DNA of 64,000 bases. Origin: Allorhodopirellula solitaria. Lineage in GTDB: Bacteria; Planctomycetota; Planctomycetia; Pirellulales; Pirellulaceae. Of the stretch, positions 1 to 64,000 are shown piece after piece (within the stretch, counting starts at the first letter, position 1; every line of letters begins with the position of its first letter). Location: the NCBI RefSeq assembly GCF_007859855.1, contig NZ_SJPK01000006.1, forward strand, positions 153,963-217,962, given 5' to 3'. The position numbers and the translations under genes were made by a program. The notes beneath the pieces were generated by a model. The model saw only the letters and a program-made list of their open reading frames with translations. It was not told the origin of the DNA and made no database searches.

Positions 1-441
1 CGCCTCTCGATCGAGTATGTCGCTTCCTCATTCGCCGTTGCAAAGGATTTGAACGGTTGCCATCGTCATGCTCGTGACCAATGGCTCCGTGCGGCCCAAT
101 CGATTCCGTTGAATATCGCCGAGGGAAACGGCAAACGCAGTCTGAAAGATCGTAGTCGCTTTCTCGACATCGCTCGCGGTTCAGCATTGGAATGCGTCGC
201 GATCCAAGACATTCTTGCAGCGACCGACGGACTGAACGACGAACGCCATCGCCAACTCAAACAAATGTTGTATCGGATCGTTTCGATGTTGACGCGATTG
301 GTCGCACGATCCGACGTCGCCCGTGAGACCGCGGCGGACTACAATGCTGGAGTCGAGTACAAGTACGAGTACCGCGAGGCTGAGTACGAGTGCGATCGAA
401 AAGAGCCAGAACAATGCGTTGGACCGAAGACGTCGAGCTAG
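1..441 (+). CDS. Four-helix bundle protein (23S rRNA intervening-sequence protein family), 5' end outside window
   Basis: The frame is open from the first base, so the true start lies upstream of the window; a TTG at 49 is only an internal codon. The family signature is visible: 'QWLRAAQSIPLNIAEGNGKRS', then 'RFLDIARGSALE', matching the helix-turn between helices 1 and 2 and the conserved RFLxIARGS helix. The family forms small four-helix bundles, first found in insertions within 23S rRNA genes and now common as free-standing genes of unknown function. The last 35 residues after 'LVARSD' are rich in Tyr, Glu and Lys and look like a non-conserved tail. No rRNA is visible here. Family call is firm; cellular role is unknown. 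Confidence 0.8.
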   Translation, partial: RLSIEYVASSFAVAKDLNGCHRHARDQWLRAAQSIPLNIAEGNGKRSLKDRSRFLDIARGSALECVAIQDILAATDGLNDERHRQLKQMLYRIVSMLTRLVARSDVARETAADYNAGVEYKYEYREAEYECDRKEPEQCVGPKTSS

Positions 442-503
442 CTCCTCTCAAATTGAAAAACATTCGCGGCGTCTCGGTGACGCCGGACGTTATCGGACTG
501 AAA

Positions 504-890
504 TCAATCCGCGACGCTGCCATCGAAGTTCAGGACGGGCTCGCCGTTCTTGATGCGTTCATTGTTCGGATTGTTAAACCCGTATCCCTGCCGCCACAAC
601 GGGTCCGGATCGTAGCCCTCCTCATCCTCATCGTCGTCGAGCCATATCTTGGCGACGAAAAAGCCAACCAGCAGGACTCCCACGCCAATTGCCTTGCCCG
701 TCGTGGCAATCGCCGACTTGGTCTTGCCAAGAATTCCATCCGATTTTGCTTGCCCCGGAACATCAGAGCGATATGCCACTGGCTGCGTCTGCGAAGAAAC
801 GGCATCCTGTTTCTTGATTGACATGCAGCCCTGGTTGCACGCCAAAGCCGTGCAAAGGACCACAGCGATCGCTTTTTCTCGATACTTCAT
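504..890 (-). CDS. Small lipoprotein-like protein with one membrane helix
   Basis: 128 residues. The ATG at 890 was chosen over a longer open frame reaching 1103 because GGAAG lies about 10 bases upstream and the protein then begins with a short basic stretch and hydrophobic core (KAIAVVLCTALAC), a plausible lipoprotein signal with Cys near residue 17 or 22. Residues near 60-80 form a second hydrophobic, Gly-rich segment (GKAIGVGVLLVGFFVAKIW), followed by an acidic stretch DDDEDEE and a polar tail. I recognise no family. It could be a glycine-zipper envelope protein; no function is assigned. Confidence 0.6.
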   Translation of the reverse strand: MKYREKAIAVVLCTALACNQGCMSIKKQDAVSSQTQPVAYRSDVPGQAKSDGILGKTKSAIATTGKAIGVGVLLVGFFVAKIWLDDDEDEEGYDPDPLWRQGYGFNNPNNERIKNGEPVLNFDGSVAD

Positions 891-1040
891 TTTCTTGTTG
901 CTTCCACAGATTTCCTTGCTTATTCGCTCGTACCACCCGTGGCTCCAAGCTGTCAACTTCATTTCGTAGCTTCGGTGCAGTAGGGTGTGCCAGCGGGATC
1001 GTGCGGTCCGATGCATCCGTTTTTCGCTCACTGGACGCAG

Positions 1041-1102
1041 GAGCCTATGCCTCAAATATCCAACATTCTGGATGCCTGCCACTAAATTCCGAGAAGAACC
1101 CA
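1041..1102. repeat. Dispersed repeat, copy A (matches 29772-29834)
   Basis: About 62 bases that align over their whole length with 29772-29834 with scattered substitutions and one small indel. The shared core is 'ctggatg.ctgccact.aa.ttc', ending 'gagaag.acc'. The first part, GAGCC-ATGCCT-AAA, also resembles the inner arms of the element at 47088-47405. It lies between two genes and appears non-coding. Confidence 0.6.
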
Positions 1103-1154
1103 CCGATCAAATCGAGGGCTTGCATAGATTCTTTATCCGAGGGAGATTGAAACA

Positions 1155-1457
1155 TTGACCGGTTGGCAGCATCTAGCGCAACAGCGGCGAAGAATCGATC
1201 GCATGGGGATCGCGGCATTGTTCGCGTCTCTCGCGCTGCTGATCTTCGCGATATATTCATCGCGATTGTTCCTCGCCCCGATCGCCTTGCTCTTTGGGCC
1301 GATGGTTGCCACGATTTGCCGACCTCGGTGTCCATTTTGCAAGCGAACGCTAGCATTGCTTTGGAGTCCGCCACGAGGCGACTTTTGCCACCGATGCGGC
1401 GAGTGCTTCGCATCTGACATCGATTTTAAATCAACAGATCAAACACGCAGTTCCTGA
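1155..1457 (+). CDS. Small membrane protein with C-terminal zinc-ribbon-like cysteines
   Basis: 100 residues, starting at TTG with GGGAGA about 9 bases upstream; an ATG at 1203 is an alternative. Two hydrophobic helices (about residues 17-35 and 39-53) are followed by CPFC and then CHRCGECF, giving a CxxC...CxxC arrangement typical of a small zinc ribbon facing the cytoplasm. No catalytic motif is present. It stands alone between a dispersed repeat and an oxidoreductase gene. I do not recognise a named family. Confidence 0.6.
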   Translation: MTGWQHLAQQRRRIDRMGIAALFASLALLIFAIYSSRLFLAPIALLFGPMVATICRPRCPFCKRTLALLWSPPRGDFCHRCGECFASDIDFKSTDQTRSS

Positions 1458-1487
1458 CTGCGAAAACATCCTGCATTCGAACAAGAT

Positions 1488-1506
1488 TACGCCCATACTG
1501 GGCGTA
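1488..1506 (+). terminator. Perfect hairpin after the zinc-ribbon protein gene
   Basis: TACGCCCA and its exact complement TGGGCGTA are separated by 3 bases, 31 bases after the stop codon of the preceding gene. No run of T follows, so it is a candidate terminator or RNA 3' stabiliser rather than a classical intrinsic terminator. Confidence 0.4.
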
Positions 1507-1585
1507 CCGCACGCTCAGGCTCTGGCCTTGTTAGATGCCCCAAGCGTGAATTGGCTTACGACACAACGAACACCAAGGAAGCACG

Positions 1586-2566
1586 ATGACGATACGCTGG
1601 GGACTGATCGGGGTCGGCGACATCGCCAATAAACGGGTCGCCGCCGCGATCCAGAATGATCCCAATTCGGAGTTGGTGGCGGTTTGTCGCCGCAGTGAGG
1701 CTCCCCTTCAAGAGTTTGCCGATCAGTTCAAAGTCCCGCTGCGGTTTACCGACGCGGAGAGCTTGATTGCTGCGCCGGAAGTCAACGCTGTCTACATCGC
1801 TACGCCCGTGGACTGTCACCTGCCCCAAACGCTCGCGGCGGCCCGGGCCGAGAAACATGTCTTGGTGGAGAAGCCGATGGCGCTCAATCCGGCCCAGTGT
1901 GAGCAGATGATCGCCGCTTGCGATCAAGCCAACGTTCAACTCGGAGTCGCCTATTATCGCCGGTTTTATCCTGTCGTGCTGCGGATTCACGAACTGATCG
2001 AATCCGGGCAACTGGGACGAATCCTGTCCGTTGCCTGCGTCACTGGGAATCCGAACCGCTTTCCCGCTGACGACTGGCGTGTGATCCGAGCCCGTGGTGG
2101 TGGCGGGCCGCTGATGGATATCGGTAGTCATCGCCTCGATGTGTTTCGCCAACTTCTCGGCGAGGTCGAGAGCGTGCAAGCGAGCACGGTAAAGTCGCCG
2201 GACTTCGAAGCCGAAGAGATGGCCACCGTGCTGCTCGTCTTCGCCAATGGCGTCCATGGCGTACTGCAGTGTTACTTCGGGACCGTAGACGCTCCGGACC
2301 GACTGGAGGTAATTGGTACTGACGGACGCGTCACCGTGGAGGATCTCAATCAGGGTGATCTCGTACTCGCCACCGAGGCGGGACGGTCTCTCGAATCCCA
2401 TCCACCGGCGGACAACCTGCACGCACCCTTGATCGAAGATTTCTCCGCCGCCTTGCTGCAGAACGGCAATCCTGCGATCAGCGGCCGGGTCGGCAAAACG
2501 ACCAACGACTGGATCCAGATGGCCTACGATGACTCACGGCGATCAGTCTCCAGAGATGGCCGGTAG
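1586..2566 (+). CDS. Gfo/Idh/MocA-family NAD(P)-dependent oxidoreductase
   Basis: 326 residues, the usual length for the family. ATG at 1586 has GGAAG 6-7 bases upstream. The N-terminus carries the Rossmann motif GLIGVGDIANKRVAAAI; 'VYIATPVDCHLPQ' and 'HVLVEKPMALNPAQCEQM' give the conserved EKP motif whose Lys contacts the cofactor and substrate. 'RGGGGPLMDIGSHRLDVFRQLLG' carries the DxGxHxxD catalytic motif. Members oxidise or reduce sugars, inositols or bile pigments; the substrate cannot be told from sequence. The neighbours give no pathway. The last 24 bases overlap the 3' end of the convergent cytochrome-like gene. Confidence 0.9.
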   Translation: MTIRWGLIGVGDIANKRVAAAIQNDPNSELVAVCRRSEAPLQEFADQFKVPLRFTDAESLIAAPEVNAVYIATPVDCHLPQTLAAARAEKHVLVEKPMALNPAQCEQMIAACDQANVQLGVAYYRRFYPVVLRIHELIESGQLGRILSVACVTGNPNRFPADDWRVIRARGGGGPLMDIGSHRLDVFRQLLGEVESVQASTVKSPDFEAEEMATVLLVFANGVHGVLQCYFGTVDAPDRLEVIGTDGRVTVEDLNQGDLVLATEAGRSLESHPPADNLHAPLIEDFSAALLQNGNPAISGRVGKTTNDWIQMAYDDSRRSVSRDGR

Positions 2567-3874
2567 CTCAGCAGGTTGCTCGACGGATCGCTCAGCGGGC
2601 CCGCGACTGAAGTCGGAATGCGTCTCGGAAAGTATCTCAAGGATGCTGGCTCGATCGCGGGCGCTGAGGTGGTCATCCGCATCCGGCTCGGCCGTCAGGG
2701 CCGATTGGAGCTGTCGCACGATCTCCAACCGCAGCTCTAGATCGAGCGACGAGAAGGCGTCAGAGTAAATCAAGTAGCTGCACGGAAACTGGAACAAACG
2801 CGTCTTGAGATCGAAATTGCGGAGCGACCTTCCCTGTGAATCGAATGGCCCGCGTGATTGAAAGTCATGAGCAAAGACCACCGAGCCGCGGACTTGATCG
2901 GTCAGCTTTGCTTCCTCTCGGAAGAGCAATCGATCGACAACTTCACTGGCGATCATCTGCAGCTGAGCGTTCGACTCCGCATCATCCTGCTCATCGGCAT
3001 CGAGCTGCTCGGCGTCATATTTTCGCTGGCGGTTGAAAAAATTGGCCCGCACCAGGGTATTGTGCATCTGCGTTTGATGTTCGAGCACCATCAATGCCAC
3101 GATGTCACTCGATGGTGACAAGTAATTCGACGTGTCAAAATCATCGCGAAGATTCATGCGGTTCCCATTATCGCTGATGTCGAGCTTGCCGCCTCGGACG
3201 TAGGTATTGCCCATGTGCTGCATCTCGCCGTGGATACCGGTCACGTACCAACCACCCCAGCGTTGCGGAAACGGACTGGCGTCGCTGGTGATAAACGTCT
3301 CTGACTGAGCATCAAAGCTGCCGTCGTAGCTCGGCATCACACTGCGCACCGTATGGCCCGGCAGACCCTGCGTGAGAGACGTCGCATGGCAGGCTAAACA
3401 GTCGTAATTCTGACGCTCGAGGTTCGCCCGCCAAGGAACCATATCCACTGTGTAAAAAGCGGCGCCAAGAAGCGGATCCGCCGTAGAAATCTCAACTAGA
3501 CTGCTGCCGTTGATCCACGCCAAGTAAGTGTCGTCGTTAAAATAGACCGCGCGAGGATTGCGTCGTGAGATGTGGCGAACCTGCATACTCGTCTTCGAAA
3601 AAACGAGTGTCTGCGAGGAAGGTGGTATGTCCAGTGCTGCGAGCAGCGATTCCAAATAGCCACGCTCGCGAGTGTACTCCAATTCCACCTCTTTGCTCTT
3701 GAGCTTTTCCATCAGCCGCGTGACGCGGTTCTCGCCCACCGTCTCGCTGTACTGGAAGGGCGGCTCTTCGATATCGATATCCACGGTGAACTGCGCCTCA
3801 ACCGGGCTCGTCATTACTAGCGTGCTGAGTGGTACCCACAGCCCCCAAAACACAATTGCGCGAACAGGGTTCAT
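2543..3874 (-). CDS. Secreted protein with a single c-type haem motif
   Basis: 443 residues from the ATG at 3874, which has GGAG about 9 bases upstream and gives a signal peptide ending near SPVEAQ; a longer frame to 3934 adds a proline-rich stretch unlike a signal. One CLACH motif (CxxCH) lies near residue 159, within a segment that reads 'NYDCLACHATS' followed by a histidine- and methionine-containing region (HGEMQHMGN) that could supply the sixth haem ligand. The remainder is not a standard cytochrome c fold and lacks further CxxCH sites. Export and covalent haem attachment in the cell envelope are inferred. The terminus overlaps the convergent oxidoreductase gene by 24 bases. Confidence 0.75.
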   Translation of the reverse strand: MNPVRAIVFWGLWVPLSTLVMTSPVEAQFTVDIDIEEPPFQYSETVGENRVTRLMEKLKSKEVELEYTRERGYLESLLAALDIPPSSQTLVFSKTSMQVRHISRRNPRAVYFNDDTYLAWINGSSLVEISTADPLLGAAFYTVDMVPWRANLERQNYDCLACHATSLTQGLPGHTVRSVMPSYDGSFDAQSETFITSDASPFPQRWGGWYVTGIHGEMQHMGNTYVRGGKLDISDNGNRMNLRDDFDTSNYLSPSSDIVALMVLEHQTQMHNTLVRANFFNRQRKYDAEQLDADEQDDAESNAQLQMIASEVVDRLLFREEAKLTDQVRGSVVFAHDFQSRGPFDSQGRSLRNFDLKTRLFQFPCSYLIYSDAFSSLDLELRLEIVRQLQSALTAEPDADDHLSARDRASILEILSETHSDFSRGPAERSVEQPAELPAISGD

Positions 3875-4210
3875 GACGGTTGCTCCAAAAAGATTGGGAG
3901 CCGATCGACTCGGATGACCGGGCGGGGAGTTCATCCATCGATGACAGCAGGCGGGGAGTGTGGCGGCGGCACCGAATCTGCAGCCGGCTGCGTCACAGCC
4001 TTAAAGCCCGCGTCATGGATCGATCACGCCTGCCATAATACATGCACCAAAACGTATAGGTTGAGGCTCTTTCTGTCAAGCGACGTCACCGCAGGGGGGG
4101 CACGGAGCTGACCTACGGCTATGTTCTGAAATCCCGGGCGGGATACGCGTGGGTTATCAACAGGACGGACGCCGCCGGCTCACTCCACCGAGGCATTGCA
4201 TCCGACACGT
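3875..4210. other. Intergenic region upstream of the haem-protein gene
   Basis: 336 bases without a convincing gene. It must hold the promoter of the minus-strand haem protein and the end of the zinc-ribbon operon. I see no clear hairpin, repeat or conserved element. Confidence 0.5.
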
Positions 4211-5200
4211 TTAGAGCGATGACAGCACCAGCATCAACACCAGAAACCCGACCACGACGACAGCGATCAAACCGAATAGTTTGGCGTAGGAAAACGGCGA
4301 GGTACCGACCAGATAGCGGGTGTCCTGGCCACAGATAACAACGCGGTAAAGTTGCTTTCGATAGCGATAAGCGAGCACGTAGGCGGGCAGCGAATAGCGT
4401 TCGGTGACCAGTCGCCTGAGCACAATGCTCGTGTGCACGTTTCGGAAGCGGGTTCCGGGAATCGCTTCCTGCTGCATCCGCTCGGCTGCGGAGGTATCGA
4501 TCGCATTGGCCACCTGTTGTCGAGCCTGGCTACGGGGCAGATCGAAGCGTTCCAGAATCGGATGCTCACCGCCGCCTTGAGGAGCGTCCATCCCCGTCGT
4601 CAGATCCATTCCCGGCGTGATTGCCGAGGCTTCGGCATCGGACAAGCCCCGTGACCCGGAAACCAAGATATTGTCAAATCGAATTTGGTTTTGCCCGGCA
4701 TGAGGAGCCCACGCTGATCTGCCCGATCCCGCGTTGGAGTCCGCTGTCCAACTCACGAACGCCTCAGCATCGAACACCCACGCGACCCACCACAGCGGTT
4801 TGATCTCAGTCAACTGAGACGCCGACGAGAGATCCGAGGGTGTGAACCAGCCTCGAGTGCCCATCCACTGCTGCAGGGCGTCGCGGGCTTGATCGAGCGT
4901 AACCGTCATAGGCAGATACCATTGGGTTTGCTCCTCCGGGTCAAGAATCGTTTGCACTTCGAGCACGTCTCCACAAAACGAACACGCCGGTGCTTGCAAA
5001 TCCGGGTCGTACGTGACCGCAGCACCGCAACCCTGGCAGCGTAGCAGCGTCGTGGCTGTTTCGACGCGGCCGGCCCCGTCCGACTGCGGGGCAGCGGCGC
5101 CGCAGATGGCGCAGCGTAGATCGCCCGCTTCGAGCGGTGAATCGCAGCGGGAGCAGCACCGCAGGGGTTCCGGTTGAGTCGATTTCAGATCGCGTGTCAT
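4211..5200 (-). CDS. Zinc-ribbon membrane protein, second of a coupled pair
   Basis: 329 residues from the ATG at 5200, which overlaps the stop of the upstream gene as ATGA, implying translational coupling. The N-terminus has two zinc-ribbon-like units: CSRC..CAIC near residues 16-35, then CQGC..CSFC. A central region follows ('WYLPMTVTLDQARDALQQWM...WFTPSDL') and a single membrane helix ends the protein (FGLIAVVVVGFLVLMLVLSSL), so the bulk faces one side, probably the cytoplasm. Its partner has the same plan. Such twin zinc-ribbon/tail-anchored proteins are seen in bacteria without an assigned role. Function unknown. Confidence 0.8.
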   Translation of the reverse strand: MTRDLKSTQPEPLRCCSRCDSPLEAGDLRCAICGAAAPQSDGAGRVETATTLLRCQGCGAAVTYDPDLQAPACSFCGDVLEVQTILDPEEQTQWYLPMTVTLDQARDALQQWMGTRGWFTPSDLSSASQLTEIKPLWWVAWVFDAEAFVSWTADSNAGSGRSAWAPHAGQNQIRFDNILVSGSRGLSDAEASAITPGMDLTTGMDAPQGGGEHPILERFDLPRSQARQQVANAIDTSAAERMQQEAIPGTRFRNVHTSIVLRRLVTERYSLPAYVLAYRYRKQLYRVVICGQDTRYLVGTSPFSYAKLFGLIAVVVVGFLVLMLVLSSL

Positions 5201-6135
5201 TGCAATGCAGAGATTAAGACAAACAGGAGCAAACACACGATCACGACCGCTATGACCGTCACAGCAATTTTGGTCGTCGAAACAGGAACGTTTCCGCCCA
5301 CGCGACCGGTTTGTCCGTTAACGAGTATCTGCACCGGGGGCTGGTCTTCGGAATAGCGAAGCGCATAGGACCACACCGGTAGCAGCACGAGATCGATTAC
5401 CTCATGGGACACATCGGTATGAGATTGCAGATTTGTAAAGCTGTCGCCAGGCATGAATTGATTCAGCTTTTGGTCGACCAGAGTGAGCGTTTCACGCTGC
5501 GCCATTTCAAGGCATTCCTGTTGGCTCCGCGAGGGTTCTTCGGCCAGCCACCCTGAGACGAATGCATCGGTGTATGCCCGCAGCGATCGCAGGTCAAACG
5601 GTTCGATTGCCTCCAGCGCTGGGTTGTCGACACCATGCGATGCCGTCACGAGGACGTCAACAATGTAGCTGTCGTGGTGGCCCTGCAGGGAACGCCATTC
5701 TGTCTTCGTCACCGTCCGCGTCCGCGTCACGGTTCGCCCATTGGAATCGGTGGTCGTGTAGGTCTCGGTCTCGGTGTAGTTCTCACCGATGCGAGCGGAA
5801 TACTGCGAACGCGCCACAGCGCCATACAGGTAGGCGGGCAGGTAGATTCCGTGAGTCAGTTTCGGCACAGCGCGTTTGAAATCAGAGCGGGCGAAGAAAC
5901 CGCTGCGTGAGATCCAGCGCCGGACCTGAGCGGAGGCGCGTTGATGATTAACGGTGAAACCGACTAAAAACACTGGCTCGGGGCGGTCGGGGCGCGACGG
6001 CCGATGAATGATCGAAGGCGAGGCGCAGTAGGGGCACGTGGTCGACAGGACTTTCGTGTCGACATGCAAAACGGCACCACAGGACTGGCAAGCGATCTCC
6101 TGCTCAGCGGGCCGAACCGAGGGTGCGAGAGGCAT
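5197..6135 (-). CDS. Zinc-ribbon membrane protein, first of a coupled pair
   Basis: 312 residues. A single CQSC..CPYC ribbon sits at residues 16-37, followed by a central domain and a C-terminal membrane helix (IAVTVIAVVIVCLLLFVLISAL). A Thr/Arg-rich stretch near residues 120-148 (YTTTDSNGRTVTRTRTVTKTEW) may be an extended hairpin. It begins 25 bases after the P-II gene and overlaps the next gene by 4 bases, so the asd, P-II and two zinc-ribbon genes probably share a transcript. Role unknown; a signalling link to P-II is only a context inference. Confidence 0.8.
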   Translation of the reverse strand: MPLAPSVRPAEQEIACQSCGAVLHVDTKVLSTTCPYCASPSIIHRPSRPDRPEPVFLVGFTVNHQRASAQVRRWISRSGFFARSDFKRAVPKLTHGIYLPAYLYGAVARSQYSARIGENYTETETYTTTDSNGRTVTRTRTVTKTEWRSLQGHHDSYIVDVLVTASHGVDNPALEAIEPFDLRSLRAYTDAFVSGWLAEEPSRSQQECLEMAQRETLTLVDQKLNQFMPGDSFTNLQSHTDVSHEVIDLVLLPVWSYALRYSEDQPPVQILVNGQTGRVGGNVPVSTTKIAVTVIAVVIVCLLLFVLISALQ

Positions 6136-6160
6136 GCTTCAGGGTGACTCGTGGAGAGAG

Positions 6161-6463
6161 TTACAGCAAACTGTCGACGGGCATCACCATGATCTTACCA
6201 TCACCGATCCGTCCCGTTCGTGTCACTTCGACGATCTTCTCTATCACGCCATCGAGGCGGGAATCGTCGACCCAAAGCGTGATCTGAACCTTGGGCAAAA
6301 ACACCTTCGAATACTCGGTGTCTTGATATTGATCGAGATAGCTTTTCTGACGCCCGTAGCCTTTGACCTCGTGCACGCAGAGGCCTTCCAGGGGAGCTCG
6401 TTGCAGAGCCATCAGGACCTTCTCGGCTAAGTGCGGTGCGACCACGGTAACGAGCTGCTTCAT
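6161..6463 (-). CDS. P-II family nitrogen-regulatory-type protein
   Basis: 100 residues, slightly shorter than classical GlnB (112). The family landmarks are present: EVKGYGRQK before the T-loop, the T-loop itself with a tyrosine at position 51 (DTEYSKVF), FLPKVQI, and the B-loop TGRIGDGKI that binds ATP/ADP and 2-oxoglutarate. The C-loop is truncated. Tyr51 is the residue uridylylated in enteric GlnB, so control by covalent modification is possible but no GlnD is in view. The gene starts 3 bases after asd. No ammonium transporter or glutamine synthetase lies nearby, so this is probably a specialised P-II paralogue. Confidence 0.88.
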   Translation of the reverse strand: MKQLVTVVAPHLAEKVLMALQRAPLEGLCVHEVKGYGRQKSYLDQYQDTEYSKVFLPKVQITLWVDDSRLDGVIEKIVEVTRTGRIGDGKIMVMPVDSLL

Positions 6464-6466
6464 CGC

Positions 6467-7483
6467 CTAGGGACTCGCAATCGATTTGCGGGCGAGCAAC
6501 TCACCGATCTGAACGGCGTTGGTCGCGGCGCCTTTGCGCAGGTTATCGCTCACGCACCAGAACGCGATGCCATCGTCCGAGCTGATGTCTTGGCGAATCC
6601 GTCCTACAAACACGTCATCGCTTCCGTCACAATCCCGCGGCATGGGATAGGATTGGTTGTCGAGGTCATCGACAACCGTGACGCCTTCCGCGGCCGCCCA
6701 CAACTCGCGGGCTTGTTCGACCGAGAGCGGTTGTTTCGTCTCCACTAGAATCGACTCGCTATGTCCGATTGCCACCGGAACTCGGACGGCTGTCGGGCAG
6801 ACCGCAATCGACTCATCACCGAGGATCTTGCGGGTTTCATCAACCATTTTCATCTCTTCGCTGGTGTAGCCGCAGTATTTTTGCGAACCAATTTGCGGGA
6901 TAAGATTGAATCCAATGGGATGCTGGAAAGTGGAGGGCGTGTGAGTCTGACCTTTGAGGGAAGCCTCGACGCTGGCTTGCAATTCGACGTTCCCGGCGAG
7001 CCCCGCACCGCTGGTCGCTTGGTAGGTACTGACGATGACGCGGCGGATTCCGACTGCCGCGTGCAGCGGCGCCAGCGCCACGACCATTTGCGTCGTGCTG
7101 CAGTTCGGGCTGGCGATGATGCCTTGGTGGTTGTCGACCGCGTCGGGATTGACCTCGGGGATGACCAGAGGAACCTTGGGGTCCATTCGCCAATAGGCGC
7201 TCTCGTCGACGACGATCGCACCGGCCTGAACGGCCCAGGGAGCGAACTCAGCAGACACCTCGTCGGGCGTGCTCGCGATCACCAAATCCACGCCTTCGAA
7301 TGCGGATGGCTCGAGCAATTCTACCGTGATTTCTTCGTCGCCGAACCGAACCTTCGTCCCCGCACTGCGAGCCGATGCGAGTAACCGCAGCCGACGCATC
7401 GGGAAATTCCGAGCATGGAGCTGATCCAGAACGATCCGGCCCACTGCACCAGTAGCACCGACGAGGGCAACGCAATCAAACAT
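6467..7483 (-). CDS. asd: Aspartate-semialdehyde dehydrogenase
   Basis: 338 residues, full length. It reduces aspartyl-4-phosphate to aspartate semialdehyde with NADPH, feeding lysine, diaminopimelate, threonine and methionine synthesis. Visible landmarks: N-terminal LVGATGAVGRIVL nucleotide-binding motif, the catalytic cysteine in SPNCSTTQ near residue 129, 'STYQATSGAG', and the substrate-binding RVPVAIGHSES near residue 240. It is the first gene of a probable four-gene operon with a P-II protein 3 bases downstream. Diaminopimelate supply matters here because planctomycetes do make peptidoglycan. Confidence 0.95.
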   Translation of the reverse strand: MFDCVALVGATGAVGRIVLDQLHARNFPMRRLRLLASARSAGTKVRFGDEEITVELLEPSAFEGVDLVIASTPDEVSAEFAPWAVQAGAIVVDESAYWRMDPKVPLVIPEVNPDAVDNHQGIIASPNCSTTQMVVALAPLHAAVGIRRVIVSTYQATSGAGLAGNVELQASVEASLKGQTHTPSTFQHPIGFNLIPQIGSQKYCGYTSEEMKMVDETRKILGDESIAVCPTAVRVPVAIGHSESILVETKQPLSVEQARELWAAAEGVTVVDDLDNQSYPMPRDCDGSDDVFVGRIRQDISSDDGIAFWCVSDNLRKGAATNAVQIGELLARKSIASP

Positions 7484-7599
7484 TCTTCAAAGAGGGTATC
7501 GGGGTAGAAATGGGTTCGGGGGAGCACAGAAAACAGAAGCCGTGCAACTCAGGCATCGATCGAAGGCACCTGCACACCGTCGGCTTCTCAAGTCGTGTT

Positions 7600-8751
7600 C
7601 TATCGTCTCGCGAATCGACGTGCGATCGCCTCACGTGGCAGCGGCATGATCTTGGCCGCTCCGCCGGTGTTGTGTAGTAGGTCGGAGCGATCCGGTTTGC
7701 CTTCGGCATCTTCATACTGCACCAGGTAGGCTCCCACCTGGATTCCATTTTCCTCATACACTGGTGGCCAGAACTCTTCGCCCCGGATCGCGAGCGTCTT
7801 GGCGAGCAATCGCGTCGCCCGGCCTGAGAAGCCGCTGAGCACCATGTCGAGTCGTCCCAGGGCTTCGCGGAAGAGATAAAACACCAAGGCGACGTCTTTG
7901 CCATTACCGCCTGCGTATTCCCAGGTCCCATCATCCTTCTCGTAGTAGAAACCCGGGTTGGGTGCATCTTCATTCTTGCTCAACCGCATCCCCGCGGACG
8001 CCCCATCGGGTTTGGGGTCGTTGTCGCGGTAACGCAGAAAGAACGGACAGGATCGTGCGGACACATCATCGACGTCATCCTCCGTCACGAAGGGGGTGCA
8101 ACCGAAGGCTTCGGAGAAGAGCAGTTCCACGGTTGGGTTACTCTTGACACTCCCGATGCAAATGATGCCGCGATCACCCGCACCATTTTGAAAGCCGTCA
8201 AACACCTCGCTCGCTCGCTCCCGCGCGTCCTCCAAAGAGACTTGGCCGGGACTCCAAACCAGCGATTGTTGAATCCGATCCGGGCTGGGCACATCGGTCG
8301 AACGAGTCGTCGCTTCGCCACTCGCTCGGTCCCCCAAGTGCTTAGCGACACCGCCGAGTGTGGAGATGCCATTGAGCATCTCGCCGACGAGCACCGAATC
8401 GCTGGCGACAACCATCGCATTCTCAGGCGACGCTTCGCCTTCTCCCTGGCGAACACCGACGACGATTTCAATATCGCTGCGCCGGGCCAACATCTCCCAG
8501 AAATTTTCCGCGTTGATCGCGAACAACGCCCCCGGCAGCTCCTCCGCGGTGGCGTGCCCCTGATCGATCAAGTAGTCGCACAGACGAGAGAGTGCGTCCA
8601 GCGGAATGTATTTCGCTTCGTTCTTGAGCAGTGAAGCAACCTGATGTCGGTCGAGTCCAGTGTGCTCGACGATCGCTTTGATCGTCCCCGGTCGCTTGCG
8701 ACGATCAGGGGTATGGCCGAGGAGTTCAGCAAGCCGAAAAGCGTATCTCAT
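7600..8751 (-). CDS. HTH-domain regulator with long C-terminal region
   Basis: 383 residues from the ATG at 8751; an open frame extends 22 codons further but begins with a stretch unlike a conserved N-terminus. Residues 1-70 look like a Cro/CI-type helix-turn-helix (MRYAFRLAELL, then TIKAIVEHTGLDRHQVASLL, SRLCDYLIDQG). The rest (about 310 residues) has no motif I recognise; it contains 'GIICIGSVKSNPTVELLFSEAFG' and 'ALVFYLFREALGRLDMVLSGFSGRATR', suggesting a Rossmann-like sensor domain. The gene reads toward asd with a 116-base gap. Target and ligand unknown. Confidence 0.75.
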   Translation of the reverse strand: MRYAFRLAELLGHTPDRRKRPGTIKAIVEHTGLDRHQVASLLKNEAKYIPLDALSRLCDYLIDQGHATAEELPGALFAINAENFWEMLARRSDIEIVVGVRQGEGEASPENAMVVASDSVLVGEMLNGISTLGGVAKHLGDRASGEATTRSTDVPSPDRIQQSLVWSPGQVSLEDARERASEVFDGFQNGAGDRGIICIGSVKSNPTVELLFSEAFGCTPFVTEDDVDDVSARSCPFFLRYRDNDPKPDGASAGMRLSKNEDAPNPGFYYEKDDGTWEYAGGNGKDVALVFYLFREALGRLDMVLSGFSGRATRLLAKTLAIRGEEFWPPVYEENGIQVGAYLVQYEDAEGKPDRSDLLHNTGGAAKIMPLPREAIARRFARR

Positions 8752-9300
8752 GGGGGCTCTTTTACAGCAGGTGGAGAAGAGAAAAGAATCCGGTACTGCG
8801 CGGGGGAGATTCCCCACCGACCGAACACAAATCGATCAACTTTATGTGAAAAGCATACCCATTCACCCAAGTCGCGCACCCACCTATCTTGCACCAACGA
8901 TCAGGTAAGGGCAAGTAGCCTCACCCTACTCAGCGGTTCGCTCAGTGCGAATCCGGACGCCATCGGTCGCGATTGCCTCCCCGCTTCCCGAAAAACCGGA
9001 GTGGATGCGGTAAAATCCAGCCAATTGCCTGGCGAGAAGAATCGCAGCGTTCGCCAATCGCGGTAGAATAGTGAGCGAGGCCCCTGTATCGGAGCCGCTT
9101 CGTGACGATACGGCCAATTCGGTTACGTTATGCGAGAGGACTCGTCGCCTCGTGCAATACGATACTGCAGGGGACTCGTCGCCTCGTCCACTACGATACT
9201 GAGAGTTATCTTGTCGCAGCCACGCACTCCCCCGCCACAGTCGTCCCAGCCGCTGGCAAACCGCGGTCCAGACCAGGCAAACGCCGCTTCGAGCGACGCG
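8752..9300. other. Divergent intergenic region between the regulator and the DUF4175-like gene
   Basis: This stretch separates two outward-reading genes and should carry both promoters. It contains a near-perfect 30-base direct repeat at 9138-9201. The frame of the downstream gene is open back to 9130, with possible starts at an ATG at 9130 and a TTG at 9211 (GAGAG 7 bases upstream), so part of it may be coding. Confidence 0.5.
9138..9201. repeat. Tandem direct repeat, two 30-base copies
   Basis: Copies at 9138-9167 and 9172-9201 match at 28 of 30 positions, with a 34-base period. The shared ends are GGACTCGTCGCCTCGT and TACGATACTG. A related 'acgatacgg' occurs a little upstream. Placed just before the large membrane protein gene, it could be a duplicated regulator site or a recent duplication. 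Confidence 0.75.
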
Positions 9301-12300
9301 ATGGATGGTTTTGTGCGCGGTCGTATCGAGGCGGCTCAACGAGCGCTTTGGCGAGCAGAACTGACGCGGCGAATCCTAGCCCTGGTCATTGCCACCATGG
9401 CGGTGGGACTGATGTGGATCGTCATCGATCAATGGATCTATTCGCCGGGACCAATCGGCCGCAGTCTGATCGCCGGTGCGATTGTCCTGGGTGTCGCGGG
9501 CTACGCGTTTGGACGTTTGTGGCCGCTGGTGAACCTGCGGATCAGCGAAGACTACGCAGCCCGTGCTCTCGAAAAAGACCACCCCGAACTGGGGCACTCC
9601 CTGTCGAGCTATGTCAGCTTGCGGCGGCAACGAGAACAGCATCCCCGAGGCCAGTTGGCCCAGCGAGTCGTGAACTCCGTCGGTGCCAACGTGGCCGCCA
9701 AGCTCCGGCATCTGGACGCTCCCCCGAGAGAAGCGACAGGTCTGATGCTGTGGTGGGCGGTCACGATTGCGTTGATCGCGATGCTGGCGATCTATGCGCT
9801 CGCATCGCCCAAGAACTCTATTCAATCAGTCGCTCGGTTGGTCCGTCCGACGGCTTCGCTCGACGCCCCGCGACGCGTTCAGATCAGCGACGTTTCGCCG
9901 GGAGACACCGAAACACTGGCCGGACGCACCCTTGAAGTGGCCGCCACCGTGGTCCACCTTCGCCAGGACGAACCGGTCTCATTCGTCTGGGAATCCGATG
10001 CCGAGGCCCAGGAACCCGTCGCCCTGCTGCCCCGTGATGCCGCGGACACCCCCAATCGATTCCATGCCAGCATTCCGATTTCGCACATCGCTCACGGGAA
10101 GCAGCGGTACCGTATCCTTGCCGGCGACGCCACCGCAGGCCCCTTTGAAGTAGCCATTCGCGACACACCTGTCGTGCAAATTCACGAGGTCGTCTATCAG
10201 CCGCCTGCGTACACCAACCAACCTGGCCGCACCAGTCGCACGGGAGCCCTGCGCGGGATCGATGGGACGCAGGTCCGCTTGGTCGCCAACGTCAATCGGC
10301 CGATCACTCGCGCCGCTATCGAGTTCACCCCGCGCCAAGTCGGTCAGAATATCCAGGCGACGGCGGGGTCACGCGAAATGCAAATCGCACCCGACGGACA
10401 ACAAATGCAATGCGAGTTCCCGCTGCGACTGCGAAAAGGTGCCGGCATCGCACTTCAAGATTACCGCCTGCGGGTGTGGGACGATGCTGGCCAATCCAAC
10501 ACCGATCCGATCGTCTATCCGATTGAGGTTGTCGAAGATTTGCCGCCCGAAATCACCATCGTCGTGCCGCAGCAGTCGGCTGTGGACGTCCCCATCAACG
10601 GACACCAAATCCTGGAAGTCCACGCAGCCGATGTCGACTTTGGGCTGACCGAAATTGAAATCGAAATCCGTCGCGGCATCGATCTGATCGCGCGATCGAG
10701 CCAGTGGAAACAGCCACAGGGAAAACTGGGCAATCACGTGATCGAATACCGCTTCCAACCGTCGCGGTTGATCGTCGCCGGACGCGCCGCCGGACGACGG
10801 GGCAGCGGATTGAACGTGGGTGACGAATTGGAAGTCGTCGCCATCGCAACCGACAATCGGGCCGACCCGAATGATGACTCCATTGTTCCCGGAATCACCC
10901 GAACCCCGCCCAAACGATTGCGGATTACCGCCGCTGTGGAGCAGTCGGGTGAAGAAGGGCAACAGGGAGAAGGACAGCAGGGAGAGGGACAACAGGGAGA
11001 GGGACAACAAGGAGAAGGACAACAAGGAGAAGGACAACAAGGAGAAGGACAGCAAGGAGAAGGACAGCAGGGAGAAGGACAGCAGGGAGAAGGACAGCAA
11101 GGAGAAGGACAACAAGGAGAAGGACAGCAGGGAGAAGGACAGCAGGGAGAAGGACAGCAGGGAGAAGGGCAACAGGGAGAAGGACAACAGGGAGAAGGAC
11201 AACAAGGAGAAGGACAGCAAGGAGAGGGACAACAGGGAGAGGGACAGCCTGGCGCGAACGCTGAGAACGAAGCGGGAATGGAACCCACTGACGATAACGC
11301 AGGCCAGTCTCAGCAGGGCGACTCCCCATCGGATGCCGGGAGCGAAGAATCGCGTGGGCAGTCGACGGAACCACCGCAGGACGATGCAGAGGCCTTTGAA
11401 CGAATCCAGGAGTACCTCGAAGAGAATCAACAAGATCGGGGTGACGGAAGCGGGCCAAGTGAGCCAGACAACAGTGCGTCGAGTCCTCCAGAATCGAGCG
11501 GCGAATCGAATAATTCATCGGCAAACGGCAATGAATCGCCTGACGACCAAGCGGCGTCCGATTCCGGGCAAAGCAGCGATAGCGGTCGCGGGAACGAACA
11601 AGAAGGCGTCACCCCGCCAGACGATAACCAGGAACGCGAGGACGCAGCGACTGACGACCCAGCGAGTGAAGGCGGCGCGGGTGGCGACCGCTCGGAACGC
11701 AGTAGCGATCCTGGATCATCCATGGGTGACGCGGGCCAACCCGACGAAGGGCAACCCGACGAAGGGCAACCTGATGGACGACGCGGAGACAGGCAAGACC
11801 AGCAATCCGGAAGCGAAGGTGAGGGCGACGGCGACGGCAGCCAAGACAACGCCGGCGATGACCCCAGCGCGACGGGCAGCGAGGGTGACAGCGGCAGCGA
11901 GAGGCCGCAGGAAGAGAACGGAACGAGCGATCCGGAATCGACACAGAGCGATGATGAGATGCGCGGCGACGAAGGAATGAACGGAGCCGAGGGCGCGGGC
12001 CGTGATCCGAGCGGAGAGGGAGAGCAAGGTGGTCCACAAGGCGCCGACGATTCCCAGAACGCGTCCCAGGGCGATGGTAGCCCTGAAGGAGAATCGGCGA
12101 ATACCGATCGCGGTGAGGGAACCGAGGATGCGAACCGTGGTGACGACGGCCCGTCGGAAGAGTCTCGCTCAAGCGATCAGAACCAGGCTGGAGAATCGGC
12201 AGGCGAACGCAGCGAATCTGGCCAACCCAGCGGCGGGGCCGAGAATAGCGACCCGTCATCCGACACGTCGAATCAAGATGCCTCGGAAAACCAATCCGAG

Positions 12301-12828
12301 TCCGCTGGATCGGCGGGCCAGTCCGACCGCGAGGGCGATTCATCCAACTCGCCAACCGAGGATACCAACGCGTCTCCTCAGGGTGGTGGTGGTGGCCAAT
12401 CGGGCGGTGGCCAGGACACCGACGCCGGGTTGGAAAACGAACTTCCCGATCCGGTCGACCTGGAGTACACCAAAGCTGCCACGGACTTGGTCCTCGACTA
12501 CCTCGATGAAACACGCACCGATCCTGACCCCGAGTTACTACAGCGTTTGAAATGGACCGAAAAAGATCTCGAGCGTTTCCGCAACCGTTGGCAGAATGTC
12601 AAACCGATCGACGGAGAACCTCGCCCCGATGCGACCGCCAGTGAGATCGACGAAGCCCTCCGGAGCCTGGGTATGCGGCCGCGCGCGACCACCGAGTCCA
12701 CACGTCGAGACGCCGCCGACAACGTCCGCAGCCTGCGGGATGCTGGCAACCGCCGTTCCGCCCCCGCCGATGTTCGCGATGCGTTCGAAGCATTCCGGCG
12801 CGGGCTCGGACAACCGCGTTCCGATTGA
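9301..12828 (+). CDS. DUF4175-like large membrane protein with a (GEGQQ)n tract
   Basis: 1175 residues from the ATG at 9301; a TTG at 9211 or ATG at 9130 would lengthen it by 30 or 57 residues. Three hydrophobic helices lie near the N-terminus (ILALVIATMAVGLMWIVIDQW; SLIAGAIVLGVAGYAF; GLMLWWAVTIALIAMLAIYAL), followed by a roughly 350-residue extracytoplasmic region with beta-rich motifs, then about 19 GEGQQ pentapeptides, an extreme acidic/Gln/Ser/Gly low-complexity stretch of about 400 residues, and a conserved-looking C-terminal helix region (LEYTKAATDLVLDYLDE). The plan matches planctomycete proteins annotated DUF4175, often found near MoxR/DUF58 genes, though none are here. Envelope location is inferred; function unknown. 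Confidence 0.8.
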   Translation: MDGFVRGRIEAAQRALWRAELTRRILALVIATMAVGLMWIVIDQWIYSPGPIGRSLIAGAIVLGVAGYAFGRLWPLVNLRISEDYAARALEKDHPELGHSLSSYVSLRRQREQHPRGQLAQRVVNSVGANVAAKLRHLDAPPREATGLMLWWAVTIALIAMLAIYALASPKNSIQSVARLVRPTASLDAPRRVQISDVSPGDTETLAGRTLEVAATVVHLRQDEPVSFVWESDAEAQEPVALLPRDAADTPNRFHASIPISHIAHGKQRYRILAGDATAGPFEVAIRDTPVVQIHEVVYQPPAYTNQPGRTSRTGALRGIDGTQVRLVANVNRPITRAAIEFTPRQVGQNIQATAGSREMQIAPDGQQMQCEFPLRLRKGAGIALQDYRLRVWDDAGQSNTDPIVYPIEVVEDLPPEITIVVPQQSAVDVPINGHQILEVHAADVDFGLTEIEIEIRRGIDLIARSSQWKQPQGKLGNHVIEYRFQPSRLIVAGRAAGRRGSGLNVGDELEVVAIATDNRADPNDDSIVPGITRTPPKRLRITAAVEQSGEEGQQGEGQQGEGQQGEGQQGEGQQGEGQQGEGQQGEGQQGEGQQGEGQQGEGQQGEGQQGEGQQGEGQQGEGQQGEGQQGEGQQGEGQQGEGQQGEGQPGANAENEAGMEPTDDNAGQSQQGDSPSDAGSEESRGQSTEPPQDDAEAFERIQEYLEENQQDRGDGSGPSEPDNSASSPPESSGESNNSSANGNESPDDQAASDSGQSSDSGRGNEQEGVTPPDDNQEREDAATDDPASEGGAGGDRSERSSDPGSSMGDAGQPDEGQPDEGQPDGRRGDRQDQQSGSEGEGDGDGSQDNAGDDPSATGSEGDSGSERPQEENGTSDPESTQSDDEMRGDEGMNGAEGAGRDPSGEGEQGGPQGADDSQNASQGDGSPEGESANTDRGEGTEDANRGDDGPSEESRSSDQNQAGESAGERSESGQPSGGAENSDPSSDTSNQDASENQSESAGSAGQSDREGDSSNSPTEDTNASPQGGGGGQSGGGQDTDAGLENELPDPVDLEYTKAATDLVLDYLDETRTDPDPELLQRLKWTEKDLERFRNRWQNVKPIDGEPRPDATASEIDEALRSLGMRPRATTESTRRDAADNVRSLRDAGNRRSAPADVRDAFEAFRRGLGQPRSD
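10957..11246 (+). repeat. 15-base in-frame tandem repeat encoding GEGQQ
   Basis: About 19 copies of a 15-base unit (type GGAGAAGGACAGCAG) varying only at silent third positions (GAA/GAG, GGA/GGG, CAG/CAA). All copies stay in frame and code for Gly-Glu-Gly-Gln-Gln. The silent variation indicates selection on the peptide or old duplication followed by drift. Confidence 0.95.
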
Positions 12829-12984
12829 CGCGCGATACCTCCTCGTCGCCAAACCCACCGCGATGCTGCCGCGGCCCTGAAGCTTCCTCATTCTGACATT
12901 CTCATTTTTACTTCTCTCTTCCCCGCCACCGATCCACCGCCCCCCATCGGCGAGCGATTTGCTCGGTACTGGGCGGTTGCCTTC

Positions 12985-14172
12985 GTGCTCTTGATCGTCG
13001 CTACCTACCCGCTGTGGTTGCCAGCGGCATGGACGCAGACGGCGTTCTACCCCGCCATTCCGCTGGTCGCGCTACCGCACGGATTGCAGACTGCGATATC
13101 GATTTTGCTCGCCCCGGTCATCATCGCTGCGACCGCTGTGATCCTGCTACGCCCGGATCGCCAACGATGCCAGCAAGCGGCGTGGGCGAGCATCGCGGTG
13201 GTACTGGCGACTGGATTCTTGACCGATCAGCATCGTCTGCAACCCTGGGCGTACCAAACATTCCTCTATGCCTGCCTGTTCGTGTTGTTGCCGATGCGGT
13301 GGCAGACGAATGCCTTTCGCGTCCTGACGATCAGCATTTATTTCTTCAGTTCGGTGGGCAAGTTCGACTATCAGTTCCTGCACACCGTGGGGCAGGAATT
13401 CCTCGTCACCGCCGCGAGATTCGCCCATCTCGATATCGCCCAATGGGATGCTCGCACGCGACTTATCGCTGCGGCAGGATTCCCTGCGGCAGAACTATCG
13501 ATCGCGATCCTATTGACGATCCCCCGCACGCGATTCCTCGCAGGTTGCCTGGCAATCTTCATGCACGCCAGCCTGATCGCGTTGCTATCGCCATGGGGGC
13601 TTCATCATAGCCTGGGCGTGTTGCTATGGAACGCCGTCTTGGCCGGTCAAGCCTATTGGCTGTTTGTGTATCGCCCGAAACCGGGAATCGCTCCGAGCGG
13701 AGCCACCTCCACCGGGCCACTTCGTCTTAGCGCGGCCGCATTGATGATATTGCTGGCTCTCATCCTCCCACTCACCGAGCGGCGAGGTCGTTATGACGAC
13801 CAGGCTTGGCACTGGGACCACTGGCTCTCGTGGGCTCTCTATTCGCCTCACAACAGCCGCCTTGATGTCGAAGTCTACTCCGGTGCAGTATCCGGTTTAC
13901 CTGCTGGGATTGCGTCAGCGGTCGACGAAGACCGCGACGGTGACTCTTGGTGCAAACTGGATCTGGGCAAGCTATCACTGCAAACCCGCGGGGTGCCCAT
14001 CCTCCCGCAGGGCCGATATCAACTGCGGCTCGCCACCGCGATCGCGGAACCCCAAGGGTGGACCCACGAAATTCGCGGGGTACTGCGATCGGCATCAGAT
14101 CGACAAGATGGCAGTCGCACCGAGGTCTGGCTGCCCAATTTAGAGGCGATGCAAAGGGCGGCTAAGCGGTAA
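12985..14172 (+). CDS. Multi-pass membrane protein
   Basis: 395 residues from GTG at 12985. The frame is open back to the stop of the upstream gene, and the GTG cuts into the first hydrophobic helix (WAVAFVLLIVATYPLWLP), so the true start may be an unusual codon further upstream. About eight hydrophobic helices occur in the first 270 residues, including 'FFSSVGKFDYQFLHTVGQEF', reminiscent of DoxX/MauE- or HTTM-type membrane proteins. The last 120 residues are soluble (DVEVYSGAVSGLPAG...). It probably shares a transcript with the preceding DUF4175-like gene (156-base gap). Function unknown. Confidence 0.65.
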   Translation: MLLIVATYPLWLPAAWTQTAFYPAIPLVALPHGLQTAISILLAPVIIAATAVILLRPDRQRCQQAAWASIAVVLATGFLTDQHRLQPWAYQTFLYACLFVLLPMRWQTNAFRVLTISIYFFSSVGKFDYQFLHTVGQEFLVTAARFAHLDIAQWDARTRLIAAAGFPAAELSIAILLTIPRTRFLAGCLAIFMHASLIALLSPWGLHHSLGVLLWNAVLAGQAYWLFVYRPKPGIAPSGATSTGPLRLSAAALMILLALILPLTERRGRYDDQAWHWDHWLSWALYSPHNSRLDVEVYSGAVSGLPAGIASAVDEDRDGDSWCKLDLGKLSLQTRGVPILPQGRYQLRLATAIAEPQGWTHEIRGVLRSASDRQDGSRTEVWLPNLEAMQRAAKR

Positions 14173-14286
14173 GGGCGCCGCCCCATCAAATATCCGCGCA
14201 ATCGGCCCGGTTGGGGAAAAGCGTTGCAGCGTTGCCCGCAGGGGCAGATAACAGCTCAGCGAAAAACATCCGATATAGCAGACCAA

Positions 14287-14306
14287 CGTCCCCGGCGACG
14301 GGGACG
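14287..14306. terminator. Hairpin between convergent genes
   Basis: CGTCCCCG and CGGGGACG pair perfectly around a GCGA loop (GNRA type). It lies between the ends of the membrane-protein gene and the convergent Fe-S carrier gene, so it could end transcription in both directions. There is no T-run. Confidence 0.5.
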
Positions 14307-14341
14307 CTTCGGATCGGATCGTCCGCTCGGTCGGCTGCAAG

Positions 14342-14674
14342 TTAGGCTTGGAAAGAGCTTCCGCAGCCACAGCTCTTGACCGCGTTGGGATTATTGAACG
14401 TGAATCCTTGCTTTTCGAGGCTGTCGAACCAATCGACTTCGGTGCCATCGAGATACAGGGCACTTTTCTTGTCGACAACGACGCTAACGCCATGATGGTC
14501 GTATTTGCTGTCAGCCTTCTCGTCGAAGCTGTCGTCGAAGTTCAATGTGTAGTTGAATCCGCTGCAACCGCCACCGGCAACACCGATTCGCAGAAGCATC
14601 GTGTCGTCAAAATTGTGTTCTTTGCGAAAGCGAAGGACTTCTTCGGCGGCGCGTTCTGTCAGTTTAATGGCCAT
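14342..14674 (-). CDS. A-type iron-sulfur carrier (IscA/ErpA family)
   Basis: 110 residues from the ATG at 14674 ([10 protein letters not shown]); a TTG 21 bases upstream is less likely. The three ligand cysteines of the family are present: one in GGGCSGFNY and two in the C-terminal SCGCGSSF. The fold carries [2Fe-2S]/[4Fe-4S] clusters from a scaffold such as IscU or SufB to target proteins. No suf or isc genes are next to it, which is common for ErpA-like carriers. Subfamily (ErpA, IscA or SufA) cannot be settled by eye. Confidence 0.92.
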
Positions 14675-14932
14675 CGTGAGATGAACTCCAATCAAGGAGG
14701 GAAGCGAAAATGGGAGACGGGGTCATATCGACGGTAATAGTGTGGTTGGTAACCACGACCGAGATCAACACCAAACGCAGAAAACCTAGCAAATCGCTTG
14801 CCAAACCAGCATCTCTGCCAAATTGGCAGAAAAAGGCGCCAGCAGCGCGGCTCTGCTATAGCTGCCCATCCTATCCCACCGGTCACCCGCTGTCGATCGA
14901 CACTCCCCCTGCGCTGGCGATCCCTGCCCCGT

Positions 14933-17900
14933 TCACTCGGCGGTTTGAAACTCCTTCGGCAGATCGTAGGTGCCTGCAGCGGCCTCGCGGGTGGTGATTT
15001 TAATCTCCGCCGCATCCCCCTCGCCGACGACGACCCAAATCAAGGCTTGCTTCGGATCGGACGGGCCTGTGGCAGTGCGATCGGGGTTGGCCCCGAGCAT
15101 CAGATCGGTCAGCACGGTTCGCAGCGGCAGATCGGTTTTGGCAAAATCCCGCACCTGCTGATTCTGGGTAATCCCCATTTTCTGGAGATCGCCGCCGATA
15201 ATCTCCACTTTCGGCGCTTGATTGCCCTCGGGCAACTCCGCGGCGAACTCGTTGATAATCGTATCGATGGCAAACTGCAGTGACTCCTGCCCGAAACTCA
15301 CCGACATCGGCCTCTCAAGCATCTCATCGATCGTAAGCTTGGTCGCCATCGGGCCAGCGTTCGCGGTCGCTGGAGTCGCCGTTGTATTGGCAGCGAGCAG
15401 CGTTCCCAGCGTGATCTGCGGGAGAGCGAGCGGCGGCAAATAGGCGTTGAAGATCACCTCTCGCTTGATCGCCGCCGAGCGAACCTGTTCGCTCGTGAAC
15501 ATCCACATATTCGGCAGCCGCGCCGCCAGCATTTGCCATGAGGGATCCACCTCGCGGCTGGCCAAGAAGTCTTCCGCAGCCAGCGACGCGTCGTCGATCT
15601 GATTGAGTACTTTGGATTTCAATGCATTGGGATTTTTACCCGGGGCGGCTGCCAAACGAAGTTCGACGTAGCTGCCACTCCGTGGAGGCCTTTCGCCCCC
15701 CGCAGGAGCAGCGGGAGGAGACGAGGAATCGGGCGACGAAGCAACGACTCGAACTAAGAACCCGCCGCACTCGGGCGTCAACGTGGATCGAATCCAATCC
15801 AACAGCGGCGGTGCCGTGCGTTTGACCCAGGCCCGGGAGTCGGCGATCAGAAAATACGGCGTGCTCAATGTGGAAACCGCGTCGGTGGGACGCGCCGACC
15901 GCCACAACTCCTCGAGCTGTCGCGGCAACAGCACAGGGGCCCCTTCGACCTCAGCCACCTGCGTCACGCGGGCGATCGAACCGACTGCAAATGCGTCGAC
16001 TCGCTGCGTTTCGCTGCCGGTCGCCCCGCTCGCAGCGGTTGGATTCCCCGCAGCCTCAGCATCCGCAGCGCCGCCGGTTTGCGAAACGTCGCTGGCGTCC
16101 GGCCCGGCATCCTCGCTGCTATCCTCCGCCGAAATATCGGAAACGAAATGCGGATAGTACGCGTCGCTGGCGGGGTCATCCCCCGCATACAGTCGTGCAC
16201 CGCCGGGTACGACGGCCATGGACGCTTCCCACGCCTGCGTCAACTCGTCGAGCGGACGAGGCGATTTCAAATGCACGGCGATGGCAATCTCAGGGACGCC
16301 GTCACTGCCCGGGAACCACGCCAACGCGAGCAGTTTTACATCTTCGATCGGCACTGCGATACGCCCTTGCAGCTGCTGCCAGAGAGCAGCCATATCGGGC
16401 TCGAAGGTCTCACGAAGCCCCGTCGCGTTCAGGCTCGGCAAATGAATTGTCGTCAGCGCCGCCGGCCCCGGGGGCAGCAACATCGTGGTGGATCTGCGGT
16501 CGGCCTCGGAAAACTCCGACCCCTGCACCGCGGCGGGAGGAGCCCACAGCATTTGACCGTCGGCAACAATCTCGATCGCCTCTTCATCCGCTGAGGAAGC
16601 ACCCGATCCCTGCCGCGGAGCAGTTGGGGTCGGACGGGAAGTCGGCCGACGTCCCGTCACCGAGGGAATCACGGCGGGAACCGGCCGACGGATGCGTTTG
16701 GCGACCGGGCGAGGAGCGTTGGGATCCTGCATCGCCAGAGCAACAACCAGCGCGATGATCGGGATCCACAGGCCGCCGAGAACCAACCATGCCGCCCGCC
16801 TCCGACTCGGTCGACGCGGCCGGCGTTCGGGCGCACTTGGTGGATCCTCCTCACTGAGGGTTGCCGTCGCTGCGGCGGCCTCGCTTGCCATGACAGGGTC
16901 GCGCGGGGACTCCGCGGCCGACTCGGAAGACGAATTCGGCACCGCATCGTCCCGGTCGCTGGCGGCTACCGCTCTGGCAGGCGTTTCATTCCCCGGGACT
17001 TTCTTCGCGGGCGATCCCTCGCCCACCTCCGCCGTGGCGGCCAAAGACCGCTTCCGGGCCGGTCGCGACTCTTCCGACTGCTTCTCGGCCTTTTCATCGC
17101 CCGCCGCCTCAGCCGTCACCTCAGGCTTCTTGCTATTGTCGGTCTCCGTCAGACCCACTGACTCGTCAGCCGACTTTGCCGGGGCAGCGTCCCGCCTTCC
17201 GGGCAACGACTGACTCGATGATTCTCTCGATTGCGGACCGGAGGCCTCCGCCGACGTTCGCTCCGCCGCCGGAGCCGGCTCATTCGCATCGGGCCCGACG
17301 GCTGGCTCAGCCTTCGCTTCTGCGGCGGCTTCGCTAGCAGCCGATGCGACCGGTGCAGGCGTGGAGGTGGCCGGGCCGACGGTAGCAGCGAGCGCCCGGG
17401 AAAAAGTCTCGAAACTCGCGAACCGCGAATCGGGATCTTTGGCCAACGCATAAGCGAGCACCCTCAGGAGCGGGTCGCCCGAGGCGCCCTGAGCGACGGC
17501 CTCACTCAAAGCCGGGGGCATGAAATTCAATTGCCGCGAGTGAATCTGTTCCTTTTGAGCTGCAGCGAACGCGTGTTCGCCAAAGCGGAGTCGATACCCG
17601 AGACAGCCCAGTGCATAGATCGACCGGCTGGCCCAGGAACTCGGGTTCGAACCGGGCTCTGCGATGGTCTCGGGGGCGGAGTAAAGCCATGGGGACTCAG
17701 TACCAGCCTTGGCCTCGGTGCCAGCCATTGTCGCGAGGTCCCCCGGCTCACCCGAGGAGAGATACTCCGAGGGATCGATCCATAGGGTCGCAGCTGTCCC
17801 CGACGCGGGATCGGACGAAACCCAGATTCGATCGGGCGACGGCATCGGTGGAACCGAGAGCTGCCCAGCTTCCAATTGAGACATCGATTCGGCCAGCGAT

Positions 17901-18526
17901 TGGAGCAGCGGCGCGATCTGCTCCGCTGCCCAGTGCGATGAGGACTCACGGCCGCATCGCACTGCCAAGGACTCTCCCGGCGGCAGCGGGGCGTACAGCC
18001 CAACGGCATCCAGAGAGCTATCCAATGGAATCGTTGTGAAGTAGTTGCCCAGCGGCGCCCCCGGCAGAGCCATCAACTCGAAGCGGGGCAACCCGCCGTG
18101 TTGCAACGCAGCGAACCAACGAAGGCGATCACCGTCGAGCGGTGTCAAGTCTGCGGGCGCGAACTGCATCAGGACCCCGGCGGCGTCCGGGGAGGCATCG
18201 TGAGTGACCGGCAACCACCGCGAGAAGGGCGGTCGGGTTTGCTCAGCCGCCTGCGTCAGCGGTGCAATCCGCATGACCGGGAAACGAAAACCTTTCTTTT
18301 CCGTGCCGCCGGCGTCCATCGCCGGCGCTGGCCGCGTCAGACAGGCCGCCTGAAAGGGCTTCAATCGCCCGGTTTTGACCAACCATTTCGCGAGCGTTAA
18401 GGGGTCCGATGGTGGCGTTGCCCCATGTTCATCGGCAAAATCTGCCGCCCATTGTCTCGGTGTGGACGAATCCGCCAATCCGCTCTGTACTAAGCGTTTC
18501 CAAAAATCGACAAGGGGCAGCGGCAT
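14933..18526 (-). CDS. Degenerate kinase-like membrane protein
   Basis: 1197 residues. The N-terminus 'LAKWLVKTGRLKPFQAACLTR' matches the planctomycete Ser/Thr-kinase leader (LxxxGxLTxFQAxxL). Residues 100-390 keep late-kinase features, APETI (APE motif), SIYALGCLGYRL in place of DxxSLGxxxxxL, and DPDSRFASFETFSRAL, but I see no HRD catalytic loop, no DFG and no GxGxxG loop, so it is a probable pseudokinase. A 250-residue Ala/Glu/Ser/Pro linker leads to one membrane helix (WLVLGGLWIPIIALVVALAM, about 590-610), then a 570-residue extracytoplasmic region of unknown fold. It reads away from glgA. Role may be scaffolding or sensing; catalytic activity is unlikely. Confidence 0.75.
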   Translation of the reverse strand: MPLPLVDFWKRLVQSGLADSSTPRQWAADFADEHGATPPSDPLTLAKWLVKTGRLKPFQAACLTRPAPAMDAGGTEKKGFRFPVMRIAPLTQAAEQTRPPFSRWLPVTHDASPDAAGVLMQFAPADLTPLDGDRLRWFAALQHGGLPRFELMALPGAPLGNYFTTIPLDSSLDAVGLYAPLPPGESLAVRCGRESSSHWAAEQIAPLLQSLAESMSQLEAGQLSVPPMPSPDRIWVSSDPASGTAATLWIDPSEYLSSGEPGDLATMAGTEAKAGTESPWLYSAPETIAEPGSNPSSWASRSIYALGCLGYRLRFGEHAFAAAQKEQIHSRQLNFMPPALSEAVAQGASGDPLLRVLAYALAKDPDSRFASFETFSRALAATVGPATSTPAPVASAASEAAAEAKAEPAVGPDANEPAPAAERTSAEASGPQSRESSSQSLPGRRDAAPAKSADESVGLTETDNSKKPEVTAEAAGDEKAEKQSEESRPARKRSLAATAEVGEGSPAKKVPGNETPARAVAASDRDDAVPNSSSESAAESPRDPVMASEAAAATATLSEEDPPSAPERRPRRPSRRRAAWLVLGGLWIPIIALVVALAMQDPNAPRPVAKRIRRPVPAVIPSVTGRRPTSRPTPTAPRQGSGASSADEEAIEIVADGQMLWAPPAAVQGSEFSEADRRSTTMLLPPGPAALTTIHLPSLNATGLRETFEPDMAALWQQLQGRIAVPIEDVKLLALAWFPGSDGVPEIAIAVHLKSPRPLDELTQAWEASMAVVPGGARLYAGDDPASDAYYPHFVSDISAEDSSEDAGPDASDVSQTGGAADAEAAGNPTAASGATGSETQRVDAFAVGSIARVTQVAEVEGAPVLLPRQLEELWRSARPTDAVSTLSTPYFLIADSRAWVKRTAPPLLDWIRSTLTPECGGFLVRVVASSPDSSSPPAAPAGGERPPRSGSYVELRLAAAPGKNPNALKSKVLNQIDDASLAAEDFLASREVDPSWQMLAARLPNMWMFTSEQVRSAAIKREVIFNAYLPPLALPQITLGTLLAANTTATPATANAGPMATKLTIDEMLERPMSVSFGQESLQFAIDTIINEFAAELPEGNQAPKVEIIGGDLQKMGITQNQQVRDFAKTDLPLRTVLTDLMLGANPDRTATGPSDPKQALIWVVVGEGDAAEIKITTREAAAGTYDLPKEFQTAE

Positions 18527-18659
18527 GGAACGAAATCGAAGGACGGCAGGAATAAGGGAGACGGGAAAAATCGTCGCGAAGAATTATCCCATCGTATGAT
18601 TGCTTTAGTTTATTGTAAGCAGTGCCGCTATGTGGCACCCAAATGAAAACGAGACTTGA

Positions 18660-20213
18660 TTGGCCGACTCGCAGGTATTGAAATTGAACATCGTCTATCT
18701 CACGACTGAAGCGGTCCCGTTTGCAAAAACGGGTGGGTTGGCGGACGTCTGTGGAAAACTCCCGTCCGTGGTTGCCCAGAGCGGCCATGACTGCGCGGTC
18801 ATTATGCCCGCGTTTGACTCCATTGTCCGCTCGGGGATGCCGCTCGAGCAAACCGACATGAGCTTTGCGATCGAGATGCCAGGCGACCGGATCGTCGGCG
18901 GCCGCGTGCTCCGCAGCCACCTGCCTGGCGGAGACGTCCCAGTCTACTTTGTCGATCAGCCCCAGTACTTCTCGCGACCGTCTCTCTACGGTGACAAACA
19001 CGGCGATTACCGAGACAACGCGGAACGATTTATCTTCTTTTGCCGGGCCGCCATGGAGGTGATGAAGCGAATGGATCAGCCCGTCGATCTGGTTCAATGC
19101 AACGACTGGCAAACCGCCCTAATCCCCGCGTTGATTCAAAGCGATACGAACGGTGCTCACGGCGACGAACGATTGCCAGCGGATACCCCCACCGTACTCT
19201 CGATCCATAATCTCGCGTACCAGGGATCCTTCCCCGCCGAGGACTTCGAAGCGACAGGATTGCCCTGGGAGCAATTCCGCAGTGAGTCCTTCGAGTACTA
19301 CGGCGGTCTGAACTTCCTCAAAACCGGGATCGTCACCGCGGATCACGTCTGCACGGTCAGCCCCACCTACGCCGACGAGATCAAGACCCCCCTGCATGGC
19401 TGCGGGCTCGATCCAATCCTCCGCAGCATGGGGGATCGGGTCAGTGGCATCATCAATGGGATTGATACCGATATCTGGAACCCGGCGACCGACCCTCACC
19501 TCGCACGAAATTACGACGTCCGAACATGGGAGCAAGATAAACAAGAGAATAAGCTGGCGCTGCAGTCGGAACTGGGGCTTCCCAGCAACCCGCATGTTCC
19601 GCTGATCGGTTTAGTCGGGAGGCTAGCAGACCAAAAAGGATGGGATTTGATCCTACCGGTGATCCGTGAGCATCTGCGAGAGAAACGCCCGACTCAGTGG
19701 GCGATCTTGGGCAGTGGCGACCCTGCGATCGAGAGTGAATTGGCGTGGCTAGCCTCGGAAAATCCCGACCAACTCGCTGCCCACATCGGATTCAGCGACG
19801 CCTTGGCCCATCGGATCGAGGCCTCCAGCGACCTGTTTGTGATGCCAAGCCGGTATGAACCCTGCGGATTGAACCAGCTCTATAGCCTGCGCTATGGCAC
19901 CGTCTGCGTCGTCACCAAAACCGGGGGCTTGGCCGACACGATTGTCGACACCAACGCGGAGAGTATCGCCAACGATACCGCCACCGGCTTTCACCTGCGC
20001 GCCTATGACGCGGCGGCTTTGGAACAAGCCATTGGGGAAGCCCTGCGAGTCCGGTTCCACGAAAAAGAAATCTGGAAAAATATTGTCGAACGTGGTATGA
20101 GATGCGATTGGTCATGGGGGGCTAGTGCCTCCCAGTACGTGGAGCTCTACGCAAAAACAATCTCCCTTAAACATTCCCCAAGTGAATCAAGCGATGCGTT
20201 GGCACGCCAATGA
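18660..20213 (+). CDS. glgA: Glycogen/starch synthase (GT5)
   Basis: 517 residues. It extends alpha-1,4-glucan chains from ADP-glucose (or another NDP-glucose). The N-terminal KTGGLADVCGKLP carries the KxGGL nucleotide-sugar motif; 'VQCNDWQTALIPALI' contains the His/Asp-region equivalent; C-terminal 'PSRYEPCGLNQLYSLRYGTVCVVTKTGGLADT' contains the second GGL-type motif and the retaining-GT glutamate. The start is a TTG at 18660; TTG at 18678 or 18684, just before NIVYLTTE, is possible. The neighbouring galT-like gene also handles sugar phosphates. The pseudokinase gene is divergent, with a 133-base shared promoter region. Confidence 0.93.
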   Translation: MADSQVLKLNIVYLTTEAVPFAKTGGLADVCGKLPSVVAQSGHDCAVIMPAFDSIVRSGMPLEQTDMSFAIEMPGDRIVGGRVLRSHLPGGDVPVYFVDQPQYFSRPSLYGDKHGDYRDNAERFIFFCRAAMEVMKRMDQPVDLVQCNDWQTALIPALIQSDTNGAHGDERLPADTPTVLSIHNLAYQGSFPAEDFEATGLPWEQFRSESFEYYGGLNFLKTGIVTADHVCTVSPTYADEIKTPLHGCGLDPILRSMGDRVSGIINGIDTDIWNPATDPHLARNYDVRTWEQDKQENKLALQSELGLPSNPHVPLIGLVGRLADQKGWDLILPVIREHLREKRPTQWAILGSGDPAIESELAWLASENPDQLAAHIGFSDALAHRIEASSDLFVMPSRYEPCGLNQLYSLRYGTVCVVTKTGGLADTIVDTNAESIANDTATGFHLRAYDAAALEQAIGEALRVRFHEKEIWKNIVERGMRCDWSWGASASQYVELYAKTISLKHSPSESSDALARQ

Positions 20214-20347
20214 CGTTGGTTGCTAGCATTTTACCCCCTATCAGGATAGAAAAAATCCGTAGAATAAGCGGTCAGCATCGAGCTTGATCTGCCGGTGTTT
20301 CCCCCAAAAGCTCCCGCCAATCCTGCACTGACTACACGGAAGCCAAC

Positions 20348-22057
20348 ATGCCAATCTCGCACGTCGATCTCAATGGCGGACGCACGCGTTTGCGACGCGA
20401 CAGTCGCCAACTCCGTCTGAAAGATCGGCATTCGCGAAATCAGGATGGGGACACGCTGGCCCAAGCCGCGGGCGAGACCTTGCCTGCCTCCGCGCCGGAC
20501 CGGGCATTGCCGGGGCAGGAGCAAGGTGAGCCGAATCCCGCGTCCGGTTCTCCCGGCGATCCCACTGGCGGCGACGGGGCTGGCGGCGACGGGGCTGTCG
20601 GCGACATCGAAAGCCGATTGTGCGATATCAAAGCAGTCTTCACCGGCCCCTGCTCGTCGGCTGACCCGCCGACTGAATATTCCACAGACGATTCGTCGGG
20701 GGACCCCGATGAACACCCTGCCATCATCGCCCGCGCACCGATCGATCCAGCGATGTCCGAGGCGGCAGGAGGACAGGCTTTCGACGGCCAAGCAACCGCT
20801 GGTGCTCCCAGCGGTGCAGAGGAAGAAAGGGACTCGCAAGCCGGCCAATCCCGCTTGGACCTGATCACCGGGGAATGGACTTGGTTTGCGACGACCCGCT
20901 CGCAGCGTCCCAATCAGTTCAGTGGTCCCCCGCTAAAGAAACCGAGCACCGCGATCGACTGCCCGTTCTGTGCCGGGCAAGAAGGCCGAACCCCCGACCC
21001 GGTTTGGGTCGCCAAGCTCGATGATGTCAGCGCATCGCACGCGGTTGCTACCTCCGTGGAAGGCGATCAATCGGACCAGTGGTCGGTGCGAGTCGTCCCT
21101 AACCTGTACCCGGCAGTGAAACGTGTCGAGGATGCAGGCATGAAGCCTCCCGCACGCGATGGCGACGCTAAGCGTCCCGAGAACGAAGCGATGCCCGTCT
21201 CCGCACGAGTGCACCGCTCCAACACGGCGTTCACCTCCTACCAGCCCGCCCAAGCATTGGACTCGGCTAATCGAACGCACCGCCGCAGTTCAACGGCGAG
21301 CCGGCTCTTCCCCAGTGACGCGGCGCAAGGTGGACACGAGGTCATCATCGAGTCACCTCGGCACACTGAGTCTCTCGCCGAACTCAATACCGCCGAGGTA
21401 TCGCTCGTCTTCGCCGCCTACGCCGAACGCATCCGTTATTGGCGCAGCGTGCCGGGCGTCCAGCACGTCAGCATCTTCAAGAATGTCGGCTGCGACGCCG
21501 GTGCGTCACTCGCCCATAGCCACTCGCAATTGATCGCCACGAACCGCGTCCCCGGGCTGGTCCAGCAGGTGACCCGTCGTCTGCAAGCCCACCACGCACG
21601 GTACGGCTCGTGCTTGCAATGCGACCTACTGCGAGCTGAGATCGAACACAAACAACGGGTTGTCAGTCAAACGGATTCCTTCGTGGCCTATTGCCCTTTC
21701 GCGAGCCGGTTTCCGATGCAGGTGCGTGTTACCTCCAAGGAACACCTGCCGTGCTTCAGCAATCTACGCGCTCGACCACTCGCCGAACTGGCCCGCCTGA
21801 CCCTGCGAATCGTCCGCTGGCTCGAGGCACTCCAGCCAGGGACAGCCTACAACATGCTCATCCACACCTGCCCGGTCGCCTTCAACGGAGCGACAGAATC
21901 GTATCACTGGGCAATGGATATCTTTCCCCGCGTCTCGCGACTCGCTGGATTTGAACTCGCTACCGGTGCGATGATCAACGCGATCTATCCCGAAGCGGCC
22001 GCGCAAGCCTACCGAGCACAGGCGAGATTGAGCGATCCCCGCTACGTGTTGGCTTAA
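20348..22057 (+). CDS. Galactose-1-phosphate uridylyltransferase-like protein with long N-terminal extension
   Basis: 569 residues; ATG has GGAAG 6 bases upstream. Residues 1-170 are low complexity (Gly, Asp, Pro, Ser) and probably disordered. The GalT domain follows: 'LDLITGEWTWFATTRSQRP', the zinc CPFC motif, 'VVPNLYPAVK', 'GGHEVIIESPRH', and the HIT-type catalytic AHSHSQLIA whose middle His accepts the nucleotide. A second HIT half (CPFASRFPMQV...NMLIHTCP) ends the protein. Typical GalT is about 350 residues. The substrate could be galactose-1-P or, as in ADP-glucose phosphorylases, another hexose nucleotide; the location by glgA fits either. Confidence 0.88.
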   Translation: MPISHVDLNGGRTRLRRDSRQLRLKDRHSRNQDGDTLAQAAGETLPASAPDRALPGQEQGEPNPASGSPGDPTGGDGAGGDGAVGDIESRLCDIKAVFTGPCSSADPPTEYSTDDSSGDPDEHPAIIARAPIDPAMSEAAGGQAFDGQATAGAPSGAEEERDSQAGQSRLDLITGEWTWFATTRSQRPNQFSGPPLKKPSTAIDCPFCAGQEGRTPDPVWVAKLDDVSASHAVATSVEGDQSDQWSVRVVPNLYPAVKRVEDAGMKPPARDGDAKRPENEAMPVSARVHRSNTAFTSYQPAQALDSANRTHRRSSTASRLFPSDAAQGGHEVIIESPRHTESLAELNTAEVSLVFAAYAERIRYWRSVPGVQHVSIFKNVGCDAGASLAHSHSQLIATNRVPGLVQQVTRRLQAHHARYGSCLQCDLLRAEIEHKQRVVSQTDSFVAYCPFASRFPMQVRVTSKEHLPCFSNLRARPLAELARLTLRIVRWLEALQPGTAYNMLIHTCPVAFNGATESYHWAMDIFPRVSRLAGFELATGAMINAIYPEAAAQAYRAQARLSDPRYVLA

Positions 22058-22294
22058 GCTCAGAGACTCCCACTACTGATGCAGCGAAGCTCGCCAATCT
22101 GGTCGAGACACAGTTGCCGAGCGAGACCATCGCGGCACAACATACCGTTCCCGCCAAGGGCGTGCTCGATCATTACCGCGTGATCGGCTATTGAGGGGAC
22201 GATCGCTTCAAGAAATGGAACACGATTTGCCCCTTAGATCGCTGTTCAATGCCAATTCAGTGGCCAAACATTCTTGATCCCGAGGAGTCAAACC
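22058..22294. other. Intergenic region with coding-like remnant
   Basis: From about 22057 to 22193 one frame reads 'LANLVETQLPSETIAAQH..PAKGVLDHYRVIGY' before a stop, which looks protein-like but has no start codon and no clear upstream part. It may be the tail of an eroded gene. The final part carries the ribosome binding site of the next small gene. Confidence 0.35.
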
Positions 22295-22483
22295 ATGACC
22301 AATAACGACAACATTCAAACCGTGCATGGCGTCACCAGTCCGATCGTGACCGACCGAGCAGCGCATGACGAGAACACGGAACCTCCTGAACCCAAACACT
22401 ACCGTGAGACCTCTGAGCAACGGCTGGAATCGCTGACTGAAAAGGCGACAGACCCACGCTCAGACAAGTCGACAAGGGAGTAG
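22295..22483 (+). CDS. Small hydrophilic protein of unknown function
   Basis: 62 residues. The ATG at 22295 has GGAG 8 bases upstream (cgaggagtcaaacc), the best evidence that it is real. The product is very polar (rich in Thr, Glu, Asp, Arg, Lys) with no membrane segment or motif, and is probably unstructured. After the stop the same frame stays open for a further 60 codons of protein-like sequence (RIEDHPDVIDRRLVDSRLT), so this may be a truncated gene. Confidence 0.5.
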   Translation: MTNNDNIQTVHGVTSPIVTDRAAHDENTEPPEPKHYRETSEQRLESLTEKATDPRSDKSTRE

Positions 22484-22841
22484 CTGTCCCGGATCGAAGA
22501 CCATCCGGACGTCATCGATCGCCGACTGGTTGACAGTCGGCTCACGCGGACCGAGGCCCGTATCGCGGTGGTGTCCGCTTGCGCTCAAACCACCGGGTAT
22601 TTCCCATTATATCTGATGGGATGCTTCTGGATATTGAACAGCTCGTTGCTTCGTCCAATACGACAGAAATTGATCGTGCGTTGCTAAGGACCAAGCCAAC
22701 TGACCCGCCGACAATCGGTGAGCCGCCTTTTCGGATCGGCTGTCAGACGACTGAGCGAACTGCACTGACGAGTCGCGAACTGCACTGACGGGTCGCGAAC
22801 TGGGGATTTGGAGGGGATCTCTTTTCAGGTAGACTCTGCCA
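22484..22841. other. Intergenic region before queA
   Basis: No convincing gene. It contains a 20-base tandem repeat at 22755-22804 just before the queA promoter region. The first part continues the frame of the small upstream gene past its stop. Confidence 0.5.
22755..22804. repeat. 20-base tandem repeat, about 2.5 copies
   Basis: Units 22755-22774 and 22775-22794 differ at one base (GCGAACTGCACTGACGAGTC versus ...GGGTC), followed by a partial third unit GCGAACTGGG. It lies 40 bases before the queA start codon. Confidence 0.8.
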
Positions 22842-23945
22842 ATGCACTCACTTGAACTCTATGACTACACGTTGCCCCGCGAGCGGATCGCTCAGGAGCC
22901 GCTTCGCAACCGAGTTGACGCGCGGTTGATGTTGATCAATCGGGCCCGTGGCACGATTGATCATCACCATGTCCGCGACCTGCCCGAACTACTGCGTGCG
23001 GAGGATTCGCTCGTCCTGAATAATTCCCGGGTCGTGCCCGCCCGGCTCGTAGGCTACCGCACACGCACCGAGGGACGCTGGCAAGGGCTCTACCTGCGTA
23101 GCGATCCCACCACCGGCGTGTGGGAACTGCTAACGAAAACACGCGGCAGCCTGCAGTCGGGCGAAACGATTACTTTGCAGGACCGCGATGCCCGCGATGG
23201 AGGACAACTCGAAGTGATCGGTCGCGATGACGAGGGACATCTATTCGTCCGCCCGATGCTCGAATCGGTCCAGCACGACGACGCACTCGCTGGCGATAAG
23301 GTCTCACCGACCCAGTGGCTCGAGCGGTTTGGCCGTGTCCCCATCCCACCCTACATTCGAGACGGCAGGATGGTGGATGCCGATCTGGTGAACTACCAAA
23401 CCGTCTTCGCTAGCGAGCGGGAAGAGGACAAAGCCAGTGTGGCGGCGCCCACCGCGGGGCTGCACTTCACCGACACACTGCTCAACCAGATCGCCAAGGG
23501 CCAGACAGCCATCGACGAAGTCACCCTGCACGTGGGCATCGGCACCTTCCGCCCGATCGAGGTCGACGACATCGACCTCCACGCCATGCATCAGGAATGG
23601 GGCCGCATTGACGAAGCGACCTGCCGCAGCATCCAAGAACGCCGGGCCGCTGGCGGTCGCTGCGTGGCCGTGGGGACGACAAGCGTGCGAGTGCTCGAAA
23701 GCAGTGCAGCGGCCAACTCGGGAACCTTGCAGGAATGGACCGGAGCGACCGATCTATTCATCAAGCCACCGTATAAATTTGCAGCGGTCGATGCATTGAT
23801 GACCAATTTTCACCTGCCCAAGAGCTCGTTACTCGTCCTCGTCAGCGCTTTCGCCGGGCGTGACCTGATCATGCGAGCCTATCAAGAAGCGATCCAAGCG
23901 GAGTACCGCTTCTTCAGCTACGGCGACGCCATGCTGATCGTCTGA
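22842..23945 (+). CDS. queA: S-adenosylmethionine:tRNA ribosyltransferase-isomerase
   Basis: 367 residues, close to the family's 340-370. It transfers the ribosyl moiety of SAM to 7-aminomethyl-7-deazaguanine in tRNA and isomerises it to epoxyqueuosine. Recognisable segments: 'YDYTLPRERIAQEPLRNRVDARLM', 'LVLNNSRVVPARLVG', 'VAAPTAGLHFT', 'HVGIGTFRPIE', 'VGTTSVRVLES' and 'TNFHLPKSSLLVLVSAFAG'. It appears monocistronic, with hairpins after the stop. Confidence 0.96.
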   Translation: MHSLELYDYTLPRERIAQEPLRNRVDARLMLINRARGTIDHHHVRDLPELLRAEDSLVLNNSRVVPARLVGYRTRTEGRWQGLYLRSDPTTGVWELLTKTRGSLQSGETITLQDRDARDGGQLEVIGRDDEGHLFVRPMLESVQHDDALAGDKVSPTQWLERFGRVPIPPYIRDGRMVDADLVNYQTVFASEREEDKASVAAPTAGLHFTDTLLNQIAKGQTAIDEVTLHVGIGTFRPIEVDDIDLHAMHQEWGRIDEATCRSIQERRAAGGRCVAVGTTSVRVLESSAAANSGTLQEWTGATDLFIKPPYKFAAVDALMTNFHLPKSSLLVLVSAFAGRDLIMRAYQEAIQAEYRFFSYGDAMLIV

Positions 23946-23961
23946 CAGGTGTGAAAAGGGA

Positions 23962-24000
23962 AGGGCCATGGTGAAGCCCTCCCTGCCTCACCATAGCCCT
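23962..24000 (+). terminator. Long hairpin after queA
   Basis: AGGGCCATGGTGA at 23962-23974 pairs with TCACCATAGCCCT at 23988-24000 with a single mismatch and a 13-base loop, 17 bases after the queA stop. A second perfect hairpin follows at 24010-24032 (GGAACGAT/ATCGTTCC). Neither has a T-run. Confidence 0.45.
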
Positions 24001-24147
24001 ATCAATGATGGAACGATGGCACCGATCGTTCCGCCCTCCCAATCCATGGTACCCGTAGTATCGGACCGGGAGCGACGAAACCTTCAGCAGAATTGACAGA
24101 ACCGGCAAGAAAATTTTTGGCCGAGAGTCACTCGCCTCTCGTCTTGA

Positions 24148-24366
24148 CTACGCCAGCTGATGACTCGTCACGGGGACGACCATGCTCGTCACGGGCGTGG
24201 CGGTGTTGGTCTTGTAGTAATCTGGGTACCAGCGGTTGAGTTCCACGTACATCGCGATCACCGCGATTAGCATGAATAACATCGCCAGGAGCAGCATCAC
24301 CGTGTAGACACTCGGTGGTCGCTTGGCTGGTCGTCCGCCGGGATTATTCGATGGTAGTGTCGACAC
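24148..24366 (-). CDS. Small single-helix membrane protein
   Basis: 72 residues. The GTG at 24366 lies inside the 3' end of the upstream gene (23-base overlap) and has GGAGG 6 bases upstream, which fixes the start; the open frame further upstream is a shadow. One hydrophobic helix (VYTVMLLLAMLFMLIAVIAMYV) is followed by a short polar tail. It is translationally coupled to the coiled-coil membrane protein, suggesting they work together. Confidence 0.75.
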   Translation of the reverse strand: MSTLPSNNPGGRPAKRPPSVYTVMLLLAMLFMLIAVIAMYVELNRWYPDYYKTNTATPVTSMVVPVTSHQLA

Positions 24367-25180
24367 GGTCGCCCTCCAGGATGGCAGCTTCACTATAGTC
24401 GTTAAGAATTTCAGCCACAGCGCGGTCTGGCTCGGTCTTGCGAACTCGCAAGCGGCTGACGTAACGTCCGCCCCGTGTGACTTCGAGCAGATGGCCTTCT
24501 CGCAGACCATCGTCGTATCCGATCGATACCTCGACGAGTTTCCGAGGCCGATTGATGACCAGCACGTTGCCGTTGCGGTCCGGTGGTGATCCATCGAGCG
24601 GATCGTTCATGTTCAATCCGGCCGCATCGACGACTTCTTTGTAGCGTGTGACCTGACCGAGCAGTTGATCATTGCGATCCTGCTGCAATTGAACGATGCC
24701 TCGCAGGCTGTTCATGTCGTCGGTCAGCTTCAGCGTTTCAGCGAACAGATTGTCTCGGTCCTGTTGCTCCTTGCGAATCTGCGAACGCAGCATCGCCGCT
24801 TCCGCAGTCAATTCTTCGAGTTCCTCGGCGCGGCTGCGATCCAGCTGAGCCAACTCAGTGGTCTTGGCTTGGAGGTCCTGCGCGAATTTTTCGCTGTCGC
24901 TCAAGACACCTGTCAGCTCACTGAGCTTGGTTTCCAAGGCAGCCAGGGCCGTACGGCGGGCGACGCGTTCGCGATCCAGGTCAGCTTGGGTCCGTGCCCG
25001 AGCCTCACGAAGTTGATCGTTGGTGCGTTCGTAGGTTTCGATTTGAGCCTTCAAGCCATTATCGGACATGACGACATCACGCCAATTGCGGTGCGATGCA
25101 TTGACCGCGAGGGCCAATACCATGAACACCACGCTGAGCAATAGGATCAAAACCGAGAAGGATTTCCCTAGTAAATTCAT
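24344..25180 (-). CDS. Membrane-anchored coiled-coil protein
   Basis: 278 residues. An N-terminal signal-anchor helix (FSVLILLLSVVFMVLALAV) is followed by about 130 residues of coiled coil (LKAQIETYERTNDQLREARART ... EELEELTAEAAMLRSQIRKEQ) and a C-terminal beta-rich domain with 'VLVINRPRKLVEVSIGYDDGLREGHLLEV', similar in feel to the OB-like domain of MreC-type proteins. The C-terminal part probably lies outside the cytoplasmic membrane. It is coupled to a small membrane protein. A structural envelope role is plausible but unproven. Confidence 0.8.
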   Translation of the reverse strand: MNLLGKSFSVLILLLSVVFMVLALAVNASHRNWRDVVMSDNGLKAQIETYERTNDQLREARARTQADLDRERVARRTALAALETKLSELTGVLSDSEKFAQDLQAKTTELAQLDRSRAEELEELTAEAAMLRSQIRKEQQDRDNLFAETLKLTDDMNSLRGIVQLQQDRNDQLLGQVTRYKEVVDAAGLNMNDPLDGSPPDRNGNVLVINRPRKLVEVSIGYDDGLREGHLLEVTRGGRYVSRLRVRKTEPDRAVAEILNDYSEAAILEGDRVDTTIE

Positions 25181-25340
25181 GGGAAAGTGATTCCAGGAGG
25201 GATGGAAGAAAAGAGTACGGAGCTAGGCGAACAGCGAAATTATAGTTGGCAAAAAAAACGTGTGTCAACAAAATTCGCACTTTTGGCGCCCTGAGCCCAC
25301 AGTGCTTGCTACGCACCAGCGAGTATATCGGTTGTTGGGG

Positions 25341-26594
25341 TTATCCCAGCAAAAGACCGGAAATTTCTTCCACGGCAGGGCCCAGGGCGTGCCTGGACTG
25401 GATCAGCCGAGTGGCCGCATCGACACGTTTGGCTCGCTCAGCGGGGCAGCGAACCATCTCGATCAGCGCCCCTGCCAGCGATTCGGGATCTCCTGGTTCC
25501 GCCCAAAAACACGTCGGGTTGCTGGCGTCGGCCTGCATCTCAGCGGTCCCGCCACTGCGGGTCGCGACCACGGGCGTCTGCAACGCGAAGGCTTCCAAGA
25601 CAACATTGGGCAACCCTTCGAATCGCGAGGGCAGCACCAAGGCATCGGCCTGGTGAATCGATGCGATCGCTGGCGAAATCACGCCCGCGAACTCCACCGC
25701 ATGACCACCGCAGCGGCCCGCGCCGTCGCTGATCGACAGCCATTGCTGCTCCAACCGCTGGCGGTCGGGGCCGTCACCAATCATCTGCAGCGAGATTCGA
25801 GGCAGTGACTCCGGCCAACGCTGGGGCAACCGGGAAATTGCATCGAGCAGGTCAGCCTGCCCCTTTTCACCTGTCATTCGCCCCACGCACACCAATCGCA
25901 AGAGACGGGTATCCAGACTGGGCAAGTCGACACCGGGTGAATCACCATCGATCGAATTGCCGCCGCCCTCCCCCCGTTGGTGCGATCGCGAGCTAGACTC
26001 GTCCGCCACGCTGCGTACCCGCTGGACGTCGACGGGATTGCGAATCACGGTGACCCGCTCCCGGCGCAGCCCGTAGTATTCTGCCGCGGAGTCGGCCGCC
26101 GCTTGGCTGACGGCGATGACATGCTCGCTAGCTCGATAAGCGGTCGCCAAACGCCGGCGTTTCAGTTCCACGAAACGCTTCTCGACCATTGGCAAGGCAG
26201 CATGCGGAGGGCTGACGATGGTCGAGACGCGGCGAACATCCAGGCGATCGATGGCGGGATGGCCCGCGATCAGGGTATTGTGGAAAGCCCGGTCATAGAC
26301 CACGTCAATCTGCTCGCGGCGCACGATCTGCGCAAACTCCTTGGCTTGCCGCCGCAGCAAAGTGCCTGGGACTCGGTCGAGAGCCCCGCGAAGCCGACTC
26401 GCCGGCGCCGCCGAAAGACTATGCAGAATCACGTCGCCGGGCAATTCGCCCAGCAGTTCCCCAGTCCGGTGGGTCAGGTACAGATGCACGTCGAATCGGT
26501 CGCGGCTCAGATGCCGTGCCAACAAGGCGACCTGGCGTTCGCTGCCCCCACCCCGCATCGAGGTGGCCATCAACAGGACGCGGCACCTGCTCAA
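25341..26594 (-). CDS. GT4-family glycosyltransferase
   Basis: 417 residues, starting at TTG that overlaps the ispG stop as TTGA. GT-B features: N-terminal '[21 protein letters not shown]' (Gly-rich donor loop), 'VICNP'-type '[15 protein letters not shown]', and the retaining EX7E motif in '[23 protein letters not shown]' followed by a GG-containing loop. Such enzymes transfer a sugar from an NDP-sugar during polysaccharide or glycoconjugate synthesis. Substrate unknown. Coupling to ispG is probably a matter of genome packing, although isoprenoid lipid carriers are used by such enzymes. Confidence 0.9.
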
Positions 26595-27745
26595 ACGCTT
26601 GCCGCCGTTCCAGTTTTCTCGGCGATCAGGGCGTCCAATTCCGATTTTAACTTGGGCAGGATCTCATCGTATCCAAACGCCCCCAAGGGCTCCTCCCCCT
26701 TCTTCAAGTTGACTTTGGCAGGGCCACACCACAAACCGAGATCGGCGTCGTCGGTCTCGCCGGGGCCATTGACCCGGCATCCCATCACCGCAATCGTGAT
26801 CGCGTATTCTTGCGCGTAGCGGGTCATCTCTTTGACATTGGCCGCCAAATCAACGAACGCTTCGTTCTCCACGCGGGAACAACTCGGGCAACTGATGATG
26901 TTGAGCTTCGTGTCGTCAAAGACCACCACGCTGCGCACCCGACCGGCCTGAATGTCGCTGATGATCTCTCGGCCAGCGTCAATTTCCTCCGGTTTGCGAG
27001 GGTTGGGCAGGGTCAGGGAGACGCGGACCGTGTCACCGATACCTTTGCCGATGAGCTGTTCAAAGGCGATGCGAGTCTTGATAATGCCCTCGGGGGGCAT
27101 CCCCGCTTCGGTCACACCGAGATGCAGCGGCACGTCGGGACGAAGCTCGGCGAATCGCCGGTTGACCTCCACCACGTGCGCCGGATCGCTGTCCTTGAGC
27201 GACACGACAAAATTGTGAAAACCGAGCGAATCGACGAGCTCGCAGTGCTCTGTTGCCGATTCGAGCATCGGGGTAATCGAATCGTCGGCGGCGTATTTTT
27301 CCTTCTTGGCAGGATCGACGCTGCCACAGTTGACGCCGATTCGGACCGCGCAGCCATGCTCTCCAGCAAGATCGACTAGGAAGCGAACCTTGTCCTGCCA
27401 CGTCATGTCGCGGCCGTGGTGATAGAGGTGGCCGGGGTTGTAGCGGATCTTATCCACGTGAGGGGCAACCAATTCAGCCAGACGAAAGTTCTCTTGCAAG
27501 TCGACAGCTAGATTGGCAGTCGTTTGCTTGCGAATTTCCGCTAGCGCCGCTGCGTCCTGCTTGCTATCGACCGCGATTCGAACCACCCCCGCACCTCGTT
27601 GACGGAGCGCCTCGGCCTGGGCCACGGTCGCCTCCACGTCCTGGGTTTTGGTCGCGGTCATGCTCTGCACGGCAATCGGATGGCCGGCGCCCACGGTGAT
27701 CGAGCCGATAGTAACAGGGCGGGTTGGATTTCGCTGAATGGACAT
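26591..27745 (-). CDS. ispG: 4-hydroxy-3-methylbut-2-enyl diphosphate synthase
   Basis: 384 residues from the ATG at 27745; the frame is open further upstream but that part does not look like the protein. It is the [4Fe-4S] enzyme that converts MEcPP to HMBPP in the non-mevalonate isoprenoid pathway. Recognised: '[19 protein letters not shown]', 'RIGVNCGSV', 'HLGVTEAG', and cluster ligands in CPSCSR and [10 protein letters not shown]. Length matches bacterial IspG (about 370). It overlaps the next gene (GT4) by 4 bases and follows a PPK2 gene by 103 bases. Confidence 0.96.
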
Positions 27746-27789
27746 ACGGGAGAGAAGAACAGGGAGTTGATAGTTTACAAATTTTAGAA

Positions 27790-27806
27790 TTCTGAAATTT
27801 TCAGAA
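27790..27806. promoter_or_regulatory. Perfect inverted repeat upstream of ispG
   Basis: TTCTGAAA and TTTCAGAA flank a single T, 45 bases upstream of the ispG start and between ispG and the PPK2 gene. It is AT-rich unlike its surroundings. It could be an operator, or a hairpin after the PPK2 gene. Confidence 0.35.
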
Positions 27807-27848
27807 CGAGGGAATCGCACGCGACCGAGTCTGCGGCGAGCAGACGGG

Positions 27849-28721
27849 CTAGTCTTTCTGCTCGGCGGATTCCCGCTCGTAGAGTTTACGAATTTCTTCG
27901 ACATCGACATCGACCGCGGGCAACTGAGGATCCATCTCCTCGAAAGTCTTGCGGATGATCGCCGCGACACTGGCGTCGCGATACCATTTTTTATCAGCCG
28001 GGATGAGATACCAGGGGGTGTGTTTGGAATTGCATTTCTCGAACACGTCCTCATAGGCCTCCCGGTAGTCGCCCCATCTCTCCCGCGTGGCGTAATCGCC
28101 CGCATTGAGTTTCCAGTGTTTGGCGGGATTGTCTAGCCTCTTCTTGAATCGCTCGAGCTGCTCGCCGGGGCTGATATGCAGGTAGATCTTGACGATTTTG
28201 GTGCCCCGTTGGACCAACAGATCTTCAAAATCGTTGATCTGTTTGTAACGATCCTTCCACACCGACTTGGCGACGAGGTCGTTGACCCGGGCGATCAAGA
28301 CATCCTCGTAGTGGGAGCGATTGAAAATCGAGACCTTGCCGGCAGCGGGCGTGGCGGCGTGGATTCGCCACAAAAAGTCATGTGCGAGCTCTTCGCTCGT
28401 GGGAACCTTGAACGGGAACGTGCGGCAACCCTGCGGGTTCATCCGCCCGAGCACTTTCCGGATCAGCCCATCTTTCCCGCCCGCATCGAGCGCCTGCAGG
28501 ACGACCAGTAGCGACTGCTTCCCTTCCACGAAGGTGCGGTACTGCAGTGCCTGGATGTCGGCGACCGCACGCGCGGTGAACGCACGAGCGTGTTCTTTGC
28601 CCTCGAACGGCCCCTCCGTCTCGGTCGGTATGTTTTTCAGCGAGATTTTTTTGTGAGGGTGGGCTCGATGTTCGTCCATGAAATCGAATTTCAAATCGAG
28701 ATCCCAGGTAGGTGGTTGCAT
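27849..28721 (-). CDS. Polyphosphate kinase 2 family protein
   Basis: 290 residues from ATG at 28721 (a TTG just before and an ATG at 28679 are alternatives). PPK2 enzymes move phosphate between polyphosphate and nucleotides. Walker A is '[17 protein letters not shown]', and '[16 protein letters not shown]' is the Walker-B/lid signature; '[18 protein letters not shown]' is the C-terminal conserved stretch. Single-domain length is typical. Whether it acts on NMP, NDP or both cannot be decided. It precedes ispG on the same strand. Confidence 0.93.
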
Positions 28722-28943
28722 CAAATGGGGCCCGGAAGAGTGGATGAAACGACTTCGAGGTGCCCGAACAGACAGGGAACCAGGAAAAAACCGATGAAGC
28801 AGCGGGAGAATTCACTCCCCACGATATTGCAGTGTAGCGTGCGAACCTAAAAAGGTGCAAAGCATCTCTAAACAAGGGCTCAACATGGGTTGCCAAGCTC
28901 GCCCGGATCGAGCACAATTCCGCTCTGACAAACGAGACCACCT

Positions 28944-29032
28944 GGAGCGGTGGCTGAGTGGTCGAAAGCGCCGGTTTGCTAAATCGGTGACCGGTTCACG
29001 CCGGTCCGCAGGTTCGAATCCTGTCCGCTCCG
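28944..29032 (+). tRNA. tRNA-Ser (GCT anticodon)
   Basis: Acceptor stem GGAGCGG pairs with CCGCTCC; anticodon loop TTTGCTAAA gives GCT; a long variable arm (GGTGACCGGTTCACGCCGGT region) is typical of tRNA-Ser; T-arm GCAGG-TTCGAAT-CCTGT is standard. 89 bases including the discriminator G. The 3' CCA is not encoded. Confidence 0.97.
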
Positions 29033-29068
29033 CTGCAAATTGATTTTGCATGATCGCCGAATGCAATG

Positions 29069-29102
29069 CGGCACCGTCATTGAAACGGTGCCGTTTTTGT
29101 TT
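29069..29102 (+). terminator. Intrinsic terminator after tRNA-Ser
   Basis: CGGCACCGT and ACGGTGCCG form a perfect 9-bp stem with a 7-base loop, directly followed by TTTTTGTTT. It lies between the two tRNA genes and ends the tRNA-Ser transcript, so tRNA-Lys has its own promoter or depends on read-through. Confidence 0.9.
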
Positions 29103-29117
29103 CTCGACGATCGAATT

Positions 29118-29191
29118 GGAAGTGTAGCTCAGTTGGTTAGAGCATTCGACTTTTAATCGAATGGCCCTGGGTTCGAGTCCCAGCACTTCCA
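29118..29191 (+). tRNA. tRNA-Lys (TTT anticodon)
   Basis: Acceptor GGAAGTG pairs with CACTTCC; D-arm GCTCAGTTGGTTAGAGC; anticodon stem ATTCG/CGAAT with loop ACTTTTAAT, giving TTT; T-arm CTGGG-TTCGAGT-CCCAG. 74 bases including discriminator A. CCA is not encoded. Confidence 0.97.
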
Positions 29192-29489
29192 CTCTCTTCT
29201 TATCGCGTGCCGATGCAGGCAGAACACGATCCCCTCGTCGGCTTGCCCGACAGGAATCGATGTATTCGTTGATTGGCGCGAAGGCTAGTTCACGTCGCTC
29301 TCATGCCGATTGTCGATTCAATCGACGCCCCTGGCACCGCCAACATAGGTTTTGAACACTGATCTTCGCTGATCTGACACTAATCTCATTCTTGTTCGTG
29401 TGGGGTGAAGGGATGCTGCTTGAACACGGCTGGGAGGATTAGTGTGCGATTAGTGGAGATTAGTGTTGAACGTTCAGGTCATGAGCCGA

Positions 29490-29524
29490 GTGCCGTCAGG
29501 CACCGGGTAGCGTCTCCCACCCGG
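29490..29524. repeat. REP-like palindromic element
   Basis: Two adjacent hairpins: GTGCC-gtca-GGCAC (29490-29503) and CCGGGT-10 bases-ACCCGG (29503-29524). The compact double palindrome resembles repetitive extragenic palindromes mobilised by REP-associated tyrosine transposases, one of which (broken) lies 470 bases away. Confidence 0.5.
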
Positions 29525-29771
29525 CCGCTCTCGAGAACGTCCGGCTTCAGCTGATAAGGCTATTCTGAGCCATGACCATCAAGCCGGTCTCAGCGGTGAA
29601 GCGTGATGATCCGCTGGCGTGGAAGTCGCGGACGCCTCGATGCTTCTCGGCTGTCGGCGTAGCGATGCTCGACCTGAATCGAACGGCAACGCAGACTTGC
29701 TCTGTCCAGCTTCGTCGCCTGATCGTCAAGCAGTGTTTTTAATCTCCAGTCGGCGGGTCGTTCGACGTTGC

Positions 29772-29834
29772 GAGCCCACTGCCTTGAAAATCCCGCATCC
29801 TGGATGACTGCCACTGAAATTCGAGAAGCACCTA
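29772..29834. repeat. Dispersed repeat, copy B (matches 1041-1102)
   Basis: About 63 bases alignable to 1041-1102. The start GAGCCCACTGCCTTGAAAA also resembles the inner left arm of the MITE at 47088-47405 read on the minus strand (GAGCCATGCCTTGAAAA), suggesting these intergenic repeats share an ancestor. Confidence 0.6.
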
Positions 29835-29996
29835 AAAATGCCGGCCTCACGTTTGAATCGCAGAGGCGCAGAGAACGCAGAGTCCTGCAACGGCAAACAG
29901 GGACAGGCATTGGTTAGTTGTCTTTCCTGGCCTTTTTCGTAGGATTCCTAATACCGTCATCCACAATACAGCGTCACGCTCAGTAGGGAGAAGACC

Positions 29997-30555
29997 ATGC
30001 CCAGGCAAGCTCGTGGGGAAGTGATCGATCCGAATCAAATTCAGGTAGTTCATTGTGTAGAACGCTGTGTCAGGCAGGCATGGCTTTGCGGGAAAGACGC
30101 GGCCACTGGACGGTGCTATGAGCATCGCAGGGGCTGGATCCGCGACCGTATGGAGTTTCTCGCGTCCGTCTTTGGTATCGACTGTTTGACCTTTTCTATC
30201 ATGAGTTCGCACGCTCACCTGGTGCTTCGCAGTCGGCCCGAATCTGGACGGCTCGGGGCGGCGAGGTAGCCTGAAGGGATTCCTAAGTGTCTCGTTGGAA
30301 AGGTACCTGGAATTGCTTGATTGGACGGGGCGTCAAATTCGCAGCGACAAGGTCGGGTCAATCCCAGAGCATCTGCAGCCCATCCTGACTCGCATCGGCT
30401 TGGACACCCATGGTTGGTGCGACATTGTGCTCAAGTTCGGTCGAGTATTCCGCCGCGCCGCCGGCAGTCCAGAGCATCTGGCCGAAGAGGCAGTTCGTCG
30501 CGACCAAAACTGGCTTTGCGCCCCCGGCAATCCGCTGGGCTTGTCGTCGGTCTGA
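29997..30555 (+). pseudogene. Broken REP-associated tyrosine transposase (TnpA-REP, IS200/IS605-like)
   Basis: The first part (29997-30242) reads 'MPRQARGEVIDPNQIQVVHCVERCVRQAWLC', 'RRGWIRDRMEFLASVFGIDCLTFSIMSSHAHLVLRSRP', which has the HxH-type motif (SSHAHLVL) of Y1 transposases. The frame then breaks, and 30268-30555 continues in another frame with 'SLKGFLSVSLERYLELLDWTGRQIRSDK' and 'EHLAEEAVRRDQNW'. Full-length relatives have roughly 150 or more residues between these parts, including the catalytic Tyr region, so an internal deletion plus a frame change has destroyed the gene. The surroundings carry REP-like DNA. Confidence 0.8.
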
Positions 30556-31117
30556 CGCAAACCGATGACAACTAGCCCGAATTCGATGCCCCCTGGGTTG
30601 GCTGCTGCGCGGACGTGGAGCAATTATTTGGAAAACAGTCGGATTGCCAGTGACCAAAGCTGAATTGGGAAGACTGGCGAGATTTGCTGCTACCGAATCC
30701 GCGATCTGGTGCACAAACAAAGTGGATGGCCCCCTTCGCTTAGCAAACCCTTGAGTGCGGACGTGATCGCGGAGCCTTTCTCGTCGAGCGTCGGTGGACA
30801 AAGCTATCCTTCAGCAAATGATAGATATCGATCAATAAGAGATAGTATTCCTTCAGTCTTGGCATTTTCAAGCACGGAAGGTCAATGTTTTTAGGTTTTA
30901 GGGAAAATACGTAGCTTGGAGTGAACACTTGGATCTGATGTGGGCCAGGCCGTAGAGCGACACAGCGAAAATGAGGGTGCAGGGAGGGGGCCTGTTTTCC
31001 TCGAGCGGATAGAAAGTTCGGGGAAAAATGAACGGTTCCAAGTGGTCTCGTTGTGTGGACATAACTATCATTAGCTACTGCCTGACCCGCCGGTGTGCGA
31101 CCTCCCCATGGAATTCA
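30556..31117. other. Non-coding region upstream of the sigma-factor locus
   Basis: About 560 bases without a credible gene. It turns AT-rich from about 30820 to 30920 (ATGATAGATATCGATCAATAAGAGATAG), which probably includes the promoter of the downstream locus. A frame open from 31028 may extend the next gene. Confidence 0.5.
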
Positions 31118-31786
31118 ATGAATAGACGCCTGCAGACGCGACGTTTCATGGGAGCTGCGGTGGGACTGATGATCGGTGTGGCGTTGGCGGTATTTTGCTT
31201 CTTTGTTTGGCGCCCCTTCACCGGCGCGACGACCAAGGTCGTGGAGCAACAGGCCGAGGGCCGGCAATTCTTGGATGAGGATGGTTTTGACCCCGATGTT
31301 GCCGATCCTAGCTACGCCCCCCAGGATGTCGCTGAACTGCAGTTGGCGTCCCTGCAAAAGGCAATCGCCGATCCCGCCCAGTTAAAGGTCTGTTACAGCC
31401 TGGCGTCGCCTGAAAATCGTGCGTTGACGGGGCCGTTGAGCCGATTCGTTAACCTCTTTCGACTACCGGCCTATCGCCCGCTGCTCGGACACCAATTGTC
31501 GATGATTGGGCGCGTCCGTGTCCGTGGCGATCAAGCCGACATGATGGTGAGTGTCGTTGCCGAAGACGGTCAAGCGTATGCGTTTCAATTCCTGCTTTCG
31601 CGACAACGCTCAGACGTTGAGGGGCCGGATACAGTCTACGATGTAGGCGTCGTGAGCGGGGGAGAGACTCCCGAAGATACCGCAGACGTCCGTCCGATCG
31701 ATGACTCAGAAAAGTGTTGGTTGACGCACAGCGTCTACCCTGTTCCCGTGGCGACGATTGTGCCCACCCGGACGACTGAACCTTGA
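31118..31786 (+). CDS. DUF4864-like membrane-anchored protein
   Basis: 222 residues from the ATG at 31118; a start at 31028 would add 30 residues that do not look conserved. An N-terminal anchor helix (MGAAVGLMIGVALAVFCFFVW) is followed by 'LQLASLQKAIADPAQLKVCYSLASPENRALTGPLSRF', 'PAYRPLLGHQLSM', and a beta-rich end, matching the pattern of DUF4864 proteins. The stop overlaps the upstream region of the sigma-factor gene, so both are probably co-transcribed. Function unknown. Confidence 0.75.
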   Translation: MNRRLQTRRFMGAAVGLMIGVALAVFCFFVWRPFTGATTKVVEQQAEGRQFLDEDGFDPDVADPSYAPQDVAELQLASLQKAIADPAQLKVCYSLASPENRALTGPLSRFVNLFRLPAYRPLLGHQLSMIGRVRVRGDQADMMVSVVAEDGQAYAFQFLLSRQRSDVEGPDTVYDVGVVSGGETPEDTADVRPIDDSEKCWLTHSVYPVPVATIVPTRTTEP

Positions 31787-31797
31787 ATTCTTCACGG

Positions 31798-32412
31798 ATG
31801 CCCGCAGACGCTTCATTGGTAGTTGCTCAGCAGGATTATTCCGACGAGCAATTGATAGAGAGAATCGAATGCGGAGATCAGGCGAGTTTGCGGTGTTTTC
31901 ATGATCGATACCGCGATTTGGTGTTCACGGTCGCTTACCGGGTGTGCGGGCAAGAGTGTGATGCCGAGACGGTCTTGGTTACGGTTTTTTGGGAAATCTG
32001 GAAAAACCCTTCCAGGTGGAATCCACGGCGTGGTCCGGTACGTACGTATCTCTTGGTGCTCGCACGCAGCCGTGCTCAAGATTTGATGCGTTCGGAGTGG
32101 GGTCGTGCCAAGGTGCAGCGAGAAGCGGGCGAAGAACTTTCATTTATTCGTAGTCGACGGAATACCCAGCAGGACCCGTCGGATCAATTCGCCGCGAAAA
32201 ATCGGGCAGCGCGACTCCGCGAAGCGACCCAGATTTTGCCCGCGGACATGCGTGAAGTATTGGACATGGCGTTTTTTGATGGATTGACGCATGAGGAGAT
32301 CGCCGATCGCTTGGACATCCCATTAGGTACTGTCAAAACACGTATTCGCCGGGGTTTGGTACAATTGCGAGAGCATTTAGCGACGACGAAAGATGATTGG
32401 TTAATTCAGTGA
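31798..32412 (+). CDS. ECF-type RNA polymerase sigma factor
   Basis: 204 residues from ATG at 31798; a TTG at 31783 overlapping the previous stop is an alternative. Region 2: 'QASLRCFHDRYRDLVFTVAYRVCGQECDAETVLVTVFWEIW' and 'TYLLVLARSRAQDLMRSEW'. Region 4: 'LPADMREVLDMAFFDGLTHEEIADRLDIPLGTVKTRIRRGLVQLRE', a clear helix-turn-helix for the -35 element. Its stop overlaps the start of the anti-sigma gene (GTGA). It probably directs transcription of its own locus and perhaps of the giant surface-protein gene downstream. Confidence 0.92.
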   Translation: MPADASLVVAQQDYSDEQLIERIECGDQASLRCFHDRYRDLVFTVAYRVCGQECDAETVLVTVFWEIWKNPSRWNPRRGPVRTYLLVLARSRAQDLMRSEWGRAKVQREAGEELSFIRSRRNTQQDPSDQFAAKNRAARLREATQILPADMREVLDMAFFDGLTHEEIADRLDIPLGTVKTRIRRGLVQLREHLATTKDDWLIQ

Positions 32413-33236
32413 ATTGCGACTTCTGCCAAGATCGACTTGAGCTTTACATCCTGGGGGAATTGGATCCGTCAGTCGCTCGGGCAATCAGCGATCATCTCGA
32501 GACTGGCTGCGACAAATGCGAAGCGGAAATGCGTGCTCTCAACGAGTCGCTGGAGTGTTTGATCGAGTCGACGGACATGATCTCACCGCATGGTGAGACA
32601 TGGGAACAGCTTGCTGTTGCGATTGAGTCGGACCAGTCACCTATGATGGGTTTAGCGCCACAGAATGATCGACGACAAGCGACCGGTACTAAGCTCCAGC
32701 CCATCAAGCTTGGTTTTTTAGCTACTGCGTGCGGCTTCGTCATCGCTATGTTGACACTTCAGGCGACACTCGGTCGATTCCTTGAACCGTCCGTAGTTCA
32801 CAATGAACAAACCTCTTCCGGTTTGAGCGGATCCATCCCGAAACGATCCGACTGGGCAGTTGAGTCTGCGTTTGAAGATCAAGACGAGAACTTTCCACAA
32901 CTGGTTTCATTCCATGAGCCAAATCAATCTCGGCACGTTGCCGGTGGGATGGTCGTGGATATCGACGGAGCGCAGATCCATGTTCATGTGCAAATGAAAG
33001 AATCTCGCGGATATACGTTATGGTTCGTCACAAAAGATGATCGATGGGTCGTAGGCGGCCCGCTCAAGCGATTGGTCGGGGATCATTATGGCAACGTCTT
33101 GGATATTCCCGCCACTGAGCAACCGATCGTTTACGCGGCGATCACGATCGGGCAAGTCGACGACGCAAACTCAACCGGACGTGACATCGCCTTGGTCAGC
33201 GAGTCGGTAGGCGACCTGTCTCACCGAGCGTTGTAG
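32409..33236 (+). CDS. Zinc-binding anti-sigma factor, RskA/ChrR type
   Basis: 275 residues from GTG at 32409, overlapping the sigma stop by 4 bases; TTG at 32397 would add 4 residues. The N-terminus has 'CDFCQDRLELYILGELDP' and the zinc motif HLETGCDKCEAEM (Hx4Cx2C). A membrane helix lies near residues 95-112 (GFLATACGFVIAMLTLQATL), and the C-terminal domain (VVDIDGAQIHVHVQM, YTLWFVTKDDRWVVGG) resembles the RskA extracytoplasmic sensor. It should hold the sigma factor at the membrane until a signal leads to release. Confidence 0.9.
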   Translation: MNCDFCQDRLELYILGELDPSVARAISDHLETGCDKCEAEMRALNESLECLIESTDMISPHGETWEQLAVAIESDQSPMMGLAPQNDRRQATGTKLQPIKLGFLATACGFVIAMLTLQATLGRFLEPSVVHNEQTSSGLSGSIPKRSDWAVESAFEDQDENFPQLVSFHEPNQSRHVAGGMVVDIDGAQIHVHVQMKESRGYTLWFVTKDDRWVVGGPLKRLVGDHYGNVLDIPATEQPIVYAAITIGQVDDANSTGRDIALVSESVGDLSHRAL

Positions 33237-33583
33237 CGAACTGCATTTCGCCCACGCTCTTGCTCATTTTCCTATCGAGCCTATTTGGAAATTGCGCTGC
33301 CCCTCTCCGGCGAGGCCGTTGAGAACCAGGTCACATGACCCGCCTCCAAAGGATTACACCCCTTTTCGGATAGGCTCATAGCAAACCCGCTGCCTTTGCG
33401 TTGAGGTCGATAATATCGACTTCGCCTTGGCCTTCTCATGCGGTTCCGCAACTTTCTTTTCAATTCCTCTGAAGTTTTGGAATCTGCCGACCGGGCGCTG
33501 CTCGTACCTCTCGTGCATTTAACCCAGACCGCTCGCTGAGCCACGGCGATGCGGCGGCACCAGAGATCTTGATTCGAGCAAAC
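33237..33583. promoter_or_regulatory. Upstream region of the giant surface-protein gene
   Basis: 347 bases without a gene. It contains a perfect inverted repeat GTCGATA-a-TATCGAC at 33406-33420, a good operator candidate, about 165 bases before the start codon. No riboswitch or intrinsic terminator could be made out. Confidence 0.45.
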
Positions 33584-36500
33584 ATGATATTTTCCGGGCG
33601 ACGCAGAAATTATTCTACAGGTCAGATTAAAGCACCTCTTTCCCGTGCAGAACGCAAAGGGAACAAGCGGACGCTGTTCTCGCGAGTATCCCGGTCGCGT
33701 CATCGGCGGCTACGCTGCGAATCGCTCGAAGCACGTCGTTTGCTGACCACCTATCTGGTTGATACAGTCGCTGACACGATCGCTGAGGATGGATTCGTGA
33801 GCCTCCGCGAGGCGATCCAGGCCGCCAATACGAACGCGATCGTCGGTGATGCGCCCGCTGGCCAAGCGGGGGCAACGGCTACAGACACAATTCGATTTTC
33901 GAGCACACTTGGTGACGCGACATTCGTCTTGGGGGGTACGGAGCTCGTTGTTTCCGATTCGCTCCGGATATCACGTGGGGACGCTTCGGCGGTCACGCTC
34001 GATGGCGACGGACTCAGCCGAGTTTTAAGCGTTACTGCCGGTGCAAACACGTTCAGTGTGAGTGATTTGACGATCACGGGTGGAACTGCCGACGTCGGCG
34101 GTGGATTGTCATTGGCCGGTGCAGGCCGGGTGACCTTGGACGGTGTCAACGTTGTTGGCAATGAAGCGACGGGCGCTGCGGCCGACGAGGGCGGCGGCGG
34201 TATTTTCAACGTGGACACGACGCTAACGATTCTGAACGGGTCGATCGTCGGGAACGTTGCCAACGGCACAAGTGGTTCGGGCGGCGGACTATTCAGCGCA
34301 TCGGGCGACGTTGTGATTCGCGACACCCGGATCGAGAGCAACGTCGCCAATCGCGCGGGCGGAGGGATCGAGCTGGGGGTCGGTTCCTTACTGTTGAGTG
34401 ATGTGACTTTGGGCGGTCTGTTGCCGAGCCAGGGCAATGTGGCCGGTCCGGCCGGGTCGTCGGCCCCAGGCAACGGCGGCGGGCTTCACGTCACCGGTGA
34501 CGCGGGCGCGACTGCTACCTCGGTCACAGTGTCCGGCGGTGGCGTGCTGAACAACCTTGCCGCCCGCGAAGGCGGAGGACTATGGAACCAAAGCGGCGTC
34601 ACAATGACGATCTCCAGCGACGCGTTGGTGGGCGGCAACGAAGCCGCTGGTGCAGCGTCAAACCAAGGCGGTGGCGGGATATTTAATAACGGCGGTTCAC
34701 TCGTGCTCACGGACGTACGAGTGCTTAATAACGCTGCCACCGGGGACGCTGGCGGTGGTGGTGGCGTGGCAACCAAAGGCGGCACCGTTTCAATCGATGA
34801 TTCTTTGATCTCCGGCAATTTCGCCGCTGGCGCATCCGGCTCGGGTGGCGGAATTTTGACGCTCGATACCGCTCAGGTGAACGTCATTGATACGGAGATC
34901 AACGGCAACGTGGCGAGCCGCGCCGGCGGCGGGATTGAAGTGGCGACCTCGCCAGCGGTACGCAATGCGTTGACTTTGATCGGTGTCACGTTGAGCGAAA
35001 ATAATGCCGGAGTGGTCGGTGACGACGCGACCGCCGCAGCACCTGGAAACGGCGGCGGCTTGCACGTCACGGGCTCGGCCAATGTCTTGATCGCAGAGAG
35101 CTTCATCAACGAGAACATCGCCGCCAATGAAGGCGGAGGACTATGGAACGGGTCGGGAGTACTAACGATCGACAACAGTCAAATTTTGGCAAATGTCGCC
35201 TCGGGTGATGCGGCCGACAACGGCGGCGGAGGTCTTTACAATGAAGGTGGTATCGTCATTGTCAGTGGCTCGGCATTGATGAACAACTTCGCCAACGGAG
35301 CTGCGGGCAGCGGTGGTGGAGTCTTGAGTGTCGCCGGGCGAGCGAGTTTTTTCGACAGCGTTATTTCGGCCAATATTGCAAATCGAGCGGGCGGCGGAAT
35401 TGAGTCCGCCGCGGGGGCTACGATCGAACTCGATGGGACCGAGCTGAATGACAACGTCGCTGGCCCTGCAGGCACCGCCGCGCCTGGCAACGGCGGCGGC
35501 TTGCACGTCACGGGACTGGGCAACACCACGATCGTGGGCGGCAGCGTTCGCGGGAACATCGCTGCACGAGAAGGCGGCGGTTTGTGGAACGACAAGGGCA
35601 CTTTGACCGTTGAGGGCACCCCGATTACCCGCAATGTCGCCCGCGGTCCGGCGGCCGACGATGGTGGCGGGGGCGTGTTCAATAACGGCGGTACGTTAAT
35701 GGTCTCCAACGCGGAGATTAGCGCCAATGCCGCCGACGGCCTCAGCGGAAGTGGTGGAGGTCTCTTCAATCTCGGCGGCAGTGCCACCGTCAACAACACA
35801 ATCGTGACTGGCAATATCGCCAATCGGGCGGGCGGCGGGATCGAGTCGACAGCTGGCTCAGAGACTGTCCTCAATAACGTGACGCTCGATGGAAACAATG
35901 CCGGCGTGGGGTCCCCGGGAGGTCCGGCCAGCCAGCCACTGCTGGCCTACCTGTTTGATGAACGCGGCACGTCGGCGCCCGCGTCGGGGTCCGCCGCGAC
36001 TCCCGGCGGTGAGCCGTCGTTGCTGCTAACGGCGAACGGCGGGCTGCCGGCGGACCTGCGCGCTGCCGACGGCAGCGGCGTTTCGGGGCGGCCCGGCGAC
36101 TTTGCCTTTGATAACACGAATAGCACCGGGATTACCAACGCCAGCCACGCTCAAAACGCAGTCGACTTCGACGCCATTGATGCGTTGAGCGCCTTCACAT
36201 TATCAGGTTGGTTCATGTTGCCTGAATCGGCGACCGAGAGCATTGGTCGGCAAGACGCGCTGATTGAAAACGGAACGATCTCGATCAATGACGCACCCGG
36301 CGGCTTTCGATTGCGAGGCGGTGCAGTCGCCAACGCCGGTACCTTGGAACTGAGGGTTAACCGCGATCGCAGTATCGAATCCTCGAGAGTCTATACCGAG
36401 ATCGGTGAGTACGTCTATTTTGCCGTGTCCTACGACGGTACCCGTTCGACCGACAACGTAAAGTTCTACAAAGGTACGACGACGGGCGGCGTGACGCTGG

Positions 36501-39500
36501 TAGACACGTTAACGCTCGATGCGGGCGTCGTCGAGCAAGAGAACGTTCCATTGTCCATCGGTGTGACTCGCACGAGTGGATTGACGATCAACCCGTTCAA
36601 CGGACTGCTCGATGAAATCCGCATCGATGGTTCGGTAGTGTCGATTAGTGAGTTGGAAGCTCGGCGGTTCGGCGCGACGGGATTGGATGTTGCGATTGCG
36701 GCCAATCCAGGAAACGGCGGTGGACTGCACATAACGGGTAACGGGATCGTTCGTATCAATGATGGTTCGGTCAGCGGCAACATGGCCGCCGGGGAAGGGG
36801 GCGGATTGTGGAACAGCGCGACGGGAAACCTGTTTGTCGACGGTGCCACAATCAGCGGTAACTCAGCGACCGATGGGGGCGGCGTCTACAGCGATGGTGG
36901 CAATACGGTACTCACCGACGCAATGGTTTCACGGAACACTGCGACTCAAAGCGGAGGCGGTGTTTACACCGAAGCGGGCGATTTGTCATTCCAAAACTTG
37001 ACGATTGACGACAGCGTCATTGAAGGCAACTCTGCCGGCGCGACTTTGGCGGGAACCGGTGGGGGAGGGATCTTTGCAGCTGGATTCTCAGTCGTGACGA
37101 ACACGGATATCGCCGACAACACAGCGATCGAAGGAACCGCTGACGGTGGCGGCGTGCTCGCCCCAGCCTTCGCCGATTTCTCGACCACCGGCGGCATGAT
37201 CAGTGGTAACCGCGCAGCTCGCGCGGGCGGCGGTGTCGAAAATCTAGGATTTTTCAGTAGCGACGGTACCGATTTCGAGAATAACTTTGCCGCAGTCAAC
37301 GGTGGCGCGCTGCACCAATCCGGGTTCAGTTTTTCCGTCGTCAGCAACGCAACCGTGAACGGCAATTCAGCTGCTAACGAAGGCGGCGGCTTCTGGAACA
37401 GCAATGGCGGTTTCATGTCGGTGCTCGATTCGTCCTTCGACAACAATGAGGCAAGGTTCGGCGGTGCCCTCTTTGCCGACGGAGATCTTCCCGACACCAG
37501 CGTCGACCGCAGCGTCTTCACCAACAACACCGCGGCGGTCAACGGCGGGGCGATCGCGAGCGAGGGCGGCACGTTGTTCTTGGCCGACAACTCCTTTGTC
37601 GGCAACGCCGCCGGAGGCGACGCGCCGGGACTGGGAGGCGGTGCGATTCACACCGCTGCGGACAACGAATTCAACAACAATGACATGATCGGTAACTCCG
37701 CGGCGAGTCCGATGGGTAACGGCGGCGGCCTGTTGGTTGCGTCCGGCGGCACCGGGTCGTATCAGGGCGGATTGGTTGAAGGCAACGTAGCAGGCCGCGC
37801 TGGCGGCGCATTCGAAATCATTGGTGACCTGACGTTGGATCTTGGTTTCGACTCTGCCACCGAAGTGCCATTGGTCATGAACGCAAATATGGCTGGGATT
37901 AACGGCGGTGCCGTCCATATCTCCGGGACCGGCAACGCAACCATCCGACGCGCCACCGTCACCAACAACACCGCCGCCGGTGAAGGTGGCGGACTCTGGA
38001 ACAGTGCAGCGGGAACCTTGACCGTCGACAACGTCAACATCTCGGGCAACGTGGCCTCGGGCGACGCTGCGGATCAAGGCGGTGGTGGGATCTTCACCGA
38101 CGGTGGGACGGTCACTGTGACTGAAACGACAATCAGTGGAAACTTGGCCGATGGTCTGTCAGGTAGTGGCGGTGGAATTCTCAGTAACGGCGCAACCCTG
38201 ATCGTTGTCGACACTTCCATCAACGCGAACATTGCCGTCCGTGCTGGCGGCGGCATCGAGACCGTCGGCAGTGCGCTCACCACCTTGACCAACGTCAACC
38301 TAGACGACAACGGTGCGGGACTGGATCGAAGTTTGGCCGGTGCCAACATCCCCGAGCCTCTGTTGTATTATAACTTCAATGAAACTGGACCGACGGCGCT
38401 CGCGACGGGAGCGGCCGCCGATGGTGGTGGCAACCCTGTCCTGAATTTTAATGCCAACAATAGCACGACGCCCGCGGATTTGCACAGCGCAACGGGAACC
38501 GGCGTCTCTGGCGAGGACGGCGACCGCGCGTTCGACAACACCGGCGCGGGAAATCAATTCTCCAATGTTAGTCACGGGCAACACGCTCTCGATTTTGATG
38601 CCGTCGATACCCTCGATGCATTCACTCTCTCTGGCTGGTACATGTTGCCGTCAAGCTCGGCAAGCATCGGCCTGCAAGCCAGCTTGTTTGAAAATGGGAC
38701 ATCGGACGCTGGTTTCCGATTGCGCGGGGGTAGTCGCACCAACGCAGGAACGCTGCAACTGACTGTCGACGGACAAACTCGGGAGTCGTCCCAGGCCTAC
38801 ATCGAGGTGGGTGAGTACGTTTACTTCGCCGCCAGCTACGACGGAACGGCAACGGCCGACAATGTTAAGTTCTATAAAGGGACAGTCGATGATGGATTGA
38901 CCCTCGTTGATACGTTCAGCATCAATGCGGGAGCGGTCAATCCAGAAACACTTCCGTTGTTCATTGGTGCGAATCGGCAATTCCTGTTTCAGAATCCGTT
39001 TCGAGGTTTTTTGGATAACCTGCGGATCGACGGATCGGCATTGCCAATCGAATCACTGGAGTTTCTTCGCGCCGACGGTGTAGGCCAAGCGGCGGGGTTC
39101 CGCGCCAATCCCGGCAATGGCGGTGGACTGCACGTCAGCGGTCCGGGCGAAGTGACCATTGAAGGCGGAACGGTCAGCAACAACTTTGCGGCCAACGAGG
39201 GTGGCGGGCTGTGGAATTCGTCGACAGGGATCCTCACGGTTTCGGGTGTCGCGGTTCAAGGGAATACTGCCTCAGGTGACGCCGCCGACAGCGGTGGGGG
39301 CGGCATCTACAACGACGGTGGAACACTCAACGTCGACGCTACCAATCTTGACGACAATCTCGCCGACGGGACCGCAGGCAGTGGCGGTGGCCTACTCAGC
39401 GTGGCCGGAGCCGTCACCATTGCAAACAGCAGCTTCGAATCGAATGGGGCAAATCGAGCAGGCGGCGGAATCGAAATCATCGACGGCAACGTCACGCTTA

Positions 39501-41089
39501 CCAACAGCGACTTGATTAACAACGATGTGAATACCATTGCCACCGGTGGACCTGCCACGCCCGGCAACGGTGGCGGTCTGCACGTCAGCGGCATCGCCGA
39601 CGTGACGATCGACGGCGGCCTCGTTTCGGGCAACGTCGCGGCGGCGGAAGGCGGCGGTCTTTGGAACCAAGCGGGCAGCACATTGACGGTGCGAAACGGC
39701 ACTTTGATCCAGCTCAACACCGCTCTTGGGGCGGCGGCCGATCAAGGCGGTGGCGGCATCTTCAATAACGGCGGCAATGTCGAAATCAGCAACGCGATCA
39801 TTCTCTCCAACTTTGCTGACGGCGTCTCCGGCAGCGGCGGTGGAATCCTGAACGTCGATGGCGGCATCATCGCGATCACGGACACGCAAATCACGTCTAA
39901 TGTGGCCAGTCGCGCGGGTGGCGGAATCGAGGATAATTCGGTCGCTGCGGGAACCGTCGGGATTGGCAACAGCATCACGTTGACCCGCGTCGTGCTAGAC
40001 CGAAACAACGCGGGCGTGATAACGCCGGGCCGTGGTGGAGCATTGTTCTCCTCACCCGGCAATGGCGGCGGGCTGCACGTTTCCGGCGCTGGCAATATTG
40101 CGATCAGCCAAACGACCGTGAGCCGAAACATCGCTGCCAATGAAGGCGGCGGTCTTTGGAATGCAGCGGGCACGATGATCATTGATGCCTCCACAGTTTC
40201 GGGGAATACATCGGGCGACGGCGGCGGAGTTTTTAACGATTCGACCAGCGGCGATATCGAATTGATGAACTCAACGATCAGTGGAAACCGTGCCAATGGA
40301 TCCGCCTCCACCTCCGGTGCGGGTGGTGGTTTACGGACCGAAGGTGGCAACGTGACATTGACCAGTGTCACGGTCGGCATGAACACGGCGACGCTGGGCG
40401 GTGGCTTGAGTGTCGCTGGCGGCGTCACCACGGTCGGCTCATCCATCGTGGCCAGCAATACGGCAACTACGGATCCCAACATTAACGGTATTATTATTGA
40501 CGTCGGCAACAACGTGATCGGCGGAGCCGCAGGTTTGGCTCCGCTGGCGAACAATGGTGGGCCGACGATGACTCATGCCTTGCTCGCCGGCAGTCTCGCG
40601 ATCAATAACGGAAACGACGCTGGACTCGCCGTGGATCAGCGTGGCGTCGTTCGTCCGCAAGGTGCCCGAGCTGACAGCGGAGCGTTTGAGTCCAATCGAA
40701 CGGGTGCCTCCTCCGCTCGTCGCGCCGATGTCGACCGCAATGGGTTCGTGACGGCCGTGGACGCCCTGCGGGTGATCAACTCTCTCGGCCGCGGATTGGT
40801 GCTTGCCGAAAGCGAGCCATCATCCGACGTCGAAACGGATGCCGATGATCCGCGAAATCTTGATGTCAACGAGGACGGACAGATCACTGCGTTGGACGCC
40901 TTGATCATCATCAATACTCTCAACCAAGACGGCTCCTCACCCGAGAGCGATAGCACGGCCGAGGCCTCACCGATGACGCCCCAAGCTACCGCGATCGACA
41001 GCGTTTTGGATCAACAACGACGCCTCGTTGATGACATGTTGCTAGAGCAACTCGCCGTCGACGCACTGAACGCGCGTGTGACGCGTTGA
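33584..41089 (+). CDS. Giant secreted beta-helix adhesin with LamG-like inserts and dockerin
   Basis: About 2501 residues from the ATG at 33584 (TTG at 33569 possible). The N-terminus is basic and ends in 'CESLEARRLLTTYLVDTV', a planctomycete secretion-type motif. The body is built of repeats that cycle through NGGGLHVTG, EGGGLWN, DxGGGGIFN, SGSGGG and RAGGGIE, with N-ladders typical of right-handed parallel beta-helices. Two LamG/concanavalin-like domains interrupt it at about residues 784-1036 and 1589-1836 (FTLSGWFMLP, EYVYFAVSYDGT). The C-terminus has two dockerin-type EF-hand repeats, DVDRNGFVTAVDALRVINSL and DVNEDGQITALDALIIINTL. It probably functions at the cell surface in attachment or polysaccharide binding. 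Confidence 0.9.
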   Translation: MIFSGRRRNYSTGQIKAPLSRAERKGNKRTLFSRVSRSRHRRLRCESLEARRLLTTYLVDTVADTIAEDGFVSLREAIQAANTNAIVGDAPAGQAGATATDTIRFSSTLGDATFVLGGTELVVSDSLRISRGDASAVTLDGDGLSRVLSVTAGANTFSVSDLTITGGTADVGGGLSLAGAGRVTLDGVNVVGNEATGAAADEGGGGIFNVDTTLTILNGSIVGNVANGTSGSGGGLFSASGDVVIRDTRIESNVANRAGGGIELGVGSLLLSDVTLGGLLPSQGNVAGPAGSSAPGNGGGLHVTGDAGATATSVTVSGGGVLNNLAAREGGGLWNQSGVTMTISSDALVGGNEAAGAASNQGGGGIFNNGGSLVLTDVRVLNNAATGDAGGGGGVATKGGTVSIDDSLISGNFAAGASGSGGGILTLDTAQVNVIDTEINGNVASRAGGGIEVATSPAVRNALTLIGVTLSENNAGVVGDDATAAAPGNGGGLHVTGSANVLIAESFINENIAANEGGGLWNGSGVLTIDNSQILANVASGDAADNGGGGLYNEGGIVIVSGSALMNNFANGAAGSGGGVLSVAGRASFFDSVISANIANRAGGGIESAAGATIELDGTELNDNVAGPAGTAAPGNGGGLHVTGLGNTTIVGGSVRGNIAAREGGGLWNDKGTLTVEGTPITRNVARGPAADDGGGGVFNNGGTLMVSNAEISANAADGLSGSGGGLFNLGGSATVNNTIVTGNIANRAGGGIESTAGSETVLNNVTLDGNNAGVGSPGGPASQPLLAYLFDERGTSAPASGSAATPGGEPSLLLTANGGLPADLRAADGSGVSGRPGDFAFDNTNSTGITNASHAQNAVDFDAIDALSAFTLSGWFMLPESATESIGRQDALIENGTISINDAPGGFRLRGGAVANAGTLELRVNRDRSIESSRVYTEIGEYVYFAVSYDGTRSTDNVKFYKGTTTGGVTLVDTLTLDAGVVEQENVPLSIGVTRTSGLTINPFNGLLDEIRIDGSVVSISELEARRFGATGLDVAIAANPGNGGGLHITGNGIVRINDGSVSGNMAAGEGGGLWNSATGNLFVDGATISGNSATDGGGVYSDGGNTVLTDAMVSRNTATQSGGGVYTEAGDLSFQNLTIDDSVIEGNSAGATLAGTGGGGIFAAGFSVVTNTDIADNTAIEGTADGGGVLAPAFADFSTTGGMISGNRAARAGGGVENLGFFSSDGTDFENNFAAVNGGALHQSGFSFSVVSNATVNGNSAANEGGGFWNSNGGFMSVLDSSFDNNEARFGGALFADGDLPDTSVDRSVFTNNTAAVNGGAIASEGGTLFLADNSFVGNAAGGDAPGLGGGAIHTAADNEFNNNDMIGNSAASPMGNGGGLLVASGGTGSYQGGLVEGNVAGRAGGAFEIIGDLTLDLGFDSATEVPLVMNANMAGINGGAVHISGTGNATIRRATVTNNTAAGEGGGLWNSAAGTLTVDNVNISGNVASGDAADQGGGGIFTDGGTVTVTETTISGNLADGLSGSGGGILSNGATLIVVDTSINANIAVRAGGGIETVGSALTTLTNVNLDDNGAGLDRSLAGANIPEPLLYYNFNETGPTALATGAAADGGGNPVLNFNANNSTTPADLHSATGTGVSGEDGDRAFDNTGAGNQFSNVSHGQHALDFDAVDTLDAFTLSGWYMLPSSSASIGLQASLFENGTSDAGFRLRGGSRTNAGTLQLTVDGQTRESSQAYIEVGEYVYFAASYDGTATADNVKFYKGTVDDGLTLVDTFSINAGAVNPETLPLFIGANRQFLFQNPFRGFLDNLRIDGSALPIESLEFLRADGVGQAAGFRANPGNGGGLHVSGPGEVTIEGGTVSNNFAANEGGGLWNSSTGILTVSGVAVQGNTASGDAADSGGGGIYNDGGTLNVDATNLDDNLADGTAGSGGGLLSVAGAVTIANSSFESNGANRAGGGIEIIDGNVTLTNSDLINNDVNTIATGGPATPGNGGGLHVSGIADVTIDGGLVSGNVAAAEGGGLWNQAGSTLTVRNGTLIQLNTALGAAADQGGGGIFNNGGNVEISNAIILSNFADGVSGSGGGILNVDGGIIAITDTQITSNVASRAGGGIEDNSVAAGTVGIGNSITLTRVVLDRNNAGVITPGRGGALFSSPGNGGGLHVSGAGNIAISQTTVSRNIAANEGGGLWNAAGTMIIDASTVSGNTSGDGGGVFNDSTSGDIELMNSTISGNRANGSASTSGAGGGLRTEGGNVTLTSVTVGMNTATLGGGLSVAGGVTTVGSSIVASNTATTDPNINGIIIDVGNNVIGGAAGLAPLANNGGPTMTHALLAGSLAINNGNDAGLAVDQRGVVRPQGARADSGAFESNRTGASSARRADVDRNGFVTAVDALRVINSLGRGLVLAESEPSSDVETDADDPRNLDVNEDGQITALDALIIINTLNQDGSSPESDSTAEASPMTPQATAIDSVLDQQRRLVDDMLLEQLAVDALNARVTR

Positions 41090-41163
41090 TGCACCACAGG
41101 CACCCTCGCCAATCAATTCGTTTGAATACAAGCAATATCAAAGCCAAAAACCGGAGTCACCTG

Positions 41164-41928
41164 ATGCGATTTATCTCGAGTAGTCTATTGTTATTATTAG
41201 CGGTCGTTTCGCTCTCTACGCCAGTGCATGCTGGGGTGATTAGCGAGTTTCGACCTGCCCCAGCCGGACGGGATCCTCTCACCCAGCAAATCGAATTGAG
41301 AGGGATGGCCGGGACGGCATACAGGGGCTACGTCCTGGGCATCGGAGGCGAGTTTGGTCGAGCCGGAACCGTGGATACCTCTTCGCTGATCAATGGAACC
41401 TTCGATTCGAATGGCTTGCTGGTCGCCACGATCGGCGATTTACTCGACCCCACGCACACCATTGTCTTGGTCACCGACTATGACCAGTCGGCACCACCGG
41501 CCGACATCGACACCAATGACGACGGCATCATCGACGATATCAGTCGGTTGATCGGGGTCCAAGACGCGATCGGAATTCCCGATTCGACAACGGATCTGTT
41601 TCGACTTTACGGTTCGCAACTCGGCGGTCAGGATTTCGCATTCACCGGTAACGAGCCTCAGCTTGTCTTCCGTGACGCTTCAATGGGAGACTGGTATGCC
41701 ATCAACAATCCGAACAGCAACCAGATCTTCGATATCAATGCGGTGAACGTTGCCGATACGCTGACGTTCAACGGCGACCCTTTCAATCCAAGCTTTGGCT
41801 CGATCAACCCTTCTGTTTCGGCTGTTCCCGAGCCTGGATCCTTCGTGCTACTGGGCGGATTGTCGGTTGCCGGGATTGTCACAGGGCTGCGTCGCAGGAA
41901 ACGAAGCCCCCAAAGAGCCTCGCGATAA
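41164..41928 (+). CDS. PEP-CTERM exported protein
   Basis: 254 residues from the ATG at 41164 (GGAG 8 bases upstream); the open frame to 41086 is not needed. The signal peptide is 'MRFISSSLLLLLAVVSLSTPVHAG'. The C-terminus has the sorting signal VPEPGSFVLLGGLSVAGIV followed by RRRKR, recognised by an exosortase. The middle contains a short acidic stretch (DIDTNDDGIIDDI) that may bind calcium. It starts 74 bases after the giant protein and is probably expressed with it. The exosortase gene is not in view. Confidence 0.9.
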   Translation: MRFISSSLLLLLAVVSLSTPVHAGVISEFRPAPAGRDPLTQQIELRGMAGTAYRGYVLGIGGEFGRAGTVDTSSLINGTFDSNGLLVATIGDLLDPTHTIVLVTDYDQSAPPADIDTNDDGIIDDISRLIGVQDAIGIPDSTTDLFRLYGSQLGGQDFAFTGNEPQLVFRDASMGDWYAINNPNSNQIFDINAVNVADTLTFNGDPFNPSFGSINPSVSAVPEPGSFVLLGGLSVAGIVTGLRRRKRSPQRASR

Positions 41929-42463
41929 CCTTGCCGTGTTTTGGACCCCTGCCATATCATCTCAGCTTTGCAGGTAGTGGCGTTGAACATCAGACGTAAC
42001 CTTGGGTTGCAGTTTGCTCGCTGCGCTCTCACGACCTGAACCCGAGGTTATCTTGTTGTTTGTCATTAACGCAAAGCGAACCTACCCCGATGGGAGATGA
42101 GCTGCGAATTCGAATGACTCGTCAATCTCATCGTTTTGACAGTCTACGGTTAGACCTCGCGATGACTGCTCCCGGTGTAAAAGCCGCTGGAATGTTTCTC
42201 AGCCTTGCATACGTTGCGGGACAATTCGCACAACTATCAGATCTCAGTGACGTTGGCGCTGGCCTCCCCATCGCCTGCGACCGGGGTGGTTTTAATGACC
42301 ACAGGAGGCACAGCCTCCAGTGTGAGCGGATCGCCCATGCTCGCGGTGAGGGGTGCAAGAAAGAAGGCTAAGCAGGTACTGGGAATTCATTCCGCGTTAT
42401 GAGTAGCCTGTTTTATTGGTAACCCGACGCGTTAAGGACACGTTCGGAAACAACTTCGGGATT
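41929..42463. other. Non-coding region before the transposase remnants
   Basis: 535 bases. Open frames here are short and unlike real proteins. No hairpin or repeat stands out. The right side leads into the 3' end of a degraded insertion sequence. Confidence 0.45.
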
Positions 42464-42790
42464 TCAGTTCGGCAGTACATAGTTGAATTGACCGAGCTGG
42501 GCATCACGTTGGGTAGGTTCATTTTTGCGAAATTCTGAATTGGCTTTGATTCCTGATTGATACACCTTGCGAGCCAATTCACAGACAACTTTGAGACCGC
42601 GACGTGTCGTCACTTCTGAGAACAGCATTTGCATCCATGAGAGTGATTCCACTAAGCGACCACTGAGCGCCGCAGTCAGATGGCAGAAAAGTCGGTGGTC
42701 GATCGGGTTGTACTTGCTGCAATACGGTGGCAGGTGAGCGACACGGATCGGAATTCCCAGCCCGATCGCGAGCCGATGCATTCGTAACAA
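42464..42790 (-). pseudogene. C-terminal fragment of an ISAzo13-type transposase
   Basis: The fragment 'LGIPIRVAHLPPYCSKYNPIDHRLF' followed by 'RRGLKVVCELARKVYQSGIKAN' matches the end of the DDE domain of ISAzo13-family (Rhodopirellula transposase) enzymes, with the catalytic glutamate region replaced by D in NPIDHR (normally NPIEHR). The N-terminal 250-300 residues are absent. It directly abuts a fragment of a different transposase, so it is a remnant. Confidence 0.8.
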
Positions 42791-43260
42791 GATTGTTTGC
42801 GGAGACGCTCTTTGTCGGGTCTGTCCACGTTGGTGAGAATGGATTGGCGTGTCCAGAGGACATGATCGACCATTCCTAACGGAAGACCTTGCTCACTCAG
42901 GGCATAGAGCGGGTGAAGAAAGAATCCGAATTTATCGTCGGACTCTAGCGGCCCGGTCCCTTTGACCTGCCGACTCGGCTTGGTCAGATCAATAACGGAT
43001 GTGTCCTGGGCGAGAACGACCACGGCATGCGAAGCTGTCCGCACAATCGCAGCTTGTTGATGAGCATCCAAAATGGCGTCTGTTGTGATTGCGGGATTTT
43101 TGGCAACACGATAGAGCGCTTCCAAATCGGAATCCCCCATACATGCGCCGGGTTGGGACTCAGCGATTCTCGAAAACTGCTCGACAATCGTTTTAACGCG
43201 TTTTTCTCGTCTCAGGTCGCCTAATTCAAGCCAAGCGAACTCCGATTCAATCCATTCCAT
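42791..43260 (-). pseudogene. N-terminal fragment of an IS4/Tn5-like transposase
   Basis: From an ATG at 43260 the translation reads 'MEWIESEFAWLELGDLRREKR', 'LYRVAKNPAITTDAILDAHQ', 'VVVLAQDTSVIDLTKP' and 'GTGPLESDDKFGFFLHPLYALSEQGLPLG', the order of the N-terminal domain and first catalytic Asp (QDTS) of Tn5-type transposases. After 'LTNVDRPDKERLRKQ' the similarity stops at about 42790, where an ISAzo13 fragment begins in another frame. The two catalytic residues further downstream are lost. Confidence 0.8.
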
Positions 43261-43502
43261 CGCCGCAGCCCTCCCTGAGCACACTAAGATCCTTTATGTG
43301 CCTGTGTATCTACCCGAAAAGATGTGTAGGATAAAGAGGACTGACGCCCGGGGCGATGCAGTGGATGAGTTGACGAAGTAAATGCAGTCTGCCGGGACCT
43401 GTGCTCTCCCCACTGATTTATCGACGATATCGGCCCACACCCTGAATCCACTTTCTGCTGCGGCTGATCCGGTTTTGTGCCTTTTCTTTTTCCGGTCGGA
43501 GC

Positions 43503-43799
43503 CTAAGTCGCCACTTGCACGTGGGCGGAAGAGCGTTCGGCTCCCGTCGCAGGCAGTCGGCTGACGGGATTTTCCGCTGCGGCGCGGCGACGAGCGACGA
43601 GATCATGTCGCAGCAACACGGACTGAGCGAGATCGCCAATGGACTGAATCGGGCGACTGCGTTGTTGCGACTGAGTTTGCATCCGGGTCCGCCCTTGGCG
43701 GATCAGGCTCGCGAGTTTTGACAAGGTGTCCAACTCGGTTGGGTCGGTGTCGGTAGCCGCTGCGGGAGACAGGTCGGAAAAGAGGGTCAACTGAGTCAT
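43503..43799 (-). CDS. Small conserved-looking hydrophilic protein
   Basis: 98 residues. ATG at 43799 with AAGGA 9 bases upstream. It begins MTQLTLFSDLSPAAA and has two predicted helices ('LDTLSKLASLIRQGRTRMQ', 'IQSIGDLAQSVLLRHDLVARRR'). No domain recognised. It could be an independent small gene or a passenger of the neighbouring insertion-sequence debris. Confidence 0.55.
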   Translation of the reverse strand: MTQLTLFSDLSPAAATDTDPTELDTLSKLASLIRQGRTRMQTQSQQRSRPIQSIGDLAQSVLLRHDLVARRRAAAENPVSRLPATGAERSSAHVQVAT

Positions 43800-44068
43800 C
43801 AGAAACGTCCTTTGCAATCGGGAAGCGGGCCATGCCCTGGAACACCCGACATTCTTCGCTGACGCCATGACACGTTTGGTCACCCCGGCCAAAGAACCAC
43901 TTTCTCGGCCGCTGCCCGCCGACTACCGATCATGCCGGTCACGCAGGTCCCAACACCCGCAGAGACCGCCATTTCCGGTGATTTCCCCCCGCCTGCCGTC
44001 GGCTCCCTGCTCGGTCAGCTAGATTGAACTTGTTCCAACCCGCTGCGCAGTGATCAAGCAACCGATAC

Positions 44069-44830
44069 ATGCCTGCGTCACCAGAAACCTCGCTCCCCCA
44101 AACGAGACGATTGAACTTGAATCCGCCCGATGACGCTGCCACGATACGACGTCGAGCGGATTCGAATGCGCCCTGCGATCCGATGGTCCTCGAAAGCCTG
44201 CGATCACCGTTGGTCTGCATCTGGCGGCGGATCCCTCGAGGGCTGCGCCAGCAGGCGCCGCATCGCTGCATTGCCGATCAACTGCGACACCTGCGTACCT
44301 GGCTAATCATCGTGGCGGGATTGCCAATCGCCGCTCTGGTACTGCGGATCGCACTGAGGTGGAGCGACCGCGGTGACCTCTGGGACGCGCCGACGCTCTC
44401 GCTGCTCAGTGGCTGGCTGCTGGGGATCGCCGCTGGCGTGGCGCTGAGTGCTGGGACGGTTCCCATTTACCGGGCGACTCACCGCCGCCGCCTGCGTTGC
44501 AGTTTGAAATACCACCAACGTGGCGTGGCTCTCCGCAGCTTCATTGCGAAGTGGGACTGCCCATCGAGTTCCATTTATCGCTCGTGCCGGCTGAGCAAGC
44601 GTTTGGGAAACGTCTACAACCGGCAACTTCTGACCATGGTCAGCTGTTTTGCAGTGGCTGGCTGTTTCGCCGCCTTGATTCACCATCGAACATTCATTGG
44701 GGAACTACTCACCCTCGTATCGCTGATTGCGATCGGTACGCAGTGGCCGACGAGCCACCGGCTCGTTCGCTGGTCCGGCCACGTGATCGATCCCCTGTGC
44801 GGCCAATCGGAGGAGTACATCGAATGCTGA
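44069..44830 (+). CDS. Membrane protein of unknown function
   Basis: 253 residues. Four hydrophobic helices (LIIVAGLPIAALVLRIAL; LSLLSGWLLGIAAGVALSAG; LLTMVSCFAVAGCFAALI; ELLTLVSLIAIGTQW) separated by a basic, Cys-containing loop (RRRLRCSLKYHQRGVAL). The first 80 residues are hydrophilic. An ATG at 44183 is an alternative start. No family recognised. Confidence 0.55.
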   Translation: MPASPETSLPQTRRLNLNPPDDAATIRRRADSNAPCDPMVLESLRSPLVCIWRRIPRGLRQQAPHRCIADQLRHLRTWLIIVAGLPIAALVLRIALRWSDRGDLWDAPTLSLLSGWLLGIAAGVALSAGTVPIYRATHRRRLRCSLKYHQRGVALRSFIAKWDCPSSSIYRSCRLSKRLGNVYNRQLLTMVSCFAVAGCFAALIHHRTFIGELLTLVSLIAIGTQWPTSHRLVRWSGHVIDPLCGQSEEYIEC

Positions 44831-44904
44831 TTCCACTTGGGTGGATTGGGCGTACCGTTCTGCGAGCGGACCGAACGCCTCACACAAAGATCAACCCCAT
44901 CTCT

Positions 44905-45330
44905 TTACGGCAACAGATCCGTGCCCGAGAAGGCATCAGGTAGCAGTTCAGAAAGCAATCGCATTTTCTGCTCGCCGTCAATAACATCGACCGTGTACAC
45001 CGCCATGTCCATGCCAAACTCGGCCAGGACTTGGCGACAGGCGCCACAGGGCATGGCGCCACCAACGCTGGCCACGGCGATCGCCCGGAAGTTGCGATGG
45101 CCCTCGGCCACCGAAGTGGTCACAGCCACACGTTCGGCGCACTGAGTCAACGAATAGCTCGCATTCTCGACGTTACAGCCTTCCACGATCCGGCCGCCGT
45201 GCAGCAGCACGGCAGCCCCCACGTAGAAATGGCTGTGAGGCGCGTAGGCATGATTGCGCGCGGAAATCGCCGCTTGGACCAATCGCAAGACTTCATCGTC
45301 GGCGGGCGGTTCGTATTCCGAGGTGGACAT
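44905..45330 (-). CDS. cdd: Cytidine deaminase
   Basis: 141 residues from the ATG at 45330; starts at 45363 or 45390 would add an unneeded N-terminus. It deaminates cytidine and deoxycytidine to the uridine forms in pyrimidine salvage. Zinc and catalytic motifs are complete: 'EGCNVENASYSLTQCAERVAV' contains the CxxE-type region and 'MPCGACRQVL' the PCxxC pair. Length fits the homotetrameric class. Confidence 0.95.
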   Translation of the reverse strand: MSTSEYEPPADDEVLRLVQAAISARNHAYAPHSHFYVGAAVLLHGGRIVEGCNVENASYSLTQCAERVAVTTSVAEGHRNFRAIAVASVGGAMPCGACRQVLAEFGMDMAVYTVDVIDGEQKMRLLSELLPDAFSGTDLLP

Positions 45331-45679
45331 GAATGAAGAGGGGCGTGCGGAGATGCTGGACATAGATTCAGTCGAGAAGAGAGGTGTCAATTCCGCCTTC
45401 AGGGCATCATTAGCGTAGCAAACTTCAACCGCCAGGAAAACCTACTCAAGCCAGGAAGATCGACACACCCAACTGGGGTTCACTCTCGGGAGGTTGCCTC
45501 CGGCAGTGCCGACTCGCCCGCTTGAGCATCGAACCTATCCGATCAGGGTGGCAACTGTTTAGAATTCAATGGCTGGCCTGTCCAGCGCCCGAGATCGATG
45601 CCCCCGAGATCGACGCCACTGGTCGATCGTGGTGTTGCTCAGATCGCGTTCCTTTTTGACGCTTCGAGAAAACGAGTAC
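45331..45679. other. Divergent intergenic region between cdd and the HtrA-type gene
   Basis: About 350 bases that should hold both promoters. The HtrA frame is open to 45569, but the signal peptide supports a start at 45680. No repeats or hairpins stand out. Confidence 0.5.
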
Positions 45680-47002
<1,323 letters not shown>

Positions 47003-47087
47003 TCAATCCGACGAGTATCAATCCGAGGTGAAAACCGAGTAGGTGAGGTCTCTGGCGGAAGAACCCTGGCGGAAAGTGGACATTTTC

Positions 47088-47405
47088 GGCTCAACCGACG
47101 GAAGCGTTCGCCCGAGGTTTTCAAGGCATGGCTCCCGTATCGAAGGATTTATCTGTGGGATGTGATTGACAATATTGGACTGGCACTGCCGGGAGAAACG
47201 GAGCCGAGCTCTGCAGAGGTGCTGGCTTGGCAAGGGATATCTCGGTCGCCAGCGTTTCCCTGCAAAAGCGGTACGCCAATGGTGTTGTCGGTCCCTGGTG
47301 AGCGTTTGTTCGTCAGGGACGCATTTTTGAACGATCATTGGATACTGGAGCCATGCCTCAAAAAACCTTCCGCTGTGCTCTGCGCACGCTTCCGTCGGAT
47401 GAACC
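47088..47405. mobile_element. MITE-like element with terminal inverted repeats and 8-bp target duplication
   Basis: 318 bases. The left end GGCTCAACCGACGGAAGCG and the reverse complement of the right end (GGTTCATCCGACGGAAGCG) match at 17 of 19 positions; the match resumes further in around ATGGCTCC and GTATC, giving arms of about 55-65 bases. ACATTTTC occurs directly outside both ends (47080-47087 and 47406-47413), a perfect 8-base target duplication. It has no transposase gene. A second copy lies at 63750-64000. Confidence 0.85.
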
Positions 47406-47436
47406 ACATTTTCCTCATCTGCTCACTGCGGCACTA

Positions 47437-49218
47437 TTAGAAATCGCTCAATTCCATCCACTTTTCCTCCGCCTCGCTGAGCTCGACTTCGATGCCTTTG
47501 ATCTGCTCGTGCAACCGCACCGCTTCATTGGGCTTGGTCTCGGTGAGTAGCTGTTCATTGAGCTCTTTTTTCTCGTCGTCGAGTTTGGCGATCTTGCGTT
47601 CTAGGCTCTTGAGTTCCTTGCCTGTTTTTCGCTGATCTTTGTGCTGTTTCCGATCGTTTTTCCCACTCGACTTGGCACCGCCTGACGAACCCGCGGACGT
47701 GCCCGCGGCGGCGTTGCGTTGTCGCTCGCCTTCGGAAACCTCTTTCTCGACCGCATCGCAGTAGGTGTCGTAGCTGCCGAAGTAATTTCGGACCCGACCA
47801 TCGCGGACTTCGATCACGTTGGTAGCGACCTGGGCCATGAAGTGTCGATCGTGGCTGGTGAAGATGACGGTGCCTTTGTATTGCTGCAGAGCGTCAGCAA
47901 GAGCTTCAACGGTTTCGACATCGAGGTGGTTCCCCGGTTCATCGAGCACGAGCACGTTGGCGGTCCCCAACAGCAGGCTGGCCATGCAGACGCGAGCTCG
48001 TTCGCCACCGCTGAGCACCTTGATCTTTTTGTGAATAGCCTCATCTCGAAACAGCAGAGCTCCGGCCATGGCGAGCACATCCTGCCGGGTCGTGTCGGGA
48101 TCGGACGAATATTCGAGGTGCTCAAGGATCGTCTGGCGTTCATCGAGGGTCGTGTACACGTGCTGCGCATAGGTGCCGATCTCGATCCCATGGCCCCACT
48201 TCATTCTGCCATCGAGAGGTTCGAGCGAGCGCACGAGCGTCCGCAGCATGGTCGTTTTGCCTTGCCCGTTGTCGCCGACGATGGCCGCGCGTTGGCCATG
48301 CTCAATTTCTAGCGAGATGTCCTCAGCGACGCGGTTGTCGGGATAGCCGATCGCCAATTGTTCGCAGCGGACGGCAGTACCCTGGCGAGGCTGCACGCGC
48401 GGCGCCCGGATATTGACGGTGGGTTCGTCGACCTCCAGTTCCACGGTCTGCAATTTCTCGAGCTGTTTGGCTTTGCTCCGCGCTTGGCTAGCGGTGGAAG
48501 CATTGGCGCGATTTTTATCGATGAACTGTTTGAGTTGTTTCTGTTTCGCGATCACGGTGGCATTGACACGGCGATCGTGCTCGCGTCGCTCGTCACGAAA
48601 CTCGAGAAAATCGTTAATTTTACCGGGGTACATCGTCAGTTGCCCCTTGGCCAATTCCAGCGTTTGGCTGCAGGTTGCTTTCAGGAATGCCCGGTCGTGG
48701 CTAACGATCAAGGCCGCTTTGCCGAAATCGCGCAGGAAGTGCTCGAGCAAGATCTGGGTGCGGAGGTCAAGAAAGTTCGTCGGTTCGTCGAGCATCAGCA
48801 GGTTGGGATCGTGCAGCAGCAGGGCAGCCAACTTCACTCGCGTCTGCCACCCGCCCGAGAGGGCCTTCACCGGGCCTTCGAGGTAGTCGCCCTTAAGCTC
48901 AAATTGCCCTGCGACCTGCCCGCACCGCCAATCGGGTGCGCCACTGTCTCGCATCAAAAAATCCAGCGCCGATTCGCCTTCCTGGAACGGATCATGCTGT
49001 CGCAGATAGCCGATTCGTAGGTTAGGGTGATGGATCACTTCGCCTTTCTCGACCTCCTCCTCGCCTAGCAAAATGCGCAGCAGCGTGGACTTGCCCGCCC
49101 CGTTGCGGCCAACGAAGCCAATTTTGACATCCTCCACCAGACTCGCATTCGCTCCGTCGAGCAGAACTTGGTCACCGAAGCGTTTGAAGGCGTCGCGGAG
49201 TTGAATCAGAACGGCCAT
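47437..49218 (-). CDS. ABC-F family ATPase
   Basis: 593 residues. Two ABC domains in one chain with Walker A motifs GRNGAGKSTLL and GDNGQGKTTML, signature motifs LSGGWQTRVKLA and LSGGERARVCMA, Walker B LLMLDEPTNFLD and VLVLDEPGNHLD. The linker between domains is charged and helical, and there is no membrane domain, so it is an ABC-F translation factor type (Uup/EttA-like) that works on the ribosome rather than a transporter. The C-terminal coiled coil (KELKSLERKIAKLDDEKKEL) recalls Uup. The stop lies 24 bases from the MITE's right target repeat. Confidence 0.94.
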   Translation of the reverse strand: MAVLIQLRDAFKRFGDQVLLDGANASLVEDVKIGFVGRNGAGKSTLLRILLGEEEVEKGEVIHHPNLRIGYLRQHDPFQEGESALDFLMRDSGAPDWRCGQVAGQFELKGDYLEGPVKALSGGWQTRVKLAALLLHDPNLLMLDEPTNFLDLRTQILLEHFLRDFGKAALIVSHDRAFLKATCSQTLELAKGQLTMYPGKINDFLEFRDERREHDRRVNATVIAKQKQLKQFIDKNRANASTASQARSKAKQLEKLQTVELEVDEPTVNIRAPRVQPRQGTAVRCEQLAIGYPDNRVAEDISLEIEHGQRAAIVGDNGQGKTTMLRTLVRSLEPLDGRMKWGHGIEIGTYAQHVYTTLDERQTILEHLEYSSDPDTTRQDVLAMAGALLFRDEAIHKKIKVLSGGERARVCMASLLLGTANVLVLDEPGNHLDVETVEALADALQQYKGTVIFTSHDRHFMAQVATNVIEVRDGRVRNYFGSYDTYCDAVEKEVSEGERQRNAAAGTSAGSSGGAKSSGKNDRKQHKDQRKTGKELKSLERKIAKLDDEKKELNEQLLTETKPNEAVRLHEQIKGIEVELSEAEEKWMELSDF

Positions 49219-49476
49219 GAATCCAGAGTTTTGGGTTAGGGAAAAGCGAACGCGGGCGAGTGGGACCCACCAACGTAGCGAGAAACACGAAAAAGTTCAC
49301 CATGTCTTGTCTACCCACAAGGCCGTTGCTTGCGTAGAGTATTCATCCGCCCGTACGAGACAAAATAAAGCGGCCCCCATTCGCTTTGTGAATCGCGCTC
49401 CCTGCTCCGCCAACTCACCTCCTAGGAAGCCAACACTGCGACCAGCTCTCGATTGGCTGGATCGTTGCCTTTGCTC

Positions 49477-52344
49477 ATGAACAGTTATTCGTTGGACTAC
49501 ATCGACGATCTCTACGTGCAATACGTGCGTGATCCGTCGAGCGTTTCAGAAACTTGGCGTCACTATTTCGAGCAATTTCTCGTCGGAGCAGGAGCCCCCG
49601 TGCAGGGGGCAGGCCCCGCGCCGACTGCGGGCACGTCTCGAACGAGGACGTCCGGTCCCGGTGCTGAACCAGACGGTTCGCCTGCGGGCGCGGCCGCTGC
49701 CCCTGGCCTGACGGCAACCGCCAGTGCGGGGGTGCCGACAGGATCGACGGGCAATCAGAACGTCGACCAAGCCCTGTGGTTGGCGCGCATTCAAGACCGC
49801 ATCGACCAACTCGTGCGGGAGTACCGAGTGCGAGGGCACCTCGTCGCCAAACTCGACCCGCTCGGACTCTATGAAAACGGCTGCCCGGAGCTATCGCCGC
49901 AGACGCATGGTCTGAGCGACCAGGATCTCGCCCGACCTTTCGACAGCAGTGTCCTCGATAACGTCTCGGGCAGCACCCTGGATGTCATCCTGAAGAAGCT
50001 GCAGCAGACCTACTGTCGCTCCATCGGTGCCCAGTTCATGCATATCGACAATCGCAATATCCGCGATTGGTTGCAGCGGCGGATGGAAACCACTGAGAAC
50101 CGTCTCGACTTGTCCTACGAACGCCAACGCCGCATCTACGCGAGATTGGCTGACGCGAGCATTTTTGAAGAGTTCGTACGCCGCAAATTCGTCGGCGCCA
50201 AAACATTCTCGCTCGAGGGTGCCGAGAGCCTGATCCCGCTGATTGACTTGGCTTTGGAGAAAGCCGGCCAACACAAGGTGAAGGAAGTCGTGATGGGCAT
50301 GGCTCACCGCGGCCGGCTTAACGTGATGGCCAACATCCTCAAGAAACGAGCGATGAACATCTTCTGGTCCTTCGATGATCCGACACCGGAACTGAGCCGC
50401 GGCGGTGGCGACGTGCGGTATCACCTCGGATACAGCAGCGACTGGAAGACCGCCTCAGGCGATCAACTTCACATTTCCCTGTGCTTCAACCCGAGCCATT
50501 TGGAATTCGTCAACACCGTCGCCCAGGGGCGTTGTCGCTGCAAGCAAGACAACCGAGGCGACACGGACCGCAAAGAGGTCATGACCATCCTGGTACACGG
50601 AGACGCCGCGTTCGCAGGCGAGGGAATCGTCCAGGAGACGCTCAACCTCAGCGAACTGCCGGGATACCGCACCGGCGGGACGCTACACGTCGTGATCAAC
50701 AATCAAGTTGGCTTCACGACCGACCCGCGCGATGGCCGCAGCACGACCTATGCGACGGACATCGCCCGCATGCTGCAAATTCCGATTTTCCACGTCAATG
50801 GCGAGGACCCCGAGGCTGTCGCTCAGGTCGTCGCCCTGGCAATGGATTTCCGCAAAGAATTTCATCGCGACGTGGTCATCGATTTGTATGCATACCGGCG
50901 TTGGGGGCACAACGAAGGCGACGAGCCGCGATTCACTCAGCCGCTGATGTACGCCGAGATCGATCGCCGTCCCAATGTCCGGCAACAATACCTCAACCGG
51001 CTGCTCAAACTCGGCAAAATTACCGAAGAGGAAGCTGACAAAATCAGCAAGGAGCGGACGGAAAAGCTCGAAAGCGAGTTCGAGGCCAGCAAAAATGAAT
51101 CATTCGTCGCCGATACGCAAACTCTCGCTGCCAATTGGAGTGAGTACTTCGGTGGCCCAGAACCCGACGATCCCGTCGACACTACGATCGATGTGCAAAA
51201 ACTGAGCGAGCTGGTTGATTCGCTGACACGCTTGCCCGATGGCTTCTCATCGCACAAGAAGCTCAAACGCCCGTTCTCGCAGCGCCGCGAGATGGCTGCG
51301 GGAGAGCGACCACTGGATTGGGCCGCCGCCGAGGGTGCCGCCTTCGCATCCCTGCTCGATCAAGGACATCCGATCCGAATGACGGGCCAGGACTGTCAAC
51401 GCGGAACGTTTAGCCACCGCCATGCGGTGCTGCACGATGTTCGCAGCGGTGAACTCTACGTGCCACTGGAACACGTCAGCAAGGACCAAGCGCATCTCGA
51501 ACTCTACAACAGTCCCTTGAGCGAAGCAGGCGTACTCGGTTTTGAGTACGGCTACTCACTCGATTGCCCCAACGGTCTGTGTATCTGGGAAGCCCAGTTC
51601 GGTGATTTCTGGAACGTGGCCCAAGTGATTGTCGACCAGTTCATTGCCAGTGCCGAAGACAAATGGGATCGGCTGTCAGGGTTGGTCATGTTGCTACCAC
51701 ATGGCTTCGAGGGCCAGGGCCCGGAGCACTGCAGCGCCCGCATCGAGCGTTGGCTAGCCATGTCAGCCGAAGACAACATCCAGGTCTGCCAGCCGACCAC
51801 GCCGGCCCAGTTCTTCCATCTGCTCCGCCGACAGGTGATTCGCAAATGGCGAAAACCACTCATCGTGCTGACGCCCAAGAGCTTGCTCCGGCACCCCGAA
51901 GTCACCAGTCCGCTGAAGGTCGTTGCCTCAGGAAGCTTCCAAAAGGTGCTGCCCGATCGCAAGGTGCCGCTGAAGAACGCCCGTCGGCTTCTGCTGTGTA
52001 CCGGCAAAATCTACTACGACCTCTTGCAGGAACGCACGGACAAAGAGATCGAAAACGTACCGATTATGCGCGTCGAACAACTCTATCCGCTATCGGTATC
52101 CGAGATGCTCGATTCGCTCGACGGGTTGCCCGAGGGCACCGAGGTGATGTGGATCCAGGACGAACCGGAAAACATGGGCGCCTGGCCGTACATGAAATTC
52201 AAGTTCGGCGATGACCTCTCGGCCCGGTTCAAGTTGTCCAAAGCCACACGGGCCGAATCGGCCAGCCCCAGCACGGGCAGCATGGCTGCGCACAAACTCG
52301 AGCAAGCCGACTTGATGAAAGCGGCTTTCGACGGATTGAAGTAG
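49477..52344 (+). CDS. sucA: 2-oxoglutarate dehydrogenase E1 component
   Basis: 955 residues from the ATG at 49477, the usual length. It decarboxylates 2-oxoglutarate with thiamine diphosphate in the TCA cycle. Recognised: N-terminal E2-binding-type 'LDYIDDLYVQYVRDPSSVSETWRHYFEQF', 'VRGHLVAKLDPLG', 'FSLEGAESLIPLIDLAL', 'GMAHRGRLNVMANIL', 'HGDAAFAGEG' and 'RRWGHNEGDEPRFTQP'. A 75-residue Ala/Gly/Pro-rich insert follows the N-terminal segment. The partner sucB is not in view. It is divergent from the ABC-F gene. Confidence 0.96.
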   Translation: MNSYSLDYIDDLYVQYVRDPSSVSETWRHYFEQFLVGAGAPVQGAGPAPTAGTSRTRTSGPGAEPDGSPAGAAAAPGLTATASAGVPTGSTGNQNVDQALWLARIQDRIDQLVREYRVRGHLVAKLDPLGLYENGCPELSPQTHGLSDQDLARPFDSSVLDNVSGSTLDVILKKLQQTYCRSIGAQFMHIDNRNIRDWLQRRMETTENRLDLSYERQRRIYARLADASIFEEFVRRKFVGAKTFSLEGAESLIPLIDLALEKAGQHKVKEVVMGMAHRGRLNVMANILKKRAMNIFWSFDDPTPELSRGGGDVRYHLGYSSDWKTASGDQLHISLCFNPSHLEFVNTVAQGRCRCKQDNRGDTDRKEVMTILVHGDAAFAGEGIVQETLNLSELPGYRTGGTLHVVINNQVGFTTDPRDGRSTTYATDIARMLQIPIFHVNGEDPEAVAQVVALAMDFRKEFHRDVVIDLYAYRRWGHNEGDEPRFTQPLMYAEIDRRPNVRQQYLNRLLKLGKITEEEADKISKERTEKLESEFEASKNESFVADTQTLAANWSEYFGGPEPDDPVDTTIDVQKLSELVDSLTRLPDGFSSHKKLKRPFSQRREMAAGERPLDWAAAEGAAFASLLDQGHPIRMTGQDCQRGTFSHRHAVLHDVRSGELYVPLEHVSKDQAHLELYNSPLSEAGVLGFEYGYSLDCPNGLCIWEAQFGDFWNVAQVIVDQFIASAEDKWDRLSGLVMLLPHGFEGQGPEHCSARIERWLAMSAEDNIQVCQPTTPAQFFHLLRRQVIRKWRKPLIVLTPKSLLRHPEVTSPLKVVASGSFQKVLPDRKVPLKNARRLLLCTGKIYYDLLQERTDKEIENVPIMRVEQLYPLSVSEMLDSLDGLPEGTEVMWIQDEPENMGAWPYMKFKFGDDLSARFKLSKATRAESASPSTGSMAAHKLEQADLMKAAFDGLK

Positions 52345-52468
52345 TACCTCAGTCATCCTGGAAACCGGCACTGCATTTGCAGCCACTCCTGCTGTTCTCG
52401 ACGGAGGTTCCGCTCTCGATTTAGGCCGGAGCCGATTCGAAATGCCCTTTCCTTCCAGGAGACAACCC

Positions 52469-53113
52469 ATGTTCTATCGGCTGAAAACTGCTTCCCTTTT
52501 GACTATCTCCACTGTGGTGCTCGCAGTGGCCGGCTGCGGAGACCCCGCAACCCCCGTCGCAACGGCCCCGGAAACGACGACCCCGAATACCGCCGAGGCG
52601 CCCTCGGTGCGAGACGTCCCTCCTGTCGACGAGGGCGTTCGCGACGCCGCCACTGATGACAATCAGGCTGCCGTCTGCAAGCTCGAACCGATCGGAGACA
52701 GTAAAGTCAAAGGCACCATTCATTTCGAACAAGAGGGCGACAAAGTGACCCTCACCGGTGAAGTGTCCGGGCTGAAGCCTGGCAAACACGGGTTTCATGT
52801 TCACGAGAAAGGCGACCTGTCCGATAAGGAAACAGGCAAGTCTGCGGGCGGTCACTTCAACCCGACCGGCCAGAAACATGGCAAACCCAGCGATGCCGAA
52901 CGCCACGTCGGTGACCTCGGAAACGTCACCGCCAACGATGATGGCGTTGCCACCCTGGATATCACGGATACAGTGATCTCGCTCAATGGCGAACACTCCA
53001 TCATCGGTAAATCCTTGATGATCCACGAGGGGGAGGATGTCTTCACCCAACCGACCGGTGATGCCGGCGGCCGAGTCGCATTTGGCTTGATCGAAGCGGA
53101 AGATCAGAACTAG
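52469..53113 (+). CDS. Cu/Zn superoxide dismutase lipoprotein
   Basis: 214 residues from the ATG at 52469 (AGGAGA 7 bases upstream). A lipoprotein signal ends in VAGC, followed by a disordered Thr/Pro-rich linker. The dismutase domain has GFHVHEKGDL (two Cu ligands), SAGGHFNPTGQKHG (bridging and Zn His), ERHVGDLGNV (Zn His and Asp) and SLMIHEGED (fourth Cu His). The cysteines that normally form the intrasubunit disulfide are missing: the first site reads DLSDKETGKSAGG and the second GGRVAFGLI instead of RxACG. It should act outside the cytoplasm against superoxide. Confidence 0.92.
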   Translation: MFYRLKTASLLTISTVVLAVAGCGDPATPVATAPETTTPNTAEAPSVRDVPPVDEGVRDAATDDNQAAVCKLEPIGDSKVKGTIHFEQEGDKVTLTGEVSGLKPGKHGFHVHEKGDLSDKETGKSAGGHFNPTGQKHGKPSDAERHVGDLGNVTANDDGVATLDITDTVISLNGEHSIIGKSLMIHEGEDVFTQPTGDAGGRVAFGLIEAEDQN

Positions 53114-53142
53114 CCCACCGGCTATTCAACCTCACGTCGCTG

Positions 53143-53397
53143 CTACGGGTCGACGCGAATGGCGTCATCGGCGATCAAAGTCGCGATGTTATCGCGGATC
53201 GGGTAGATCCGAGTCTTAGTGGAATTGAGTACACCCGCATCGATGGGATCGTCGACGCGGGTGTCGAGCTGATCGCGGGCGGTTCCGTCTGCGATCGCTG
53301 CGTTGACCTGGTCGATTAACTGCCGATCGGCTAGGACGAGGGCTCCTCCATCGGCGGGGCAGCGTAGCATTTGCAGAATATCTGGCGTCATTATCAT
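53143..53397 (-). CDS. Trm112-like small protein
   Basis: 84 residues. 'DILQMLRCPADGGAL' at the N-terminus and 'RIYPIRDNIATLIADDAI' at the C-terminus match the Trm112/UPF0434 pattern (LLxxLxCP...YPVxDGIPxxL). Bacterial members are single domain and have been linked to methyltransferase activation. Only one cysteine is visible, so zinc binding is uncertain. Starts at 53397 (ATG) or 53391. Confidence 0.8.
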   Translation of the reverse strand: MIMTPDILQMLRCPADGGALVLADRQLIDQVNAAIADGTARDQLDTRVDDPIDAGVLNSTKTRIYPIRDNIATLIADDAIRVDP

Positions 53398-53541
53398 GCG
53401 AATCTCGGTCCGAAGCGGTTAGTTTGTGATGTCTGGCGGGCGATCTGTCCGATGAACTTTCTCATTGTCTTCTCTTCTTGAACCCTCGCCAAGGCGGACT
53501 CGGCTTTGGCGACCGGTCCCCACGCCAGAACAGGGATTGTC

Positions 53542-54312
53542 ATGCGGTGCATCGCCAGTTTTCGCAAACAAATGTTCACCCAAGTGGCCGCATCTGCGGT
53601 TGTATTCGCCTCTGCTTCCACTTTGGTAGGTGAGGATACGCCTGGATACTATACCAACCCTGAAACGGGCATCGTCTATCGCAAGGTCATTCGCACCATC
53701 GAACGCCCGATCGTCGAGACGAAGATGACCGAACAGCAAAAGACGGTCTATCAACCGAAAACGGTGACTGAAACGAGACCCAAAACTCGCCGTACCTATG
53801 TTCCTATCACCGAACTCCGCTTGCAACCGCGTGTCGAAGGTCGCTGGAACCCCTTCCGCCAAGCTAGGGTCGCCTATCAGCATGTACCGGAAACCCGCTG
53901 GCAAGCGCGTGACGAAGTCGTTTCGGAAACGAGTACGCAGGTTCATTGGGAGGCCGTGACCGAGACCGTCCAAGTCCCGCAGCGATTGACGCGGATTACC
54001 CATGAGCAGAAAGTTGACTTTGAACCCGTCGGGCGGGTCGCTCCCAGCTCATCGACTAGCCTCGCCAGCAACGTCTCGCCCGAGGTTGCCGCCAAACTGC
54101 GCCCGCTCGATAGCAATGCCCAGTACCAGCCCCTGCCTAGCTCAGTCGGTCCTGCCAACAGCAGTTTAGCCGCCCAACAGAGTCGCTCCAACCTGCAAAC
54201 CGGCATGCGAGCGACCGAACTAACGCCGCAATCGCCACCATTGACTCAGCCCGTCGGTGCAACGGGCGCTAGCGGAATCGCTGGGTTCGCGCCGACGAGC
54301 ATTTGGCGGTAA
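53542..54312 (+). CDS. Secreted Thr/Arg-rich protein
   Basis: 256 residues from the ATG at 53542; an ATG at 53572 and the longer frame to 53506 are alternatives. The N-terminus is a probable signal peptide (MFTQVAASAVVFASASTLVGED). The middle has many Thr-Val/Arg stretches ('VYQPKTVTETRPKTRRTYVP', 'RWQARDEVVSETSTQVHWEAVTETVQVP') that look like beta-strands; the end is Ser/Gln/Pro-rich and low complexity. Such proteins are common in Rhodopirellula-like genomes with no assigned role. Confidence 0.75.
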   Translation: MRCIASFRKQMFTQVAASAVVFASASTLVGEDTPGYYTNPETGIVYRKVIRTIERPIVETKMTEQQKTVYQPKTVTETRPKTRRTYVPITELRLQPRVEGRWNPFRQARVAYQHVPETRWQARDEVVSETSTQVHWEAVTETVQVPQRLTRITHEQKVDFEPVGRVAPSSSTSLASNVSPEVAAKLRPLDSNAQYQPLPSSVGPANSSLAAQQSRSNLQTGMRATELTPQSPPLTQPVGATGASGIAGFAPTSIWR

Positions 54313-54507
54313 TTGGCGGTCGTGCGGATTGTTCGGGTAGCATGTCGAATGGATTCACCGAACCGGTGTGAATTGGCCGAGGCAAGTAGTTCCCAAGGGC
54401 TACATTTATTCAGTCACCCATGAACAATGCTGGTCAGGCAAGATAGACTAGCGAATAGGGGACTGGCCCCGAGCGGCACGAACTTACGATAGCGCACCTG
54501 CGATAGG

Positions 54508-57500
54508 TTGATATTGGTGGACCTTCAAAATTTCTTTTCAGGCGACATGCCGCCCCGGGATCATCTCGTGTCGATTCTTCGGCACTGGGAACAGGCGCGA
54601 ACGGACCAGCCCGCATTCTCCTTCACCGACGGTGACGGTAGTGAAGAATCGTTAACCTATGCGCAGCTGTGGGAAGAGTCTCGGGGACTGGCAGGATACC
54701 TGCAAGGCCGCTGTGGGATCCGTCCTGGCGACCGCGTGCTGCTGCTCTACCCACCCAGCCTCGATTTTGTCGTTGCCTTGTTTGCGGTCTTCGCCACCGG
54801 TGCGATCGCGGTGCCCGCCTTTCCACCGCGGCGAAATCGCAAGGCCTCGCGTATTCGCTCGATCGTGTTGGATGCCGATGCCCGCTGGGCGCTATCGACC
54901 CAATCGGTGATCGAACAGCTCTCGGGGCCTGAGTTGCATGAGGACCTCGTCGGCGTCCAGCTTCTCGGCACCGATGCACCTGAGCACCGTGACAGCTCGT
55001 ATTGGCGATGCCCACGACTTCGCAACGACGCCCTCGGCGTGCTGCAGTACACATCAGGTTCGACAGGGTCGCCCAAAGGCGTGATGCTGACGCATGCTAA
55101 CCTGGTCGCCAACAGCGAATTGATCTTGCACGCGTTTGAACCGTCAACCTCTGTGATCGGTGCCTCTTGGCTGCCGACGTACCACGACATGGGCTTGATC
55201 GGCGGCGTGGTGATGCCAATGTTCATGGGTTGCCCAAATGTCTTGATGAGCCCAATGGCATTCCTGCAGCGTCCCTCCCGATGGCTGCAGGTGATATCGA
55301 AATACAATGTCACTGTCAGCGGCGGTCCGAACTTTGCCTACCAGCTCTGCGTGGACAAGATCGAGGATTCCGACGTGGCCGACCTCGATCTCTCCGCTTG
55401 GGAAATCGCTTTCAATGGGGCCGAGCCAATTCGTGCCGCCACGCTGGACGCGTTCACTCAGCGATTTAGCAAGATCGGATTCCAAGCGACCTCGCATCTT
55501 CCCTGCTACGGGATGGCCGAAACCACCCTTATTGTTACCGGGGGCCCCAAGGACAACGGGGACGATCAAAAGCGACCGGTCCTCCAATATTTCGACGGTC
55601 CCGCGCTGGACAAGAAATCGGTGCGGCCAGTCTCCAAAAGTGACTCGGCACGCGAACTCGTTGGCTGTGGGCGAATCCTGCCTGGCGAGCGAATTGAAAT
55701 TGTCGATCCCGATACCCGCAGCATCCTATCGCCGGACTCGATCGGTGAAATCTGGGTGCAGAGCCCCTCGGTGGGACGTGGTTATTGGCAACGACGCGAA
55801 GAGTCAGCCAAAACGTTCTCGGCGATGACCGACGACGACCAGGGACCATTCCTGCGGACGGGAGACCTCGGCTTTCTGCACGAAGGGCAACTCTACGTCT
55901 CGGGCCGATTGAAGGACATGATCATTGTGCGGGGCGTCAATCGCTATCCGCAGGACATCGAAGTTACCGTCGAGCGGGCCAGCGACGTGGTGCAGGCTGG
56001 GTCGGTGGCCGCCTTCGCGATGACCGACAGCGATCGGGAACAGCTCGTGATCGTGGCGGAAACTATCCGCCGCCGCGACCTGGATTGGGACGAGCACCTG
56101 CAAGCCGTGCGTCGCGCCGTCACCGAGGAACACGACCTGCCTCCCGACGCGGTCTACCTCGTCCGCAACAGCAGCGTGCCGAAAACCAGCAGCGGCAAGA
56201 TCCAGCGTCATGCCTGCTTGCACGCCGTGCGTGACAACGATTTGAAAGTGGTCGCCCAGTGGATCCGCGGTGAGGGAGCTGCATCGCAATCAGCGGGTAC
56301 ACGCGGTGAGACGATGATGAAAGCCGCCGCGAGCAGCAGCGGTCTCAACGCGCAAGCCGACCCGATCATCATCGATGCCATCGAAATTCACGTTCGCCGC
56401 ATCGCCGGCGAACGGGCCGGACACATGTCGACCGATACCAACATTGTCCTGGATCTCGGACTCGATAGCCTCGAACGGCTCGAGATCGCGCGGAACCTCG
56501 AACGCACCTTCGGCGGGCGATTCCCCGAACAGGTACTCGACGAAATCGAGACCATCGGCCAAATCGCTGCTGGGGTCGAACGCTACCTCTCCGCTGGAGC
56601 TCGATCGCGGGCCGAAGCGTTCCTCAGCGACCCCAACGCCCAACTCGGCGCGACCGATGATCAAGTCGACGGAGCCGACCTCCGCGCCGCCATCGGTGAT
56701 TCGCCAGCCGCTGGCGGAGCCACTCGCTCGATCCGCCATACCACGGTCGAACCCGAAGATGACGTGACGCAGTTCACCGAATACCGACGGCTCAAGGCAA
56801 CCATGCGGCAAATGCAACTGACCGGGTGCCCCAACCCCTTCTTCACGGTTCATGACGGGATCGTTGGCGATACCACCCTCATCGATGGGGAAACCTATAT
56901 CAGCTTCGCCAGCTACAACTACCTGGGACTGAGCGGACATCCCGAGGTCTCCGCAGCCGCCCGTGACGCGATCACCCGCTATGGCACGAGTGTCTCGGCA
57001 AGCCGCTTGGTCAGCGGTGAGAAACCCATCCATGGGGAACTCGAACGCAAGATCGCGGATTGGATCGGGGTCGATGCCGCGATCACCATGGTCGGAGGTC
57101 ACGCTACCAATGAAACCACCATCGGACATCTCGTTGGGCCGGAAGATTTGATTGTCCATGACGCTCTGTCTCACAACAGTATCGTACAAGGTGCGCTGTT
57201 GTCCGGCGCGAAACGTCGCCCCTTTCCGCATAACGACTACGAAGCACTCGATCGAATGCTGACGGCGCTGCGACCGCAATACCGCCGCACACTCGTCGTC
57301 ATCGAAGGCGTGTACAGCATGGATGGCGATTTCGCTGACCTGCCCAAGTTTGTCGAGGTCAAGAAACGCCATCGCTGCATGCTGATGGTCGATGAAGCCC
57401 ACAGTTTCGGCACGATGGGGAGAACAGGCCGCGGGATCGCGGAACACTTCGACGTGGATGCTCGCCAAGTTGACATTTGGATGGGCACGCTGAGTAAATC

Positions 57501-57987
57501 AGGATCCTCCTGCGGCGGGTTCATCGCGGGATCGCAGCCGCTCGTGGAACTGCTCCGGTACACCGCTCCAGGCTTCGTATTCAGCGTAGGCATGCCACCG
57601 GCGCAAGTCGCAGCCTCCATCGCCTCCCTCGAAGTGCTCCAGCGGGAACCGCAGCGTGTCGAGCGACTGCGACGCAATAGCCGCTTGTTCCTAACGCTCT
57701 GCCAGACCGCGGGGCTCGATACCGGCGATAGCGGCGGCACCCCCGTTGTCCCCGTCATCACAGGCAACTCGCTCGTCGCCCTGCGGCTGAGCAATCGACT
57801 GAAGAAAGACGCGATCAACGTCCAACCGATCCTCTATCCTGCCGTTGACGAATCCGCCGCCCGCTTGCGGTTCTTCATCACGAGTGAACACACCGAAGAG
57901 CAGATTCGATTCACCGTCGACCGCACTCAACACCACCTTCAAGAACTCCAAGAAGCCTCGCCGGCGACCCTAGCCGAGACCGGCTGA
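54508..57987 (+). CDS. Fatty-acyl-AMP ligase / acyl carrier protein / alpha-oxoamine synthase fusion
   Basis: 1159 residues from a TTG (ATG at 54547 possible). Residues 1-580 are an adenylating domain of FAAL type: [19 protein letters not shown] (about 181), 'FNGAEPI', '[37 protein letters not shown]'. Residues 610-700 are an acyl carrier protein with the phosphopantetheine serine at 654 ([11 protein letters not shown]). Residues 760-1150 are a PLP-dependent alpha-oxoamine synthase with '[16 protein letters not shown]', '[18 protein letters not shown]' and the PLP lysine 997 in [11 protein letters not shown]. One polypeptide thus could activate a fatty acid, load it on the carrier and condense it with an amino acid, as in sphingolipid or biotin-like chemistry. 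The product is unknown. Confidence 0.9.
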   Translation: [1159 protein letters not shown]

Positions 57988-58160
57988 GCAATGAAGAGGG
58001 CTGTCGATTTATTGAGCCGAGACGCGTGATCAATAAGCGGCGATACTAGCGAAAGCTTTTCTGTGATGGACGAGGCGACACTCATTACTCCCGCGTTCCG
58101 ATGGTGGCTACGGACCACTCTCGCAAGCCACGCTATTGAAAAATACATGATGCGACGCCC

Positions 58161-58733
58161 ATGAGCCCCGCCAACCCATACGAACCGCCGACGCCCGTGT
58201 CACGCCCGGACGACGATGCTGCGATTGGTAGCGCCGACACGATCACGGCGACGTACCTGTTCACGGCCGACCACCTGCTTGAAACGCTCAGCCGCTATCG
58301 TTCACAGCATCTCGGGCGGCGCATCTGGACGTGGTTCCGATTCGCGATAGCGATCATGCTTCTGGCGGCTGCTCTGGTGGGGCTGTTCGTTCCACAGTAC
58401 ATCGCCTCTGCGGTCATGTTCGCCATGGCGGTATTCATGTTTTTCCCGCACAAGATCGACAACTTCTTTGCACGGCGCAACTTTCGACGATCGCCCTACT
58501 GCAACACCGAGCACACCATGCGATTCTCTGACCAGGGGCTGGAGTCGAGTTCCGATGTCCAGGAATCGACCCTCAAGTGGGGTGCCTTTTCGCAAGCCGT
58601 GATCTTCCCCGACGGTATACTCATCTTCCAGGGCCCGAAGATGGTTCACTGGATCCCCGACGACTCACTCCAACGCAGCAGTGATGCCGAGAGACTTCGT
58701 GAACTTGTGACATCCAAGCTACCGACGAACTAG
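58161..58733 (+). CDS. YcxB-like membrane protein
   Basis: 190 residues. An N-terminal region 'TATYLFTADHLLETLSRYRSQHLGR' precedes two hydrophobic helices (FAIAIMLLAAALVGLF; IASAVMFAMAVFMFF) and a C-terminal domain ('HTMRFSDQGLESSSDVQESTLKWGAFSQAVIFPDGILIF') that follows the YcxB-like pattern, including the WxxFxx..xxxxGxxI block. Role unknown. Confidence 0.75.
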   Translation: MSPANPYEPPTPVSRPDDDAAIGSADTITATYLFTADHLLETLSRYRSQHLGRRIWTWFRFAIAIMLLAAALVGLFVPQYIASAVMFAMAVFMFFPHKIDNFFARRNFRRSPYCNTEHTMRFSDQGLESSSDVQESTLKWGAFSQAVIFPDGILIFQGPKMVHWIPDDSLQRSSDAERLRELVTSKLPTN

Positions 58734-58764
58734 AGTGACTATCGAACCTCACTGATTGCCATCC

Positions 58765-59697
58765 TCATCGATTCCAGGTTTCAGAAATTCGATTGAGAAA
58801 CACTCGGCGGATTGCGTCGTAGCCCCGATCATTCGGGTCTTCAATATTATCGTAGAACCAATAGTGTGGATCGGTTGCGTCATAGTGGCTCCGCCAAAAC
58901 TGGCGGCAGTGGGAACCGTGTCCTAAAAATATCTCATGCAACCCCACAACATGCACCGTGCCGCGTCGCGACGCCGCATCGTGAATGACATCGTTGTAGC
59001 GGGCATGGATCTGGAGACCATCGGGCCAATCAGGCAGGAAGATACTGGGTGCGTCCCCGACTCCATCGGTTGGATCGTAGATGTCGCCAATGTAGATCTC
59101 GCACCCTCCGGGGAACCGGGAGTGAAGTTCATCGAGGATGGTTTCCAGTCTTGCTGCAAAGTTCTCTATCCACGGTTCAGCTTGTTCAAGCGTCGCTCCA
59201 TACATCGCACCCTCGACGGGCGGTCGCCGACCGTAAGAGTGAATCAGATCGTTCCCGCCTGTCGTTAACACAACCAAACCAAACACGTCGTCATCGTACG
59301 TCGGGATCTGCGATTGCAACGTCTGCAAATGCTCAATGGAAGTGGAGCCAGAGACTGCAAAGTTCTCAGCAGTCAAGTTTGGCAGGACCGCAGACAAGCA
59401 CTTTCCTTGCATGTCGGCGTACTCGTCCGCTGGATTGTCCTGCAATCGGGCAAAATAGGTATGGCTCGATGATTTCGCCCCCAAGCCACGCGTCACGCTA
59501 TCGCCCATCCCCAGCAGCAAGACCGGCCGTTCGCTCCAGACATGCTCAAAACGAGTCGCCGACACTTTCGGTCCCGCAGGGCCTTCGCCAACCGGACGTC
59601 TCAGAAAAAACTCAATGTACGCTGGTACTGCAATCACAATGCACACACCGAAGATCAATAGCCAACGTCGACTGCGGACGGGAGACAGGGGACTCAT
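58765..59697 (-). CDS. SGNH/GDSL-family hydrolase, membrane-anchored
   Basis: 310 residues. An N-terminal anchor (WLLIFGVCIVIAVPAYIEFFL) is followed by block I LGMGDSVTRGLGAKS with the catalytic Ser, block II 'ENFAVSGSTSIEHL' and block III 'VVLTTGGNDLIHS' with the conserved Asn. A DPH in 'YDATDPHYWFYD' near residue 285 is a plausible source of the acid and His. Such enzymes remove acyl or acetyl groups from lipids, peptidoglycan or polysaccharides. Substrate unknown. Confidence 0.88.
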   Translation of the reverse strand: MSPLSPVRSRRWLLIFGVCIVIAVPAYIEFFLRRPVGEGPAGPKVSATRFEHVWSERPVLLLGMGDSVTRGLGAKSSSHTYFARLQDNPADEYADMQGKCLSAVLPNLTAENFAVSGSTSIEHLQTLQSQIPTYDDDVFGLVVLTTGGNDLIHSYGRRPPVEGAMYGATLEQAEPWIENFAARLETILDELHSRFPGGCEIYIGDIYDPTDGVGDAPSIFLPDWPDGLQIHARYNDVIHDAASRRGTVHVVGLHEIFLGHGSHCRQFWRSHYDATDPHYWFYDNIEDPNDRGYDAIRRVFLNRISETWNR

Positions 59698-59737
59698 GGC
59701 GTTCGGATTCTCAGTTGGAGTTGCACGCTGAGTATCG

Positions 59738-60202
59738 TCAACGGCGCGAATAGATCATGCGTGCCTGGGCCAATTCATCCATGGCGGCTTGCTCGCGTTT
59801 TTGTTCTCGCTGCTGGTGCGTGGCAGCTTGTTTCTCACGTAAGCGTTCAAAGCGTTTGACCTCGGCTTCGGCCTCAACGAGGCAGCGTCGTTGCTGCTCG
59901 AGTTCGACATCGAGCTGTTTGCGATTCGACCGAAGCGAGTCTTGCTCTTGGGCGAGTTGTCCGTCGTAGCGGGCTTCGTGTTGGAGTCGGTCCAGCCTGA
60001 CGGGGGGCGCGCTGTCGACACTCCCAGCCAAGTGATGGGCTGTCTCCTGGCGTAATGTGTCGCGTTGTTGCTGCAGTCGATCAATTTGATCATTGAACTG
60101 GTCGATCGCGGCGCGTATCTTGCCGAGCTCACGACTCACCTCGTCCCGTCGACGCCGGTGCAGGGTGAGTAGCGAGTCGAAGCGAAAGTGGAAGGGCGGC
60201 AT
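59738..60202 (-). CDS. fliJ: Flagellar export chaperone FliJ
   Basis: 154 residues, nearly all alpha-helical coiled coil with a basic N-terminus (MPPFHFRFDSLLTLHRRRRDE), the family's LLxxxxxxxE pattern, and heptads through 'QFNDQIDRLQQQRDTLRQ' and 'LERxREKQ'. FliJ escorts substrates and works with FliI and FliH at the export gate. It follows fliI by 33 bases in the same cluster, which supports a call that by sequence alone would be weak. Confidence 0.85.
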   Translation of the reverse strand: MPPFHFRFDSLLTLHRRRRDEVSRELGKIRAAIDQFNDQIDRLQQQRDTLRQETAHHLAGSVDSAPPVRLDRLQHEARYDGQLAQEQDSLRSNRKQLDVELEQQRRCLVEAEAEVKRFERLREKQAATHQQREQKREQAAMDELAQARMIYSRR

Positions 60203-60235
60203 GGAGACTTACATGGGAAGTGCGGGCGGCGTCCA

Positions 60236-61597
60236 TCAGGACTGAGGTGCTTCAGAATCTACCTGGACGAGATCCATGACCGCCTGCTGCGTTTGATTGA
60301 GCGGTGTCTGCTCGTCACTGGGTTGGCGAAGCAAATCATTGATGGGGTCCCGCATCGCGATCGCTGCGTCGATTCGAGGATCGGTGCCGGGATGATAGGC
60401 ACCGATCGAGATGAGATCTTCGCTGTTCTCGTACTGCACCATGTTCTGGCGAATTTTCAGGACGGCCTCGTTGACTCGTTCGTCCACCAAATGATTTTGC
60501 AATCGACTGACACTCTGAGGGATATCGATAGGCGGAAAGTGCCCTTGCTGGGCTAACTTGCGGTTCAACACGATGTGCCCATCGAGCAACCCACGAATGG
60601 CATCGGCAATCGGTTCGTTCTGATCGTCACCCTCGACGAGAACGGTATAGAACGCGGTGATCGATCCCCGGTCGGTGCGCCCCGCTCGTTCCACCAACTG
60701 CGGTAGCAGATTGAAAACGCTCGGCGGATACCCGCGTGTGGTAGGCGGTTCGCCCGCGGCCAGCCCGAGTTCGCGCTGAGCCATGGCGAATCTCGTCACG
60801 CTATCGACGAGCAGCAAGACGTTATGCCCTTCGTCGCGAAACTGTTCCGCGATGCTGGTGGCGGTCCAAGCGGCCGAGAGGCGTTGTGCGGCTGGCTTGT
60901 CACTGGTGGCGACCACCACCACGCTTTTCTCTAAACCCTCGGGGCCGAGGGTGCGTTGGATAAACTCTCCCACTTCACGGCCTCGCTCGCCGACCATCGC
61001 GATCACGATGCGATCCGCGTTGGTGCCCCGGGTCAGCATCCCGAGCAGGGTGCTCTTACCGACGCCGGAGCCTGAAAAAATGCCCAAGCGTTGACCAACA
61101 CCGCAGGTCAACAGCCCATCGATTGCCCGCACGCCGGTCTGCAGGGGTTGGTCGATGGGCGGGCGATCGAGTGAATCGGGGGCGGCTTGGCGTGTTTCGA
61201 CCCGGACGAGGTCATTGCTCAGCGGGCGGCCGTCAATCGGGCGGCCGAAGGCGTCGATCACCCGCCCGCAGAGAGAGTCGCCGACTCGCAGTGGCATCGC
61301 ATGGGAACGCAGTTCGACTCGATCACCCGCGGCCAATCTGGTGATCGCTTCCATGGGGGCGAGAATCGGTTGAGTTCGCTCGAACCCAATCACCCGCGCC
61401 AACGAGGCGGGAGCGTCGAGCGGTTGCAATTCACAGATCGCGCCGAGCGGTGCCGTCATGCCTTGCACGGTGATCGCGTCACCGGTTACTGACGCGACGC
61501 GGCCGTGGACCCGAAACATGCTCATTTGTTGCAGCGATAAGGCTGTGGCCTTTCGATCGGGCAACCTCGGTGGCGAGAGGGCGGGAACGCGCATCAT
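60236..61597 (-). CDS. fliI: Flagellar export ATPase FliI
   Basis: 453 residues. It is the ATPase of the flagellar type III export apparatus. Walker A GIFSGSGVGKSTLLGML, 'VIAMVGERGREVGEF', Walker B 'NVLLLVDSVTRFAMAQRELGLAAGEPPTTRGYPPSVF', all typical of the F1/V1-beta-like family. The two ATGs at 61595 and 61592 overlap the fliH stop as ATGA. The N-terminal beta-barrel domain is also visible (VHGRVASVTGDAITVQGM). Confidence 0.96.
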   Translation of the reverse strand: MMRVPALSPPRLPDRKATALSLQQMSMFRVHGRVASVTGDAITVQGMTAPLGAICELQPLDAPASLARVIGFERTQPILAPMEAITRLAAGDRVELRSHAMPLRVGDSLCGRVIDAFGRPIDGRPLSNDLVRVETRQAAPDSLDRPPIDQPLQTGVRAIDGLLTCGVGQRLGIFSGSGVGKSTLLGMLTRGTNADRIVIAMVGERGREVGEFIQRTLGPEGLEKSVVVVATSDKPAAQRLSAAWTATSIAEQFRDEGHNVLLLVDSVTRFAMAQRELGLAAGEPPTTRGYPPSVFNLLPQLVERAGRTDRGSITAFYTVLVEGDDQNEPIADAIRGLLDGHIVLNRKLAQQGHFPPIDIPQSVSRLQNHLVDERVNEAVLKIRQNMVQYENSEDLISIGAYHPGTDPRIDAAIAMRDPINDLLRQPSDEQTPLNQTQQAVMDLVQVDSEAPQS

Positions 61598-62451
61598 TGC
61601 AGTTGCTCGCGTAAACGTTTCAACTGAGCGTCGAGCCCAGCGTGGATCTCACCGCCGTCATGACGCACGATCACATCGCCGATGCAAAGCGTCTCGTCCG
61701 CGATGATGGCAGATTGCTCGGGGAGGTCCGCGTGGGCAATCAGCTCTGTTAACGCAGGACCAAGCTGAGCTCGCGTTTCGGGATGGACCGCGAGCGTCAA
61801 TCGCTGCGCCGAGCGGGTGCTGTGCAAAGCCTCACGCGCCCAGCGCACGATCAGGTGCCCGACCGCATCTGGGGCGGACTCGGCAGGGTTTGCGACTCGA
61901 TCGCGGCTCCCGTCTGCGAAACCGAGCTGGGATCGGGTCAACCTCTCTGCGGCCCCGATGGCGGTATCCGCGAGAGTGTCTGCATATTGGCGCATCCAAG
62001 CATCGTATTGCCCTTTCATCTGCACGACCGCGGTGTGCAGCGACTCAACATGCATTTTAGCTTTCTCTTCGGCACGGCGATCGACTTGGCTCTCGATGGT
62101 GGCTTCGGCGACACGTTGCCCCTCGGCGTACCCAGCCGCATGAGCGTTGGCTTTGATCTCTTCGGCTTGCTCTCTCGCCTGCTCGAGCATTTGCTCGACT
62201 TGCTGCTGGCAACGCTCGATTTGTTCGCGTCCCTGAGCAGCGAGATCGGACAGATTGAACTCGGTCGCGCGATGGGAATCGCCAGCCCCCGCTTCGCTGC
62301 CCCGTGACGTTGTCTTGATGATCCGAGCCGAGGCACTGCGTTCGGACACACCGCCTTTGGATGGCTGATCGCTGGCGTTTTCACGCGTCGAGCGACTGCT
62401 CGTGCTTGTGCTCGAAGCTTTCGCTGCAAAAGATTGAAAGATACCAGCCAT
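61594..62451 (-). CDS. fliH: Flagellar export regulator FliH
   Basis: 285 residues from the ATG at 62451 (MAGIFQSF); a GTG at 62493 overlapping the fliG stop (GTGA) would add 14. FliH binds FliI and holds it in check. The N-terminal 80 residues are Ser/Thr/Lys-rich, then a long helix with GxxxG-like repeats (EQAREQAEEIKANAHAAGYAEGQRVAEATIE) and a C-terminal domain ('TLAVHPETRAQLGPALTELIAHADLP', 'IGDVIVRHDGGEIHAGLDAQLKRL') as in FliH/HrpE. Placement between fliG and fliI confirms it. Confidence 0.88.
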   Translation of the reverse strand: MAGIFQSFAAKASSTSTSSRSTRENASDQPSKGGVSERSASARIIKTTSRGSEAGAGDSHRATEFNLSDLAAQGREQIERCQQQVEQMLEQAREQAEEIKANAHAAGYAEGQRVAEATIESQVDRRAEEKAKMHVESLHTAVVQMKGQYDAWMRQYADTLADTAIGAAERLTRSQLGFADGSRDRVANPAESAPDAVGHLIVRWAREALHSTRSAQRLTLAVHPETRAQLGPALTELIAHADLPEQSAIIADETLCIGDVIVRHDGGEIHAGLDAQLKRLREQLQ

Positions 62452-62489
62452 GAGAGGAGTTGCTGAGAGGGGACGCGGAGGGTATGGGT

Positions 62490-63614
62490 TCACATCGCGG
62501 CGGCGACGTGGCGACGATTCAAGGCGGCCGTTTCAGCGGACTCGGTGGCAGAGCCGGTCGCACCGACTGGACGCGACTGTCCAGCCACGCGGGCTGCCGC
62601 AGCCACCTCGACCTTCGCTCGGTCTATCTCACGGATCTCCAGACTACCGACGGACATCAAATGCTGCCGCACCTGGTTGGCTTGCGAACGCGGCAAACAG
62701 GCAATTGCCGCATCGGCAACGGTGCTGGGTAAACCGCAGAGCGCCAGGATCGCGGTCCGCGTGTCGACGCGACCCAAAGATTCGCAGAGCTTAGCGGGCG
62801 ACAAACGCATCAGCTCCTCGTGCGTTTGTTCGACCGACGGTTCGGGCACCGGGGTGACCTCCTCGCGGAGCGGTTCGGACCGTTGGGGAACCTGCTGATC
62901 CCGCTGCCCTGCGGTTGTGGAATCGCTCTCATGGTACGAGCGGGTCGGTTTCGAGGTGGCGGGCATCTCGGCAAGGATGGCTTGCAACCGCGAGGACGCT
63001 GCCGCCGACGATTGGTGTTGGTATCGAGCATCCGCGCGGAAATTGGCATCACCGCGAGGCAGCGCCACACCGCCAGCGTCGGATAAGGACGGACTTCCTG
63101 CAGCGGGAATCAACCGATCGACTCGGCTGCGGAAGCTATGGGCGAGCTCACTGAGCATCTCGTCGGGGACATCGGGCAAGCGACCGATCCGCATCAGCAG
63201 GTCTTGGCGTTGGCTCTCGCCGAGTCGCGGTAGCAGTGCTGCTGCTCGCGCGGGAGGAAGATGGGCGAGCACGACGGTTTGGGTTTGAGGGTGCTCATCG
63301 CGAAGGAGGCTTAGCAAACCATCGTCGCCAATTCCCTCGAGAAAATCGAAAGGGGATGATTTGGCGGCCGCCTGTTGAGCCGCCCCTTGTCGCAGCGAAG
63401 CGGAAAATGATTCGATCGCGCGACGATGCTCGACCGGATCCACATCGACGAGCGTTTCCATCTCCCGCCGGACCCGTTGCTGGGTCTCGAGTGGGAGTTC
63501 ACTGAGCAGTTTGGCTGCCGTTCTCTCCGGGAGGTCCCGCAATACAATCGCCACTCGCCGCAGCGACGCTGCGCGTCGCGATCCGAGTTCAGCATGGGCA
63601 GCGATCGACGGCAA
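62490..63614 (-). CDS. fliG: Flagellar motor switch protein FliG (divergent)
   Basis: 374 residues from a TTG at 63614 with GGAG 9 bases upstream; the open frame continues upstream but looks non-conserved. FliG couples the flagellar MS-ring to torque generation. N-terminal 'RRVAIVLRDLPERTAAKLLSELP', the middle domain EHPQTQTVVLAHLPPARAAALLPRL, and the C-terminal armadillo-type block 'LGRVDTRTAILALCGLP...VRQHLMSVGSLEIREIDRAKVEV'. An 80-residue polar insertion lies between middle and C-terminal domains. It is the first visible gene of fliG-fliH-fliI-fliJ. A MITE copy lies about 135 bases upstream of the start. Confidence 0.85.
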   Translation of the reverse strand: MPSIAAHAELGSRRAASLRRVAIVLRDLPERTAAKLLSELPLETQQRVRREMETLVDVDPVEHRRAIESFSASLRQGAAQQAAAKSSPFDFLEGIGDDGLLSLLRDEHPQTQTVVLAHLPPARAAALLPRLGESQRQDLLMRIGRLPDVPDEMLSELAHSFRSRVDRLIPAAGSPSLSDAGGVALPRGDANFRADARYQHQSSAAASSRLQAILAEMPATSKPTRSYHESDSTTAGQRDQQVPQRSEPLREEVTPVPEPSVEQTHEELMRLSPAKLCESLGRVDTRTAILALCGLPSTVADAAIACLPRSQANQVRQHLMSVGSLEIREIDRAKVEVAAAARVAGQSRPVGATGSATESAETAALNRRHVAAAM

Positions 63615-63749
63615 GGTAGGCAGCTCCGGCGTGAAGCAGGGAAACGAGTCAGAAAGAAGATTATTTCTGCATTCTTCCCTACTTCTACTCAAGTTGCCGG
63701 GTTGGCGCAAAGACTGAAATCGAACCAGTGGTCTGTCACGACTTATTCT

Positions 63750-64000
63750 GGCTCATCCGAGGGAAGCGTGGGCCCGAGGTTTTCAAGGCATGGCTCCCGT
63801 ATCGAAGGATTTATTTGTGGGATGTGATTATCAATGTTAGACTGGCACTGCCGGGAGAAACGGAGCCGAGCTCTGCAGAGGTGCTGGCTTGGCAAGGGAT
63901 ATCTCGGTCGCCAGCGTTTCCCTGCAAAAACGGTACGCCAATGGTGTTGTCGGTCCCTGGCGAGCGTTTGTTCGTCAGGGACGCATTTTTGAACGATCAT
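63750..64000. mobile_element. Second copy of the MITE, truncated by the window end
   Basis: The sequence from GGCTCATCCGAGGGAAGCG to the window end aligns with 47088-47338 at high identity, with only a few substitutions over about 250 bases. The right inverted arm falls outside the window. It lies just upstream of fliG in the same orientation as the first copy. Confidence 0.9.

Follow-up and report, generated by a model that had tools for sequence, protein, structure and literature searches.

A MITE family with ISL3-type ends and 8-bp target duplications in Allorhodopirellula solitaria, interrupted by an IS110-family element

Within Microcystis, a 187-nt MITE has been attributed to the ISL3 family of insertion sequences on the basis of matching ends and 8-nt target duplications, according to the accessible text of the report (PMC11448079). 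A survey described ISL3 elements, in the text available, as overrepresented between genes (PMC9208149). In Coxiella burnetii, QMITE2 is presented as a hot spot for IS1111, with 20 of the 21 annotated IS1111 copies (PMC5896051), and IS110-type elements more broadly are described as targeting repeats and using guide RNAs (PMC11208160, PMC11187229). Chunjie, Correia and ERIC are high-copy, non-coding bacterial MITEs covered by a review whose main text has no occurrence of ISL3 or of Planctomyc- (PMC10969869). REP palindromes have been reported from planctomycetes, and the accessible text of that report does not describe the family treated here (PMC3733652).

The present family resembles the Microcystis MITE in its ISL3-matching ends (there GGCTCTTCG), its 8-nt duplications and its stem-loop RNA, as these are set out in the accessible text, and differs from it in sequence and phylum (PMC11448079). 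Chunjie, Correia and ERIC differ from it in sequence and host. An ISL3-derived MITE and the use of a MITE by an IS110-type element each have a published precedent in outline, in Microcystis and Coxiella, respectively; we found no account of the present family in the literature searched, subscription papers and supplements aside.

The window, that is, the whole stretch of 64,000 nucleotides that was analyzed, comes from a 6.8-Mb genome assembled into 62 contigs (G000). It contains one complete copy of the MITE and part of a second, with the following features (the + orientation of the MITE has the end leading into ...CCGAGGTTTTCAAGG on the left):

47080..47087, no strand: target duplication, left copy, ACATTTTC
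47088..47405, + strand: non-coding MITE of 318 bp, with full-length copies 95-100% identical elsewhere in the genome
47088..47111, + strand: left terminal inverted repeat; most copies of the family have 24 bp
47124..47125, + strand: left-arm AG core, occupied by an IS110-family insertion in one other copy (L274) and unoccupied in the window copy
47291..47320, + strand: terminator-like hairpin in the MITE, 13 pairs and then GCATTTTTGA, a consensus match only
47357..47358, - strand: right-arm AG core (CT on the + strand), occupied by an IS110-family insertion in 25 other copies and unoccupied in the window copy
47382..47405, - strand: right terminal inverted repeat; in MITE copy L004 this end matches the left end of the ISL3 element L105 at 23/24 positions
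47406..47413, no strand: target duplication, right copy, ACATTTTC
63750..64000, + strand: second MITE copy, cut by the window end; the whole copy is G000:C6:217712-218029 (L200)

The first-pass annotation had described a 318-bp insert with 19-bp ends matching at 17 positions and ACATTTTC on both sides, and the window sequence bears out each of these points. The left end begins with GGCTCAACCGACGGAAGCG at 47088, and the right end is the reverse complement of GGTTCATCCGACGGAAGCG, ending at 47405; the two are identical at 17/19 positions, and similarity between the arms extends beyond the 19-bp ends to approximately 61-72 bases. The left terminal inverted repeat of this copy has an A at position 7 and a T at position 21. 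Allowing ≤3 mismatches, we found GGTTCATCCGACGGAAGCG three times in the window (mean of 0.01 in 100 shuffles); two of these matches are the ends of the MITE at 47088-47405, and the third (63750) marks the left end of the second copy, which is without a target duplication (1/8 matching). The complete copy sits, free of IS110, between converging genes for an HtrA-like protease (trypsin and PDZ domains, on the left) and an ABC-F-like protein (ABC transporter domains, on the right). At the gathering threshold, Rfam identified two tRNAs in the whole window and nothing else.

A reading frame of 129 aa on the minus strand (47018-47407) overlaps the MITE. This frame had no match to Pfam or NCBIfam at an E value of 0.001, it is broken by a stop in 13/57 copies of 318 bp (among the matches listed), and its three codon positions accumulated 1.09, 1.25 and 1.58 mutations per site, which are weak differences. 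Based on these results we rejected a coding function for the frame, and the earlier statement that the insert codes for no transposase holds. The classification as a MITE is likewise upheld, as the element is short, lacks a transposase, has inverted ends and is present in many copies.

The multicopy status is evident from a genome-wide search with the end pattern, which gave 294 matches at ≤1 mismatch (149 and 145 on the two strands), compared with 0 for the reversed pattern. When the genome was searched with the window MITE itself, 40 of 241 first-look candidates were scored, and all 40, including the window copy, were full-length and 95-100% identical. At ≤3 mismatches there were 129 left-type and 155 right-type ends, from which we estimate about 150 copies or remnants. 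We then paired ends into elements, drawing on 100 of the 129 left-type ends, 100 of the 155 right-type ends and 100 of the 294 pattern matches. An end could differ at ≤6/24 positions, and pairs were dropped if they were <60 or >3000 bases apart or had <8 flanking letters; ISL3 loci L059-L063, L065-L068, L071 and L072, as well as the loci of other genomes, were left out. Among the matches listed, this yielded 100 distinct elements, with 64 unpaired ends set aside. Exactly 318 bp was the length of 57 of these paired copies (among the matches listed), with 69 at 310-322 bp, 9 at 296-304 bp and some of the remainder shorter or interrupted. The MITE is an otherwise anonymous repeat that carries spurious reading frames, and many contigs of the assembly end at interrupted copies of it.

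Two right ends on different contigs (L191 and L206, contigs C4 and C8) share an identical 20-bp outer flank, which is perhaps an assembly duplicate or a duplicated site. Beyond this genome, we found relatives of the MITE in 6 of the 40 genomes searched, G000 included, all within the same genus; the relative in G007 has 85% identity across positions 47-313. Genomes of sister species (G002 and G009) also contain short elements with the same ends and different interiors (L074, L075, L079 and L087).

Among the matches listed, the 57 copies of 318 bp differ from their consensus by a mean of 2.3% (range 0.3-6.6%). Mutations per site in these 57 copies (among the matches listed) numbered 2.4 in the left end (24 bases), 1.4 in the right end and 1.2 in the middle. 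The left end is thus the most variable part, which fits a family that is no longer moving.

Of the 100 paired copies among the matches listed, 40 have an 8/8 target duplication, 59 have 7 or 8/8, and 34 have ≤5/8; the corresponding counts for the 69 copies of about 318 bp (among the matches listed) are 31, 44 and 19. The first-pass annotation had named other copies without flanking 8-bp repeats as evidence against its interpretation, and on this point the result is divided, as the perfect duplications at 40/100 copies support it and the poor flanks at 34/100 (among the matches listed) do not. An orientation could be assigned to 36 of the perfect copies; in these, A or T accounts for 89-100% at duplication positions 3-6 but for 25-50% at the four bases flanking the duplication on each side. 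We compared the flanks of the 34 poor copies with one another and found 2 cross matches at 8/8 and 4 at 7/8; the corresponding numbers for 1260 control pairs of good copies were 0 and 6. These counts may weakly indicate that duplications are missing because copies exchanged flanks, a comparison that dispersed repeats confuse.

The ABC-F-like gene is present in 13/13 genomes of the genus, and the HtrA-like gene occurs within the fetched 1500 bases only in G000. The intergenic DNA between the two genes did not align in the other 12 genomes of the genus, where the same intergenic region is absent from the fetched neighborhood of the ABC-F gene, and no comparable empty site was found at the exact locus. 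Empty sites could be read from paralogous sequences instead because some MITE copies sit in another dispersed repeat. Copy L124 has the arrangement GGCGTTGAAGAAAATAG, MITE and GAAAATAGCCGG, that is, GGCGTTGAAGAAAATAG followed by 318 bp and GAAAATAGCCGGTGG; in L011, L038 and L120 the repeat is uninterrupted and reads GGCGTTGAAGAAAATAGCCGGTGG. At L047, AGTTTTCC flanks a 317-bp copy on both sides, and it occurs once only in L004, L038, L160, L204 and L225. These two paralogous empty sites are direct evidence of precise insertion and of duplication of 8 bp.

The ends of the MITE recur on complete insertion sequences. The ISL3 domain PF01610 had 14 matches in G000 and is present in 11/13 genomes of the genus. 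From the genus we fetched 26 ISL3 loci, and in 7 of them (G007, five; G005, one; G008, one) the end search matched the MITE end on both sides; by pattern, L091 in G008 is an eighth locus with MITE-type ends. In all, ISL3 ends that are the same or nearly the same as those of the MITE were found in three sister species. The 7 elements with both ends matched are 1335-1336 bp long and carry GGCTCATCCGAC at both ends, followed by variants of GGAAGCGT or TAAAGCGT; other ISL3 loci of the genus have other ends (e.g., GGTTCTTCGGGGAATT). Target duplications of 7-8/8 flank 4 of the 7 mapped copies (8/8 at L099, L101 and L109; 7/8 at L105), and duplications are absent (1-3/8) at L093, L110 and L113. The cognate transposase scored 305 bits against NCBIfam NF033550 (cut-off of 180) and 249.6 bits against Pfam PF01610. 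A scan of named genomes, in which the best 80 of 398 confirmed relatives were kept, identified similar ends with an 8/8 duplication at L290 (Aporhodopirellula aestuarii) and L291 (a Singulisphaera MAG, GGTTCATCCGGCGGAAGCGCGCGC) and similar ends with a 5/8 duplication at L293 (Aquisphaera insulae).

The left ends of the 1336-bp element L105 and of MITE copy L004 are identical at 25/25 positions. The right end of L004 matches the left end of L105 at 23/24 positions and the right end of the insertion sequence at 17/20. Because both ends of L004 match the left end of L105 best, the MITE looks like a pair of opposed insertion sequence left ends with unrelated DNA between them. The left end of the window copy departs from that of L004 and L105 at 2/24 bases. 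The MITE interior had no significant match to the insertion sequence, as the ends alone align, and it is not an internal deletion of that element. Since its ends match those of the sister-species ISL3 elements, the MITE was probably copied by an enzyme of this family. A full-length insertion sequence with the same ends, which the first-pass annotation had proposed to look for, thus exists in sister species, and its view that the insert is moved by an enzyme encoded elsewhere gains support from these sequence matches.

The same annotation had suggested an IS1595-type transposase as that enzyme, and this label should be replaced by ISL3. An 8-bp duplication and ends starting with GG are indeed compatible with IS1595. 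However, the IS1595 DDE domain (PF12762) had no match in G000 among the 4 candidates scored, and the same ends, together with 8-bp duplications, are found on ISL3 elements of sister species, so that we consider movement by an IS1595-family transposase extremely improbable. Another candidate is an ISL3 element that is still intact in G000. Element L059 is complete (1312 bp, with an 8/8 duplication CTCCCTCA and a frame of 411 residues), and its ends (GGTTCTTCTCGGAATT) begin like those of the MITE (GGTTC.TC). These ends diverge from the MITE after the first bases, however, the exact end match lies in another ISL3 lineage, and the transposase of L059 is ~30% identical to the cognate one. It is therefore very unlikely that an element of the L059 type moves the MITE.

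Alternatively, the copies might not be selfish DNA but be kept for a host function, for example, as intergenic processing sites or hairpin terminators. As RNA, both strands fold far better than shuffled sequences (z of -7.1 and -7.4), but this is expected because the element is a long inverted repeat, and long inverted repeats fold by construction. The terminator-like hairpin at 47291..47320 lies downstream of the + strand HtrA-like gene, which ends at 47002; by consensus match, 2 such hairpins were found in 46900-47600, where 0.8 were expected. In an alignment of 8 subfamily sequences, two-sided changes occurred in 11/65 consensus pairs, yet the covariation term was slightly unfavorable (+0.78). 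The copies also avoid long open frames: judged by open-frame length and not by gene calls, frames of ≥300 bases lie on both sides of 13/93 MITE sites, compared with 63% of 2925 random positions and 53% of 1456 A/T-matched positions in this window. This intergenic bias can also be explained by the loss of gene-disrupting insertions, and of the 40 genomes searched only the 6 of this genus mentioned above have a recognizable relative. We regard maintenance for a host function as unlikely.

Movement in trans by an ISL3-family transposase is the reading that we prefer, and the partner element of the MITE appears in G000 only as a remnant. Eleven of the 14 ISL3 matches are roughly 23-37% identical to the cognate transposase where they align with it; the overlapping matches L067 and L071 also have a 19-residue stretch at 74%, and L069 and L070 did not align. 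Only L072 belongs to the cognate lineage. It is a decayed scrap, a C-terminal remnant that is 59-61% identical to the cognate transposase (residues 344-419), and it adjoins a degenerate end, GGCTCATGCGACGAATGCG, with 3 mismatches to the MITE end. We found no intact cognate ISL3 element in the G000 assembly, which has gaps at repeats, and the MITE family looks orphaned in this genome. In Microcystis, the partner ISL3 elements were reported, in the accessible text, within the same genome (PMC11448079), whereas G000 yielded only a decayed scrap.

Perfect or near-perfect MITE ends at L061, L064, L069 and L070 were excluded as ends of partner elements, as they belong to MITE copies inserted in other ISL3 elements. 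Long copies (2306, 2273, 1438 and 634 bp) were also rejected as autonomous elements; they are MITEs into which an IS110-family element, an IS4-family element or a nested repeat of ~305 bp has been inserted.

The IS110-family element is 1975 bp long (L039:7055-9029), with 96 bp before its gene and 313 bp after it, and it interrupts many MITE copies at the same base. Its protein scored above the cut-offs for PF01548 (DEDD, 69.2 bits) and PF02371 (Transposase_20, 39.9 bits) and below the cut-off of 140 for NCBIfam NF033542 (125.3 bits). We searched the genome for this element starting from its own right end and not from the MITE. Right ends were found in 26 places (L263-L288), 25 of them identical over 30 bases, and all 26 lie inside the MITE; 25 occupy the AG core of the right arm, and the remaining one is at the corresponding core of the left arm. 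All 13 of the opposite junctions examined read into AGGCATGGCTC or a close variant, and AG is present at both junctions. The target is fixed and has a 2-bp core. Many of the 26 right ends lie no more than a few hundred bases from a contig end, and only one gene gave a full-length protein match in G000 at an E value of 1e-30, which indicates that the assembly breaks at this element. Because the other copies are cut off at contig ends or gaps, 26 is a count of right ends.

Relatives of the IS110 element in sister species (71% protein identity in G010 and 62% in G003) have other targets, with a CT core. In the search for a guide RNA loop matching the target, one element gave short matches at chance level, and 3 elements from three species gave no signal above swapped targets. 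Because the IS110 ends are near-identical and the MITE copies diverge by 2.3%, the IS110 expansion is suggested to have come after the spread of the MITE.

Elements IS4321 and IS5075 are IS1111-type elements that target the terminal repeats of Tn21-family transposons. The present case is similar in that an IS110-type element targets another transposon, here at a subterminal site of a MITE and there at a Tn21-family end. It is also similar to QMITE2, a MITE that serves as a landing site for an IS1111/IS110-type element (PMC5896051), with 26/26 right ends in the present case. The target in QMITE2 is a REP palindrome, and only one insertion there is clearly in a full-length MITE, as reported in the accessible text (PMC5896051); unlike QMITE2, the IS110 element here targets the part of the MITE arms that surrounds AGGCATGGCTC.

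Taken as a whole, it is highly probable that the window MITE was moved in trans by an ISL3-family DDE transposase and that its family later became a landing site for the IS110-family element. The transposase would recognize the end GGYTCATCCGACGGAAGCGTGCGC, and insertion would make 8-bp duplications at A/T-rich cores, mostly between genes. A single burst may have given rise to most copies, which average 2.3% from the consensus, and the autonomous ISL3 element would since have been lost from G000, the C-terminal scrap aside. The ends, the duplication, the multicopy status, the paralogous empty sites and the matching ends of sister ISL3 elements are direct observations, and from them we infer that this particular transposase lineage did the moving. 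Counted against this account are the poor duplications at 34/100 copies (among the matches listed), the variable left end, the failure to find an intact cognate transposase in G000, the 3/7 sister ISL3 copies without a duplication, and a match that is confined to the ends. The account resolves the origin of this repeat, linking a high-copy bacterial MITE to an identified ISL3 lineage through the identity of their ends.

We lean slightly toward a chain of three layers, in which an ISL3 enzyme, apparently lost since, scattered ~150 MITEs between genes and a guide-RNA-directed IS110 element specialized on the dead MITE and expanded. If so, dead MITE copies would be harmless landing sites for IS110, and the MITE burst would have created the IS110 niche. 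With 26/26 right ends inside the MITE, this genome offers a clean natural system for how IS110-family elements adopt transposons as safe targets.

Other repeats occur around and within the MITE copies. Of the 100 MITE copies (among the matches listed), 20 have another dispersed repeat (in L038, CCACAAGTTTTCCTACGCCGACGGCGTTGAAGAAAATAGCCGGTGG) no more than 150 bp away, compared with 10 of 2000 random window positions; the loci of this repeat include L120:601-900, L011, L038, L160, L204 and L225, among others. Window positions 1050-1100 and 29787-29833 match the last part of this repeat, and 1077-1100 reproduces without mismatch the 24-bp end GGTTCTTCTCGGAATTTAGTGGCA of L059, the other ISL3 element, which is complete; this stretch may be part of a second ISL3-derived repeat family. 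The nested repeat of ~305 bp occupies the same MITE position, 114-124 (window equivalent 47201-47211), in L013, L041 and L048, where it is flanked on both sides by a repeat of about 11 bp of MITE sequence, and in L048 its ends are inverted repeats.
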